Positions 1-60,830 are shown, numbered from the stretch's first letter. The stretch: DNA of 60,830 nt from Anaerolineae bacterium (GCA_026991225.1 JALXCB010000086.1:1-60830), one strand, 5' to 3'. Notes: generated by a model from the letters alone, not told the origin. A program made the numbers and translations.

Positions 1-1
1 G

Positions 2-118
2 TATTGGTTGCTTTGGGGACTGGCTTTTGTCTGGATCGCCGTCGCTGTACACGCCTTTGCGAACTCCCATCCTTTCCCTTTACCTTGCCACGCTCCTCAT
101 CCCTCGACTTATGGGTAA
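2..118 (+). CDS. C-terminal end of an unidentified membrane protein (truncated by window edge)
   Basis: An open frame enters from the left edge and stops with TAA at 116-118. The first 22 codons encode a hydrophobic, Trp-rich stretch (WLLWGLAFVWIAVAVHAF) that looks like a membrane helix, followed by a short polar and proline-rich tail. It ends before the rpoBC promoter. Only about 38 residues are visible, so no family can be named, and a chance open frame is possible. Confidence 0.3.
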   Translation, partial: YWLLWGLAFVWIAVAVHAFANSHPFPLPCHAPHPSTYG

Positions 119-137
119 TCACCGCAATGTTTGGCAC

Positions 138-166
138 TTGACAATGGGGTTGGTGTGTGCTAAACT
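138..166 (+). promoter_or_regulatory. sigma-70-type promoter upstream of rpoBC
   Basis: A perfect -35 box TTGACA (138-143) is followed by a 17-bp spacer and a TAAACT -10 box (161-166), giving a start near 173. The roughly 340-nt leader to rpoB (about 173-510) has no convincing gene. It contains a palindromic CCGACCGCGTCGGTCGG-like tract near 297-315 that could fold and may be a regulatory leader, but that is inference. Confidence 0.6.
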
Positions 167-510
167 TTTTGTTCGCGTCAAACAGAAAAAAGTCCGCATC
201 TTTTACCCGCATCTCCGCACGAATTCGCTTCCTGTTTTGATCTTCCACCGCCCTGGGTCCCCAGTCGGACCAAATACATTCGCATATCTCCCAGAGTCCG
301 ACCGCGTCGGTCGGCGACCGCGCTGACAAGGCCCGCCCCTGCAGGTGGGCTTTACGCGCGTCTGGGCGGGGATAGGAATAGGATTTGGATTAGCATTGGC
401 GTGGAAGACCGCTCTGCACCGCGAATCCCCGCAATCCTCAATCCTCAAACCCTCAATCCTCCCCCCCACCGCTTTCCAACCCTTATTTCAAGTAAGGAGT
501 TTCTTTCTCT

Positions 511-4368
<3,858 letters not shown>

Positions 4369-4464
4369 ATCAGGCGCGATGCGTCTGTCCGACCATGGCG
4401 GGCGCATCCCTTCATGAATTCCGCAAGAGGTGCGTCGCACCTTTGATATAAGGAGGTCTTTACC

Positions 4465-9039
<4,575 letters not shown>

Positions 9040-9061
9040 TTCCTGACACCCTCAATCCACC

Positions 9062-9098
9062 AGCCCCCGGCAGTCAACCCCACGCCGGGGGCTTTTTG
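9062..9098 (+). terminator. rho-independent terminator of rpoBC
   Basis: The 10-bp stem AGCCCCCGGC (9062-9071) pairs with GCCGGGGGCT (9084-9093) and is followed by a T-rich tail. It lies 22 nt after the rpoC stop. Confidence 0.85.
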
Positions 9099-9104
9099 TG
9101 TAAC

Positions 9105-9350
9105 CAAACTGAAAGCAAATTGAAACCAAGGCTTTTGGTTCACATTAGATCATCAATGAAAGGCGATTCTCTGGCCGCGCCGCCGCCCGCAGGTGAACTG
9201 CGGGCTAAAAACGACGCCCCATAAATGGGGCTATGGCGCATGTCGCGCGCCGCGGGAAGCCGGGTTCACCCGGCGTCGTTTCGTAGCCCGGAGCTTCAGC
9301 TCCGGGTGGCCGAGGCCGAAAACACCTGATTTCAAATTGCGTTTAGTTTA
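9105..9350. repeat. MITE-like repeat, family D, copy 1
   Basis: About 245 bp with imperfect terminal inverted repeats: AAACTGAAAGCAAATTGAAA at the left, and TTTCAAATTGCGTTTAGTTTA at the right. The interior holds palindromes such as CCGCAGGTGAACTGCGGG and GACGCCCCATAAATGGGG. A diverged copy in the opposite orientation lies at 24582-24809. There is no coding capacity. Confidence 0.6.
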
Positions 9351-9588
9351 CTAGAGCCTGTTATGAACTTATCGCCAATTTGGCGTGATTTTGTGGGTGA
9401 CGTGCGTTTCAATTCGCCACGGATGAGGCTGATGCGACGGATCAACACGGATTGTTACGGAAAAAAGATGGCATCCTTTTGAAAAAATCCGCGGAAATCT
9501 GCTTTATCCGCGTTATCTGCGGCGAATTTCAACCTCCGATGCGGCGATCCTGACCTTTGAGGGCGGAAAAGTGCATAACAGCCTCTAG
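9351..9588. repeat. MITE-like repeat, family A, copy 1
   Basis: 238 bp bounded by CTAGAGCCTGTTATGAACTT and its near-perfect inverted counterpart (GTGCATAACAGCCTCTAG). It abuts the family D element directly. The reverse complement matches 55292-55527 over its full length at high identity. The interior contains CGCGGATAAAGCAGATTTCCGCGGA-type palindromes. It encodes nothing, and the target site may be TA or CTAG. Confidence 0.7.
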
Positions 9589-9676
9589 CATCTTGGCGAC
9601 TTGGCGTGAGATCAGCTTTTCGGTTCCGGCTTGTTCGGATTAGGAAAGCGCTCGCATGAATTGATACAATAGCCCT

Positions 9677-11098
9677 ATGACTATCGTCGAGCGTCGCCTC
9701 GTCCGCATTCTGGCCCTTTACGCCCTGGCCCTGCTGGCACTCCATCTGCTGGTCCAGTGCATCCCTGCGGCCTGGGCGTTTTTCTGGTATCCGCAGAAGC
9801 TGGTCGGGCCCGGAGGGCGGCTGGCCCCCGAAGAGTGGTTGTGGGGAATCTATCCCATCACCTATCTCGCCCGCTGGCTACAAGTCATCCTGGCGGCGGC
9901 GACGGGAGCCATCACCCTGTGGATGGGATTCGGACAGGTCGGGCGGTGGACGATCCCCCCATTCCCCTCCCGAACCCGCACGCAGGGGATCATCGCCCTG
10001 GCCTCGTGGCCCCTGTTTTGGCTGGGGCGCACGGTGCACACCCGCTGGGGCGACGCTTACATTCTGGTCAAGGGCATCGCCCATCCCGACGTGCGGCTGA
10101 CCTACAACTGGCAGGCTCCCCTGGACACCTATCTCCACGCCCAGCTCTTTCGCCTGGGCGAACGGCTGTGGGGCTGGCAGGATGCGCTGCCCGCGTATTG
10201 GATACTCTCCAGCGCGGCGGGAGCGCTGGCCGTGTGGGTTCTGCTGAAGCTGGCCGGGGAGGTGGGACGATCCCGGCTGGAGCGATGGGTGATGTTCGGT
10301 GTGATGGCGACGCTGGGGACGATGCAACTTTTCTTCGGCTATCCGGAGAATTACACCCTCATCAGCCTGCTCATGCTGGTTTTCTTCTGGCTGGGGTGGC
10401 GAGTGACGCAGAGGAAAGGCTCCCTGTGGGGGCCGAGCATCGCCCTGGCCCTGGCGCATGGCTTTCATCCCGCCACCCTGTTCTTGCAGCCCGCGTTGGG
10501 ATTCCTGGTCTGGCGGGCATGGCGTCGGCAGGGCGTGGGCCTCTGGCGGGCGTTGGCCGCGTGGATGCTGGCGCCGCTGGTCGTGGGCGCGGGCGTGCTG
10601 GCGTTGATGACCGCGGGCGGGCATGGCCTGGGTGCGTTTCTGGGGCCGGAAGCGCCGGGGGGCGGGGATCATCGCTGGTGGGTTCCCCTGTTCCAGGCTT
10701 CGGGCAAGTGGGAGTATTACACCATGTTCTCCCGCGGGCATCTCATGGATATCGTCAACGAACAATGGCTGACCCAACCCTTCACCCTGCTCACCCTGGC
10801 GCTGCTGCTAATCTTCTTTTGGCGACACTTGCCGCGGGACGCCTATTCGGGGTTTCTGACGCTGGCCGCGGCCGCGTTTCTCTTCCTCATCTTCACCTGG
10901 AATCCCGACTACGGCGGACAACGGGACTGGGATCTGTTCTCCATCGCGGCCTGGCCCGCGTCCCTGCTCATGGCCTACTGGCTCACCCGCACGCTTGGGG
11001 CGAATGCGTTGCTGCGCGCGGGCGGCGTCATCATCGCCAACCAGCTTCTCTACACCCCGGTCTGGGTCTACGCCAACACCCGGCCCTGGGAATGGTGA
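9677..11098 (+). CDS. polytopic membrane protein, possible GT-C-like glycosyltransferase
   Basis: 473 residues with roughly ten hydrophobic segments spread over the whole length, so an integral membrane protein. Between the second and third segments, about residues 125-165, is a polar stretch (HTRWGDAYILVKGI...NWQAPLDTYLHA) reminiscent of the first extracytoplasmic loop of GT-C glycosyltransferases. FGYPENY follows near residue 222, and WNPDYGGQRDWDLF lies near the end. I cannot assign a family with certainty. A TACAAT -10 hexamer at 9665-9670 sits only 6 nt before the ATG, suggesting a leaderless message. It stands alone between repeat elements and a pseudogene. Confidence 0.75.
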   Translation: MTIVERRLVRILALYALALLALHLLVQCIPAAWAFFWYPQKLVGPGGRLAPEEWLWGIYPITYLARWLQVILAAATGAITLWMGFGQVGRWTIPPFPSRTRTQGIIALASWPLFWLGRTVHTRWGDAYILVKGIAHPDVRLTYNWQAPLDTYLHAQLFRLGERLWGWQDALPAYWILSSAAGALAVWVLLKLAGEVGRSRLERWVMFGVMATLGTMQLFFGYPENYTLISLLMLVFFWLGWRVTQRKGSLWGPSIALALAHGFHPATLFLQPALGFLVWRAWRRQGVGLWRALAAWMLAPLVVGAGVLALMTAGGHGLGAFLGPEAPGGGDHRWWVPLFQASGKWEYYTMFSRGHLMDIVNEQWLTQPFTLLTLALLLIFFWRHLPRDAYSGFLTLAAAAFLFLIFTWNPDYGGQRDWDLFSIAAWPASLLMAYWLTRTLGANALLRAGGVIIANQLLYTPVWVYANTRPWEW

Positions 11099-11234
11099 CG
11101 CTGTTGGCAAACCTCAGGCAGGATACAAAACGACCGGGCAAGGGGGGCGATCCGGAAACTTCGCCCCTTCCTCGAGCACAATCGCTACGAGTATCAGAGG
11201 GTAGCATTGGCGTACCACCGCCCTTGCCCGAGCG

Positions 11235-11525
11235 CCTTCGGACGCTCCCGTCATCCTGCTCCTGCATGAGCCCGATCTGGCGGATAAGGTGAGCGGCGAA
11301 GCGCGAATCGCGTTGCAGCTCGCGGGGCATTCCCACGGGGGGCAGGTGCGGATTCCGGGCCAGGGCGCGCTGGTGCTGCCCTATCTGGGACGGAAATACG
11401 ACATGGGCCTGTATCAAGTGGGCGGGATGTGGCTGTATACGAACCGGGGGCTGGGCGAGATCAGCGTGCCCATGCGCATCAACTGCCCGCCCGAGCTGAC
11501 CCTCTTCACCCTGACTCGGGCCTGA
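11235..11525 (+). pseudogene. remnant of a YkuE-like metallophosphoesterase
   Basis: An open frame ending at TGA 11523-11525 encodes only the C-terminal third of a calcineurin-like phosphoesterase. It shows the typical ILLLHEPDLAD, LAGHSHGGQVRIP (metal-binding His pair) and LYTNRGLGE motifs. The N-terminal metal ligands (DxH, GDxxD, GNHE) are absent from the preceding sequence, which instead resembles the intergenic repeats at 11100-11235. I read this as a gene broken by deletion. A GTG at 11289 could still initiate a 78-residue fragment, but it would lack the active site. Confidence 0.6.
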
Positions 11526-11562
11526 GTCGACTCCCCGCGCGACCCATTTCCCGAAAATGCGG

Positions 11563-11568
11563 TATAAT
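11563..11568 (+). promoter_or_regulatory. possible -10 element
   Basis: A perfect TATAAT lies in otherwise GC-rich sequence after the phosphoesterase remnant. No good -35 is visible. It could drive the DUF4126 gene, though a repeat of about 370 bp lies between. Confidence 0.3.
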
Positions 11569-11589
11569 GAGGCAAACGCCTCGCGGCCA

Positions 11590-11957
11590 CGTGGGCGCGG
11601 GAAGCCGATTTCGTCAAACGTCAAACGTTGATTGACTGACAAAACGCGTTTTGGCCTGCTGTGGTCGCCTATACTGTCGACTGAAGTCGTACCATTCCAG
11701 GCCTGCGGCCAGTGGACAGCCTCCGCCGTCCATGTTCATGATGGAAATCAGGTCGACGAAGGTCGACCACAGACGCGAAGCGCCTAAAGAGCCCGAGTTT
11801 ACTCGGTGAATACGGTCGGAAAGGAAAGCCTCAAGATTTGTCAGTCAACCAGCGTCAAACGTCATGTGTCATGACCTGACGTTTGACGCCCGATGCAAAC
11901 TCGCCCAATGTGGGCTTCGAGTTGCTTTTACAAACCGACGCAACGCTATTTTCGGAC
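11590..11957. repeat. composite repeat with nested MITE-like family C, copy 1
   Basis: The outer repeat starts with GGCGCGGGAAGCCGATTTCG and GTCAAACGTCAAACG and ends with GAGTTGCTTTTACAAACCGA and CGCAACGCTATTTTCGG. The inner element (about 11627-11852) is bounded by CGTTGATTGACTGACAAA and its inverted copy TTTGTCAGTCAACCAGCG. It contains palindromes GGTCGACGAAGGTCGACC and GACGGCGGAGGCTGTCC-like sequence. It fills the gap before the DUF4126 gene and is inverted relative to the copies at 14.4 and 18.7 kb. Confidence 0.7.
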
Positions 11958-11963
11958 CAGATT

Positions 11964-12524
11964 ATGATCGACATCCTCTCCGCCTTCGGATTGTCCTCGG
12001 CTGCGGGCCTGAACGCCTATCTGCCCCTGCTCATCGTAGGGCTGCTGGCCCGCTTCACCGACCTCATCACCCTCAACAAGCCCTGGGATATCCTCGAAAA
12101 TCCCTGGGTGCTGGCCCTGCTCGCGGTCCTGCTGGTCATCGAGATGACCGCGGATAAGGTCCCGGCGGTGGACACCCTCAACGATGGCATCCAGACTTTC
12201 ATCCGCCCGGCGGCCGGAGCCATCCTCTTCGCATCCAGCAACAATATCATCTCCGACATGAGTCCGGCGCTGGCCCTGGCGGTGGGACTCTTCGCCGCGG
12301 GCGGGATGCATGCGGTGAAGGCCACGGCCCGGCCCGTAGTCACGGCCACCACCGCGGGCGTGGGCAATCCCATTGTCAGCTTCATCGAGGATATCGTCTC
12401 CGCGGTGATGACCCTGGTCGCCATTCTGCTGCCCGCCATCGCCGCCATCGTCGTGCTTGTGGCCGGATTCTTCATCGGGCGCTGGTTCTGGCGACGACGG
12501 GCGCATAACGCCGCACCCGCCTGA
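11964..12524 (+). CDS. DUF4126 family membrane protein
   Basis: 186 residues with four to five hydrophobic segments. The opening ILSAFGLSSAAGLNAYLPLL is the usual signature of DUF4126 proteins, integral membrane proteins of unknown function. The start ATG at 11964 was preferred over an upstream in-frame ATG because the upstream codons lie in the repeat ending at 11957. The C-terminus is basic (WFWRRRAHN). A tyrA-like gene follows 46 nt downstream and may be cotranscribed. Confidence 0.85.
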   Translation: MIDILSAFGLSSAAGLNAYLPLLIVGLLARFTDLITLNKPWDILENPWVLALLAVLLVIEMTADKVPAVDTLNDGIQTFIRPAAGAILFASSNNIISDMSPALALAVGLFAAGGMHAVKATARPVVTATTAGVGNPIVSFIEDIVSAVMTLVAILLPAIAAIVVLVAGFFIGRWFWRRRAHNAAPA

Positions 12525-12570
12525 TAATCAACCCCACCCAAGCCCTTCATTTCTCTCCCAAGGAACCATC

Positions 12571-13545
12571 ATGTCGCAGATCACCATCATCGGATTAGGA
12601 CTCATTGGCGCCTCCATCGGCCTGGGGCTCAAGGAACTGGAGCGAGATTTCATCATCATGGGGCATGACAGGGATCATGCCGCCATGAATCGGGCCTTGA
12701 AGATGGGCGCGGTGGACAAAACCCACTGGAATCTCATCGCCGCCTGCGAGGACGCCGATATGATCATTCTCGCCATCCCCATCGACGGCATTCCCGAGAC
12801 CTTCGAAGCCATCAAAGGGGATTTGAAGCGGGGCTGCCTGCTCATGGACACCGCGCCGCTGAAACGCCCGGTGCAGCAGGCGGCCAGGGAGCATCTGCCC
12901 GACACCGTGCACTTCATCGGCGGCGACCCCATTCTCCCCCACGGCGAGAAACTCCAGGCCGAGGACGCATCGCCGACGTTGTTCCAGGGAGCCTTGTGGG
13001 CGTTGTGTCCCAGTGGAGAAGCCCATCCCGACGCGGTCAACATCGCCACAAATCTGGTGCAGTCCCTGGGCGCGAATCCTTATTTCCTCACGCCCGAGGA
13101 GCATGACGGCCTCGCGGCCGCGGCCGTCAGCCTGCCCGTGCTGCTCTCGGGCGCGTTCATGCACGCGGTCAGCGAACACGCCTCCTGGCGGGAGATTCGC
13201 AAGATGGCCGGGGGCCAGTTCGAGCGGGTTACGGCGCTCCCCAATTTCGACGCCGAGGCCCTGGCTCGCACTGTCTTCGATAATCGGGATAATGTCATCA
13301 CCTGGATCGAGACGATGATCGGGGAGCTGGAAGGATGGCGGGAAGCTTTGCAGGAGGAGGATGAGGCCGTATTGAACAAATGGTTCGAGTCGGCCCAAGA
13401 GCAACGGGCCCAATGGCTGAAATTGCAGCAGTCCGGCGACTGGGAAGAATCGAAACGCGCGCCTATCGAACCGCCGGGCTTCTTCAGTCGGATGTTTGGA
13501 TTCGGCGGCTTCAGCCGCAGGCAGGAGCGCGAGAAAAAGCAGTGA
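12571..13545 (+). CDS. prephenate dehydrogenase-like NAD(P)-binding protein
   Basis: The N-terminus has a Rossmann nucleotide-binding signature, IIGLGLIGASIGLGL, and the central HFIGGDPILPHGE region is where TyrA enzymes carry their substrate-binding GGHPM(A/F)G motif. TyrA oxidatively decarboxylates prephenate in tyrosine synthesis. Here the motif is altered (GGDPILPHG, not GGHPMAG), so the substrate may differ. A charged C-terminal tail of about 60 residues (EEDEAVLNKWFESAQEQRAQ...) follows the all-helical dimerisation domain. The AAGGAAC ribosome site precedes the ATG by about 10 nt. The stop overlaps the next gene's GTG start. Confidence 0.75.
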   Translation: MSQITIIGLGLIGASIGLGLKELERDFIIMGHDRDHAAMNRALKMGAVDKTHWNLIAACEDADMIILAIPIDGIPETFEAIKGDLKRGCLLMDTAPLKRPVQQAAREHLPDTVHFIGGDPILPHGEKLQAEDASPTLFQGALWALCPSGEAHPDAVNIATNLVQSLGANPYFLTPEEHDGLAAAAVSLPVLLSGAFMHAVSEHASWREIRKMAGGQFERVTALPNFDAEALARTVFDNRDNVITWIETMIGELEGWREALQEEDEAVLNKWFESAQEQRAQWLKLQQSGDWEESKRAPIEPPGFFSRMFGFGGFSRRQEREKKQ

Positions 13546-14300
13546 TCGCATTCACGATCATCCGCCTCCACACAGTCGCCTCGACCCAGGCATGGGTGGC
13601 TGATTGGGCGGAGATGGGCGCGCGGGAGGGCCTGGTTCTCATCGCCCGCGAGCAGACCGCGGGCCGGGGACGCCTGACCCGGCGCTGGGAATCTCCACCT
13701 GGCGGCCTCTATCTCTCCCTGCTCCTGCGCCCGGACATCTCCCTGGCCCAGGCCAATCGGCTCACCATGCTTGTTTCCCTGGCCGCCATCGACGCCTGCC
13801 GGGCCGTCGCGAACGTGTATCCCCGCCCCAAATGGCCCAACGATCTCCTGCTGAATGGTCGCAAGCTGGCGGGCGCGCTCACCGAACTGGCCAGCGAGGG
13901 CGCCCGGCTGCGCCACGCAGTCATCGGTCTGGGCCTGAACGTGAACAACGATTTCGGCGACGGCCCTCTGGCCCGCACCGCCATCAGCCTGCGCCAGGCC
14001 GCGGGCCATCCCCTGGACGTGGACGCGGTGGCCGACGCCTTTCTGGCCGCGCTGGCCCGGCGGTATGACGCTTTTCGGGCGGGGGTCTCGCCCCACGCCG
14101 AATGGGCGCGGCGGTTGGAGCCCCTGGGACGGCGGGTGCAGGTGATGCGTCCGGGGCAGCCTACGCTGTCGGGACGGGCCATGGGCGTCACGCCCGAGGG
14201 CGCACTGCGGGTGCAGGACGACGCGGGGCGAGAGCACATTGTTTGGGCGGGAGATGTGGTGATTCGCGATCCAGAATCCGGCGTCAAAGCGTCTGCATGA
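13542..14300 (+). CDS. birA: biotin--[acetyl-CoA-carboxylase] ligase
   Basis: Transfers biotin to the carboxyl-carrier protein of biotin-dependent carboxylases. Visible motifs are TVASTQAW, the biotinyl-AMP loop GRGRLTRRWESPPGGLYLSL, the KWPNDLLL motif, and IGLGLNVNNDF, followed by a C-terminal SH3-like domain. There is no N-terminal DNA-binding domain, so it is a monofunctional (class I) ligase. I chose the GTG at 13542 because it overlaps the tyrA-like stop (GTGA), implying translational coupling, and gives a 252-residue protein of family length. Confidence 0.92.
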   Translation: MIAFTIIRLHTVASTQAWVADWAEMGAREGLVLIAREQTAGRGRLTRRWESPPGGLYLSLLLRPDISLAQANRLTMLVSLAAIDACRAVANVYPRPKWPNDLLLNGRKLAGALTELASEGARLRHAVIGLGLNVNNDFGDGPLARTAISLRQAAGHPLDVDAVADAFLAALARRYDAFRAGVSPHAEWARRLEPLGRRVQVMRPGQPTLSGRAMGVTPEGALRVQDDAGREHIVWAGDVVIRDPESGVKASA

Positions 14301-14307
14301 ATCGCCG

Positions 14308-14650
14308 CTTTGGCGCGGGAAGCCGGTCTCGTCAAACGTCAAACGCTGGTTGACTGACAAATCTTGAGGTCTTCCTTTCCGCTCGCACTCACCGAGTAAA
14401 CTCGGGCTCTTTAGGCGCTTCGCGCCGGCGGTCGACCTTCGTCGACCTGTTGCATACGGTGAAAATGGACGGCGGAGGCCGTCCACTGGCCGCAGGCCAA
14501 CCAAGGTGCGACTTCAGTCGACAGTATGAGCGACCAAAGCAGACCTCAACGCGTTTTGTCAGTCAATCAGCGTCAAACGTCATGCGTCATGACCTGACGT
14601 TTGACGATTGACGTTTGACGCCCGTTGCAGACTCGTTCAACGTTGTCCTG
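14308..14650. repeat. composite repeat with nested MITE-like family C, copy 2
   Basis: The outer GGCGCGGGAAGCC and GTCAAACGTCAAACG units surround an inner element (about 14346-14570) with ends CTGGTTGACTGACAAA and TTTGTCAGTCAATCAG. The inner part carries the same palindromes as the other copies (GTCGACCTTCGTCGAC, TGGACGGCGGAGGCCGTCCA, GCGACTTCAGTCGAC). It lies between birA and the next gene. The remaining bases to 14700 are an AATCCT-rich tract. Confidence 0.7.
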
Positions 14651-14736
14651 ACGATCCTCAATCCTAATCCTGATCCGACTCCTATTTTCATAGCAGGGAT
14701 TTGCCCCCCTGCCCGATTGTGCTATCATTGGCATCT

Positions 14737-16260
14737 ATGAGTGATCAGGACAAGCGCATTCTCAGTTTCGGCGACAGGCTGGCGATCGATTGGGCGGTGA
14801 AAGACCTGGCCAGCGCCCGCAACGCCTACGAGCTGGACCAGCGGGCCCGCGAGCTGGCGGCCAAAGGAAAACCCGCTCTCAACGCCCTCCTGCGGCATCT
14901 CGAAGCCAGCGACCCGGCGTTGCGCGGGGGCCTGGGGCGTATGGCGCAGCATCTCGATCCCGAGATCGTCATTCCGGCGCTGCGCCAGGCCGCCATGGAT
15001 GAATCCCGCTCCGACGCGGCCCGCCTCACCGCGGTGATGATCCTGGAGCGGTATCTGGGCCAGGAGATCGATCCAGCCCTGGCCCAACGCATCCCCGCCT
15101 CCTACGACGTGGCCCGCGAAAGCGGCGAGGAAGCCATTGCCATCGCCGAGACCGAGCCCCTGGTGCTGGTGGAATATGCGGATCAGCTTCTGGATGAGCC
15201 GCCCGAGATCGTGCAGGCGGTGCTCCAGGTCATCAAAGACATGGAAGACCCGCGGCGGGCGCGGCTGCTCATGGCTGTCGCCGCCTATGGCGACGCCTCC
15301 TTGCAACGGGATATCATCCCAGCGCTGGGGGCGATTCGCGACCCGCTGGCCGTGCAGGCTCTGCAAACCCTCTGGCATCTGACAACGCCTGAACTGCGCG
15401 CCCTGGTGCGGCGTCAGTTGCAGAAATTACGCATGGTTGGCGTGCGCATGGAGCCGGCGGGGACTTTGCGGGCGTTATGGTCGCCCGTCAACGCCCAGGG
15501 CCACAGCTTCCTCTGGTTCATCCACGCCCACGCGGATGAGAGCCAGGGCGATCTGCTCACCCTGATCCTGCATGACGAGCTGGGCGTGGTGTACGCGTCC
15601 GCGTATCCCGATCTCGATCTGAACGACCTGCCCATGCCCGCGCCCAAAGGCGCCACCCATCGCGTACGCATGGTGGACAGCCATCATCAGGTGCTGTTGG
15701 TGGAGCTGGACCCGGCGTTGGGGCTGCATCTTCTGGATGAGGCTCTGGAGTTGCTGGTGGACAACGAAGCGCCCTGGCCGGGCGAAGTGGTCGTGTTCGG
15801 GCACTGGCTGTGGGAGGGGCGATCTCTGCCTCCCAAGGAGGTCGCCTGGCCCGCGCTGCCGCCGCCCGCCATCCATGTCGAGGAAGACGCCTTCCAGTCC
15901 TTGCTGGAACACCCCGCCTTCGCCGGATGGATTTGGGTGCTGCCCGAATTCGACGCCTTCATCGCCCGCCATCACGAGAAAGCGCTGCGCAAGGATGGCG
16001 CTATCCACGAACTGGTCATCGACATGCTGCTCGACGACGAAAATCGTCCCCTGCTCAGCAACCGTCTACACCAGCAGGCCCGCTGGCTGCGAATCGCCCG
16101 CGACGCGAAAACCGCGTCCGTCGTTCTGGCCGTGCGAAAGGCCGTGGAGACGGGTGACCGGGATCACCCCTTCATCCGCCAACTGGCCTGGCGCAGTCTT
16201 ATCTCCGCCGCGGCCGACCGGGCCGTGCGCCGCAGCCTGCAGATGCTTTCGCCCGATTGA
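14737..16260 (+). CDS. conserved hypothetical protein, HEAT-repeat-like N-terminal half
   Basis: 507 residues, cytoplasmic, no signal or membrane segment. Residues 1-240 are helical with repeating Leu/Ala patterns (LNALLRHLEASDPALRGGLG, ...VIPALRQAAMDES..., ...DIIPALGAIRDPLAVQAL...) that resemble HEAT/armadillo repeats. The second half looks mixed alpha/beta (LHDELGVVYASAYPDLDLN) and I do not recognise it. The start at 14737 follows a TATCAT hexamer by 8 nt, compatible with a leaderless transcript. A TTG 36 nt upstream lies in the promoter region and was not chosen. Confidence 0.75.
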   Translation: MSDQDKRILSFGDRLAIDWAVKDLASARNAYELDQRARELAAKGKPALNALLRHLEASDPALRGGLGRMAQHLDPEIVIPALRQAAMDESRSDAARLTAVMILERYLGQEIDPALAQRIPASYDVARESGEEAIAIAETEPLVLVEYADQLLDEPPEIVQAVLQVIKDMEDPRRARLLMAVAAYGDASLQRDIIPALGAIRDPLAVQALQTLWHLTTPELRALVRRQLQKLRMVGVRMEPAGTLRALWSPVNAQGHSFLWFIHAHADESQGDLLTLILHDELGVVYASAYPDLDLNDLPMPAPKGATHRVRMVDSHHQVLLVELDPALGLHLLDEALELLVDNEAPWPGEVVVFGHWLWEGRSLPPKEVAWPALPPPAIHVEEDAFQSLLEHPAFAGWIWVLPEFDAFIARHHEKALRKDGAIHELVIDMLLDDENRPLLSNRLHQQARWLRIARDAKTASVVLAVRKAVETGDRDHPFIRQLAWRSLISAAADRAVRRSLQMLSPD

Positions 16261-16261
16261 G

Positions 16262-16512
16262 AGCCAGAAGGGCAGAGGGCCAGAACGCCAGAGGGCCAGT
16301 TCCATCAATTTCGCACCTTCCAGACTTCAAATTCGTTCCGATACAGATGAAGATGTTTGCCAGCCAGATTGGCGCGGGAAGCCAATCCCGTTATGCGTAA
16401 TGCGTGATGCGTAACGACTTCACGGATTACGCATGACGCATCACGTCAGTTGCCGCCTCGCCCAACGTCGGCTTCAAGTCACCTTTGTAGACAAACGCAA
16501 CGCTATTTTCGG
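16262..16512. repeat. intergenic repeat block
   Basis: It begins with short GAGGGCCAGAACGCCAGAGG direct repeats, followed by a composite unit GGCGCGGGAAGCC, then inverted GTAATGCGTGATGCGTAACG and TTACGCATGACGCATCACG arms, ending CAAACGCAACGCTATTTTCGG. No gene is visible. Confidence 0.6.
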
Positions 16513-16536
16513 AGCACTTCCCCCATCGAACAAACC

Positions 16537-17646
16537 ATGACCACGAACGCCACCCACCTCACCCACCACCTCTATCCCACCATCATCGCCGGGGGCATGG
16601 GCAGCCGCCTGTGGCCTCGCAGCCGCAAGAGCTCGCCCAAACAATTTCTCGACCTGATGGGGAATGGACGGAGCATGTTGCAAGAGGCCTACGACCGCAT
16701 GACGCCTCTGGTCCCGGCCGACCACATTTACGTGATCACGAATCGCGAGTATGTGGACATGGTGCGGGCGCAGCTTCCCGACGTGCCCGCCGAGAATATC
16801 GTGGGCGAGCCCGCGGCCCGCGGCTCCGCCGCGGCCATCGGCCTGGGAGCCATTCACCTGCTGAATCGCGACCCGGACGCGGTCATGGCCGTGCTCACCG
16901 CGGACCACCTCATCCGCAGGCCCGACGTGCTGCGCGACGCCCTGGTGGGCGGCGCGGATCTGGCGCAGTCGGGCGAGCTCATCACCCTGGGCATCCGCCC
17001 CACCTACCCCGAAACCGGCTACGGCTATATCGAAATGGGCGACGCGCTGGGCCAGTTCAACGGTATGGAAGCCCGACGGGTGCGGCGCTTCCGCGAGAAG
17101 CCTGACCTCGCCACCGCGCAGGCCTTTCTGGAAGCGGGCAACTTCGTGTGGAACAGCGGCATGTTCGTCTGGCGGGCCGACGTGATCATGGCCCAGTTCC
17201 AGCGGTTCATGCCCGAACTGCACGCAGCGCTGACGGGCCTGCAGCCCGCCTTGAACGGCCCTGACGCCGCGGCTGCATTCGACGCCTTCTGGATGCCCTT
17301 GCAGGGCAACGTCACCATCGATTACGGCGTCATGGAGAAGGCGGACCGGGTGGCGGTCTTCCCCGTCGATCTGGGCTGGCATGATATCGGGTCCTGGGCG
17401 GCGTTGCTGGAGGTGCTGCCCAAGGATGCAGACGGCAACGTCGCTCATGCCCGCCATCTCCATCACGACAGCAGCAACGTCCTCGTCTTCAGCAAAGACC
17501 GCCTCATCGCCACCATCGGCCTGGAGGACATGATCGTCGTGGATACGGGCGACGTGGTCCTGGTCATGCCCGCGGATCGGGCGCAGGACGTGAAAAAAAT
17601 CATTCAGGCGTTGCAGAAGCGCGGACTGAACGAGTATTTGGAATGA
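16537..17646 (+). CDS. manC: mannose-1-phosphate guanylyltransferase
   Basis: Makes GDP-mannose from mannose-1-phosphate and GTP for glycan synthesis. The N-terminus has the nucleotidyltransferase signature AGGMGSRLWPRSRKSSPKQF. TADHLIRRP (metal-binding Asp) lies mid-protein, and FREKPDLATAQAFL, FVWNSGMFVW and IDYGVMEKADRVAVFPVD mark the sugar-binding region. At 369 residues it is the stand-alone GMP form without a phosphomannose isomerase domain. The start ATG lies just after the repeat; no strong ribosome site is visible. The nudix gene overlaps its stop by 4 nt (ATGA). Confidence 0.93.
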   Translation: MTTNATHLTHHLYPTIIAGGMGSRLWPRSRKSSPKQFLDLMGNGRSMLQEAYDRMTPLVPADHIYVITNREYVDMVRAQLPDVPAENIVGEPAARGSAAAIGLGAIHLLNRDPDAVMAVLTADHLIRRPDVLRDALVGGADLAQSGELITLGIRPTYPETGYGYIEMGDALGQFNGMEARRVRRFREKPDLATAQAFLEAGNFVWNSGMFVWRADVIMAQFQRFMPELHAALTGLQPALNGPDAAAAFDAFWMPLQGNVTIDYGVMEKADRVAVFPVDLGWHDIGSWAALLEVLPKDADGNVAHARHLHHDSSNVLVFSKDRLIATIGLEDMIVVDTGDVVLVMPADRAQDVKKIIQALQKRGLNEYLE

Positions 17647-18140
17647 GCATGACAGTCTATCGATACTGCCCCCTTTGCGGCCACGAGCTGGAAATCCGTC
17701 ATCTCTTCGGTGCGGATCGCGGCTATTGCCCGGCCTGCGGCTTCATCCACTTTCGCGACCCCAAGCTGGCCGTGGGCGCGCTCATTGTGGAGGATGGCCG
17801 GGTGCTGCTGGTGCGGCGGGGCGTGATTCCCCGCAAGGGTTATTGGGCCATGCCCTCGGGCTTCGTGGAATATGACGAGCAGCCCCGCCCGGCGCTGGCC
17901 CGGGAGATCCGCGAGGAGACGGGCCTGGAGGCAGAGGTCGGGCGAGTCATCGACGTCTATCCCATCGCGGATCCCAACAAGAAAGGCGTGTTTCTGCTTT
18001 TCGAAGCCCGCGTCACCGGCGGCGAGCTGCGTCCGGGCGATGACGTGTCCGAGGCTCGCTGGTTCTCGATAGAGGATATTCCCTGGGAAGAAATGGCTTT
18101 TCCCCAGTTGAAAGAGGTGCTGAACTATGAAACGCATTGA
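17643..18140 (+). CDS. NUDIX hydrolase with N-terminal zinc ribbon
   Basis: 165 residues. A zinc ribbon of two CxxC pairs (CPLCG near residue 9 and CPACG near residue 29) precedes a Nudix domain. The Nudix box GX5EX7REUXEEXGU is visible starting at GFVEYDEQPRPALAREIREE and ending in TGLEA. Such proteins hydrolyse nucleoside diphosphate-X compounds; the zinc-ribbon subgroup includes NADH pyrophosphatase-like enzymes, but the real substrate is unknown. It overlaps manC (4 nt) and the downstream PqqD-like gene (14 nt), so the three form one operon. Confidence 0.9.
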   Translation: MSMTVYRYCPLCGHELEIRHLFGADRGYCPACGFIHFRDPKLAVGALIVEDGRVLLVRRGVIPRKGYWAMPSGFVEYDEQPRPALAREIREETGLEAEVGRVIDVYPIADPNKKGVFLLFEARVTGGELRPGDDVSEARWFSIEDIPWEEMAFPQLKEVLNYETH

Positions 18141-18426
18141 CATGACCCTGCGCGATCGGCCCAGGCAGGCCCCCAGCGCCGTCTCCGAAACGGTGGACGG
18201 GCAGGCGGTGATCATCAATCTCCAGAGGGGAACCTATGTCTCCCTCAACGAGACAGGCAGCTTTCTATGGGACCGGCTGGATGGCGAAACCAGCCTGGAG
18301 TCCATCGCCCAGGCTCTGGCCGAAGATTACGGCGTCGATATCGCGGTCACCCGGTCCGACGTGCTGGCCCTGGCCCGGGATCTGCTTTCCGAGGGGCTCA
18401 TCGCCCTGGAAAGCCAGCAAGGTTGA
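18127..18426 (+). CDS. PqqD-like small protein
   Basis: 99 residues. VSETVDGQAVIINLQRGTYV followed by SLNETGSFLWDRLDG is the winged-helix PqqD/RiPP-recognition signature, and the second half is helical. PqqD proteins present precursor peptides to radical-SAM maturases. No radical-SAM enzyme, precursor peptide or transporter lies nearby, so its partner is unknown or elsewhere. Translation overlaps the nudix gene by 14 nt. Its stop codon lies inside the -35 box of the tRNA-Sec promoter. Confidence 0.8.
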   Translation: MKRIDMTLRDRPRQAPSAVSETVDGQAVIINLQRGTYVSLNETGSFLWDRLDGETSLESIAQALAEDYGVDIAVTRSDVLALARDLLSEGLIALESQQG

Positions 18427-18452
18427 CCAAACCGCCCGTTTCGGGGTAGTAT
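18423..18452 (+). promoter_or_regulatory. probable promoter of selC
   Basis: TTGACC at 18423-18428, an 18-bp spacer and TAGTAT at 18447-18452 place the start about 5-7 nt before the tRNA 5' end. It overlaps the last codons of the PqqD-like gene. Confidence 0.5.
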
Positions 18453-18463
18453 TGGGGCGTCGT

Positions 18464-18559
<96 letters not shown>

Positions 18560-18564
18560 TTGAT

Positions 18565-19016
18565 TTGAAAACAGCTTTGCGTCGGTTTGCAAAAACAACT
18601 CAAAGCCCACGTTGGGCGAGTCTGCAACGGGCGTCAAACGTCAATCGCTGATTGACTGACAAATCTTGCAGTCTGCCTTTCCGTACGCTTTTACCGAGTA
18701 AACTCGGACTTTTTAGGCGCAAGCCCCCTCCTCTGCTTCCTCCCCCGCTTCGAGACGGGCGGGGGAGGAAATAAGGAAGGAGGATTCGATGGCGCCCGGG
18801 GTCGACCTTCGTCGACCTGATTTCCAGCATAAAAATGGACGGCGGAGGCCGTCCACTGGCCGCAGGCCTGCCATGGTGCGACTTCAGTCGACAGTATGAG
18901 CGACCAAAGCAGACCTCAACGCGTTTTGTCAGTCGATCAGCGTCAATCGTCAAACGTCAGGACATGACGCATGACTTTTGACGTTTGACGAAATCGGCCT
19001 CCCGCGCCGCACCCTT
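18565..19016. repeat. composite repeat with nested MITE-like family C, copy 3
   Basis: It starts GAAAACAGCTTTGCGTCGGTTTG and GTTGGGCGAGTCTGCAACGG, and holds an inner element at about 18648-18940 with ends GCTGATTGACTGACAAA and TTTGTCAGTCGATCAG. This copy carries an extra 65-75 bp C-rich/G-rich palindrome (CCTCCTCTGC...GGAAGGAGGATTCG) near 18722-18800, absent from copies 1 and 2. It closes with GACGTTTGACGAAATCGGCC. It separates selC from the next gene. Confidence 0.7.
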
Positions 19017-19049
19017 CATCCCCATCCCCAATCCTGGTCCCAATCCCTT

Positions 19050-19436
19050 ATGAGTAGCTGCCAGATCACCACCGCCCAGCAGGAAATGGCCCGCGGGCTC
19101 ACCTTCCGTTTCGACAAGCCAGAAATGGAAGTTGAGCGCATCGCGGTTCATCCCTATCCCGACCTCACCCGCCTGTGGGTGCGCGTGCAACTGACTTCCT
19201 TCGCCACGCCCGTGGTGGTCGAAATGGCCTGTCTGGACGCCGAAGGCGTCGAGGTGGCGGGCATGTTGCTGGTCGACTGGCGCGATCCCTATATCTCCCT
19301 GACCATACACCTGAAAAAGCCTCCTCAACCTGACGCCGATTACACATTGTGGGTGCGAGTAGAGCGGGATGGCGAGGTCCTGGCCACCGGAGAGCATACA
19401 TTCCCCCTCACCTTCGTCGATCCAAACCAGGGTTGA
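19050..19436 (+). CDS. hypothetical protein, probably all-beta
   Basis: 128 residues, no signal peptide or membrane segment. Alternating hydrophobic strands ([40 protein letters not shown]) suggest a beta-sandwich. I do not recognise the family. The ATG at 19050 was chosen because the upstream in-frame ATG lies in repeat sequence. A terminator follows immediately, so it is a monocistronic unit. Confidence 0.65.
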
Positions 19437-19444
19437 GATTCCCA

Positions 19445-19470
19445 GACGCCCCTTTCGGGCGTCATTTTTA
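19445..19470 (+). terminator. rho-independent terminator
   Basis: The stem GACGCCC (19445-19451) pairs with GGGCGTC (19457-19463) around a 5-nt loop, followed by ATTTTTATTT. Confidence 0.8.
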
Positions 19471-19543
19471 TTTGGATGGGTTTTGGGGTAGGATAGGCGC
19501 ATCTTTTTTCGGCCCGACGCCCAACTGCATCAGGAGGTCCGTC

Positions 19544-20671
19544 ATGGCGATTATGCAACAACCCTCGCTCACCATCGGCATCGAGGAAGAATACCAGATC
19601 ATCGATCCCGAGACCAGAGAGCTCAAGTCCTATATCACCCAGCTCCTCAACGAAAAAGGGCAGATCATCGACCGGGAGGTGAAGCCTGAGCTCATGCAGT
19701 CGCAGGTGGAGCTGGGCACGAAAGTCTGTCGGGACCTGGACGAGTTGCATGATGAATTGGCCCGGCAGCGAGGGGCCATCTGCTATCTGGCGGAGCAAAA
19801 GGGGCTGGCCATCGCCTCCGCGGGCACGCATCCCTTCTCCCATTGGAAGGAGCAGGCCGTGACGCCCAAGGAGCGCTACATGGGCTCGGTGAAGGAGTTG
19901 GGGGACGTGGGACAGCGGCTGCTCATTTTCGGCATGCACGTGCATATCGGCATCGAAGACCGGGAGTTCGCCATCGACTGCATGAACGTCACCCGCTACC
20001 TCATCCCTCACATCCTCGCCCTCTCCACCTCCTCGCCCTTCTGGAATGGCCGCATGACGGGCCTGAAATCCTACCGATCCGTCGTTTTCTCCGACCTGCC
20101 CCGCACGGGCCTCCCCGACTATTTCCGCGACTGGTCCGCGTTCCAACGCTTCGTGGACCGCCTGGTCAACACGGGTTGCATCCCCGATGGCAGCAAGATC
20201 TGGTGGGATGTGCGCCCGCATTTCCTTTTCCCCACCCTGGAATTCCGCATGTGCGACGCGGTGACCACCATCGACGAGGCCCTGGCCATCGCCGCGCTGC
20301 TCCAGGCCGTTATCGCCTGGCTGTGGGACCTGCGGCAGAACAACATGACCTTCCGCCTTTATCGCCGCGACCTCATCGACGAGAACCGCTGGCGGGCCAT
20401 CCGCTACGGCATCGACGGGCGCATGATCGACTGGGGCAAGGAGGAGGAATTCCCGGCCCGCTGGCTCATCCGCGAGTTGCTACGCCTGGTGGATCCCTAC
20501 GTAAATCAGCTCGGCAGCCGCAAATACATCGAACACATTTACACCATCCTCGAACATGGAACCAGCGCCGACCGCCAGCTTCGCGTGTATGAGGAATCGG
20601 GCGGGGATTTGAAGGCGGTGGTGGATCACCTCATCGAGGAGACGAAGCGCGGGGTGATCTATCCCGATTGA
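19544..20671 (+). CDS. carboxylate-amine ligase of the GCS2 (YbdK) family
   Basis: 375 residues. The opening [18 protein letters not shown] and the downstream [25 protein letters not shown] and LEFRMCD motifs are those of GCS2-type glutamate-cysteine ligases. YbdK-like members have weak gamma-glutamylcysteine activity and often unknown true substrates. A perfect AGGAGG at 19532-19537 fixes the ATG at 19544. It is a single gene, with a terminator before it and a repeat after it. Confidence 0.9.
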
Positions 20672-20679
20672 GATTGTTT

Positions 20680-20830
20680 CGAAAATAGCGTTGCGTTGGT
20701 TTACAAAGGCAACTCGAAGCCCGCGTTGGGCGAGGCTGCCACGGGCGTGACACGTGAAAACGTGAAACGTGAGGGCTTTACGCATCACGCATTACGCATC
20801 ATGTCATCGGCTTCCGCGCCCGCGTGGCGG
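20680..20830. repeat. composite intergenic repeat (inverted copy)
   Basis: GAAAATAGCGTTGCGTTGG, CCCGCGTTGGGCGAGGCTGC, then GTGAAAACGTGAAACGTGAG and TTACGCATCACGCATTACGC, ending TCGGCTTCCGCGCCCGCG. This is the reverse complement of the plan seen at 16.4 and 55.9 kb. Confidence 0.6.
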
Positions 20831-20864
20831 CGAGGCGTCTTCGTTGGCGTCGGCGGTCCGTCGC

Positions 20865-22016
20865 TCATGGCGTCTGTTTGGGAATAAAGTGGATGGCGGG
20901 AAGGGCCAGCAGCCCCACGCCCGCGCTGAGCACGAAGGCCGCGGTCAGCCCCCACGCGTCTGCGGTCAGGCCGATGGCCCAGATGCCCACAGCCCGCAGC
21001 GCGAAGCTCATGGCCATGTAGCTGCCATTGGCCAGCGCCCGATTGTCGGGGAAGAGGTCCTGCACCAGGGCCAGGATCACGGGCTGCATGGAGATGGCGG
21101 TCAGTCCCAGTGCGATGAGCAGGGGAATAATCAGCCACGCGGGGACGAAAAGGAGCGCCAGAAGCAGCAAGGGCGAAACGAACAGCAGGCTGTATAACAT
21201 GCGATGCCGCCCCACCCGGTCGCTGAGAGAGCCGGAGAGGAGCGCGCCCACGAACCCGGCCCCTTCCAGGATGGTGAGGGAGCCCGCGGCCAGGGCCAGA
21301 CTCAGGCCCCGCACATCCCGCATGTAGATGGGCAGATAGGTGGTCAGCGCCGCCTGCATGGCCACCCGCCCCAGCACCAGCCAGGCCAGATAGGGGAACA
21401 CCCGCAGCAGCCTGGGCCACAGGCGGGACCAGTTGTCCGCGTCGGGCGGGCGGGGCTTCGCCTGGATGTTGTGCAATCGCCAGAAGAGGATGCCCGACAC
21501 CGCCCAACCTACGAACGCCAACCGCCACAAACCCTCCAGGCCCAGCCATCCCACCGCGGCCACGGCGATGATGGGCGCGATGGTGCGGGCCAGTTCCCCC
21601 GCGGCCATGAACACGCTCATCCCTGTCCCCACCCTATTCCCGGCCAGCTCGCCGATCATGGCGCCCGCGGGCGCATGGAACGCGGCGACGCTCACGCCCG
21701 CGGCCAGCAGCAACAGCGCCAGGGCCAGATAGCTGGAAGGCAGGCCCAGCGCTGTCATCAGGGTCGCGGTCACTGCGGGGGCGAAGATGACGAAATAGCG
21801 CAGGCTCACCTTGTCGGCCAGATAGCCGATGAAAGGGTTGAGCAGGCTGGGAATCTGGGTGAAGACGACGAGATTGCCCGTGAGCGCATAGCCCACGCCC
21901 AACCGATCCTGCAAGAGGGGCAGCAGCGGGGCCAGAAACCCACTGTACACGTCGTGGGTGAAATGCCCCAGGGCCACGGCGAAAACGTCGTTGAAGCTGG
22001 TTTGGCGGCGGGTCAT
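20865..22016 (-). CDS. MFS transporter
   Basis: 383 residues with about 12 hydrophobic segments. The N-terminus FAVALGHFTHDVYSGFLAPL resembles fosmidomycin-resistance (Fsr)-type and related small MFS exporters. The MFS loop motif appears as GYLADKVSLRY after the second helix and GSLSDRVGRHR in the second half. The substrate is unknown. Its ATG overlaps the recG stop by 4 nt, so it is translated in the recG operon. Confidence 0.85.
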   Translation of the reverse strand: MTRRQTSFNDVFAVALGHFTHDVYSGFLAPLLPLLQDRLGVGYALTGNLVVFTQIPSLLNPFIGYLADKVSLRYFVIFAPAVTATLMTALGLPSSYLALALLLLAAGVSVAAFHAPAGAMIGELAGNRVGTGMSVFMAAGELARTIAPIIAVAAVGWLGLEGLWRLAFVGWAVSGILFWRLHNIQAKPRPPDADNWSRLWPRLLRVFPYLAWLVLGRVAMQAALTTYLPIYMRDVRGLSLALAAGSLTILEGAGFVGALLSGSLSDRVGRHRMLYSLLFVSPLLLLALLFVPAWLIIPLLIALGLTAISMQPVILALVQDLFPDNRALANGSYMAMSFALRAVGIWAIGLTADAWGLTAAFVLSAGVGLLALPAIHFIPKQTP

Positions 22017-24505
22017 GACAAAACCATTTCCTGGGCGAAGTACTCGGCCGCGCGTTGGGCCAGAAGACGGTGTTCGGGTTGCGCGAGGTCGGGGTCGGCG
22101 TCGAGGATGGCCTGAGCTTCCCTCCGGGCCAGGGCGAGCAGGCGCATGTCGCTGAGCCGGGCCAGACGCAGGTCGGGCAGGCCGCTCTGCCGCGAGCCGA
22201 AGAATTCGCCCGGGCCGCGCATTTTCAGGTCGATTTCCGCCAGTTCGAAGCCGTCCTGCGTGCGGGCCATGGCCCGCATCCGCTCCGCGCCCGTGGCGGT
22301 CTTGGGATCGGCAATGAGGATGCAGTAAGACTGATAGGGCCCGCGGCCCACCCGGCCCCGAAACTGATGCAACTGCGACAGGCCGAAACGGTCCGCGTTC
22401 TCGATGACCATGACGCTGGCGTTGGGCACGTCGATGCCCACCTCCACCACCGCGGTGCTGACCAGCACGTGATATTCGCCCGCGGCGAAAGCCCGCATCA
22501 CCGCGTCCTTCTCCTTCCCCGTCATCCTGCCATGGATGAGCCCCACCTTCAGGTCGGGAAACACCTTCGTTTGCAGACGTTTGTGTTCGGCCACGGCCGC
22601 GCCCACGTCCTCCAGCCGATCGCTCTCCTCCACCAGCGCGTAAATGATGAACGCCTGCCGCCCCTCCCCCGCCTGCTTGCGGATGAAATTGTAGATGCGG
22701 GGGCGCTTGTCCGGCTTGACCCAGTAAGTCTCGATGGGTTGGCGGCCCGGCGGCAGCTCGTCGATGACGCTGACGTCCATGTCGCCGTAGATGGTGAGGG
22801 CCAGGGTGCGGGGGATGGGGGTGGCCGACATGACCAGGGTGTGGGGCGTCTTGCCCGCGCCCGGACCCGCGGGGTCGTTGAACTGTGCGCCCTTTTCCCG
22901 CAACGCGGCCCGCTGGACCACGCCGAAGCGATGCTGCTCATCCACCACGACCACGGCCAGGTCGCGGAACCGTACGCCTTCCTGAATCAGGGCGTGGGTG
23001 CCGATGAGAATGTCGATCTCGCCCGCGGCCAGGGCGGCCAGCAACGCCTCTCGCTTCTTGCCGGCCACGCTGCCAGTGAGCAGGGCGACGCGCACGGGCC
23101 AGCCCGTGTTTGGGTTCACCATCTGACCGAAGAGGTCAGCCAGCTTGCGAGCGTGCTGCTCGGCCAGGATCTCGGTGGGGGCCATGAGCGCGGCCTGGGC
23201 GTGGTTGACCACCGCGGCCCACATGACGGCCGCGGCAATGACCGTTTTCCCGCTGCCCACGTCACCCTGGAGGAGGCGGGTCATGGGGTAATCGCGGGCC
23301 AGGTCCGCGCGGATTTCATCCAACACCCGCCGCTGCGCGGCGGTCAGCTCGAAGGGGAGCAGGTCGAGGAAGGAGGCCAGGGCCTCGTCGCTGAGGGGGA
23401 CGGGTTGGGCGGGCTTCGATTGCCAGGCCCGATGCTGCCCCAACACGCCCAACTGAATGATCAGCAGCTCCTCGAAGGCCAGGCGACGGCGGGCGCGCTG
23501 CAATTCCCGCTCATTCTCGGGAAAGTGGACCTGGCGCAAGGCCTCGCCGATGGATGGGAAATCGAGCCGCTGGCGCAGGTCGGGAGGCAGGGGATCGGGC
23601 AGGCGGTCAGCCCAGGTCTCCACCACCTGGCGGATGTGCCTGCGCAGGACGCGGGGGCTGAGCCCTTCAGTCAGGGGATAGATGGGCACGATGCGGGCGG
23701 TGTGAGTGGGATCGTCGCTGGCGATCTCGAATTCGGGGTTGTCCAGCACGCGCTGGCCGCCCACGCTCTTGACTTTGCCACTGAAATAGTAAGTGCGTTC
23801 GGGAAAAAGGTACTTGTCGATGTAAGGGTTCCAGAAAGTCGCCTGGATGGTCCCGGTGCGGTCGAAGAGTTTGGCCGTAGTCAGCTTCTTGCCCGTGCGG
23901 GTGCGGCGGCTGTACAGGCTGTGGACAGTCGCTTTCACCGTAATGTCCTCGCCGATGCGCAGTTCCTTGATGGTGCGCAGGTTGCTGTAATCCTGATAGC
24001 GGGCGGGGAGATGCCAGAGCAAGTCCCCAACCTGGTGCAATCCCAGACGGCCCATGGTCTCGGCCAGCTTCGGGCCGATGCCCGGCAGCGTCGTCAGCGG
24101 CGCTTCCAGAGGCGAGTCGGTGAACCGGGGCTTGAACGTCCTTCGCCCTCCCGCGCCTTCGCCCCCTCGCCCCTTCACCTTCTCGTCCTCTCGCTCTTTC
24201 GCCCTCTCGCGCCTTCGCCCTCTCGCCCCTCCGCTCTTTCGCTCCCTCGCCAACTCGGCCAGCATCCCCTGCAGATGCCGCACGGTGCTGGCCCGCACGC
24301 CCGATGGCAGTTGCGGATAATCGCGCAGCATCCCCGCGATCTCGCGCACAACCGCGGCTGCATCGTCGCTGGGGGCCTCGGCCCGAGCCTGGGGCTCCCA
24401 GGTCTCGGCAAAACGATCCAGCCCGCCCACGACCGCGTCGTTCTTGTACCCGCGGCGGGCCTCCAGAGCCAGGATATTTTGCAGGGTTTGGATGGCGGTG
24501 GGCAT
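22013..24505 (-). CDS. recG: ATP-dependent DNA helicase RecG
   Basis: Branch-migrating helicase that rescues stalled replication forks. Order: an N-terminal helical extension (1-86), a low-complexity Arg/Glu/Gly tract (87-123), the OB-fold wedge (TLPGIGPKLAETMGRLGL near 138), then SF2 motifs GDVGSGKTVIAAA (Walker A), DEQHRFGV (DEQH box), MSATPIPRTLA, and in the second RecA lobe VSTAVVEVGIDVPNASVMVI and HQFRGRVGRG. At 830 residues it is longer than E. coli RecG (693). The Arg/Glu tract is coded by GGCGAGAGGGCGAA-like direct repeats (24136-24250). A TATCAT hexamer 9 nt before the ATG may be the -10. Confidence 0.95.
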   Translation of the reverse strand: MPTAIQTLQNILALEARRGYKNDAVVGGLDRFAETWEPQARAEAPSDDAAAVVREIAGMLRDYPQLPSGVRASTVRHLQGMLAELARERKSGGARGRRRERAKEREDEKVKGRGGEGAGGRRTFKPRFTDSPLEAPLTTLPGIGPKLAETMGRLGLHQVGDLLWHLPARYQDYSNLRTIKELRIGEDITVKATVHSLYSRRTRTGKKLTTAKLFDRTGTIQATFWNPYIDKYLFPERTYYFSGKVKSVGGQRVLDNPEFEIASDDPTHTARIVPIYPLTEGLSPRVLRRHIRQVVETWADRLPDPLPPDLRQRLDFPSIGEALRQVHFPENERELQRARRRLAFEELLIIQLGVLGQHRAWQSKPAQPVPLSDEALASFLDLLPFELTAAQRRVLDEIRADLARDYPMTRLLQGDVGSGKTVIAAAVMWAAVVNHAQAALMAPTEILAEQHARKLADLFGQMVNPNTGWPVRVALLTGSVAGKKREALLAALAAGEIDILIGTHALIQEGVRFRDLAVVVVDEQHRFGVVQRAALREKGAQFNDPAGPGAGKTPHTLVMSATPIPRTLALTIYGDMDVSVIDELPPGRQPIETYWVKPDKRPRIYNFIRKQAGEGRQAFIIYALVEESDRLEDVGAAVAEHKRLQTKVFPDLKVGLIHGRMTGKEKDAVMRAFAAGEYHVLVSTAVVEVGIDVPNASVMVIENADRFGLSQLHQFRGRVGRGPYQSYCILIADPKTATGAERMRAMARTQDGFELAEIDLKMRGPGEFFGSRQSGLPDLRLARLSDMRLLALARREAQAILDADPDLAQPEHRLLAQRAAEYFAQEMVLS

Positions 24506-24581
24506 GGTGGAGATATGATACCGTAAAAACGGGCAGTCGCACGGCAGACAAGCCAGCGCCGATACGGATGAAAATGGCGGC

Positions 24582-24809
24582 TAAACTGACATTTTGGGTA
24601 TTTTTGGGGCCACGCCCGCCCGGCGCTGAAGCCGCCGGGCTACTGAACGACGCCGGGTGAACCCAGCTTGAATGCGGCCACGGCAGAAAAGACCCATTCA
24701 TGGGGCGTCGTTCTTAGCCCGCAGGTTCACCTGCGGGTGGCTTTAGAACAGCACCTATTCGCATGGAAGTCGAGCCAAAAAACCTGGTTTTCATATTGCT
24801 TCCAGTTTA
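24582..24809. repeat. MITE-like repeat, family D, copy 2
   Basis: 228 bp, inverted and diverged relative to 9105-9350. Shared blocks include CGACGCCGGGTGAACCC, CATGGGGCGTCGTTCTTAGC and CCCGCAGGTTCACCTGCGGG. The ends are TAAACTGACATTTTGGGTAT and ATATTGCTTCCAGTTTA. The next 94 bp to 24903 are a separate short block of GGTCTACTGG/ACCGGTCTACCGG palindromes. No gene lies in this 398-bp gap. Confidence 0.6.
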
Positions 24810-24903
24810 GTAGCCCGGCAACCCGGTAGACCAGAAAACCAAGCCACCGGGCCACCTTCCTGGTCTACTGGTGTACCGGTCTACCGGTTTCCCGGTTTAC
24901 CAA

Positions 24904-25593
24904 TCAAAGCAACGTATCGATAAACGCCCGGATTTTCTTGTCCGCTCCCCCGGCGATGCACGGCCCGTGCCCAAAGCAGGCCGTATCGAACTTCAGCTTC
25001 TTCAACTTGGCCAGGCTTTCGATGACCTGCTGTTCATTGGGGGTAAACGCGCTTGGAGGCAGGGAGAGCTTGTTGTCGGTGTTGATGATGGCGTCGCCCG
25101 CAATGAACAGGCTGGCTTCTTTGTGATGCAGGGAGATATGGCCGGGCGCGTGGCCGGGCGTATGCCAGACGGTGAATCCCTCGGGCGTGGTCTCCTTCTC
25201 CAGCAACAGCTCCTGCACCGCATCCACGTGGGGCTTGTAGACTTTTTCCGCGACGCGGATGGCCGCGTGCATGGCCTTGCCCCGCACGCCCGGCAGCGCC
25301 TTCGACCGCCGCCCGGTCACGTAATCCGCCTCCACCGTGTGGCAGGCGATGGGTGCATCGCTCAGTTCGGTCAGCCCCTTGAGCCCGCCGATATGGTCCA
25401 GATCGGCGTGGGTGATGATGATGCGTTGCAGATCTGCGGGCTGCACCCCGACCGCATTCAGCTCATCCAACAGCTTCGAGAACGTCCAGGGGGAGCCGGT
25501 GTCGATGAGGGTGGGCCCGCCCGCGCCTGTCCACAGAAAAGCGTTGGCGTAACCGAGTTCAATACGCTTGAGATCGGGATGCACGGTTTCCAT
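24904..25593 (-). CDS. MBL-fold metallo-hydrolase
   Basis: 229 residues. The metallo-beta-lactamase signature [10 protein letters not shown] (HxDxDH) is present, with downstream metal ligands in [15 protein letters not shown] and CFGHGP. Members hydrolyse thioesters, lactones or phosphodiesters, and this one cannot be assigned. There is no signal peptide, so it is cytoplasmic. Its ATG lies 35 nt inside the 3' end of deoC, so it is the last gene of the lepB-rpiB-deoC operon. A role in processing a product of the deoC/rpiB pathway is only a guess from context. Confidence 0.88.
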
Positions 25594-26467
25594 GAGGCTC
25601 CTTCTCGGTCTCTTTTACGATTTTTACGCCCGCGCTGGCCCCGATGCGGGTGGCTCCAGCCTCGATCATAGCCTTGGCGTCCTGGGCGGAGCGGATGCCG
25701 CCCGACGCTTTCACGCCCATATCCGCGCCTACGACCCGACGCATCAGGGCTACATCTTCCACGGTCGCGCCCTTGCCCGCAAACCCGGTGCTGGTCTTGA
25801 CGAAATCCGCGCCCGCGGCCTTGGCGATAACGCACGCCTCCACCTTCTCCTCCTCGGTCAGCAGCGCCGTCTCGATGATGACCTTGACCACATGGCCTCG
25901 CGCGGCTTCCACCACCCCGGCGATATCCCGCTCCACCAGCCGGAAATCCTTGCTCTTCAGCGCACCGATATTGATGACCATGTCGAACTCGGTCGCGCCT
26001 TCCTCCCGGGCCCGGCGGGTCTCATAGGCCTTCACGTCGGGCAGGGTCGCGCCCAGGGGGAAACCGATGACCGTGGCCACCACGGGCTTCGCGCCCGTCA
26101 GCAACCGCGCGGCCAAAGGCACCCAGGTGGGATTGACGCATACGGACGCAAAGCCGTATTCGATGGCCTCGGAGCAAAGCTGTCGGATCTGCTCCTCGGT
26201 GGCCTCCGGTTTAAGCAGGGTGTGGTCGATATAGCCCGCCAGATCGGTGGGCACATAGCCCACGCCCAGCTTCCCGCTGAGACGACTGGCCCCGGCCGCA
26301 ATGAAGGTGCGGGCCATATCGGGATGGGAGGAGATGCAATGGCCGTCGCAGACGCGGCCGCAGACCGTGCAGAAATGTTGGTCGGGCTGCTGCGAAAGCA
26401 GCGTCACCACCTCGCGGGTGATGAGGTTGGTCAGATGGTCGATATCGAAGGATGGGGCCACGGTCAA
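25559..26467 (-). CDS. deoC: deoxyribose-phosphate aldolase with BMC-type N-terminal extension
   Basis: Cleaves 2-deoxyribose-5-phosphate to acetaldehyde and glyceraldehyde-3-phosphate. The catalytic core (about 76-285) shows [11 protein letters not shown], Asp162 in FDMVINIG, the Schiff-base Lys224 in FVKTSTGF and Lys253 in KASGGIR. E. coli DeoC is about 259 residues; this protein has 302 because of about 70 extra N-terminal residues. Residues 7-27 form an amphipathic helix ([20 protein letters not shown]) like microcompartment encapsulation peptides. A Cys33-x2-Cys36-x3-Cys40-x3-Cys44 motif follows, suggesting a metal or Fe-S site. The start overlaps the rpiB stop by 4 nt. Confidence is high for the enzyme, moderate for encapsulation. 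Confidence 0.95.
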
Positions 26468-27027
26468 TCTCCTTGGGGATCGTTTTTGCTGAATCGTCGT
26501 TCGATAGCCATGATCTTGGCCACCCGCCGGGCGTGACGCCCGCCGCCCCAGGGCGTTTCCAGCCAGGTGCGGACGATGCGCTTCGCCCGATCCAGGTCTA
26601 TCATCCCCGCGCCCAGGGTGAGGACGTTGGCGTGATTGTGCTCGCGGGCGTTGCGGGCGGTGGCCTCATCGTAGCACATGCTGGCCCGCACGCCGGGCAC
26701 TTTATTCGCGGCCATGCAGGAGCCAATGCCTGCGCCATCGATGATGATGGCGGCCTGGGCCTGTTCTTGCATCACCATAGCCGCGGCGGCGTAGGCGAAA
26801 TCGGGGTAATCCACGCTCGCCTTACTGTCCGTTCCCAGATCAACCGCCTCATATCCCAGCTCTTTCAGGTAGGGAATGAGTTGCTGCTTGAGCTCATAGC
26901 CGCCGTGATCCGCGGCGATGGCGATGGTGCGAACCAGCCACGCGGGCGACGAGGGCGCGTCCTCACCCAAAATCTCCAGCAGAATGCGGCGCACCAGCGC
27001 CCGGATTTCCTGCTCGTCGCGGGTCAT
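26464..27027 (-). CDS. rpiB: ribose-5-phosphate isomerase B-like enzyme with N-terminal targeting helix
   Basis: 187 residues. RpiB/LacAB sugar-phosphate isomerases interconvert ribose-5-phosphate and ribulose-5-phosphate. [10 protein letters not shown] (39-48), [21 protein letters not shown] and [10 protein letters not shown] mark the family. About 30 residues precede the usual family start: an amphipathic helix ([19 protein letters not shown]) then an Ala/Pro/Ser linker, closely resembling known encapsulation peptides. The position of the catalytic Cys66 of E. coli RpiB is Asp97, and the Glu75 of the M. tuberculosis type is Ser103, with Cys104 next to it. I chose the ATG at 27027 because it shares one base with the lepB stop (TGATG). 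It is the second gene of the operon. Confidence 0.9.
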
Positions 27028-27695
27028 CACTGCGGTTCCAGATCGGGATGATGGATGACGGTGAAGCGGTCGAAGGGATAATAAATCAGCCAGGCCTTGC
27101 CGATGATGAAATGCTTTTGCAGCGGCCCCCAACTGCGCGAATCGCTGGAGCCCGTGCGATTGTCTCCCATGACGAAATACTCATCCTCGCCCAGGGTCAC
27201 GGGCCCGTAATTCTCGCTGCTGCGATTCTGCACATAGGTCTCGGGCGGGAGGGGCTTGCCATCGATGAAGACCTGCCCGTTCTGAATGGCCAGGGTCTCG
27301 CCCGGCAGGCCGATGATGCGCTTGACGAAATCCCGCTCCGGGCCGAAGGGATACTGGAAGACGATGATATCCCCCCGGTCGGGTTCGCCGAAGATATAAC
27401 TCAAACGGCTGACGATGAGCCGGTCGCCCTGCATCAGCGTCGGATACATGCTGCTGCCTTCCACCACGAAATTCTGGAAGACAAAGGCCCGGAAGAAGAC
27501 GATGAGCAGCCCGGCCAGCACCAGAGTCTGCAACGTCTCCCAGATGACGCTGCCGCTGTCTTTTTCCCTGCCAGACGTATGAGGCATGTCGCTCGCCGGG
27601 CGCACCTTCACCCCGGGAGGATCGGGAAACGCCTCGACAGCCGATTCAGACGCGGTTTGAGGTTCCTGAGGATCGAAGTCGGGCATGTCGGACAT
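27027..27695 (-). CDS. lepB: signal peptidase I
   Basis: Membrane serine protease that removes secretory signal peptides. 222 residues. A cytoplasmic N-terminus rich in Asp/Glu/Pro (1-50) precedes one membrane anchor (TLVLAGLLIVFFRAFVFQNF). The catalytic Ser lies in VEGSSMYPTL and the general-base Lys in DFVKRIIGLPGE. The conserved GDNRTGSSDSR box is near the end. The start was set at MSDMPDF, just after a TGnTATAAT promoter; upstream in-frame codons run through the flippase gene in another frame. It is the first gene of the operon containing rpiB and deoC. Confidence 0.95.
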   Translation of the reverse strand: MSDMPDFDPQEPQTASESAVEAFPDPPGVKVRPASDMPHTSGREKDSGSVIWETLQTLVLAGLLIVFFRAFVFQNFVVEGSSMYPTLMQGDRLIVSRLSYIFGEPDRGDIIVFQYPFGPERDFVKRIIGLPGETLAIQNGQVFIDGKPLPPETYVQNRSSENYGPVTLGEDEYFVMGDNRTGSSDSRSWGPLQKHFIIGKAWLIYYPFDRFTVIHHPDLEPQ

Positions 27696-27701
27696 GGTGG
27701 C

Positions 27702-27710
27702 ATTATAGCA
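27702..27710 (-). promoter_or_regulatory. extended -10 promoter of lepB-rpiB-deoC-MBL operon
   Basis: On the minus strand TGCTATAAT (extended -10) is followed by GCCACC and the lepB ATG, only 6 nt away, so the message would be leaderless or nearly so. No good -35 is needed for an extended -10 and none is seen. It lies in the 17-nt gap after the flippase stop. Confidence 0.55.
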
Positions 27711-27712
27711 CC

Positions 27713-28672
27713 TTATCGCTCCTTTTTCCACAACAACCACAGCGCGCCGCCGGGCAAACTGCAGAAGATCTGCACCGCCTGCACGAACAGACTCAGGGCC
27801 AGGGCCAGCTCGCCCGGCACCCCCACCAGCCCATAGAAAAAGGGATACGCCGCCTGGCTCAGGCCGATGCCGCCGATGGAGATGGGGATAATCAGCACCA
27901 GGGCGATGAGCGGCGTGAAGAGGAAAATATCGAGCAAGGGGATGCCCCCGCCCAGGGCCAGGGAGAGAACGTAATTGACCATGGAGGTGGTGGCGATGCC
28001 CGTCAGTCCGATGAGAAAGGCGAAGGCCAGGGGGCGATACTGAAACCGATACAGCTCGAACGCACCGGCCAGCGCATCCCAAACGCCCGCGATCTTCTCC
28101 AGAAAACCGCGGTGCAGCAAGCGGCTCACGGCCCGGCTGATGCGGCGGCTGATGAGAAACGCGCCGATGGTGAGCAACCCCACCAGGGCGATGACCGCCA
28201 CCGCGGCCAGGGGCCACAGGTCGCTGCGTCCCGTGAGGAACACCACGGCCAGGGCCGAGAGCGCGGCCACGCTCATGTAGGCCGACAGCCCGATGAGCCG
28301 ATCCAGCACGACGGATGCCGCCGCGCCCGCGTTCTCCTCCGTATATTTCGCCAGCCCATAGCCTCGCATCACGTCCCCACCGATATTCGCGGGCAGAATG
28401 TTGTTGAAAAAGAAGCCGACGAAGGTGAAATTCGCCATGGCCGAGAAGGGAACCTGGATATCCTGCGCCCGTAGCAGCGTCCACCATTTGAACGCATTGA
28501 TCAGCATCGCCGTCCAGAAAAGCAGCACGCCCAGCCCCACCCAGGCCAGATTCGCCGACGCAAGCATCTCCCCAACCACGGCCAGCCTGTCCTGAAACCG
28601 CCACAGCACGAACGCGATGAGCGCCACGCTGATCCCGCCCCGGATCAGCGCCCCCTTCCACTGCTCCCTCAC
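27713..28672 (-). CDS. flippase-like integral membrane protein (UPF0104/YbhN, AglD family)
   Basis: 319 residues with about eight membrane segments. FVGFFFNNILPANIGGDVMR and the later IPISIGGIGLSQAAYPFFYG are the conserved motifs of the lysylphosphatidylglycerol-synthase transmembrane/UPF0104 family, proteins linked to lipid or glycolipid translocation. The start is GTG at 28672. It is just upstream of lepB on the same strand. The polysaccharide genes begin 128 nt upstream with a glycosyltransferase, which fits a role in envelope glycan assembly. Confidence 0.85.
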   Translation of the reverse strand: MREQWKGALIRGGISVALIAFVLWRFQDRLAVVGEMLASANLAWVGLGVLLFWTAMLINAFKWWTLLRAQDIQVPFSAMANFTFVGFFFNNILPANIGGDVMRGYGLAKYTEENAGAAASVVLDRLIGLSAYMSVAALSALAVVFLTGRSDLWPLAAVAVIALVGLLTIGAFLISRRISRAVSRLLHRGFLEKIAGVWDALAGAFELYRFQYRPLAFAFLIGLTGIATTSMVNYVLSLALGGGIPLLDIFLFTPLIALVLIIPISIGGIGLSQAAYPFFYGLVGVPGELALALSLFVQAVQIFCSLPGGALWLLWKKER

Positions 28673-28800
28673 GCGTCACTCCTCGAAAATCGTCCAACGT
28701 CCAATGTCCAACGTCGGACGTCCGAAGCCGCCCTCCCCCCACTAAACACTGAACACTGAACACTGATGACTGAATACTGATGACTGATCACTGTTCACTG

Positions 28801-29805
28801 CTACCCCTGCGTCTTATGGCTGGCCACCGTCACCGAGGCCACGGGATCGATGATATCCGCGTCCGCGACCATCTCCTTCGCCCTCTCCTTCTCCGAGGCC
28901 ACGTCGGTCTTCTGGCTCCAGGCCATATCCCAGACCACATGCCGCTCCTTCTTGATGGCGAAGTCGTACCAGCCCAGGAAGCGGGCCCAGCCTTCCAGCA
29001 CGGCCAGCATCCCCAGCACATAGATCAACTGCACCACGCCCCACACGGCCCGGGCCACCTGCTTCGTGGCGATCCACGCCACCTTGCGCTTGCGCAGGCT
29101 GCTGACCTTGTAGCCATATTTGTGTTTGAGATAGAGATGCCCGGCGTGATTGCGCCGCCGCTGGCGCACGAAATCGCCAATCGTCGTGGGGCCGGTGTTG
29201 TAGACCACCGCGTCGGGCGCGTAGCGCACCTCCATCCCCCGCTTCACCATGATGGCTTCGACGAAAGCCTCGTCCATGGCCACGTCGGGCGGAATCTGAT
29301 CGAAGACCTTGCGGAACGCGATCATCTCGCCCAGGCGGGGAATATCCAGGCTGAGCTCGTGCTCCAGTTGCAGGCGCAGGTAGGTGAAGAGGCTGACCAG
29401 ATGGTCGGGCGTGTTCACGGGCACTTTGTGCGCGCCCGTCATCCCCACCTTGGGGTCCTTGAACATGCGCACCAGATGCTCCACCGCGGATTCGTGGGGC
29501 AGGGTATCGCCGCTCTCCAGCACGCAGATATCCTCCTGCGCCACCTTGAGGAATTCATTGATGGCTGCAGTCTTGCCCAGGCGCTTTTCCTGCTCGATGA
29601 GCTTGATGCGCGGGTCCTTCGCCATGAATTCCCGCACGATGGGTACGGTGTTATCGGTGCACGCGCTGGCCACCACGACGATCTCGGTGATCTCCACTTC
29701 GTGAAGATGCTGTTCGATCATCGCGTCCAGCAGCTTGCCGATATTCGCTTCTTCATTGTAGGCAGTGATGCAGACACTGCACCGGATTTTTTCTTTTTGG
29801 TCCAC
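28801..29805 (-). CDS. glycosyltransferase family 2
   Basis: 334 residues. The N-terminal GT-A domain has SVCITAYNEEANIGKLLDAM, EIVVVASACTDNT and a degenerate DxD (CVLESGDTLPHE), and acceptor-site motifs FRKVFDQIPPDVAMDEAF. Near residues 250-285 is a hydrophobic pair (VWGVVQLIYVLGMLAVLEGW) that may anchor it to the membrane. The start codon is GTG. It probably transfers sugar in extracellular polysaccharide synthesis together with the rml and Wzz/CpsD genes upstream. The gap before the flippase (28673-28800) is filled by CACTGATGACTGA-type direct repeats. Confidence 0.88.
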   Translation of the reverse strand: MDQKEKIRCSVCITAYNEEANIGKLLDAMIEQHLHEVEITEIVVVASACTDNTVPIVREFMAKDPRIKLIEQEKRLGKTAAINEFLKVAQEDICVLESGDTLPHESAVEHLVRMFKDPKVGMTGAHKVPVNTPDHLVSLFTYLRLQLEHELSLDIPRLGEMIAFRKVFDQIPPDVAMDEAFVEAIMVKRGMEVRYAPDAVVYNTGPTTIGDFVRQRRRNHAGHLYLKHKYGYKVSSLRKRKVAWIATKQVARAVWGVVQLIYVLGMLAVLEGWARFLGWYDFAIKKERHVVWDMAWSQKTDVASEKERAKEMVADADIIDPVASVTVASHKTQG

Positions 29806-29869
29806 AGGGATTTTGGAAGTAATCAGTTATCAGGCTGCACGGGCGAGTTGCCCGCCGATATCGATGGAA

Positions 29870-30035
29870 AGGCTTGCCGGCCAGATTGGCGCGGGAAGCC
29901 AATGTCGTAATCCGTAATGCGTGATGCGTAAGGACCTCACGGATTACGGATTACGCATCACGTCAGGCGTCGCCTCGGCCAACTTTGGCCTGGCGATCCT
30001 TCAACAACCAGCGATCATTCTGTTTTCAAAGCAAC
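29870..30035. repeat. composite intergenic repeat
   Basis: TTGCCGGCCAGATTGGCGCG, GGAAGCCAATGTCG, then inverted GTAATCCGTAATGCGTGATG and ACGGATTACGCATCACG arms, as at 16.4 and 55.9 kb. Between here and the PspC gene (30036-30177) nothing else is recognised. The whole 372-bp gap has no gene. Confidence 0.6.
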
Positions 30036-30177
30036 GTGATTATACACGCTGCCAGCGCGCCCGACAAACCCCAGGCCCGTTTTCGGGCGCGTTTCAATGC
30101 TGCAACCCTTTGCGCCCGCCCGACGTATCGTGGATAATCAAACCGCTTTCCCAATCCCCACAGGAAAAACAGCTTCC

Positions 30178-30369
30178 ATGTCCACGTACAAACGTCTGGA
30201 ACGACAAAACGGCGTCATCGCCGGGGTGTGCGGCGGCCTGGGCGCCTATCTTGGCGTCAGCCCCTGGTGGTTCCGCATCCTCTTCCTCTTTTTGGCCTTG
30301 CCCGGCGGCCTGCCCGGCCCGCTCATCTACCTGATCATGTGGATCATCATCCCCAAAAAGAAGGATTGA
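30178..30369 (+). CDS. PspC-domain membrane protein
   Basis: 63 residues. RLERQNGVIAGVCGGLGAYL followed by one hydrophobic helix ending in IIIPKKKD is the complete small PspC domain. PspC proteins act at the inner membrane in envelope-stress responses; this minimal form is common in many phyla and its partner is unknown. I chose the ATG at 30178, since the protein then starts directly at the domain. It stands alone between repeats. Confidence 0.88.
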   Translation: MSTYKRLERQNGVIAGVCGGLGAYLGVSPWWFRILFLFLALPGGLPGPLIYLIMWIIIPKKKD

Positions 30370-30403
30370 GGCGCGATGCGCGCTCCTCGGGACGCATCGC
30401 GCC
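30370..30403 (+). terminator. hairpin after the PspC gene
   Basis: The 11-bp perfect stem GGCGCGATGCG (30370-30380) pairs with CGCATCGCGCC (30393-30403), beginning right at the stop codon. There is no T tract after it, so it is either a weak terminator or an mRNA-stabilising hairpin. Confidence 0.45.
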
Positions 30404-30404
30404 C

Positions 30405-30612
30405 GCTATGAAAATAGGATTCGGATCAGGATTAGGATTAGGATTAGGATTGCAATTCACCAGGCTTAGGTTGGCCGAGGCGGCAGCCGGCGTGAAACGT
30501 CAAGCGTGAAACGTCATGTCCTCACGCATCACGTTTCACTCGTCACGTCATTGGCTTCCCGCACCGCCCGGCCGCAAGGCGTTTTCATCGGTATCGACGA
30601 GCCATTGCTCGG
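30405..30612. repeat. GGATTA tract plus composite repeat (inverted copy)
   Basis: About 30417-30452 is GGATTCGGATCAGGATTAGG followed by further GGATTA units. Then GGCTTAGGTTGGCCGAGGCG, GTGAAACGTCAAGCGTGAAA and inverted TCACGCATCACGTTTCACTC, ending TTGGCTTCCCGCACCG. No gene. Confidence 0.6.
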
Positions 30613-30624
30613 GCTGGCTGCTTT

Positions 30625-30879
30625 TCATCCAAACGCCCCGGCCGAGGCCCGCACTGCATCCAGCAGCTCTTCCATGCTCGGCGCGGCGTAGAAGCGTTTG
30701 GGCCCGGCGATGATGGTGGGGACGTGCCTGACGCCGTCCTGCTTCGCCCGGCTCATGTGGGTGATGATCTCGATTTCCTCGACCTCGATCTCCGGGTGGG
30801 TTTGCTTCAGGCGTTTGATCAGTCGGTTGGTGGGGATGCACTTGGGGCAGATGATGGATTTGTAGTAGACGACTTTCAT
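30625..30879 (-). CDS. small thioredoxin/glutaredoxin-like protein
   Basis: 84 residues with one thioredoxin fold: a strand, the redox motif CPKC at residues 11-14 (KSIICPKCIPTNR), a helix and the cis-Pro loop RHVPTIIAG. It probably acts as a cytoplasmic thiol-disulfide reductant; the partner is unknown. Its ATG overlaps the rmlB stop by 4 nt, so it is translated with rmlB. Confidence 0.82.
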   Translation of the reverse strand: MKVVYYKSIICPKCIPTNRLIKRLKQTHPEIEVEEIEIITHMSRAKQDGVRHVPTIIAGPKRFYAAPSMEELLDAVRASAGAFG

Positions 30880-31907
30880 AATCCCACCTTCAGCACTTTG
30901 CGATTGCCGTACTGCTGCTCATAATACTCGCGGAACTCACCCTCCTTGATGGGACGCCACCACCAGGCGTTGTCCACATACCAACGCACGGTCTTGCGGA
31001 TGGCGGCTTCGGGATCGTGTTTGGGCTCCCAGCCCAGGCGCTTGATTTTATCCACGTTCAGAGAGTAGCGGCGGTCATGGCCCGGCCGGTCTTCGACGAA
31101 GTGAATGAGGTCCCGGGACGCGCCCAGCTCATCCAGCAGAATCTCCACCATGGTCAGGTTCTCGATCTCCTGGCCCGTGCCCACGTTGTAGATCTCGCCC
31201 AACTCACCCTCATGCAGCACCAGGTCGATGGCCTCGCAGTGGTCGCCCACCCACTGGTAATCGCGCATCTGGCGGCCGTCGCCGTAGACGGGCAGAGGCT
31301 TGCCCTCCAGCGCATTAGTCACGAACAGAGGCACCACCTTTTCGGGGTACTGGTAAGGCCCAATGTTGTTGGCCCCGCGGGTGATGGTGACAGGCAGGCC
31401 GTAGGTGATGAAATAGGCGTGGACCATAAGGTCGGCGCTGGCCTTGCTGGCCGCGTAGGGGCTGCGCGGGGCCACCGGGTCGGTCTCCACCGAGGAGTAG
31501 CCGGGCGGAATGTGGCCGTAGACCTCGTCGGTGGAGATCTGATGATAGCGCTCCAGCCCGAACTTGCGCGCAGCCTCCAGCAGCACGTACGTGCCATACA
31601 CGTCGGTCTGGATGAACGCGTCCGGGTTCATGATGGAGCGGTCCACATGGCTTTCAGCCGCGAAGTTGACGATGGTGTCAATGTCGTACTTTTCGATGGT
31701 CTCAGCCACCTTGTCGGGATCGCAGATGTCGCCCCGGACGAAGGCGTAGCGGGGATCGTCGCTGACGTCGGCCAGGTTGTTGAGGTTGGCCGCGTAGGTC
31801 AGCTTATCGTAAACGATGATGCGATAGTCGGGATGCTTCGCCAGCATGTGGTGGACGAAGTTGGAGCCGATGAATCCGGCTCCGCCCGTAACGAGAATGT
31901 TTTTCAT
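30876..31907 (-). CDS. rmlB: dTDP-glucose 4,6-dehydratase
   Basis: 343 residues. It converts dTDP-glucose to dTDP-4-keto-6-deoxyglucose for deoxysugar synthesis. The NAD-binding GGAGFIGSNFVHHML, the sugar-binding FAAESHVDRSI, the catalytic Thr-Asp-Glu (QISTDEVYG) and the YAASK pair are all present. It works after RmlA, encoded about 0.8 kb upstream on the same strand. rmlC and rmlD, needed to complete dTDP-rhamnose, are not in the window. Confidence 0.96.
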   Translation of the reverse strand: MKNILVTGGAGFIGSNFVHHMLAKHPDYRIIVYDKLTYAANLNNLADVSDDPRYAFVRGDICDPDKVAETIEKYDIDTIVNFAAESHVDRSIMNPDAFIQTDVYGTYVLLEAARKFGLERYHQISTDEVYGHIPPGYSSVETDPVAPRSPYAASKASADLMVHAYFITYGLPVTITRGANNIGPYQYPEKVVPLFVTNALEGKPLPVYGDGRQMRDYQWVGDHCEAIDLVLHEGELGEIYNVGTGQEIENLTMVEILLDELGASRDLIHFVEDRPGHDRRYSLNVDKIKRLGWEPKHDPEAAIRKTVRWYVDNAWWWRPIKEGEFREYYEQQYGNRKVLKVGL

Positions 31908-31954
31908 GGTGGAATCTCGGGATAGATGGTTGGTTGGGAGATGCTGATGGCTAA

Positions 31955-32635
31955 TTACGCACTCCGAATCATCTCCAGAATATCGTAGCTGCGGCTGAGG
32001 GTGAGGGTGGGCAGGCTGTGATAGAGGTCGATAAGGCCCGGATCGTCCTCGGGCAGACGGTGTTCGTGGGCGATGCGCTCGTCCAGAGCGGCGGAGACGG
32101 CCAGGAACGCGACGTCATCCCGTCCATACAGCAGTTCAGCAGCCCGGGCGATCTCCTCCCGGGCCTCCTGCAAGCGGCGCTGCATCGCGGGCAGGGTGCG
32201 TTGCTGAAAGTGCTGTGCGAAAGCGTCATCCCGCCCTGCGGCAAAGTAAGCGGGACAGAATTCCGCAGCCCAAAAGCGCTCGGCCCGCCGGAACGCGGGG
32301 GAAAGCAGGTCCGCGTAGAGGATCACGTCCAGGGTGGCGCCCAGGCGGTCGATGCGGACGATGGCCGGAACCTGTTCGGGGTAGAGGTCGAAATAGGCGG
32401 CGGGATCGAAGGGATGCCAGTGGGGATAGGCTTGCGGCAGGCGGCGCAGACGCTCGGCCAGGATGCTGACGCCCTCGGCGATGCGCCGGACGATGACCTG
32501 CGGGTCACCTCGTTCGGGCGCGCGATACGCGGGCACAAACGGGCGCTGGAGATGCTGTAACACAACGCTGTGACATGGCCATAAACGCTCCGTTTGTGCA
32601 ATGAGTGAGGCGAGGGCGGGAAGAGAGTGGGGCAA
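31955..32635 (-). CDS. hypothetical protein
   Basis: 226 residues, soluble, helix-rich and unusually rich in His, Arg and Pro. Recognisable stretches such as RMPQAYPHWHPFDPAAYFD-like and DALQRRLQEAREEIARAAEL-like are not motifs I know. The start is a TTG without a clear ribosome site, so the true start may be further in. It sits between rmlA and rmlB in the same orientation, so cotranscription is likely. Function unknown. Confidence 0.6.
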   Translation of the reverse strand: MPHSLPALASLIAQTERLWPCHSVVLQHLQRPFVPAYRAPERGDPQVIVRRIAEGVSILAERLRRLPQAYPHWHPFDPAAYFDLYPEQVPAIVRIDRLGATLDVILYADLLSPAFRRAERFWAAEFCPAYFAAGRDDAFAQHFQQRTLPAMQRRLQEAREEIARAAELLYGRDDVAFLAVSAALDERIAHEHRLPEDDPGLIDLYHSLPTLTLSRSYDILEMIRSA

Positions 32636-32714
32636 GAGGGGAGTGAGCAGTAATCAGTGATCAGTAATCAGTGAAAGCGCGGGAATGGAATCTTCAATCT
32701 TTAGTCTTCAGTCT

Positions 32715-33788
32715 TCAGATCAACCCGACGCGGGAGTTGTCGCCCAGGGTGAACTTCAAGGCCCGGGGTTTGAATTCGGATCGCTGAATGAGGACATTGC
32801 GGCCAATGAGGCTGTCGGTAATGCGGAAAGGCACATCCTTGACCTGGCTGTGCTCTAAAATAATGCAACGTTCGATCTCGGCGCCTTCGATGATGCAATC
32901 GTGATAAATGGAAGTGAAGGGGCCCACGTAGCTGTTGATGATGCGGGTGTTTTCGCCGATGATGGTGGGCCCGCGCACGACGCTGTTGATGATCTGCGCC
33001 CCTTCTTCGATGGTCACCCGCTCATCCACTTCCGAATCCTTGTCTACAAAGCCGTGAATGGCGGGCGTCAGTTCTTCCAGCACTTTGCTGTTGGCCGCCA
33101 GCATATCGATGGGCTTGCCGGTGTCGATCCACCAGCCGCGATGAATGTAGGGATGCACATGGTAGCCCTGGTCCACCAGCCACTGGATGGCGTCGGTGAT
33201 CTCCAGTTCGTTGCGCCAGGAAGGCTTGATGCTGCGCACGGCCTCATGGATATGATGATCGAACATGTAGATGCCCACCAACGCCAGGTTGCTGCGAGGC
33301 TCCCGCGGCTTCTCCACAAGCTGTTTGATGCTGCCGTCGGGGTTGAGTTCGGCTACGCCGTAGTGCTGGGGCTCGGGCACAGGCGTGAGCACGATTTGGG
33401 CGTTGTAGTCGGAGCCTTCGAACTCTCGGATGAGGTTGCTGATGCCTCCCTCGATGACGTTGTCGCCCAGGAACATGACGAAGCGGTCGTCGCCCAGGTA
33501 GTCGCGGGCGATGAGCACGGCGTGGGCGAGACCGCGGGGCTCATCCTGTACGATATACGTGATCTTCACGTCCCAACGGCTGCCATCGCCCACCGCGGCC
33601 CGCACTTTGCGGCCATTTTCGCCGCTGCCGATGACGATGCCCATATCGTCGATGCCCGCGTCCCTGATGGCCTCGATCACCCGGAAGAGCACGGGTTTGT
33701 TAGCTACGGGAATGAGTTGTTTGGCGTTGGTGTAGGTGAGGGGATAGAGGCGGGAGCCTTTCCCCCCGCTGAGAATCAATGCTTTCAT
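32715..33788 (-). CDS. rmlA: glucose-1-phosphate thymidylyltransferase, long form
   Basis: 357 residues. It makes dTDP-glucose from glucose-1-phosphate and dTTP. The nucleotide-binding SGGKGSRLYPLTYTNAKQLI, FLGDNVIEGG (metal Asp), EKPREPRSN and WWIDTGKP motifs are clear. After about residue 235 come left-handed beta-helix repeats (IINSVVRGPTIIGENTRIIN), the C-terminal extension that marks the long-form family. It pairs with rmlB downstream. Confidence 0.94.
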   Translation of the reverse strand: MKALILSGGKGSRLYPLTYTNAKQLIPVANKPVLFRVIEAIRDAGIDDMGIVIGSGENGRKVRAAVGDGSRWDVKITYIVQDEPRGLAHAVLIARDYLGDDRFVMFLGDNVIEGGISNLIREFEGSDYNAQIVLTPVPEPQHYGVAELNPDGSIKQLVEKPREPRSNLALVGIYMFDHHIHEAVRSIKPSWRNELEITDAIQWLVDQGYHVHPYIHRGWWIDTGKPIDMLAANSKVLEELTPAIHGFVDKDSEVDERVTIEEGAQIINSVVRGPTIIGENTRIINSYVGPFTSIYHDCIIEGAEIERCIILEHSQVKDVPFRITDSLIGRNVLIQRSEFKPRALKFTLGDNSRVGLI

Positions 33789-33811
33789 GTTGCATTTATC
33801 CGAATAGGTGG

Positions 33812-33955
33812 CATTTGAAAAAAGATCGCGAAGTCCACATTGGGCGATGCAGCAACGGACGTAATGCGTAATCCGTGATCCGTAAAATCGTTACGCTTTA
33901 CGCATTACTCGTTACGCACTTGGCGTCCCGCGCCAAGTCGGCTGGCGTCGTCTTC
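33812..33955. repeat. composite intergenic repeat (inverted copy)
   Basis: AAGTCCACATTGGGCGATGC, then GTAATGCGTAATCCGTGATC and inverted TTACGCATTACTCGTTACGC, ending TTGGCGTCCCGCGCC. It separates rmlA from the CpsD-like gene. Confidence 0.6.
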
Positions 33956-33969
33956 ATGAAGAATGGAGA

Positions 33970-34626
33970 TCATTCGCCGTAATACTTATACACGCCCGTC
34001 TCCACCGCGGCGTTGGTGAGCACTGCGCCCACCAGGTTGGCCTTGACCTTCTGTAGAATATCTTTGGCCTTCTCCACCAGCTCCCGCTTGGTCTGGCCCG
34101 CGCGGGCCACCAGCAGCACGCCATCCACCTTGGCGGCCAGCAACGCACCGTCGGTGACCGCCACCAACGGGGGTGCGTCGAAGAGGATGACGTCGGCCTG
34201 GCTTTTGAGCTGGTCCAGCACGTCGTTCATGCGGGCGGAGGCCAGGAGATCGGCCGGGTTGACGGGCGTGGGGCCGGCGGGCAGGATACGCAGATTCTCG
34301 ACCTGGGTGTTGAAGATGGGAAGTTCGCCCGCATCCTCAGCCAGCGCGGTGGCCAAACCCCGATCATTGGCCAGGCCGAACACCTCATGCAGCCGCGGGC
34401 GGCGCATATCCGCATCCACCAGGATGACGCGCTTGCCCGCCTGGGCGGAAATGACGCCCAGGTTGGCGACCACCTTGGTCTTGTCGTCATCGGGCTCGGG
34501 ACTGGCGATGAGCAGGGTATGGAGAGGATTCTCCAGGCTGTAGAAGTCGAGGTTCGTGCGCAAACTGCGGTAGGCCTCGGCCTGGGGAGATTGGGCGTCG
34601 GTTAGGGCGACGATATCGAGGGTCAT
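33970..34626 (-). CDS. CpsD/CapB-like protein, degenerate P-loop
   Basis: 218 residues. AEAYRSLRTNLDF, VILVDADMRRPRLHEVFGL, DVILFDAPPL and the Tyr-containing tail (VYKYYGE) identify the BY-kinase/CpsD family that controls capsule or exopolysaccharide export with Wzz proteins. The Walker A is abnormal: PEPDDDKTK stands where active members have PGEGKST, so both P-loop glycines are lost. The Walker A' (ILVDADMRRP) and Walker B (VILFDAPP) remain. Kinase activity is therefore doubtful and it may act as a scaffold. The neighbouring Wzz-like genes lie immediately upstream. Confidence 0.85.
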   Translation of the reverse strand: MTLDIVALTDAQSPQAEAYRSLRTNLDFYSLENPLHTLLIASPEPDDDKTKVVANLGVISAQAGKRVILVDADMRRPRLHEVFGLANDRGLATALAEDAGELPIFNTQVENLRILPAGPTPVNPADLLASARMNDVLDQLKSQADVILFDAPPLVAVTDGALLAAKVDGVLLVARAGQTKRELVEKAKDILQKVKANLVGAVLTNAAVETGVYKYYGE

Positions 34627-34808
34627 GGTGATTGTCCACTGCTATGAAAATAGGATTAGGGAACGCAGATGACGCAGATTGAAACGGATGAACGCAGATG
34701 AAAAGAAAAAATCTGTGAAAATCATCTGCGAAAATCAGCGTCGCATCCGCGTAATCAGCGTTCTCATTTTCGTTCGTATCGGCAAGACTTCGCTCGGGCC
34801 GCCTGCGA
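34627..34808. repeat. intergenic repeat between CpsD-like and Wzz-like genes
   Basis: A direct and inverted series of GAACGCAGATGACGCAGATT, GAAACGGATGAACGCAGATG, AATCATCTGCGAAAATCAGC and GCATCCGCGTAATCAGCG. The same motif class lies at 46.8 and 60.3 kb. No gene. Confidence 0.6.
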
Positions 34809-35495
34809 TCAGGAAGCCGCTTTTTGGGCTTTGCGGCGGGCGCTTTTGGCGCTGGGAATGGCGCCAAGGACGCGAATGCCGAAGCGTTCCATGTCATCCG
34901 CGGTGCGGATATAGCGGGAGGCCAGCCATTCCAGCAGGAAGACGATGAATGCGCCGATGAGCGCGCCCAGAATCAGGCCCGCGACGAGATTGAGTTTGGG
35001 ATTCGGCCGCCATTGGGGCGCATCCCGGGCGTCATCCACAATCCACACGTCGATGCGGTCCCGCTTGTCCTGCTTCTGGTTCCAGGCCTCCTGCTCATCC
35101 ACGAAGATCTGGGCCATGGTTTGGACGATGGTGACCGCGGTTTGCGGATCAGGGTCCTTGGCCACGATCTCGATGATGAAACGATCGGGTTCGGGATTGA
35201 CCTCAACCTCACTGAGGAGTTCGTAGGTGTTCATATCCAACTGCGCCCGATCGATGACCTTCTGGGCCATGCGATGGGTGAGCAGGTTGGTCTGGAAGTT
35301 GCGCAGCAGGTCTTTGGTGGAGGCGGTGAGGCCGAAGTCGGCCCGGGCCGGGCGCACGCTGACCAGAATCTGCGCCCGATAGATGGTCTCTTGAAAACGG
35401 CTGAAGCCAAACGCGGCGACGCCGGTGATGAGCGCGGCCACGAGGATGATCCAGCCGCGTTTTTTGAGGATTTGCCAGTAGGTTTTGAGTTCCAT
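34809..35495 (-). CDS. Wzz-type polysaccharide co-polymerase
   Basis: 228 residues. An N-terminal membrane segment (RGWIILVAALITGVAAFGF) and a C-terminal one (NLVAGLILGALIGAFIVFLL) flank an extracytoplasmic Wzz domain (residues about 40-160), including the proline-containing exit motif ending in APQWRPNPK. Such proteins set polysaccharide chain length and bind CpsD-like kinases, one of which is encoded directly downstream. Confidence 0.88.
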   Translation of the reverse strand: MELKTYWQILKKRGWIILVAALITGVAAFGFSRFQETIYRAQILVSVRPARADFGLTASTKDLLRNFQTNLLTHRMAQKVIDRAQLDMNTYELLSEVEVNPEPDRFIIEIVAKDPDPQTAVTIVQTMAQIFVDEQEAWNQKQDKRDRIDVWIVDDARDAPQWRPNPKLNLVAGLILGALIGAFIVFLLEWLASRYIRTADDMERFGIRVLGAIPSAKSARRKAQKAAS

Positions 35496-35614
35496 AGGTG
35501 AAGTGAAAGCAATGGTTGAAGGGAATCCAACCGGGCTATTGTAACACAGGATGCCGTGTCCGGTGTTTTCGTTGCGCTATCCGTGTTTTTTCTATCCGTG
35601 TCGAGGCAAAAAGA

Positions 35615-36298
35615 CTATCGCGGGATTTCGGCCATCACTTGAATGCCCAGCTTCTCCAGATCGTCGCGGTCATAGATGCGGGGGATGAGGTAGTTGACGA
35701 GAAAAGCGAGGCCAATGCCCGCCAGCAGGGCCAGAACCAGACGCAGGGGCATATCCAGACGCTGTTTCAGGCTGGGGCCGATGGGAACGACGCCCCCGCG
35801 GTCCACCAGATAGACCGCGCCCTGATCCTCCAGCAGACGGGGCATGAATTCGTCTGCGTCCTCGGTCATGGTGGCGGCGACCGCGTCCGCGATGGCGGTC
35901 AGACGGTCGGGGTCGCCGTCGTAGATGGTGACGGTGAGGATGCGGTGGAGCTCGCCCGTCTGGGTGGAGCCCTGAATCTGGCCCGGGGCCACCTGGATGC
36001 CGGCGTCAGCCAGCCGTCGACTCACCGCGGCCGCGAATTCGGAGCCCTTGACGATCTGGCTGAAGTCGTCGATGAGGTATTCCGAGGAGAGCGCGGTGTA
36101 GTAGCCGTCGTAGGTGAACTGGTCGGGCAATTGCTGGGGCCGCACGCCCACGCTGAAGGACATGCTCATGGCGTACGCGGGCGGGCGGGGTCGCCAGGGC
36201 TTGAGAGTGACCAGGGAGAAGAGCAGGGTCAGAAGAACCAGCCCGACCGGAATCCACCACCAACGCTTGAGAATGCGGAGATAGGTGCGGAATTCCAT
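35615..36298 (-). CDS. second Wzz-type membrane protein
   Basis: 227 residues. It starts MEFRTYLRILKRWWWIPVGL, a classic Wzz opening helix, and ends with a second membrane helix (LRLVLALLAGIGLAFLVNYL) and a short basic tail. The internal domain is extracytoplasmic. I chose the ATG at 36298 because the in-frame extension upstream reads through repeat-like sequence. It lies 119 nt upstream of the first Wzz gene and the two are probably paralogous partners in one exporter. Confidence 0.85.
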   Translation of the reverse strand: MEFRTYLRILKRWWWIPVGLVLLTLLFSLVTLKPWRPRPPAYAMSMSFSVGVRPQQLPDQFTYDGYYTALSSEYLIDDFSQIVKGSEFAAAVSRRLADAGIQVAPGQIQGSTQTGELHRILTVTIYDGDPDRLTAIADAVAATMTEDADEFMPRLLEDQGAVYLVDRGGVVPIGPSLKQRLDMPLRLVLALLAGIGLAFLVNYLIPRIYDRDDLEKLGIQVMAEIPR

Positions 36299-36424
36299 GG
36301 CATAAGTTTGCCGCAGGATGGGGTTTCGGTCAAATCTGGGCCGCGCTAATGCAATGCTAATACTTTGCAGATGGAGAACATACATTCGGAGGGTTAAATG
36401 GGAGTAGTAGCAGAAGACGCGTTG

Positions 36425-36632
36425 AGAGCCGTCAAACGTCATGACTGCATCCTCGCGATGACATGACGTTTGACGTTTTACGCTTGACGGGTAACTGCTA
36501 ACGCACCCCGGTTAACAAACCACAAAGGGCACTCAGGCACCAAGAACACGAAGAAAAAATGTATGAATTTCCCCTTGTGCCTTTGTGTCTTCGTGTTCTT
36601 AGTGGTTTTCGGGCGACGACCTTAGTAGTTAC
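36425..36632. repeat. inverted GTCAAACG block and MITE-like family B, copy 1
   Basis: 36425-36490 is a palindrome of GTCAAACGTCATGACTGC and GACGTTTGACGTTTTACGCT arms. 36491-36632 (142 bp) is family B: the left end GTAACTGCTAACGCACCCCG and the right end CGACCTTAGTAGTTAC form imperfect terminal inverted repeats. The interior folds (AAGAACACGAAGAAAAAA against TTCGTGTTCTTAG). Near-identical copy at 52658-52805, inverted copy at 54268-54421. The rest of the gap, 36299-36424, is featureless. Confidence 0.7.
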
Positions 36633-36699
36633 CTTGACGGTTCCTGTCATTTCGTCAAGAGGCGTCTTAATTTCCTCACAACGGAGGTGTCTACCACCC

Positions 36700-39189
36700 A
36701 TGTTCCAAGATATCATCAACACCCAACAAACCGACATCAGCGAGGAGAATCTGGCCCGACTCGTCGCGGACGAGTTGCCAATTCTGCCTTTGCGCAATAT
36801 CGTGCCCATGCCCATGGCGGTGCTGCCCCTGGCCGTGGGCATTCCCCGCTCGGTGAAGCTCATCGAAGAGGCCAGCCGCGGGTCCCGCATCATCGGTCTG
36901 GTGGCCATGAAGGACCCCAGCATCGAGCTGCCCGGCCCGGAAGAAATCTATCAGACGGGCGTCATCGCGCTCATCCACAAGGTGGTGCGCACCGATGACG
37001 GCTCACTGCAGGTCATCGTCCAGGGCCTGGAGCGGATGAAGATCACCGAATGGACGGCCACGGAGCCCTACCTCAAGGCCCGGGTCGAGCTCGCGCCCGA
37101 AATCACCGAGACGGGCGTGGAGGCCGAGGCCCTGCGCGAGAGCCTGCTCGACATCACCGAAGAGGTGGCCGAGCTGCTGCCCAATCTGCCCGAAGGCGTG
37201 GGCGCGTTCCTGCGCCAGATCCGGGATAACCGCCAGCTCGTCTATCTCATCGCCTCCAACATCCAGCTCGAGGTGGAGGAGGCCCAGCAGCTTCTGGAGT
37301 CCGACAGCGTCAACGAGAAGATGCGCCTGCTGGTGCGCTTCCTGGCCAAAGAGAAGGAGGTTCTCACCCTGCGCAAGCAGATCGCGGAGGAAGCCTCCGA
37401 GGAGATGAGCAAGGCCCAGCGGGATTACTACCTCCGCCAGCAGTTGGAAGCCATCCGCCGGGAGCTGGGCGAGATGGATGAAACCGAGGCGGAGATCGAA
37501 GAATACCGCAAGCGCATCGCCGAGGCCAATCTTCCCGAAGAGGCGGAAAAGGAAGCCCTGCGCGAGCTCAAGCGCATGGAGAAGATGCCGCCGCAGGCCG
37601 CGGAATACTCGGTCATCAAGACCTATCTGGACTGGCTCCTGGACCTGCCCTGGAACGTGTTGACCGAGGACAATCTCGATATCGAGCACGCCCGGCAGGT
37701 GCTGGATGAGGATCACTACGACCTGGAGAAGGTCAAGGAGCGCATCCTCGAATATCTGGCCGTGCGCAAGCTGGTCAAGGAGCGCGGCATCGAAGAGCCC
37801 GAGGGCCACGAGGGCGAACTGCACGAGGCCATGGGCGCGATCCTCTGCTTCGTGGGTCCGCCCGGCGTGGGCAAGACCAGCCTGGGCAAGAGCATCGCCC
37901 GCGCCCTGGGCCGCAAATTCACCCGCATGAGCCTGGGCGGCATGAGAGACGAAGCCGAGATCCGCGGGCATCGCCGCACCTACATTGGCGCCATGCCCGG
38001 CCGCATCATCCAGGCCATCAAACGGGCGGGCGCCCGCAATCCCGTATTCATGCTGGACGAGATCGACAAGGTCGGCATGGACTGGCGGGGCGATCCCAGC
38101 TCGGCCCTGCTGGAGGTGCTGGACCCGCAGCAGAATTACGCGTTCCGCGACCATTATCTGGATGTGGACTTCGACCTCAGCGACGTGATCTTCATCACAA
38201 CAGCCAATACCATGGACACCATCCCCGCGCCCCTGCGGGACCGGATGGAAATCATCGAGCTGGAAGGCTACACCGAGCACGAAAAGCTCCACATCGCCCG
38301 CGGCTATCTCATCCCCCGTCAGCGCCGGGTGAACGGCCTGCGCAAGGATGAGATCAGCTTCACCGATGAGGCCATTCGCGCCATCATTCGCGACTACACC
38401 CGCGAAGCGGGCGTGCGCAACCTGGAGCGGGAGATCGGTTCGGTGTGCCGCAAGGTGGCCGTGAAGATCGCGGCGGGAGAGGTCGAACGCATGGAGATCA
38501 CCCCCGACCTGGTGCGCGAATTCCTGGGCAAGCCCAAATACTTCTTCGACGCGGCCCTGCGCACCGAGAAGCCCGGCGTGGCCACCGGTCTGGCCTGGAC
38601 GCCCGTAGGCGGTGATGTGCTCTTCGTCGAGGCCACCAAGATGAAGGGCAAGGGCAACCTGATCATCACCGGCCAGCTGGGCGATGTCATGGAAGAGTCC
38701 GTGCGCATCGCCTTCAGCTGGGTGCAGGCCAACGCCGAGGCCCTGGGCATCGATCCCGACGTGTTCGAAACCCACAACTTCCACATCCACGTCCCCGCGG
38801 GCGCCATCCCCAAAGACGGCCCCAGCGCTGGCGTGACTATGGTCACGGCGCTGGTCAGCCTGCTGACGAACCGTCCCGTGCGGGCCGACGTAGGCATGAC
38901 CGGCGAGATCACCCTGCGGGGTCAGGTGCTGCCCATCGGCGGCGTCAAGCAGAAGATCCTGGCCGCGCACCGCGCGGGCCTGAAGACCATCATCCTGCCC
39001 CAGCGCAACGAAGCCGACCTGGACGACCTGCCCGAGGATATCCGCCAGGAGCTGGAATTCGTCCTGGTGGAGGATATCGAGCAGGTGCTGCAGACGGCCC
39101 TGCGCCCCGCGGGCGGGGACCAGGAGCAGGCCGGGGCTGCGGAAAAGGCCGTGGAAGGCCCGCCCGCGCCCGAGCCTTCGCTGAACTGA
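36700..39189 (+). CDS. lon: ATP-dependent Lon protease
   Basis: 829 residues, cytoplasmic. Order: N-terminal substrate-binding LAN domain (about 20-215), coiled-coil linker ([20 protein letters not shown]), AAA+ module with Walker [15 protein letters not shown] and Walker [12 protein letters not shown], then the proteolytic domain with catalytic Ser in DGPSAGVTM and Lys in [16 protein letters not shown]-terminal tail of about 30 residues is rich in Gly/Glu/Ala. GGAGGTG at 36683-36689 supports the ATG at 36700. The gene follows the family B repeat and ends at a bidirectional terminator. Confidence 0.97.
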
Positions 39190-39206
39190 ACGCACCCCCA
39201 CAAAAC

Positions 39207-39245
39207 AAAGACCCCGGACGGACCACGCCGCCGGGGTCTTTTTCT
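39207..39245. terminator. bidirectional terminator between lon and the hydroxylase genes
   Basis: AAAGACCCCGG (39207-39217) pairs with CCGGGGTCTTT (39231-39241), flanked by A- and T-rich ends on both sides. It therefore serves lon on the plus strand and the converging coxL-like gene on the minus strand. Confidence 0.85.
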
Positions 39246-39249
39246 GTCA

Positions 39250-41598
39250 TCAGACCTTCTGTCGGGCCTCCTGCACCAGCTCGAACAGGCGGTTTGGGCT
39301 GATGGGCGCTTCGGTAATCTCCAGCTCAGCCAGGGGAGCCAGGGCGTTCTCCACTGCCTGGACGAAGAGGGGCGCGACGGGAATCGCTCCGGCCTCGCCC
39401 ACGCCCTTCACGCCCAACGGATTCAACGGCGAGGGGGTTTCGGTGTGAACAAGCTCGATGTGGGGCACTTCCATGCTGGTGGGGACGAGATAATCCATGA
39501 AGGACGCGGTGAGAAGCTGCCCCTGGTCATCGTAAACGATTTTCTCATAGAACGCGTTGCCGATGCCCTGGGCTACGCCGCCTCGCACCTGGCCATCCAC
39601 GATCAGCGGGTTGACCATGACGCCGCAATCGTGGCCCGCCACATAGCGCAGAATCTTGACGTCGAAGGTCTCGGGGTCCACCTCGACGATCATGGCGTGG
39701 GTCCCGAATGCGGTCGCGCCCCGCTCGGGCCCGAAATAGGCGGTGGATTCCAGACCGGGCTCCGCGTCGGCCTTCACCGCGCCGCGCAGGGGGTTCGCCT
39801 TCACAGCCAGGTCTTTCAGGGCCACGAAGGATTCGGGATGGCGTTGGTCGCGGACAAAGCCTCCCTCCAGAACCAGGTCCTCCACGGGCGCTTCCAGCTC
39901 CTGGCTGGCCATCTGCAAAATCTTCCGCTTCACGCGCTCGGCCGCCGAGTTGATGGCGTTGCCCGCCACGACCATGCCGCGGCTGGCGAAGGTGCCCGTG
40001 CCCCAGTGGAAGATGTCGGTGTCGCCCGTGACCAGGTAGATATCCTTGGGGTCCACGCCCAGATGCTCGGCCACCACCTGCACGAAGGAGGTGAAATGGC
40101 CCTGGCCCTGGGTGCCCACGCCCGTGGCCACGTTGACCTTGCCCGTGGTCTCCACCTGGACCCGCGCGCCTTCGTAGGGCCCGATGCCGGTGCCCTCCAC
40201 ATAGCTGACCACGCCGATGCCCACATAGCGGCCCTCGGCCCGCAGCTTGGGCTGCTCTTCCTTGATGAATTTCTCGTACTCGATAAGAGCAAGCACTTTG
40301 TCCAACAAAGGCTCGTAGTTGCCGCTGTCGTAAACCAGGGGCGCGAAGTCCTGGTAGATGATCTCGTTGTTGTAGGGGAATTTGTCGGGCGGGATGTAAT
40401 TCTTGCGCCGAATCTCGGTCACGTCCATCCCCAACTCCCTGGCGGCCAGGTCCAGCAGGCGTTCCATGACGAAGACGCCATGCTGTCGCCCCGCGCCCCG
40501 GTAGGGCGTCACGATCATCTTATTGGTGAAGACGACCTTCATGTCGGAGTAGTAGTTGGGGATGTCATAGCTGCCCAGCAGGGTGCATTGACTGTTGATG
40601 GGCACAGTCAAACCGTAGGGGTCGTATGCGCCTGAGTCGTGGATGAATTCATCCTTGACGCCCAGGATTTTGCCATCTTTCGTCAGCGCGATCTCCGCCC
40701 AATGGATCTGATCCCGCTCGTGGGTGGTGGACATGAAATTCTCGCGGCGGTCTTCAATCCACTTAAGGGGACGGTTGAGTTGCATGGCCGCCCAGGGCAG
40801 CAGCACTTCCTCGGGATAGAACATCATGATCTTGGGGCCGAACGCGCCGCCAATGAAGGGGGCGATGACCCGCACCTGGGATTCGGACAGGCCCAGCATG
40901 GCGGCGATGCCGTTGCGGATGACCACGGGCGCCTGGGTGGTGTCCCACATGGTCAGACGCTCAGCCTTGCCGTCCCACCAGGCTACGATACCCCGGTTTT
41001 CCATAGCTGCGGCCACGCCGTGGTCGTAGTAGAAGCGGCGGCGGATGACCACGTCCGCTTTCTCGACGGCCTCAGCGTAATCGCCCTTCTGCTGGATGAT
41101 GTGGGCGGCAAGGTTGGAGTCCAGGTCTTCGTGAATGAGAGGAGCGTCAGGCGCGAGGGCTTGCTCCAGGTCGGTGACCGCGGGCAGGGGTTCGATATCC
41201 ACAAAAATCTGCTCCACCGCATCCTCGGCGATGTAGCGGCTTTCGGCCACCACCATGACGATGGGCTCGCCCACATGGCGCACCTTGTCCCTGGCCAGGG
41301 GCACCTGGGTGCGGGCGTGGAAGACGCGGCCTTCCACGGGAGGCGGGGGCACGAGCAGAGGACCGGGCCGCCAGTAATCACCCAGGTCCTCCGCGGTGTA
41401 GATGGCGACCACGCCCGGAATCTCCCTGGCGAAGCTCGTGTCGATGCCCTTGATGCGGCCATGCGCGTAATCGCTGCGCAGGAAGGCCACGTGCAGCATG
41501 CCGGGCAGGTGGACGTCATCGGTAAAGAGGGCCCGGCCCGTGAGCAGCCGGGGATCCTCGTTGCGTTTCATGCGTTTGCCAATGTATCGCGTGCTCAT
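39250..41598 (-). CDS. xanthine-dehydrogenase-family molybdenum-binding subunit (CoxL-like)
   Basis: 782 residues. Two domains: a small N-terminal one (RYIGKRMKRNEDPRLLTGRA) and the molybdopterin-binding domain with PFIGGAFGPK, the TPYRGAGRQHGVFVMERL loop, GVGTQGQGHFTSF and the catalytic Glu in GVKGVGEAG near residue 745. These enzymes hydroxylate carbon using water. The PYRGAGR loop excludes form I CO dehydrogenase, whose loop carries the Cys of AYxCSFR. The substrate is thus an aldehyde or N-heterocycle, not CO. It is the last of three overlapping genes (L, S, M subunits). Confidence 0.9.
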   Translation of the reverse strand: MSTRYIGKRMKRNEDPRLLTGRALFTDDVHLPGMLHVAFLRSDYAHGRIKGIDTSFAREIPGVVAIYTAEDLGDYWRPGPLLVPPPPVEGRVFHARTQVPLARDKVRHVGEPIVMVVAESRYIAEDAVEQIFVDIEPLPAVTDLEQALAPDAPLIHEDLDSNLAAHIIQQKGDYAEAVEKADVVIRRRFYYDHGVAAAMENRGIVAWWDGKAERLTMWDTTQAPVVIRNGIAAMLGLSESQVRVIAPFIGGAFGPKIMMFYPEEVLLPWAAMQLNRPLKWIEDRRENFMSTTHERDQIHWAEIALTKDGKILGVKDEFIHDSGAYDPYGLTVPINSQCTLLGSYDIPNYYSDMKVVFTNKMIVTPYRGAGRQHGVFVMERLLDLAARELGMDVTEIRRKNYIPPDKFPYNNEIIYQDFAPLVYDSGNYEPLLDKVLALIEYEKFIKEEQPKLRAEGRYVGIGVVSYVEGTGIGPYEGARVQVETTGKVNVATGVGTQGQGHFTSFVQVVAEHLGVDPKDIYLVTGDTDIFHWGTGTFASRGMVVAGNAINSAAERVKRKILQMASQELEAPVEDLVLEGGFVRDQRHPESFVALKDLAVKANPLRGAVKADAEPGLESTAYFGPERGATAFGTHAMIVEVDPETFDVKILRYVAGHDCGVMVNPLIVDGQVRGGVAQGIGNAFYEKIVYDDQGQLLTASFMDYLVPTSMEVPHIELVHTETPSPLNPLGVKGVGEAGAIPVAPLFVQAVENALAPLAELEITEAPISPNRLFELVQEARQKV

Positions 41599-42083
41599 GA
41601 TGACGCCTCCTTCATTTTGTCAGCAGCCAGGTGGACCGCATCTACGATGTGGTCATAGCCGGTGCAGCGGCAGAGGTTGCCCGAGATGGCCTCGCGGATC
41701 TCTTCGTCCGAGGGATCGGGGTTTTCCTCCAGGAAGGGCTTGAGGGTCATGACGAAGCCGGGGGTGCAGAAGCCGCACTGGAGCGCGTGGGCGTCATGGA
41801 AGGCTTCCTGGATGGGGTGGAGATGGTCGGGATCGGGAGCCAGGCCTTCGATGGTGAGAATGTTGTGGCCGTCGGCCTGGACCGCGAAGAGCAGGCAAGA
41901 ACGCACAGGCTGGCCGTCGAAGAGGATGGTGCAGGCCCCGCACACGCCATGCTCACACCCCACGTGGGTGCCGGTGAGGCCCAGGTCGTGGCGGATAAAG
42001 TCGCTGAGGAGCAGTCTCGGCTCGACCTCGCGTTGGTAGGTGACGCCGTTGACGCGGACGGTGATGGGGATTCGTTGGCTCAT
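41595..42083 (-). CDS. [2Fe-2S]-binding subunit of the molybdenum hydroxylase (CoxS-like)
   Basis: 162 residues. The plant-type ferredoxin cluster ligands (GCEHGVCGACTILFDG...SCL) and the second cluster ligands (CGFCTPGF and CRCTGYDHIV) are complete. It relays electrons between the Mo and FAD subunits. It overlaps both flanking genes by 4 nt, which implies tight translational coupling. Confidence 0.95.
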   Translation of the reverse strand: MSQRIPITVRVNGVTYQREVEPRLLLSDFIRHDLGLTGTHVGCEHGVCGACTILFDGQPVRSCLLFAVQADGHNILTIEGLAPDPDHLHPIQEAFHDAHALQCGFCTPGFVMTLKPFLEENPDPSDEEIREAISGNLCRCTGYDHIVDAVHLAADKMKEASS

Positions 42084-42970
42084 GCTGTCACCTCCTGGCC
42101 CGCGGCCCGGGCGAGGGCCTGCGTGAGGGTGCGTTGAACAAGGACGTTGACGAGGTGGCGGCGGAAGGAAGCGGTGGCGTGAACGTCGCTGGGCGGGTCC
42201 ACGTCCTTTTGGGCGGCGGCTTCCGCCGCGGTGGCGATGGCCTCATCGTCCAGTTTTTCGCCCCGGAGCACGCCCATCGCGGTGGTGGCCAGCATGGGGC
42301 CGTCGCCCACGCCAAAGAGGCTGATCCGCACGTGGTCGCAGCGCCCGGCTCCATCCAGATGCAGGATAGCGAACGCGCCCACCAGGGCGAAGTCGCCATG
42401 CCGGCGGGCGACTTCTTCGATAGCCCAGCCGCTGCCCGCTGGCAGAGGCGGCAGGTGAAGTTCGGTGATGAGCTCATCTTCGGCCAGGGCCGTGGTGAAG
42501 AAGCCCTGGAAGAAGTCATCTGCGGGAATCCAGCGGCTGCCGCGGGCGCTTTGGGCTTTGATGCGACCCTGCACGGCCCGCATCAGCGCAGGCAGCTCGG
42601 CCGCGGGGTCCGCGTGGGCGATGCTGCCGCCCAGGGTGCCGCGGTTGCGTATCTGAGGATGCCCGATGTTGGGCATGGTGGCATGAAGCAGAGGGTGTTT
42701 GTCCGCCACCTTGGGGTTTTTCTCCGCCTGCACGTGGCGGGTCATGGCGCCAATGAGCAGGCCGCCATCGGGCGCGAGGCGGATGTAGCTCAGGTCGGGA
42801 ATGCGGTTCAGGTCCACCAACACGCTGGGCGCGGCCAGGCGAAAGTTCATGGTGGGGACCAGACTCTGCCCGCCCGCCAGGGCCTTGGCCCCATAGCCGT
42901 GTTGGGCCATGAGGGCCAGGGCCTCGTCCAGGGTGTCGGGAGCGTAGTAATCGAAGGGTGGGGGTTTCAT
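42080..42970 (-). CDS. FAD-binding subunit of the molybdenum hydroxylase (CoxM-like)
   Basis: 296 residues. It begins MKPPPFDYYAPDTLDEALAL, with FAD-binding AGGQSLVP near residue 35 and TLGGSIAHADPAAELP near 115. It oxidises the Fe-S subunit and passes electrons on. The start at 42970 was chosen because the in-frame region upstream runs through a GGATTA repeat tract. Cotranscribed with the other two subunits. Confidence 0.93.
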   Translation of the reverse strand: MKPPPFDYYAPDTLDEALALMAQHGYGAKALAGGQSLVPTMNFRLAAPSVLVDLNRIPDLSYIRLAPDGGLLIGAMTRHVQAEKNPKVADKHPLLHATMPNIGHPQIRNRGTLGGSIAHADPAAELPALMRAVQGRIKAQSARGSRWIPADDFFQGFFTTALAEDELITELHLPPLPAGSGWAIEEVARRHGDFALVGAFAILHLDGAGRCDHVRISLFGVGDGPMLATTAMGVLRGEKLDDEAIATAAEAAAQKDVDPPSDVHATASFRRHLVNVLVQRTLTQALARAAGQEVTA

Positions 42971-43028
42971 AGGCGGAAACCTCGTAGGGTGATGAATGAG
43001 ATGGTGCAGGGGGTTGGGGGAGTTTGGA

Positions 43029-43598
43029 TCAATCGAGATTGGGAGCAGGATCAGGATTAGGATTAGGATTAGGATTAGGATTGGGGAGTGTGGTGGTCTG
43101 GCGTATGTGTTGCAGGGTAGTTTGGCGTGTGTCATCATCCGTAAGCAGCCAAGCCAGATGCGCCTCTGAAAAAATCACCTGTTCCGTTTCCCGGAAATGG
43201 TAGGTTGGTCCCGGTTCTTTGAATGCCTGCACCTTTCCATGTCGGTATGTCTTTATTTTGCCAACATAACCATTGACGCCTTTCGCCATTTCGTTAAGCC
43301 GCTCAGCATAGCTCCGATGAATCTCAGATTCAATGATATCTCGCTTCAGGGCGCGATTTAACCAGTACTTGGTCTCGAACACGCTCCCGCGAGCATAATA
43401 GAGGAAGTTGATTTTATCGCCATAGTGATAACGACCAAACGCTTCAGCGATGTTAGCGCCAATGGAATCTGCAGAACGGATTAATTGCTTGCCAATCACG
43501 TCCCGGATAAAGGCATTCCATTGGAACACCATCTTCCAGACATCATCGGCAATATCCTCCGCCAATTGCAATACATACAGTTCTTCGAAGACGACCAT
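43029..43598 (-). CDS. four-helix bundle protein (S23/23S-IVP-like) with repeat-encoded tail
   Basis: 189 residues. DVIGKQLIRSADSIGANIAE plus AFGR near residue 35 is the signature of four-helix-bundle proteins first known from 23S rRNA intervening sequences, function unknown. The start is ATG at 43598 with GGAGG 5 nt upstream. The last 15-20 residues (PNPNPNPNPNPDPAPNLD) are not part of the domain: they are translated from the GGATTA repeat tract at 43047-43082. The gene interrupts the catabolic cluster between the cyclase and the hydroxylase. Confidence 0.82.
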   Translation of the reverse strand: MVVFEELYVLQLAEDIADDVWKMVFQWNAFIRDVIGKQLIRSADSIGANIAEAFGRYHYGDKINFLYYARGSVFETKYWLNRALKRDIIESEIHRSYAERLNEMAKGVNGYVGKIKTYRHGKVQAFKEPGPTYHFRETEQVIFSEAHLAWLLTDDDTRQTTLQHIRQTTTLPNPNPNPNPNPDPAPNLD

Positions 43599-43638
43599 AA
43601 CAACCTCCAATCCTACTCCTTAATCCTAATCCTCAATC

Positions 43639-45306
43639 CTACTCCTTAATCGCGATGAATCTTCCCCACATGGACGCGGTTTCCATACCTTTGGGCAGGT
43701 AGACGGCAATGTAGTAGCGGCCGCTGGGAGTGTGGGTGATGTCTTTGCCCAGGTTTTCGGCATGGACGATGCCCTTGGGGAAGAGGTTCAGGTGGGTGTC
43801 CTGGTAGTATTTGTCCAGGGGGAACATTTCATCCCAATCCTTGCCGAATTTGGCCTTGAGTTTGGCGTTGGCTTCTTCGAAGGTCTTGGGATGCCAGATG
43901 CGCTGAATGGTGTTCATGGGATGATCCTGGCTCACCGCATCGATGCCCAGCCATTTAATCTTCTTCTCGATGGCCCAGTCGGAGAAGTCGGGCGAGGGGC
44001 CGGGATGGCGCACCATGTAGCGGAATTCGTCGGAGTCGGGGCTGTTCCAACCGTATTTGTGGAACCCGGTCTTGATGAGCAGGATGTCCCCTTCTCGCAC
44101 CTCGACCACGCTCTCGATCATCTCGGGCGTGTACACGTCCAGGTCGGAGACCAGGTGGGAGATGTCCGCGATGGCGCCCGGACCCATCCAGTGTTCCAGG
44201 GGAACCTGCCCGATAGTGCGGCCCCGGGACCAGAAGTGGATCTCGCCGTCCATATGGGTGGCCAGGTGGAAGCTGGCAGTGCAGATGGACGTGTTGCGGC
44301 CTTTGCCGAAAGCCTGGCCGCCCACGCGCTTGACGTATTTCACCACCAGGGGCTCGTAGTTGGCCCATTGGGGCGTCTGCACGCTGAAGGGCAGGGTGAA
44401 GTCCAATACCTGGGCTTCCTCCATCATCTGGAAGAATGCCTCTTCATCCATGCCCTCGGGCGGGCGGAAGGCCACGGGCCGCATCCAGGAGCTTTCCACT
44501 TCCATGAAGGGCAGGGGGAACATCATGAACCAAGCCCGCTTGCCCAGCAGTTCATCGATCTGGCCCACGATGCTTTCGGCGAAGAGGATGTGGCGTTTGG
44601 GCAGTTCGATGTGCAGCAGGCGGTAGTACTCCTCGGGCGGGAACATTTCATCCCAGGTCTTGCCGTGCTCGGCCTTGAGCTTGGCCTCGGCCTTGGCGAA
44701 TTCGGTGGGATGCATGGTGCGGATGAGGGTGTTCATGGGGTGCTCGGCCAGGCCGCAGTCCACGCCGATAATCTTGAGTTCTTTTTCGATGGCCCATTTG
44801 TAGAAGGAAAGGGAAGGGCCGGGATGCCGCACCAGGAAGCCGAATTCCTTATTCTCGACGCCGCCCTGCGCGTTGGGATTGGGGATGTCGGGCCGGTCCC
44901 AGGAGTAGCGATGGTAGCCGGTGTTGATGATGAGAATGTCCCCTTTGCGCACGTCCGCCACGCTCTCGATCATCTCGGGCGTATAGACGCTGTAATCGGA
45001 GACGAGATGGGAGATGTCGGCCACGACGCCGCGGCCCATGAGGTCTTTGAGGGGGATGTCGGCCAGGGCGCGGCCACCGGAGTGATAGGCCCGTTCACCC
45101 ACCAGGTGGGTGCCGGTGGTGTTGCTCCACTTGATGAACTGGCCGTTGGCGCCGGGGCCGCCATGATGCGCGCCCGTCACCCGCTTGAAGAAGGTAATCT
45201 CCAGGGGCTTGTCGCCGGGCCAGGGCGGGGTGAATATGCTCAAATCCTGCGCCAGGTCGTAGACTTTGGCGCTGGCAATTGTTGAAATCAAAGCCTCTCG
45301 GTCCAT
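43639..45306 (-). CDS. tandem cyclase-family (kynurenine-formamidase-like) hydrolase
   Basis: 555 residues made of two homologous halves (about 1-275 and 290-555) of the cyclase family, metal-dependent amide or ester hydrolases with motif HxGTHxDxPxH. The C-terminal half keeps the ligands (HLATHMDGEIH, 347-357). The N-terminal half has lost most of them (TTGTHLVGERAYH, with Thr and Val replacing His and Asp). The repeats VYTPEMIESV, KGDILIINTGYHRY/EGDILLIKTGFHKYGW and HPMNT occur in both halves. AAGGAG 7 nt upstream supports the start. It lies between DUF1116 and hydroxylase genes, so it probably opens a ring or hydrolyses an amide made or used by its neighbours. Confidence 0.85.
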   Translation of the reverse strand: MDREALISTIASAKVYDLAQDLSIFTPPWPGDKPLEITFFKRVTGAHHGGPGANGQFIKWSNTTGTHLVGERAYHSGGRALADIPLKDLMGRGVVADISHLVSDYSVYTPEMIESVADVRKGDILIINTGYHRYSWDRPDIPNPNAQGGVENKEFGFLVRHPGPSLSFYKWAIEKELKIIGVDCGLAEHPMNTLIRTMHPTEFAKAEAKLKAEHGKTWDEMFPPEEYYRLLHIELPKRHILFAESIVGQIDELLGKRAWFMMFPLPFMEVESSWMRPVAFRPPEGMDEEAFFQMMEEAQVLDFTLPFSVQTPQWANYEPLVVKYVKRVGGQAFGKGRNTSICTASFHLATHMDGEIHFWSRGRTIGQVPLEHWMGPGAIADISHLVSDLDVYTPEMIESVVEVREGDILLIKTGFHKYGWNSPDSDEFRYMVRHPGPSPDFSDWAIEKKIKWLGIDAVSQDHPMNTIQRIWHPKTFEEANAKLKAKFGKDWDEMFPLDKYYQDTHLNLFPKGIVHAENLGKDITHTPSGRYYIAVYLPKGMETASMWGRFIAIKE

Positions 45307-45324
45307 GAGGATGCTCCTTATATT

Positions 45325-45415
45325 TCAAAATGCGTCAAACGTCATGCGTCAAACGTCATGTTTTGCATCCTCACCATGACGTTTGACGTTTTACGTTTGA
45401 CAGAATCGAAAAAGC
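45325..45415. repeat. inverted GTCAAACG repeat
   Basis: GCGTCAAACGTCATGCGTCA is followed by inverted CATGACGTTTGACGTTTTAC and a further GTTTGACAG. It is of the same type as 36425-36490 and lies in the gap between DUF1116 and the cyclase gene. Confidence 0.6.
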
Positions 45416-45443
45416 GAAGTGATGAAGAGAGGTCAATCAGCCT

Positions 45444-46685
45444 CTAAAACCCATATTTCTCCGCAAACGCGATCAACGCCTCTTCGAAGATGCTCATAGG
45501 CGGTCGCACCAGGCCCGCGCCGATCTGGCCCACGCCGGGGTCTTTGTGCGCGATGCCGGTGTTGATGCGGGGGGTGATGCCCTTTTCCACCACCTTGCGA
45601 ATATCGATGCCAGTGGGGGTGCCGCGGAAGCCCAGGAAGGGGATGTTGAAGTATTTGTGCTCGGCCTCGGTGATCTCGTACATTTCCATGGTGGTGTTGA
45701 TGGCGTCCTGAGGCGTGCCGCTGACGAAGGTGACGATGGCCGGGGCCGCGGCCATGGCGAACCCGCCGATGCCCGCGGTTTCGGTAATGGTGCTGTCGCC
45801 GATGTCACCGCTGCCATCCTCCGCGGTGAAACCGGGGAAGTAGAGGCCTTTGGGTTTGCCCACAGGCCCGGTGAACCAGCGATCGCCCAGGCCGCTGACG
45901 CGGATGCCAAAGTCGGTGCCGTTGCGAGCCATGACCGTGACGATGGTGCTGCCTTCCACGCCGTGCGCGGCGTCGGCCATGGCCTTGCACGCGGCCATGA
46001 CGGGATTGAGCACGGCCAGGGCGTTGTCGCCGATGGCTTTGAGGATGTCGGAAGCCACCTGCTGGTTGGGCGCAGCCTTGGCGATGCCGGGCGCCAGGGC
46101 CTTGAGGAAGAGGATGGAGCCCGCTTTGTTGCGGTTGTGGCCCTCATCGCCCATGTGCAGAGCCTCGGCCAGCAGGGCCTTGATGTCCACACCGCCCACC
46201 ATGTCAATGGCCTCCTTCAGTACGGGCGCCATGACCTCATGCATCCACTTCAGCCGATCCATGACCTCCTGGTCGTACGCGCCGTAGCGGAGCACCTTGC
46301 CGTAGCCTTCGTTCATGTTGCTGAAGGCCAGGTTGCCGTGGGTTTTGTTTTCGATGATATAGACTTCCATATTGGGCGTGGTCAGCCCGGCCATGGGCCC
46401 CACCGACTGATGCTCGTGGCAGGGCTCCAGCTGAATCTCGCCCGACTTAACCAGCTTCTCCGCTTCCTCCATGTTCTTGGCCCGACCTTCGAAGATGAGC
46501 GCGCCTGTGATCGCACCCTTCATGGGCCCGGATGCGCGGTCCCAATCGATGGGCGGGCCCGCGTGGAGGAGCAGATTTTCGTGCATGCCGGGGATGACGT
46601 CGATGGCCTTGCCCATGCCCACCAGCACGGGCCGGGCCTCCATCATGCGACCGACGGCTTCGGCATTGGCTTTGTTGATGTCCAT
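45444..46685 (-). CDS. DUF1116 (YlbE/AllG-like) protein
   Basis: 413 residues. LLHAGPPIDWDRASGPMKGA, HEHQSVGPMAG, ARNGTDFGIRVSGLGDRWFT, GDSTITETAGIGG, and the near-C-terminal GITPRINTGIAHKDPGVGQI are highly conserved in DUF1116. E. coli YlbE (AllG) of this family takes part in oxamate carbamoyltransferase of allantoin catabolism. Its usual partners FdrA (AllF) and AllH are absent here. GGAGGCG before the ATG supports the start. The neighbours (ABC importer, cyclase, molybdenum hydroxylase) suggest degradation of an N-heterocycle or amide. Confidence 0.88.
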   Translation of the reverse strand: MDINKANAEAVGRMMEARPVLVGMGKAIDVIPGMHENLLLHAGPPIDWDRASGPMKGAITGALIFEGRAKNMEEAEKLVKSGEIQLEPCHEHQSVGPMAGLTTPNMEVYIIENKTHGNLAFSNMNEGYGKVLRYGAYDQEVMDRLKWMHEVMAPVLKEAIDMVGGVDIKALLAEALHMGDEGHNRNKAGSILFLKALAPGIAKAAPNQQVASDILKAIGDNALAVLNPVMAACKAMADAAHGVEGSTIVTVMARNGTDFGIRVSGLGDRWFTGPVGKPKGLYFPGFTAEDGSGDIGDSTITETAGIGGFAMAAAPAIVTFVSGTPQDAINTTMEMYEITEAEHKYFNIPFLGFRGTPTGIDIRKVVEKGITPRINTGIAHKDPGVGQIGAGLVRPPMSIFEEALIAFAEKYGF

Positions 46686-46689
46686 GATA

Positions 46690-46915
46690 CGCCTCCGATT
46701 AGAGTAGAGTAAGGTGAGAGGGTGGTTGATAGAAATGAGGATTGGCGAGGGGAGAGTGTTCAGTGTTCAGTCACCATGAGCGATAGCTCACCCCATGACG
46801 ACGAAAATGGGGACGCTGATTTGCGCAGATGCAACGCAGATTCCCGCAGATGATTTTTTATTTTGATTTTATCTGCGTGAATCTGCCTCTATCAGCGTTC
46901 ATCTGCGTTCTCTAT
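46690..46915. repeat. intergenic repeat
   Basis: CAGTGTTCAGTGTTCAGT direct repeats near 46757-46776, then GCAGATGCAACGCAGATTCC and inverted ATCTGCGTGAATCTGCC and GTTCATCTGCGTTC arms (46810-46910). No gene. Confidence 0.55.
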
Positions 46916-48004
46916 TTACGGAACAATCTTGGGCAGGCAATAGACCGCGTCTTTGTAGAAGGAGATGTGCAGCTCGGAGCCTTCGGGGTAGATGCTGGCC
47001 CGAATGACGTCGGACTCGGTGGCAACCAGGAGTTGGCCCGACACCTCCAGGTCGTATTCGATGAGGGAGCCCAGGTAGGTGGAGCGCCGCACAATGGCGG
47101 GGAAGCCGTCATCCGAGCGGCCGTCCAGGATGATGGCCTCGGGCCGCACCACCAGGCGCACATGATCGCCCGGCTTGCGCGAATCGGGCGGCTGCGGGAT
47201 GTCCATGATCCCGCCCAGGGCCTTGACCACCAGCCGGTCGCCCTCCACGCCCGCGACTTCGCCATCCACGAAATTGGCCCGACCGATGAAATTGGCCACA
47301 AATTCGTTCGCGGGCTGACGATACACCTCCCAGGGCGCGCCCACCTGCTCGATACGGCCCTGGTTCATGACCACGATACGGTCGGAAAGGGCCATGGCCT
47401 CCACCTGGTCGTGGGTCACATAGACGCTGGTGATGCCCAATTGCGACTGGATGCGGCGCAGCTCCACCCGCATCTGCTCCCGCAGCTTCGCATCCAGGTT
47501 GGAGAGGGGCTCGTCCAGCAACAGCACTTTGGGTTCCATGACCAACGCCCGGGCCAGGGCCACTCGCTGCTGCTGTCCGCCCGAAAGCTGATTGGGCGCG
47601 CGGTTCTCCAATCCCACCAGATCGGTGAGCTCCAGCACCTGCGCCACCTTGCGCCTGATCTCATCCTTGGGCAATTTCTTGATTTTCAGGCCGTAGGCGA
47701 TGTTCTCGAACACGCTGAGGTGGGGAAAGATGGCGTAGGATTGGAAGACCATGGACATTTCCCGCTTGTCGGGGGAGAGGGAGGCGATGTCCCGGCCATC
47801 CAGCACGATGCGGCCGCTGGTGGGGAATTCGAAGCCCGCGATGAGGCGCAGGGTCGTGGTTTTGCCGCAGCCGCTAGGCCCGAGCAGGGTGATGAATTCG
47901 CCCCGTTCGATATCCAGGTTGACATGGTCCACGGCGAGGACTTCGCCGCTACCGCCGCGGGCAGGGAATTTCTTGACGAGGTTTTGGAGGGAAAGGTAGG
48001 GCAT
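46916..48004 (-). CDS. ABC transporter ATP-binding protein (PotA/FbpC type)
   Basis: 362 residues. Walker A GPSGCGKTTTLRLIAG, Q-loop region FQSYAIFPHL, signature LSGGQQQRVALARAL, Walker B VLLLDEPLSNLDAKL, H-loop VTHDQVEA. The C-terminal ~110 residues are a TOBE-type regulatory domain. The start was placed at MPYLSLQN (48004) because the upstream in-frame region is repeat sequence. It energises the permease encoded 285 nt upstream; the substrate is not readable from sequence. Confidence 0.93.
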   Translation of the reverse strand: MPYLSLQNLVKKFPARGGSGEVLAVDHVNLDIERGEFITLLGPSGCGKTTTLRLIAGFEFPTSGRIVLDGRDIASLSPDKREMSMVFQSYAIFPHLSVFENIAYGLKIKKLPKDEIRRKVAQVLELTDLVGLENRAPNQLSGGQQQRVALARALVMEPKVLLLDEPLSNLDAKLREQMRVELRRIQSQLGITSVYVTHDQVEAMALSDRIVVMNQGRIEQVGAPWEVYRQPANEFVANFIGRANFVDGEVAGVEGDRLVVKALGGIMDIPQPPDSRKPGDHVRLVVRPEAIILDGRSDDGFPAIVRRSTYLGSLIEYDLEVSGQLLVATESDVIRASIYPEGSELHISFYKDAVYCLPKIVP

Positions 48005-48009
48005 GGTGA

Positions 48010-48288
48010 GGATTTGAATTTGACGAATGTGTCTGGAACTGTGGGTTAGGAGTAGGAGTAGGATTTGGATTGGGATTGGGATTTGGATTGGGATTGGGAA
48101 CAGTCGCCATGAATGATGGCTCACCCCATAACAACAAAAATGGAACGCAGTTTGCAGGTTTGCAAGTAGCAGGTGGCAGGTGGCAGGTGAAGGGAACGCA
48201 GATTTCCACTGATTACTGATCACTGATTACTCTATTTTCGGAGCGGCGTCATCTTTCTCATTAATCCTGATCCTAATCCTGATCCTTT
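48010..48288. repeat. GGATTA-type and CACTGATTA-type repeat block
   Basis: A degenerate run of GGATTTGGATTGGGATTGGG (48043-48100) is followed by GTAGCAGGTGGCAGGTGGCA direct repeats (48165-48190), CACTGATTACTGATCACTG (48210-48230) and CCTGATCCTAATCCTGATCC (48257-48285). No gene. Confidence 0.55.
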
Positions 48289-50550
48289 TTATCCTCCCCC
48301 CATGGTGATGTCCACATAATCGGTCTTGTAGGCCCGGCCCATGAGGAAGTAGAAGAGGCCGATGGCCGCGAGGACGATGAAGATGACGATCATGGAGTAG
48401 GCCGTGGCGATGTTCAGGCCGCCCTGCTCCACCTCGCTGAGGATAAGCACCGTGAGGATCTTCCACTTGGGCGTGGTCAGGAAGATGATGGCGCTGAGGG
48501 AGGTCATGTGGCGGGCGAAGGCGAAGATGAGCCCGGCCAGGAACGCGGGGGCGATCAGGGGCAGGGTGATGCGGCGGAAGGTGACCTGTGCGTCCGCGCC
48601 CAGTGAGGTGGAGGCTTCTTCGATGGCGGGATCGATTTGCTGCAAGGAGGCCACGCCCGCGCGCAGGGACGCGGGCAGGCTGCGCACGGTGTAGGCGGCG
48701 ATGATGATGTAGGATGTGCCCACCAGGGCCAGGGGTTTGCCCGTGAAGATGAGCATGGTCGCCAGCAACAACAGCACGGTGGTGAAGCTCACCCGCCAGA
48801 AGCCGGGCCGCAACTGGCTCATCACATAGCCGCCGATGGCCAACAGCAGAAAGCCGTGCGCGGGCATGGGAACCTGCGTGAATACGTCTACCCATTCGGC
48901 CAGGCTGGTGATGACCTTGGCCCAATTGCCTCCCAAGTCCCGCCCGAACTCTGCGATCCATTGAGTGGGATAGGGCCCCAGAATGAACAGGGATAATCCC
49001 ACAATGGGAACCAGCATGAGCAGGGTGAGCGTGCGGTGATGTTTGGGCTGTGCGCCCCGCCAGGCCATGAACAACAGCAGGATGGCCGGGCCCAGGGCGA
49101 TGATTGCCAGCCACCAATCGCCCCACGCAGCAAACACCCAGGCCAGGGCGAGTCCCGCGCCCAGCCCTATCAGCGCAACTAACGCCTTCTGCATCCTGCC
49201 CGCTTCCATGGCATTGAACAGATAGAGTAAAAAGGCCAGGAAGACCAGGAGTATCGCGGGCCAGGGCGCGTCGATGAACGCGATGATGAAGCCGATGCCC
49301 AGGATGGTGCCGGGCACGGCAGCACCGAGGTTGGAAACGAAATCCAACGCCTCCCGGCCCGAGAAGCGCTTGCGCACCACCAAAAAGGCGATGATCATGC
49401 CCAGCACGCCGGCGATGGGTGTGGCCACCGCGGAGAGGAAGGTGGTATCCAGGATGGCTTCGATGCCGCGCTGGAAGGCCAGGCGATAATTTTGCAGGGT
49501 AAAGGTGAAATCGATGCCCCACAGCCGGGTGAAGGAGCCGATGGCGATGGACGCGTACAGCGCGATGACCAGCAGCAAGGTCAGGCTGGTGATGATGATG
49601 AAGGGCCAGCGGATGTACCATTCATCCACAGTGAGCTGACCGCCTGTGGGCTTGCCCGTCACCGAAATGTAGGAGCGTTTGTTCACCCAATAGCGCTGGA
49701 CGATGAAGACAGTGAGGGTGGGAATGAGCAGCACCAGGGAGAGGGCCGCGGCTTTCTGCTGGTTGTATTCGCCATTCACCGCCAGGAAGATCTCGGTGGA
49801 AAGCACGTTGCGCTGGCCCGTGAGCAGCAGGGGGTTCCCCAGGTCGGCCAGGGATTCGACGAAAAGGAGCAGGAAGGCGCTGGCGAAGCCAGGAACCAGC
49901 AGGGGCAGGGTCACGGTGCGCAGGATGTGGAGTTTGCTCGCGCCCAGGCTCTGTGCGGCCTCCTCCATGGCCGGGTCCAATCGTTCCAGCATGGCCCGGA
50001 TGATGAGATAGGCCACGGGGAAGAAGGTGATGATCTGGACGAAGACCAGGCCATCCAGTCCGTAGATATCATTCACGCCATGGGTGAAGTCAATACCCAG
50101 CCACTTGTGGGTGATGAGCCCCGACCGCCCGAACAGGAGGATCACAGCGATGGCGATGGCAAAGGGCGGGGAGATGGTGGGGACCAGAGAAAGGGCGTGG
50201 GAGATGCGCTGGAAGGGAAAATCACAGCGCACGAAGGTGAAGGCGATGATAAAGCCCAGTAACGTGCCTCCTGTGGCCGTGGCCAGGCCCATGATCATCG
50301 TATCCCGCAGGGTGGTCCAGCTATGACGGGCAAAGTAGGGGTCCACATAACGAGCGAAGTATTCCAACGAAAACGCGCCCGTTTGGAAATCGAAAAAGCC
50401 CTGCCACACGACGCGCAGCAAAGGCCAAACCACGAAGAAAAATACAAACGCGCTGCTGGTGAGCAGCCCCGCCATGAGGACGGGGTCGCGGGCGATGAGC
50501 TGGAACTCACGCAAACGGCGCACCAGCGCGCGGTCTTGACGAGTCTTCAT
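48289..50550 (-). CDS. fused ABC transporter permease (two MetI-like domains)
   Basis: 753 residues with about 16 hydrophobic segments. Two binding-protein-dependent transport domains: the EAA loop of the first is EEAAQSLGASKLHILRTVTL and of the second EEASTSLGADAQVTFRRITL. This fused arrangement is typical of FbpB-like permeases of iron or small organic-anion importers. The stretch between the domains includes several extra hydrophobic helices (about 430-540). It lies between the ATPase and binding-protein genes. Confidence 0.9.
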   Translation of the reverse strand: MKTRQDRALVRRLREFQLIARDPVLMAGLLTSSAFVFFFVVWPLLRVVWQGFFDFQTGAFSLEYFARYVDPYFARHSWTTLRDTMIMGLATATGGTLLGFIIAFTFVRCDFPFQRISHALSLVPTISPPFAIAIAVILLFGRSGLITHKWLGIDFTHGVNDIYGLDGLVFVQIITFFPVAYLIIRAMLERLDPAMEEAAQSLGASKLHILRTVTLPLLVPGFASAFLLLFVESLADLGNPLLLTGQRNVLSTEIFLAVNGEYNQQKAAALSLVLLIPTLTVFIVQRYWVNKRSYISVTGKPTGGQLTVDEWYIRWPFIIITSLTLLLVIALYASIAIGSFTRLWGIDFTFTLQNYRLAFQRGIEAILDTTFLSAVATPIAGVLGMIIAFLVVRKRFSGREALDFVSNLGAAVPGTILGIGFIIAFIDAPWPAILLVFLAFLLYLFNAMEAGRMQKALVALIGLGAGLALAWVFAAWGDWWLAIIALGPAILLLFMAWRGAQPKHHRTLTLLMLVPIVGLSLFILGPYPTQWIAEFGRDLGGNWAKVITSLAEWVDVFTQVPMPAHGFLLLAIGGYVMSQLRPGFWRVSFTTVLLLLATMLIFTGKPLALVGTSYIIIAAYTVRSLPASLRAGVASLQQIDPAIEEASTSLGADAQVTFRRITLPLIAPAFLAGLIFAFARHMTSLSAIIFLTTPKWKILTVLILSEVEQGGLNIATAYSMIVIFIVLAAIGLFYFLMGRAYKTDYVDITMGGG

Positions 50551-50625
50551 AGGCGTTTGAGGAGGTGCGGCGCACTTGAAAACAGGCTTAAGCCCGTTTT
50601 GGAAGTGCGCCGCACCGGGAGCGAC

Positions 50626-51678
50626 TTACTTCTTCAGGTTCTCGGCGCCGGCGATCTCATTGGTGAAGCGATCGACGAATTCTTTCTTGTGTTTACCACA
50701 CCATTCGAAATCATAGTCGATGAGCTTGACCTTGAGCAGTTCCGGTTTGGAGGGCTTGGCGCCTTCCACGGTGGGCGCTTGATACGCGCCGTATTTAGGG
50801 CCCAGTTCCTGGGTCTCGGGCTGCAGCGCCCAGTCATACCACAGCTTGGCGTTCTCCAGGTTCTTGGCGCCCTTGATGATGCCCATGCCGCCGATCTCAT
50901 AACCGGTGCCCTCTTCGGGGAAGGAGAGGATCAGGGGCATGCCATCCTCGATCTGTTTGACGATATCGTGGGAGAAGACCACGCCCACCGCGGCCTCGCC
51001 CGCGCCCACAAAGCGGGCCGGCGCGGAGCCGCTCTTGGTGAATTGATTCACCTGGGCTGCATACTTCTTCAGATACTCCCAACCTGCATCCTCGCCCTTG
51101 ATCTGCAGGATGGTGCAGAGGGCCGTGTAGGAGGTGCCGGAGCTGGAGGGGTGCGCCACCATGAGCTGGCCTTTGAGCCGCGGGTCCAGCAGATCATCCC
51201 ACGACCTGGGAACCCAGCCGCCGTTTTCCTCCGACCAGTTCTTGTTGGTGGCGAAGCCCAGGGAACCCACGTAGATGCCTACCCAGTACCTGTCCGGGTC
51301 TAGCATCAGCTTCTTATTGATGATCTTATCCTGCGATGGGGTCTCATACTTTTCCAACAAACCCTCCTGTTTGGCCGCGATGAAGCTGTCCACTGGGCCG
51401 CCCCACCAGATATCGAACTGGGGGTTGTCCTTCTCGTTGCGCAGACGGGTGAGACTTTCGCCGCTGGACATGCGCACGAAATTTACGGTGATGTTGGGGT
51501 ACTTCTTCTCGAACTCCGCTTTCATCCCTTCACACCATTCTACCTGAGGCGTGCAAAGCAGATTCAATTCCCCGCTTGCCTGTTTCTCCCCGCCACCGGG
51601 GGGCGCGCACGCGGCCAATACCAGCACCATCAGAGCCAGCAGGCCAGCTAAGATCCAGAACGTTCGTCGTCGAAACAT
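50626..51678 (-). CDS. extracellular solute-binding lipoprotein
   Basis: 350 residues. The start ATG at 51678 has AGGAGG 7-8 nt upstream. A lipoprotein signal (LLALMVLVLAACAPPGG) ends in the acylated Cys. The mature part has QFDIWWGGPVDSFIAAKQEG and PRSWDDLLDPRLKGQL, typical of FbpA-like family 1/6 binding proteins. It feeds the fused permease. Because the downstream genes are catabolic, an organic ligand is at least as likely as ferric iron. Confidence 0.9.
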   Translation of the reverse strand: MFRRRTFWILAGLLALMVLVLAACAPPGGGEKQASGELNLLCTPQVEWCEGMKAEFEKKYPNITVNFVRMSSGESLTRLRNEKDNPQFDIWWGGPVDSFIAAKQEGLLEKYETPSQDKIINKKLMLDPDRYWVGIYVGSLGFATNKNWSEENGGWVPRSWDDLLDPRLKGQLMVAHPSSSGTSYTALCTILQIKGEDAGWEYLKKYAAQVNQFTKSGSAPARFVGAGEAAVGVVFSHDIVKQIEDGMPLILSFPEEGTGYEIGGMGIIKGAKNLENAKLWYDWALQPETQELGPKYGAYQAPTVEGAKPSKPELLKVKLIDYDFEWCGKHKKEFVDRFTNEIAGAENLKK

Positions 51679-51766
51679 CGTGATTCCTCCTAATGTTGGG
51701 GAGCGGTGGATGGTTGGTAAAAATATGAGTCCCGAGACGTGACCGTCGCGGGATTTTCGATACCCC

Positions 51767-51795
51767 ATTATAATCGAATGCCAAAATGTAAGCAA
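51767..51795 (-). promoter_or_regulatory. probable promoter of the ABC/catabolic cluster
   Basis: On the minus strand TTGCTT (51790-51795), a 17-bp spacer and a perfect TATAAT (51767-51772) give a start near 51760 and a leader of about 80 nt before the binding-protein gene. Confidence 0.5.
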
Positions 51796-51819
51796 CCATC
51801 CTCCTGACGATTTTGAATG

Positions 51820-52572
51820 CTATCGCCCGACCAGCATCACCATCTCGATATGCGTATGAAAAAGCGCGAGGGGATGCGCGTCGATCGCGGCCCGGATGCG
51901 TTCGATCCCCGCCCGATAGGCGTCATCGGAGACCATTGCCAATTGGGATGTGCCGTTTTTGGCCAGAAAAGCGTCTCCAAAAACCTCCTCGCCCACGAAG
52001 GTGACGTCCGTCACGTGCACAACGCGTGAGCTGATCTGCCCAAAGCCCGCCTCCTGCATCCACGCCCGCGCCTGCGCCCACGACGGAAAGCGGGCCTCAT
52101 CCATCTCCCGCACGCCCGGGAAGTAGTCGTAAATGTACCAGGCATAGTCCGCCGCGTGAATATCCGCGCCCACAAGGGCCAGCGCCCCGCCCGGGGCCAG
52201 CATCCGTCGCGCGGCCCGGAAGAAGCGAGCGGGATCGGTGAGATGGTGAAGGACGTTGACCAGGAAGATGAGATCGAAACTGGCCGGGGCCAGGGGCGGG
52301 GCCTCGGCCACGGCCTGGATGAGGGGGACGCGCGGGAGACGTGCCCGGGCCTGGAACAGCATCCCCCGCGAGGGATCCAGGCCCGCCAGCCAACGCCCGG
52401 GCGCTTGCAACGATTCCAACCAGCGGCCCGTGCCGCAGCCAACCTCCAGGATGCGGCGGGCTCCATGTGAGTCGGCCAGGTCGCTCAGGGCCCGGGCCAC
52501 GCCGGGCATGGGGCTTTGGACGTAGCGGCGGTGATAGGCATCCGCCACGCGATCATAATCGAGAGGAGTCAT
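51820..52572 (-). CDS. class I SAM-dependent methyltransferase
   Basis: 250 residues. DYDRVADAYHRRYVQSP opens the domain, LEVGCGTGRWLESL is motif I, FDLIFLVNVLHHLTDP is motif IV, and GGALALVGADIHAADYAWY follows. The substrate is unknown. The ATG at 52572 is favoured: an in-frame ATG at 52629 overlaps a TATAAT-like sequence, so upstream initiation would precede the likely promoter. It stands alone, downstream of a repeat. Confidence 0.85.
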   Translation of the reverse strand: MTPLDYDRVADAYHRRYVQSPMPGVARALSDLADSHGARRILEVGCGTGRWLESLQAPGRWLAGLDPSRGMLFQARARLPRVPLIQAVAEAPPLAPASFDLIFLVNVLHHLTDPARFFRAARRMLAPGGALALVGADIHAADYAWYIYDYFPGVREMDEARFPSWAQARAWMQEAGFGQISSRVVHVTDVTFVGEEVFGDAFLAKNGTSQLAMVSDDAYRAGIERIRAAIDAHPLALFHTHIEMVMLVGR

Positions 52573-52657
52573 GAGCAATTGGCCAATCCATTGGGATGGT
52601 GTATGATTGTAGCCAACACGATTATACATCCTTATCGCCTTTTCTATGCTGCCGTAC

Positions 52658-52805
52658 GTAACTGCTAACGCACCCCGGTTAACAAACCACAAAGGGAAAG
52701 GGCGCAAAGGCGCTAAGAATACGAAGAAAAAATGTATAAATTCCCCTTTGCGCCTTCGTGTCTTCGTGTTCTTAGTGGTTTTCGAGTGACGACCTTAGTA
52801 GTTAC
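52658..52805. repeat. MITE-like repeat, family B, copy 2
   Basis: 148 bp, in the same orientation and nearly identical to 36491-36632: GTAACTGCTAACGCACCCCG at the left, ACGACCTTAGTAGTTAC at the right. The variable part is the interior arm (GGGCGCAAAGGCGCTAAGAA). Confidence 0.75.
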
Positions 52806-52825
52806 ATGCTGCCACAGGAGAGATC

Positions 52826-54136
52826 ATGACCGTTTCTTCCAGGCCTGCAAAGATGAACTGGGGCTACACCTTCGTCGTGGGGTTTGGTTTCTTCGGCATC
52901 TCCATCATCTGGCCCATCTTCAACTCCCTCATCCCGCCCATGCTGGAAGACCTGGGGCTGGCCGCAGGCGTCATCGGCTTCATCATGACCTGGGACAATA
53001 TCATCAACATGTTCCTGCAGCCCTGGGTGGGCGAGAAAAGCGACCGCACCTGGACCCGATTCGGGCGGCGCAAGCCCTGGATCATGCTGGGCGCGCCCCT
53101 GGCCGCTGTGTTCTTCATGCTCATTCCCTTCGTGCGGGAGAACGCCTTTCTCATTGCCCTGGCCATTCTGGGCACGAACCTGGGCATGGCGCTGTTCCGA
53201 TCGCCCACCATCGCCTTTCTGGGCGATCTCTTCCCCTCGGAACAGCGCAGCAAGGCCAACGGCGTCATCAATTTCATGGGCGGCCTGGGAGGCGCGGTGG
53301 CGCTGTTCGGGGGCGGCGCATTGTACAAGATGGGCGCGCCCCTGCCTTTCATTGTAGGCGCGGGCGTCATGCTCATCGCTATGATCATCGTGCTGATATT
53401 CGTGCATGAGCCCAAGGAGACGGAACAGGCCCCGGCCCAGGAATCGGCCGGGCTGATCGCCAATCTGAAGGAAGTCTGGAACAGCTCCGACCGCCGGGGT
53501 TTGACCATTCTGCTGGCTATCCTCTTCTGGTTCGTGGGCTGGAATGCGATGGAAGCCTTTTTCACTATCTACGCCCGGAATGTGCTGGGCGTGGACCCAG
53601 GTACGGGGACGCAGATGCTGACCGCGTTCGCGGCCATGCTCATCCTCTTCGCCATCCCCAGCGGGTTCATCGCCACCAAATTCGGGCGCAAGCGCACGAT
53701 TTTGGTGGGGCTTGGCGGCATGTTAGCCGGGTTGGTTGTGGGCTTCTTCATCCGCGACGCCAAAATGATGCTGGCTTTGCTTGCGATCATGGGCGCTTTC
53801 TGGGCCCTGGTGAATATCAACTCCCTGCCCATCGTCTACGATGTAGGCGGCGAGGAGCGCATCGGCGCTTACACCGGGCTGTATTATTTCTCCTCCTCCC
53901 TGGCCGCGATCTCGGGCCCCATCCTGGCCGGAATTCTCATCGACTTCACGGACTCCCGGATTCAGCAGGGCGAGTACATTCTGTCCTTCCATTTCGGTCC
54001 CATTCAAGGCTGGATTCTCATCGAACTCACTGGCTATGCCATTATCTGGCTGTTCAGCGCCTTCTTCATGCTCCTGGCCTTCCTCACCATGCTTCGCCTC
54101 CACGAAACGCCGATCCCATCCCAATCCCAATCCTAA
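52826..54136 (+). CDS. MFS transporter (SLC45/GPH-like)
   Basis: 436 residues with 12 hydrophobic segments. The opening MNWGYTFVVGFGFFGISIIW and the first intracellular loop (WVGEKSDRTWTRFGRRKPWI) match the SLC45/glycoside-pentoside-hexuronide-like group of sugar transporters; the second half has FIATKFGRKRTILVG. The substrate is probably a sugar but is not proven. The C-terminal PIPSQSQS and the TAA stop come from an AATCCC repeat tract. It is preceded by a family B repeat and followed by another repeat. Confidence 0.85.
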   Translation: MTVSSRPAKMNWGYTFVVGFGFFGISIIWPIFNSLIPPMLEDLGLAAGVIGFIMTWDNIINMFLQPWVGEKSDRTWTRFGRRKPWIMLGAPLAAVFFMLIPFVRENAFLIALAILGTNLGMALFRSPTIAFLGDLFPSEQRSKANGVINFMGGLGGAVALFGGGALYKMGAPLPFIVGAGVMLIAMIIVLIFVHEPKETEQAPAQESAGLIANLKEVWNSSDRRGLTILLAILFWFVGWNAMEAFFTIYARNVLGVDPGTGTQMLTAFAAMLILFAIPSGFIATKFGRKRTILVGLGGMLAGLVVGFFIRDAKMMLALLAIMGAFWALVNINSLPIVYDVGGEERIGAYTGLYYFSSSLAAISGPILAGILIDFTDSRIQQGEYILSFHFGPIQGWILIELTGYAIIWLFSAFFMLLAFLTMLRLHETPIPSQSQS

Positions 54137-54460
54137 TCCTAACTCAGCCAAGCCAGCGCCAAAAGAAACACAGAGTAGCACGGAGAAATTACAGAGGGCA
54201 CAGAGGAAAAATGATCAATGAATCTCTGCGAACTCTGAGTAACCTTTAGCTCGCCAGGCCTAAAATGGTAACTACTAAGGTATCGTTACCACTTTTTGCC
54301 ACGAAGACACGAAGAAAAGCGAAGGCACGACGTATTCTTCATTATTTTTCCTTCGTGTCTTCGAAAAACTTCGAGCCTTCGTGGCTTTTGGCGGTCTAAA
54401 GTCAAGTACGTTGGCAGTTACCCAAAAAGTCACAAATAAGACGCTGATCCTGATCCCATC
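54137..54460. repeat. repeat-filled gap with MITE-like family B, copy 3 (54268-54421)
   Basis: After the AATCCTAATCC tract (54117-54142) come ACACAGAGTAGCACGGAG-type units, then the family B element in reversed orientation: GTAACTACTAAGGT at 54268 and TTGGCAGTTAC at 54421. It is more diverged inside (GAAGACACGAAGAAAAGCGA, CTTCGTGTCTTCG). No gene in this 324-bp gap. Confidence 0.65.
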
Positions 54461-55294
54461 ATGACCAAATCCCGCATCACTACTGCCCTTTGGGGCTTGC
54501 TCGTTATCATTCTCGGCATCGCCGCGCTGGCGTACAACTTCGGCGCGCTGGACGATTACAAACTCATCACCGCCTACGTCGTGGCCGCGCTGCTGGCGGT
54601 TCTGGGAGCGGCCTTCCTCCTGGCCCTGGCCTTTCAGCGCGACCAGTGGTTTTATGTCATTCCGGGCTTCAGTTTCCTCAGCCTGAGCGGCATCGTCTAT
54701 CTCACCACGTTGGACGCCATCCGGCCCGAATGGCTGGGCGCGCTCTTCCTGGGCGGCATCGCCCTAGGCTTCGTGATCGTCTTTCTTCAAGACCGGCGGG
54801 AGCGCTGGTGGGCGTTGTTGCAGGCGGAGACCATTCTGCTCATGGCGCTGCTGGGTCTGGGCCTGGGCATCCCTCAGGGCAGCGAAAAGCTGGTGGGGAC
54901 GCTGTTATTCGGGGGTTTTGCCGCCAGTTTCTTCCTGGTATGGCTGTTCAGCCGCGACCGGGGTCGGCTGCTGTGGGCGTTGATCCTGGCCGGGGTGCTG
55001 GCCATCTTCGCGGCCATCATCTTCACCTCGGGCCAAAGCCAGATGCTTCTGCTGCTCTGGCCCGGTCTGCTGCTCATCATCGGCCTTTTCCTGGTGGCCC
55101 GCGTCTTCTCCGGCGGCAAACAGCCGTCCTCCGCCGTAGATATCGAGACGGTCAGGCCCACGGAGCCTCGCCCCGCAGATGACGACGCCGAGCCCGCCCG
55201 CGTCATCATCCCCACGTCCTCCTCATCCCGAACCGACCTGGAGGTCATCGAGCCGGAAGAAGTGAACGGAGACGAGGAAGGTGCTCGAAGTTAG
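54461..55294 (+). CDS. hypothetical integral membrane protein
   Basis: 277 residues with about seven hydrophobic segments (ALWGLLVIILGIAALAYNF, ... LLLLWPGLLLIIGLFLVARV) followed by a soluble, acidic, Pro/Thr/Ser-rich tail of about 60 residues (TVRPTEPRPADDDAEPARV). The architecture resembles small LiaF/DUF5668-like membrane proteins, but I cannot name a family. Its stop codon overlaps the start of a family A repeat. Confidence 0.7.
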   Translation: MTKSRITTALWGLLVIILGIAALAYNFGALDDYKLITAYVVAALLAVLGAAFLLALAFQRDQWFYVIPGFSFLSLSGIVYLTTLDAIRPEWLGALFLGGIALGFVIVFLQDRRERWWALLQAETILLMALLGLGLGIPQGSEKLVGTLLFGGFAASFFLVWLFSRDRGRLLWALILAGVLAIFAAIIFTSGQSQMLLLLWPGLLLIIGLFLVARVFSGGKQPSSAVDIETVRPTEPRPADDDAEPARVIIPTSSSSRTDLEVIEPEEVNGDEEGARS

Positions 55295-55527
55295 AGGCTG
55301 TTATGCACTTTGCTGCCCCCAAAGGTCAGCTTCACCGCATCAGACCGTTGGAATTCGCCGCAGATAACGCGGATGAAGCAGATTTTCGCGGATTTTTTCA
55401 AAAGGATGGCATCTTTTTCAGTAACGATCCGTGTGTATCCGTCGCATCAGCATCATCCGCGGCGAATTGAAACGCACGTCATCCACAAACTTGCATCAAA
55501 TTAGCGATAAGTTCATAACAGACTCTA
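55292..55527. repeat. MITE-like repeat, family A, copy 2
   Basis: 236 bp, inverted relative to 9351-9588. Ends TAGAGGCTGTTATGCACTTT and AAGTTCATAACAGACTCTA. It overlaps the last codon of the membrane protein gene and lies directly after the BMC operon's last gene on the other strand, so it forms the 3' boundary of both. Confidence 0.7.
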
Positions 55528-55534
55528 GAGGGCG

Positions 55535-55810
55535 TCAGTCCCCACGCAATTCCACCGAATCGAGCACGCCCACGATGAGAGAGATGACGGGCGCGTGGGG
55601 ATCGTTCAACACGTCGCGGGCCCCGCTGCCCTCCTGATTCACCAGCACCACGTCCCCGATCCCGGCGTGGGCCAGGTCCAGCGCCACAAAATCGCGCGGG
55701 TCTTCCTGCCCCGTCGCGTGCATGGGTTGCACGATGAGGAGCTTGTAATGATGAATGGAGGGGTGTTTGACGGTGGAGACCACCGATCCGACGACACGGG
55801 CGATGAGCAT
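55535..55810 (-). CDS. BMC vertex (pentamer) protein, EutN/CcmL family, copy 1
   Basis: 91 residues (MLIARVVGSVVSTVKHPSIH...). The EutN/CcmL barrel forms pentamers that cap the vertices of bacterial microcompartments. Motifs GKLLIVQP-like KLLIVQPMH, FVALDLAHAGIGDVVLVNQE and GARDVLN are conserved. I chose the internal ATG at 55810, since residues before it derive from the CAGTGATCAG repeat. It is the last gene of the BMC operon. Confidence 0.93.
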   Translation of the reverse strand: MLIARVVGSVVSTVKHPSIHHYKLLIVQPMHATGQEDPRDFVALDLAHAGIGDVVLVNQEGSGARDVLNDPHAPVISLIVGVLDSVELRGD

Positions 55811-56022
55811 GAGGTGGTAAAAGGCAGTAATCAGTGAGCAGTGTTCAGTAATCAGTGCGGCCACGCTGGCGCGGGAAGCCATGCACGTAATGAGTAATGC
55901 GTGATGCGTAATGTCCTCACGGATTACGGATTACGCATCACGTCCGTGGCAGACTCGCTCAACGTGGGCTTCGAGTTGCTTTTGCAAACAAACGCATCGC
56001 TATTTCCCAAGCAAAGCAGCGT
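55811..56022. repeat. repeat inside the BMC operon
   Basis: AGTAATCAGTGAGCAGTGTTCAGT repeats (55828-55856), then the composite unit GGCGCGGGAAGCC with inverted GTAATGCGTGATGCGTAATG and ACGGATTACGCATCACG, ending AAACAAACGCATCGCTATTT. It lies between the two EutN genes. Confidence 0.65.
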
Positions 56023-56334
56023 TCAGAACCGATTCTCGCCCGGGCGCAGTTCGAAATCGAAGTCGCGTTGGGCGAGGTCGACGCGGTCGACGATGGCGAT
56101 CACCGCCAGGTCGAGGGGCATCTCGGGAACGTAATAGGCGATGGCCGCTTCGCGCTTGCGGGCCATGAGCACAATGTCGCCCACGCCCGCCTGGGCCATG
56201 TCCACGGCCACCGCGGGTCTTCCCACCGGCTGCAACGCCTTGTTGAGTTGCTGCACCACCAGCAGCTTCGCGCCCTCCAGGCCCGGATATTTGCGCGTGG
56301 CCACGGCGGAGCCAATCACCCGTCCGAAAACCAT
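56023..56334 (-). CDS. BMC vertex protein, EutN/CcmL family, copy 2
   Basis: 103 residues (MVFGRVIGSAVATRKYPGLE...). The same fold as copy 1 (AKLLVVQQLN, VAVDMAQAGVGDIVLMARKR) with a divergent C-terminus. Two EutN paralogs in one operon suggest mixed or alternative vertices. Its ATG shares one base with the stop of the 96-aa gene (TGATG). Confidence 0.92.
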   Translation of the reverse strand: MVFGRVIGSAVATRKYPGLEGAKLLVVQQLNKALQPVGRPAVAVDMAQAGVGDIVLMARKREAAIAYYVPEMPLDLAVIAIVDRVDLAQRDFDFELRPGENRF

Positions 56335-56624
56335 CAGCCCTCCCCCCCCAACGTCTTCAACACGCCCGCGATGATCGCGTCCAGGCCGTCGGGCTCCGCG
56401 CCCATCCGGGCGATGACCGCGGCCCGCACCTGGGCATGGAGATCGGGTTCAGAAGGCTGCTCGGAGGCGGACGATTCCTCCGATGAGGCGGAGACCAGAT
56501 GCACGCCCAATCGCTGGGCCGTCTCCCGCGCGAGGTCGGTAACCCGCACGCCCGAATCCAGCGCCAGCGTCTTCTCGCCGCGGGCTGCGACGTCGAGGAT
56601 GTCCTGTTCGGTAAGATAACGCAT
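56334..56624 (-). CDS. small BMC-associated protein: N-terminal module plus C-terminal helix
   Basis: 96 residues. Residues 1-45 (RYLTEQDILDVAARGEKTLA then LARETAQRLGVHLV) are the same module found at the N-termini of the EutQ-like, EutT-like and 165-aa proteins of this operon. A Ser/Glu-rich linker follows, then helices (LHAQVRAAVIARMG, LDAIIAGVLKTLGG) that resemble encapsulation peptides. There is no enzymatic domain, so a role as adaptor or scaffold between cargo and shell is possible. It is tightly packed between BMC-T (4 nt) and EutN copy 2 (1-nt overlap). Inference only. Confidence 0.75.
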   Translation of the reverse strand: MRYLTEQDILDVAARGEKTLALDSGVRVTDLARETAQRLGVHLVSASSEESSASEQPSEPDLHAQVRAAVIARMGAEPDGLDAIIAGVLKTLGGEG

Positions 56625-56628
56625 GACG

Positions 56629-57255
56629 TTACGCCTCCTTGCCATCGATGGCTTCGATGGCGGCCACCGCGGCGTCTCGGGCAGCGAGGATATCGGCCTC
56701 GGTTCCGGCCATCCACATGCGCCCGAACCGCCCCACGCCGCTGACGTGCATCAAATTCACGGGCGCGGCCTTCTCCGCCTCGTTGGCGGCCAGGTTGATA
56801 TAGGCGGCCGGGGCCAGCTCCAGCACGAGCATGGTTTGGCCGGGCACCAGCATCATGCCCCGGATGGTGCGGTTCACGAGCTGAGCCTGATAGGGATCGA
56901 CGTTGGTAATGACCTGGATGGAGGCAATCTTAGGCTTGACCCGATCCTCCACCTTCAGACCCAGCCTGTCCAGCACGATTTCGCCCGCACGCAGCACGTC
57001 GGCCTGGGAGAAAGAATGCACTTCGAACATGCCGAACTCCCGCTCGACGATCTGGGCTCCGGGCCGCACGTTCGTCCCCTTCACGGCCACGTCGATCATG
57101 CGGAAGACCCAGTTGCCAGGCGACATCTCGATGTAAAGCGCGGCCATGCCCTCCACCACCAGATCTCCCAGGGTAATCGTGCCGACGAAGGCCGCGAACT
57201 GGGGCTGCATGCGGTCGAGATAGCAATAGGTGCGGAGCTGGAATTGGTCGGACAT
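56629..57255 (-). CDS. tandem-domain BMC shell protein (BMC-T)
   Basis: 208 residues containing two BMC domains, about 1-105 and 106-208, each with the RTYCYLDRMQPQFAAFVGT-like or NVDPYQAQLVNRTIRGMML-like opening and a central pore loop (GTNVRPGAQIV; HVSGVGRFGR). The order of elements looks permuted, like CsoS1D-type trimers that can stack and gate a large pore. Such trimers form part of the shell facets. The start at 57255 was chosen because the upstream in-frame sequence is repeat. Confidence 0.9.
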   Translation of the reverse strand: MSDQFQLRTYCYLDRMQPQFAAFVGTITLGDLVVEGMAALYIEMSPGNWVFRMIDVAVKGTNVRPGAQIVEREFGMFEVHSFSQADVLRAGEIVLDRLGLKVEDRVKPKIASIQVITNVDPYQAQLVNRTIRGMMLVPGQTMLVLELAPAAYINLAANEAEKAAPVNLMHVSGVGRFGRMWMAGTEADILAARDAAVAAIEAIDGKEA

Positions 57256-57410
57256 GGTGAGAGGATCAGGATTGGGATTGAGGATTGCCGGGACAAGGTT
57301 GGGCGAGGGTGCAACGGGCGTGATGCGTACTCCGTAATCCGTGAGGACATTACGCATCACGCATTACGTGACTGGTTTCCCGCGCCGACCTGGCCGCGAG
57401 ACACTTTCGT
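57256..57410. repeat. repeat inside the BMC operon
   Basis: A GGATTGGGATTGAGGATTG tract (57268-57289), then CAAGGTTGGGCGAGGGTGC, GTGATGCGTACTCCGTAATC and the inverted TTACGCATCACGCATTACG, ending GTTTCCCGCGCC. It is an inverted copy of the composite family, between EutJ-like and BMC-T genes. Confidence 0.65.
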
Positions 57411-58247
57411 TTATGTCAGCGAACCATCGCCCGCGCCGTCTTCATGCAGCATGGCGATGCCGATGGGGGTGACAAACATGGGGCGGCTGGGAGCGGTGGT
57501 GGGGATGCCGGTGACGTCGGCCACCACGTCGGTAAAGCCGGGGAAGGCGGCCGCGCCGCCCACCAGAACGATGCCCGGCACGTCGAGGCCGCGCAGATGG
57601 CGCTGGATGATGGTCGCCACCTTTTCCATGACGGGGCGAATCAGGGGGAAGAGCGCGGGCTGGGCCGCGGGGTCCAGCTTGAGGGCTTCGGCCTGCTCGA
57701 AGGAAATGCCTTTGGCCCCGGCAATGACCAGGGTGAAGTGGGTTCCGCCCGTGGGCTCGTCCGCGGTGTAGACAACCTGACCATTTTCGATGACCGCGAT
57801 GCCGGTGCTGCCGCCACCCACGTCCACCACCGCGCCATTTTCCACGCCCAGCAGGGCGTTGGCCGCGGTGGGTTCGTCGATGAGGCGGGTGCAGATCATG
57901 CCCGCGCCTTCCAGCACATAGCTCACGGCCTGGACTTCGGCCAGGGAGACGCCGGGAGGATAAGCGCTGGCGGCGGAGGTCAGCTCCACGCCCAGGCGGG
58001 ATTCGACATCGGCCTTGAGCTGTTTCACCAGATCGATGGCGCCCATGAAATCCACGACCACGCCATCGCGTACGACCTGGGCGAACTGATACGCAGCCGC
58101 CAGGGGCCGCCTGGCCCCGTCGAGGACCATGACCATGGTGTAGGCGGTGCCCAGATCGACGCCCACATGGAGCGAGCCTTGAAAATCGGACGCCCGCCGA
58201 CGGTGAACGGCCTCATCCGCGGCCGTCAGGATGGCTTCGACAGGCAT
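57411..58247 (-). CDS. eutJ: EutJ-like Hsp70/actin-fold chaperone of BMC
   Basis: 278 residues. The ATPase fold motifs are clear: phosphate-1 HVGVDLGTAYTMVMVLDG, phosphate-2 VVDVGGGSTGIAV, the connect region DEPTAANALLG and the adenosine motif VLVGGAAAFPG. EutJ/PduG-type chaperones act on BMC cargo; the exact client is unknown. Its ATG overlaps the upstream 165-aa gene by 22 nt. Usual EutJ length is about 280 residues. Confidence 0.9.
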   Translation of the reverse strand: MPVEAILTAADEAVHRRRASDFQGSLHVGVDLGTAYTMVMVLDGARRPLAAAYQFAQVVRDGVVVDFMGAIDLVKQLKADVESRLGVELTSAASAYPPGVSLAEVQAVSYVLEGAGMICTRLIDEPTAANALLGVENGAVVDVGGGSTGIAVIENGQVVYTADEPTGGTHFTLVIAGAKGISFEQAEALKLDPAAQPALFPLIRPVMEKVATIIQRHLRGLDVPGIVLVGGAAAFPGFTDVVADVTGIPTTAPSRPMFVTPIGIAMLHEDGAGDGSLT

Positions 58248-58723
58248 CGTTGAATCTCGGCCAGCGCCCACAGGATATCGTAGCGACGGTGGAGTGTGCG
58301 TGGACCATAGAGGCGGTGGGCCCAGATGATGAGAATGCGCAGGGGATCCAGCAACGCCCGGCGTTTCGTCCACGAGAAGCCATGGGCGGCCAGTTGCAGA
58401 TGCTTTGGCAGCATGACCGCAGGGCCATCCTCCGCGGCCTGGATGACGGCGTCCAGCAAATTGGCCAGCATGGGCGCGGGCGCCAGCGCCTTCCGGTAGT
58501 CGCGCAGGGCCTGGAGAAAGGCGGCGTGGGCTTCGTCGGCCCGAGGCCAGGTGTAGCCGGGCGGCACGTCGGGGCCGGTGGAGGCCGGACGCAGTTCCAT
58601 CCCCAGCTCCCGCGCCCGATCCCTGGCCAGGGGCGTCAGCCGGTCATCCGGTCGCAACGCCAGGCTGCGTTTGCCCCGGCGGGCCAGGTTGTCGATGTCG
58701 GTGGCGGTGAGGTAGGTGGGCAC
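58226..58723 (-). CDS. BMC-operon protein of unknown function with the shared N-terminal module
   Basis: 165 residues. Residues 2-45 (PTYLTATDIDNLARRGKRSL and TPLARDRARELGMEL) are the module shared with three neighbours. The C-terminal 110 residues (helical, with LANLLDAVIQAAEDGPAVML and LRILIIWAHRLYGPRTLHRR) match no family I know. The start is GTG. It overlaps EutJ by 22 nt and lies 47 nt after the EutT-like gene. Confidence 0.7.
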   Translation of the reverse strand: MPTYLTATDIDNLARRGKRSLALRPDDRLTPLARDRARELGMELRPASTGPDVPPGYTWPRADEAHAAFLQALRDYRKALAPAPMLANLLDAVIQAAEDGPAVMLPKHLQLAAHGFSWTKRRALLDPLRILIIWAHRLYGPRTLHRRYDILWALAEIQRCLSKPS

Positions 58724-58770
58724 GGTGGGGGGATGGAGTAATCAGTGTTCAGTGATCAGTAATCAGTGGC

Positions 58771-59586
58771 TCAGGGAATGCGCCAGCCGAGTTTTCCGGC
58801 TTTGAAGAGCAGTTCCAGGTAGTAGACGGCGCTGCTGAGCCGGTTCAAGGCCCGGACGAGGTCGGGCCGCGTGGGTTCGTACATGGGCGGCGGCGCGAAC
58901 GCGTCCAACGCGACCAGTTCGGCCTCCCGCACCTGCGCCCGCAGGTAGTTGAGCCAGTGCAGGATCTCGTGATCCTCCGGCCCGGGCGTCAGATGGGGGA
59001 TGCCGAGGGCGCGTTGGGGGTGATGGGTGGCTTCCCGCAGCGCGGCCTCGTCCAGACCGGCGATGACCAGGGGCGCGACCTCTCGTTCGTTGTACTCGGC
59101 GCTGACGATCTCCCGGCAATATGCAGCCAGCGTGTCGAGATGCCCGGCCAGTTCCGCCAGATTCCAGGCCCGGGCGCGAGCGGCGATGAGCTGCACCAGT
59201 CCCTGCACCGAGTCCATCTTCCCCCGAAAGCGGATGCGGGGGATATTTTTGGGCGCGAAATGGGTCGCGTCCAGTTGGGTCATGTGCTCGGGCTTGTCGT
59301 GGACGGGCTGGCCGCAAACCGGACATACGGGCCGCGGCCCGCTGAAGTTCACAGGAAACGCCGCGGGCCTGTCCCATCCCGGACGCTCTCGCTCCGGAAC
59401 CTGAGCCGCGGTCGGGGCTCCGCCGTCGCTCGCGGCGGGCGCATCCTCGACGATCTCCAATTCCCATTGATGGATGAAGTCCCGGGCCGAGGGTGAGAAG
59501 CGAGCGCCCGCGGGCACAGTGACCTTCATCCCCCGTCGGGGACGGCGGATGCGGTCGCGCAATTCAGCTTCGGTGATGATGGGCAT
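58771..59586 (-). CDS. eutT: EutT-like cobalamin adenosyltransferase
   Basis: 271 residues. N-terminal module (ITEAELRDRIRRPRRGMKVT; residues 1-46), a CPVCGQPV cysteine motif near residue 89, and KPEHMTQLDATHFAPKNIPR with IRFRGKMDSVQGLVQL, which are EutT landmarks. EutT makes adenosylcobalamin for B12-dependent BMC enzymes; no such enzyme is in the window. The start at 59586 is an ATG just before the module. It lies 20 nt after the EutQ-like gene. Confidence 0.88.
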   Translation of the reverse strand: MPIITEAELRDRIRRPRRGMKVTVPAGARFSPSARDFIHQWELEIVEDAPAASDGGAPTAAQVPERERPGWDRPAAFPVNFSGPRPVCPVCGQPVHDKPEHMTQLDATHFAPKNIPRIRFRGKMDSVQGLVQLIAARARAWNLAELAGHLDTLAAYCREIVSAEYNEREVAPLVIAGLDEAALREATHHPQRALGIPHLTPGPEDHEILHWLNYLRAQVREAELVALDAFAPPPMYEPTRPDLVRALNRLSSAVYYLELLFKAGKLGWRIP

Positions 59587-59606
59587 GGAGGGATGACGCC
59601 TGTTCG

Positions 59607-60278
59607 CTACCCGGACCAATCCGCGGGATAGGTGACGTAGAGGAATTTCGCCCAACTGGGCGTGGCGAACTGGATGCGGCTGCCTTTGGGGATGAAGATG
59701 ACGTCTCCGGGCAAACCGATGAGCGTTCCCTGGTCGGTGACGATATGCAGCTCCCCTTCGATGACGTATTCGATCTCATCATAATCCAGGGTCCATGGGA
59801 ATTCGCCCTGGTGCAGGGTCATGAACCCGGCGGCCATGGGCGAGCCATGCTCCGAAGTGATGACATCCTTGAGCCGCACGTCCATCTCGGGGCGGCCGAT
59901 ATCGAAGGGGAAAGGCTCCAGCTTCACCTCCCGGCCATTCACACGTCTTGGTTTGGGCGGGACGCGCGGGGGCGCTGGCGGGGCGCTGGTCCCCAGCACT
60001 TTCATCACGGCCGACCGCACCCGGGCCTCCAGATCATCCTCCGCGGGTTCGCCGGGCGCAGGGGATGAGGACGGCGCGGCGGGAGCGGCACGACGGGCGG
60101 CGCTCCAGGGCGGCAGATCGCGGTCTTCGTCGTCAGGATAGACGAGCTTCAAACCCAGTTCGCGCGCCCGGTCCCGGGCCAGGGGCGTGACGATATCGTC
60201 CCGGCCCAGAACCAGGGCGGTCTGGCCATCCTCATGCACCAGCCGTTCGATGATTTCGGCGGTGAAGAGTTGTTTCAT
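59607..60278 (-). CDS. eutQ: EutQ-like cupin protein of BMC
   Basis: 223 residues. Residues 1-45 are the shared module (KQLFTAEIIERLVHEDGQTA, then TPLARDRARELGLKL). A Pro/Ala/Ser linker follows, and then a possible encapsulation-like helix (LEARVRSAVMKVLG, about 82-96). A cupin domain (about 125-223) ends the protein: LHQGEFPWTLDYDEIEYVIE, GELHIVTDQGTLIGLPGDVI, FIPKGSRIQFA. EutQ proteins are linked to acetate metabolism and to BMC biogenesis. It is the second gene of the operon as seen in this window. Confidence 0.9.
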   Translation of the reverse strand: MKQLFTAEIIERLVHEDGQTALVLGRDDIVTPLARDRARELGLKLVYPDDEDRDLPPWSAARRAAPAAPSSSPAPGEPAEDDLEARVRSAVMKVLGTSAPPAPPRVPPKPRRVNGREVKLEPFPFDIGRPEMDVRLKDVITSEHGSPMAAGFMTLHQGEFPWTLDYDEIEYVIEGELHIVTDQGTLIGLPGDVIFIPKGSRIQFATPSWAKFLYVTYPADWSG

Positions 60279-60399
60279 AGAGGGATTTGGGGCAGCCACG
60301 AACGAAAATGAGGACACGGATTCACACGGCCTTCGGTCACAGATTTTTTGAATTATCCGTGTTTTTCTGTGTTCATCCGTGTTCTATTTTCGGAGCAGT
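60279..60399. repeat. repeat between BMC-H and EutQ-like genes
   Basis: GAGGACACGGATTCACACGG and inverted AATTATCCGTGTTTTTCTGT and CATCCGTGTTCTATTTTCGG. No gene. Confidence 0.55.
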
Positions 60400-60690
60400 C
60401 TACTCCTCCAACGACGGCAGAATCCCTTCCACATCGCTGTGAGGGCGAGGGATGACATGCACGCTGACGAGTTCGCCCACGCGCTGGGCCGCGGCCGCGC
60501 CGGCGTCGGTGGCGGCTTTCACCGCGCCTACGTCCCCGCGCACCATCACGGTGACGTAGCCGGCGCCGATCTTTTCTTTGCCGATGAGTTTGACGTTGGC
60601 GGCTTTGACCATGGCGTCGGCGGCCTCGATGGCGCCGACCAGGCCTTTGGTTTCGACCATGCCGAGGGCGATCATGTTGATGTCTGCCAT
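60400..60690 (-). CDS. hexameric BMC shell protein (BMC-H), possibly longer at the N-terminus
   Basis: 96 residues from the ATG at 60690. [20 protein letters not shown], the pore-region [18 protein letters not shown] and the ending [10 protein letters not shown]-like [13 protein letters not shown] are standard for PduA/EutM-type shell hexamers. An AGAGG about 10 nt upstream supports this start. Yet the frame stays open upstream to the window edge (46 more codons), encoding a Pro/Ala-rich stretch ([20 protein letters not shown]). An N-terminal extension or fusion cannot be excluded. Confidence 0.93.
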
Positions 60691-60772
60691 TTTTCGTGCC
60701 TCTTTTCCAGTAGGATGAGTAGGGGGAGCCGCGGGCGGCGGGGCCGGTTCCGACGGCTCGGGCGGTTGGGTT

Positions 60773-60830
60773 GATTTGTTGATGCTATCTCCCTGGCCCG
60801 CGGGGGCCGGGGAGATAGCATCAACAAATC
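60773..60830. repeat. 26-bp-arm inverted repeat at the window end
   Basis: The left arm GATTTGTTGATGCTATCTCC (60773-60792 and on to 60798) and the right arm GGAGATAGCATCAACAAATC (60811-60830) are perfect reverse complements over 21 bp. After one mismatch, another GGCC pairs. The loop is 6 nt (60799-60804). It ends exactly at the last base. Confidence 0.9.

Follow-up and report, generated by a model that had tools for sequence, protein, structure and literature searches.

The sequence under study, hereafter the window, is a stretch of 60,830 nucleotides from an Anaerolineae bacterium (GCA_026991225.1, JALXCB010000086.1); its last 5 kb constitute part of an ethanolamine-utilisation (Eut) microcompartment operon, encoded on the minus strand. 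The EutM-like BMC-H shell protein (60400..60690; PF00936, E=4.9e-30; NF012018, E=3e-40), the predicted docking partner in what follows, lies next to a 223-residue EutQ-like protein (59607..60278), whose C-terminal EutQ cupin (residues 125-222; PF06249, E=1.4e-38) scores 132.5 bits against a curated cut-off of 21 and thus meets membership of the EutQ family. The 271-residue EutT-like cobalamin adenosyltransferase (58771..59586; NF011595, E=3.5e-33) likewise meets EutT membership, with 38.4 bits against a curated cut-off of 24 (PF01923, E=1.7e-9). Then come a protein of 165 residues (58226..58723), EutJ (57411..58253; NF011660, E=5e-103), a CcmP-like BMC-T shell protein (56629..57261; NF053796, E=1.6e-77, below the cut-off of that model), a protein of 96 residues (56334..56624) and the EutN/CcmL vertex protein (56023..56334; PF03319, E=5.8e-24). 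The genes for the EutQ-like, EutT-like, 165-aa and 96-aa proteins, which are the subject of this work, were confirmed at these positions, all on the minus strand.

In the same genome, contig C6 carries EutA, a further copy of EutM and a permease, and contig C153 carries EutC, EutL and the aldehyde dehydrogenase EutE, these gene names being read from the sequence. The eut locus is split across several contigs (the window, which ends at 60830, C6 and C153) and the two EutM copies are very similar; such a pair could possibly account for the assembly breaks. In close relatives of the same genus, one of which is recorded as an Anaerolineae MAG, the eut genes are united in one locus. In relatives, one copy of EutM is preceded in the same protein by a small, Cys/His-rich N-terminal domain and a Pro-rich linker (L054 10790-11371; L055 11008-11595; L062 9763-10350), the Cys/His-rich domain having a weak match to DUF5763, below its cut-off; in the window, the EutM frame (60403-60828, minus strand) contains an in-frame Pro-rich stretch truncated by the contig end. 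Elsewhere in the window, a 555-aa open reading frame (43639-45306, minus strand) resembles, by eye, two tandem copies of a cyclase-like domain.

The initial annotation, made from the sequence alone, had claimed that the four neighbouring proteins share a 45-residue N-terminal module. This claim held, by pairwise alignment and by profiles: the N-terminal 44 to 46 residues are homologous across all four proteins, and the unit spans about 44 residues. Local alignments of the N-terminal 48 residues, scored against 2000 shuffles, gave z=17.3 for the 165-aa and 96-aa proteins, z=15.5 for the EutQ-like and 165-aa proteins and z=7.1 for the EutQ-like and 96-aa proteins, with 0/2000 shuffles reaching the observed score in each case; the N-termini of the neighbouring EutJ and CcmP, used as controls in the same test, showed no similarity (z between -0.8 and 0.6). 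The module occupies 60141..60278 in the EutQ-like protein (residues 1-46; profile match E=6.4e-21, as a seed sequence; alignment to E. coli EutQ z=9.7), 58583..58720 in the 165-aa protein (profile match E=5.4e-20, also a seed sequence) and 56493..56624 in the 96-aa protein (profile match), and is marked by a nearly invariant T-x-x-A-R/K-D/E motif. In EutT it occupies 59449..59586 (residues 1-46, profile match). EutT is the divergent member, with pairwise z=1.4 to 3.2 against the other modules of the window, FSPSARD in place of their TPLARD or TDLARE, and no ELG. Its membership is nevertheless secured by the alignment of the E. coli EutQ and EutT N-termini (z=6.5), by the iterated profile (E=5e-13, the EutT of the window being in the seed) and by the profile-profile comparison of the 165-aa family with the EutT family, which match over exactly the module (E=1.8e-6).

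In terms of fold, the module is predicted to be a compact α/β unit. The AF2 model of the 96-aa protein (21 sequences) places strands at 2-4, 19-22, 26-28 and 42-45 and helices at 6-15 and 30-39, with pLDDT of 90-94 over residues 1-40, under 50 in the linker and about 70 in two further helices (62-74 and 81-93). The model of the 165-aa protein, built separately from a different alignment (7 sequences), shows the same strand-helix-strand-strand-helix-strand order (strands 3-5, 20-23, 27-29 and 43-46; helices 7-15 and 31-39; pLDDT about 90), followed by a linker of weak confidence and a separate helical bundle. It should be kept in mind that the strands rest on these two models alone, from 21 and 7 sequences, and that Yang et al. 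describe only the helices H1/H2. The finding that would have refuted the idea of a docking module, namely that it is an integral part of differing folds, is not borne out: both models show a compact unit and a linker, and the module occurs at either end of unrelated folds. On the strength of these predictions and of this placement, it can be regarded as a separable folded unit, joined by a linker to its partner.

No Pfam or NCBIfam model of the module was found, sequence searches gave no convincing solved structure (best E=0.11), and fold searches with the module returned only fragments of unrelated α/β proteins (Z about 5). The E3-binding domain PF02817 was considered, on matches of 13.4 and 15.6 bits over helix 2, and dropped because these lie under the cut-off of 23.7 and the predicted module has four strands. 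An internal duplication, suggested by the strand-helix-strand pattern occurring twice, was also discarded, as profile comparison of the two halves gave nothing.

The 165-aa protein consists of the module, a linker and a helical bundle (AF2 helices 62-79, 84-97, 118-139 and 148-162); it has homologues in 6 other genomes of the genus and is kept in most of those sampled. When its helical domain was used in a fold search, PduO-type transferases, ferritins and designed bundles came up with comparable Z values (8-10). That it is a decayed EutT is not supported: beyond the module, no sequence similarity to the catalytic domain of EutT was seen, and the structural matches are unspecific.

For the 96-aa protein the initial annotation needs correction: it is more than a module, and has a C-terminal two-helix segment (H3/H4, 56346..56441, predicted to bind cargo peptides) behind a disordered linker. 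This layout, supported by profile, AF2 and profile-profile comparison, is that of the N-terminal region of EutQ, with a folded N-terminal part, a flexible linker and two C-terminal helices; the family aligns over its whole length with residues 1-105 of E. coli and Klebsiella EutQ (hhalign E=1.2e-8, 98 columns). In Salmonella, EutQ H3/H4 binds the EutC peptide and requires L89 and V93 (Yang et al. 2025, PMC12487888); the 96-aa family has isoleucine and valine at these places, Salmonella numbers having been put on E. coli EutQ by matching five published residues (offset 4). Typical encapsulation peptides are present in close relatives at the start of EutC (MDQNQIEAIVQAVLNELKKK) and at the end of EutE (DVDIEAIVRRVLQELG). 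The 96-aa protein is thus likely to be a free-standing shell-cargo adaptor, the counterpart of the EutQ N-terminus, although both its shell binding and its peptide binding are inferred, in the absence of binding data. The window's EutQ-like protein shares only H3 with the 96-aa protein, in the form of an amphipathic helix, EDDLEARVRSAVMKVLGTSAPP (59976..60041; H3/H4 profile, positions 2-23 only, E=6e-4), and has no match to H4.

The distribution of the module was surveyed with an iterated profile on the open reading frames of 100 BMC loci (20 Chloroflexota stretches and 80 named loci found through EutM), more loci being added later; the domain-wide census rests on these 80 named loci, on plasmid records and on Chloroflexota genomes. 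Some reading frames are open at contig ends or begin upstream of the likely start codon, so that positions are approximate. The search found many carriers: at least nine kinds of organelle proteins hold the module, in BMC loci of several phyla. N-terminal copies are present on every EutT domain (23/23), on 24 of the 28 EutQ cupins and on each 165-aa homologue that possesses the C-terminal domain (6/6). One PduL and about 30 short adaptors like the 96-aa protein also have the module at this end, as do 6 of 19 RpiB proteins, in which an encapsulation-like helix precedes it. At the C-terminus, it is found on 18 of 19 TIGR02536 proteins, on acetylating aldehyde dehydrogenases (5/74) and on PduL (3/48); one further PduL is a module-EutT-PduL fusion, and an EutQ-EutT fusion with one module also exists. 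Up to four carriers occur in one locus, and carriers frequently hold an encapsulation-peptide-like helix as well.

Several of these arrangements deserve mention in their own right. An N-terminal module is fused to a class III aminotransferase (L186 139-1635) and to a malate/lactate dehydrogenase (L191 6472-8307), which may hint at unusual BMC chemistry in Chloroflexota. In L054 (9616-10590), an EutQ N-terminus (module and H3) is in frame with an EutT catalytic domain, the EutQ cupin and the EutT module being missing; this junction, seen in a single MAG, could be either a module swap that arose naturally or an artefact of chimeric assembly. Satellite clusters with the order EutN, 96-aa-like adaptor, EutN, EutN lie apart from the main BMC locus of the genome (L066 8160-9533; L068 9941-11390; L194 8219-9556). 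In the second BMC locus of Paenibacillus faecalis (L198 10385-11128), a module-bearing protein beside EutJ weakly resembles the EutT catalytic domain (hhalign E=4e-5); by eye it lacks the usual Cys motif and is perhaps an inactive EutT.

Such sharing raises the question as to whether the module merely reflects recent tandem duplication within this operon, without a common function. In favour of this explanation, the module of the 165-aa protein has its closest counterparts on EutQ and the 96-aa protein within the same genus. Against it, modules with the same partner in other loci have a mean similarity score of 79, compared with 43 for other partners in the same locus and 38 for other partners elsewhere, and sharing is also seen in E. 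coli and C. difficile. These scores indicate that most module-partner pairings are old. As an explanation of the sharing in general, recent duplication is thus refuted and all but excluded; the 165-aa protein, which is likely to be a younger, genus-level addition, may nevertheless have arisen in this way.

In the genomes searched, the module is restricted to microcompartments. Among 400 Chloroflexota genomes, 20 have the module; BMC-H genes are present in 18 of these 20 and in 11 of the 380 without it (Fisher p=9e-22), and all 19 genomes with a match better than 1e-4 have shell genes. Of the two exceptions, one (G405) lacks BMC-H but has a truncated CcmP gene adjoining the adaptor at a contig end, and the other (G306) has one weak partial match (E=4e-4). 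A search of four more genomes (3.4-5.9 Mb) gave 11 matches at E<=0.05, which lie in BMC loci or, in one case, on a BMC-type RpiB. Conversely, the module is absent from 11 of the 29 BMC-bearing Chloroflexota genomes, of which ten belong to a single family (f28), and no match was obtained in 45 of the 80 sampled BMC loci; it therefore belongs to some compartment types and is not universal.

This restriction could in principle reflect shared chemistry, the module binding a small ligand or a non-shell pathway protein. The nearly invariant motif could be a ligand site, and cofactor enzymes are among the carriers. However, the partners are chemically unrelated (cupin, adenosyltransferase, RpiB, PduL, aldehyde dehydrogenase, aminotransferase, malate/lactate dehydrogenase) and the module also occurs on adaptors without any enzyme, which makes this explanation very unlikely.

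The initial annotation had further proposed that the module is a docking element for a common partner such as the shell. Published work on EutQ supports this proposal. Residues 1-99 of Salmonella EutQ are enough to target GFP; EutQ without H1/H2 (9-41) stays with the cargo and without H3/H4 (62-99) stays with the shell (PMC12487888), and the EutM pull-down needs the EutQ N-terminus (PMC4827028). PduM, another carrier, is required for the association of shell and cargo, its loss partly separating the two in Pdu (PMC9132943). By homology, the module corresponds to the H1/H2 region that directs Salmonella EutQ to the shell, a role published for EutQ only. Homology, separability, mobility, restriction to BMC loci and the EutQ-like layout of the 96-aa protein are all shown; that bacterial metabolosomes use the shared N-terminus as a mobile, self-contained unit for docking at the shell is a likely reading, without direct binding data for EutT, the 96-aa protein or the 165-aa protein. 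Shell binding by all carriers, and at a common site, is inferred.

A different possibility is that the module is a core-organising hub, through which carriers bind each other or a cargo scaffold and not the shell. The presence of up to four carriers in one locus is compatible with this, as is the encapsulation-peptide-like helix that carriers often hold. In Pdu, PduM remains with the cargo, not the shell, when PduB 1-37 is missing (PMC9132943), which also favours a hub. Yet Salmonella EutQ without H3/H4 is still kept with the shell by its H1/H2 region, whose NMR signals do not shift with the cargo peptide (PMC12487888); the hub is thus unlikely. The PduM result does imply that the module in Pdu may need the PduB N-terminus or bind something else.

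In the preferred shell-docking reading, the module would attach to the shell's inner face, to EutM and EutL in the case of Salmonella, and would be joined by a flexible linker to whatever partner it carries. This is most simply read as a division of labour: EutQ, EutT and the 165-aa protein would sit docked at the shell through the module, and the 96-aa protein would act as the shell-cargo adaptor, its module holding the shell and its H3/H4 holding the N-terminal encapsulation peptide of EutC and the C-terminal one of EutE. A bolder version has all carriers (EutQ, EutT, PduM, TIGR02536, PduL, aldehyde dehydrogenase, RpiB, aminotransferase, dehydrogenase and free adaptors) docking at the same shell site, with PduM and the TIGR02536 protein serving as linkers where EutQ lacks the module; we would not lean either way on this version. 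If it were true, Gram-negative and Gram-positive Eut compartments, described as assembling differently, would use the same part on different proteins.

While the function of the EutQ N-terminus is already published, the recognition of a shared mobile module appears to be the new part. No paper uniting the module-bearing families was found in the open-access literature searched, where TIGR02536 appeared in an unrelated context only; subscription literature and preprints were beyond reach, and others may already have noted that EutQ and EutT are alike at their N-termini. The module ties isolated observations (the EutQ N-terminus at the shell, the need for PduM, the unexplained tails of EutT and TIGR02536) into one testable rule for the attachment of metabolosome contents, and proposes the missing linker of Gram-positive Eut compartments. 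It can also serve as a sequence tag by which organelle proteins that lack annotation may be found, and as a folded element that could replace encapsulation peptides when enzymes are to be sent into engineered compartments.

The closest known system is Salmonella EutQ, which has a homologous N-terminal module and whose entire 1-105 region, including the cargo-binding H3/H4, is matched by the 96-aa protein; unlike in the Salmonella account, the module is here also found on EutT, on a helical protein of 165 residues and on an enzyme-free protein of 96 residues. In C. difficile, EutQ lacks the module, EutT has it at the N-terminus and the TIGR02536 protein at the C-terminus (residues 196-238, E=2e-10). 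The C-terminal 40-45 residues of PduM and of TIGR02536 (eut_hyp) are the same module, but behind a different domain; the PduM copy is diverged, weak by HMM alone (E=0.002 to 0.016) and clear only by profile-profile comparison (PduM against TIGR02536, E=2.5e-7, the match ending in the module). Encapsulation peptides resemble the module in being terminal, linker-joined and able to recruit proteins to microcompartments, and many proteins have both; they are, however, single short amphipathic helices of about 15-20 residues, a description that the module, a folded 44-residue α/β unit with two helices and four strands, does not meet. By comparison, CsoS2, CcmN and PduB 1-37 are work-alikes that tether cargo to the shell (as compared in PMC12487888), the likeness being one of role only.
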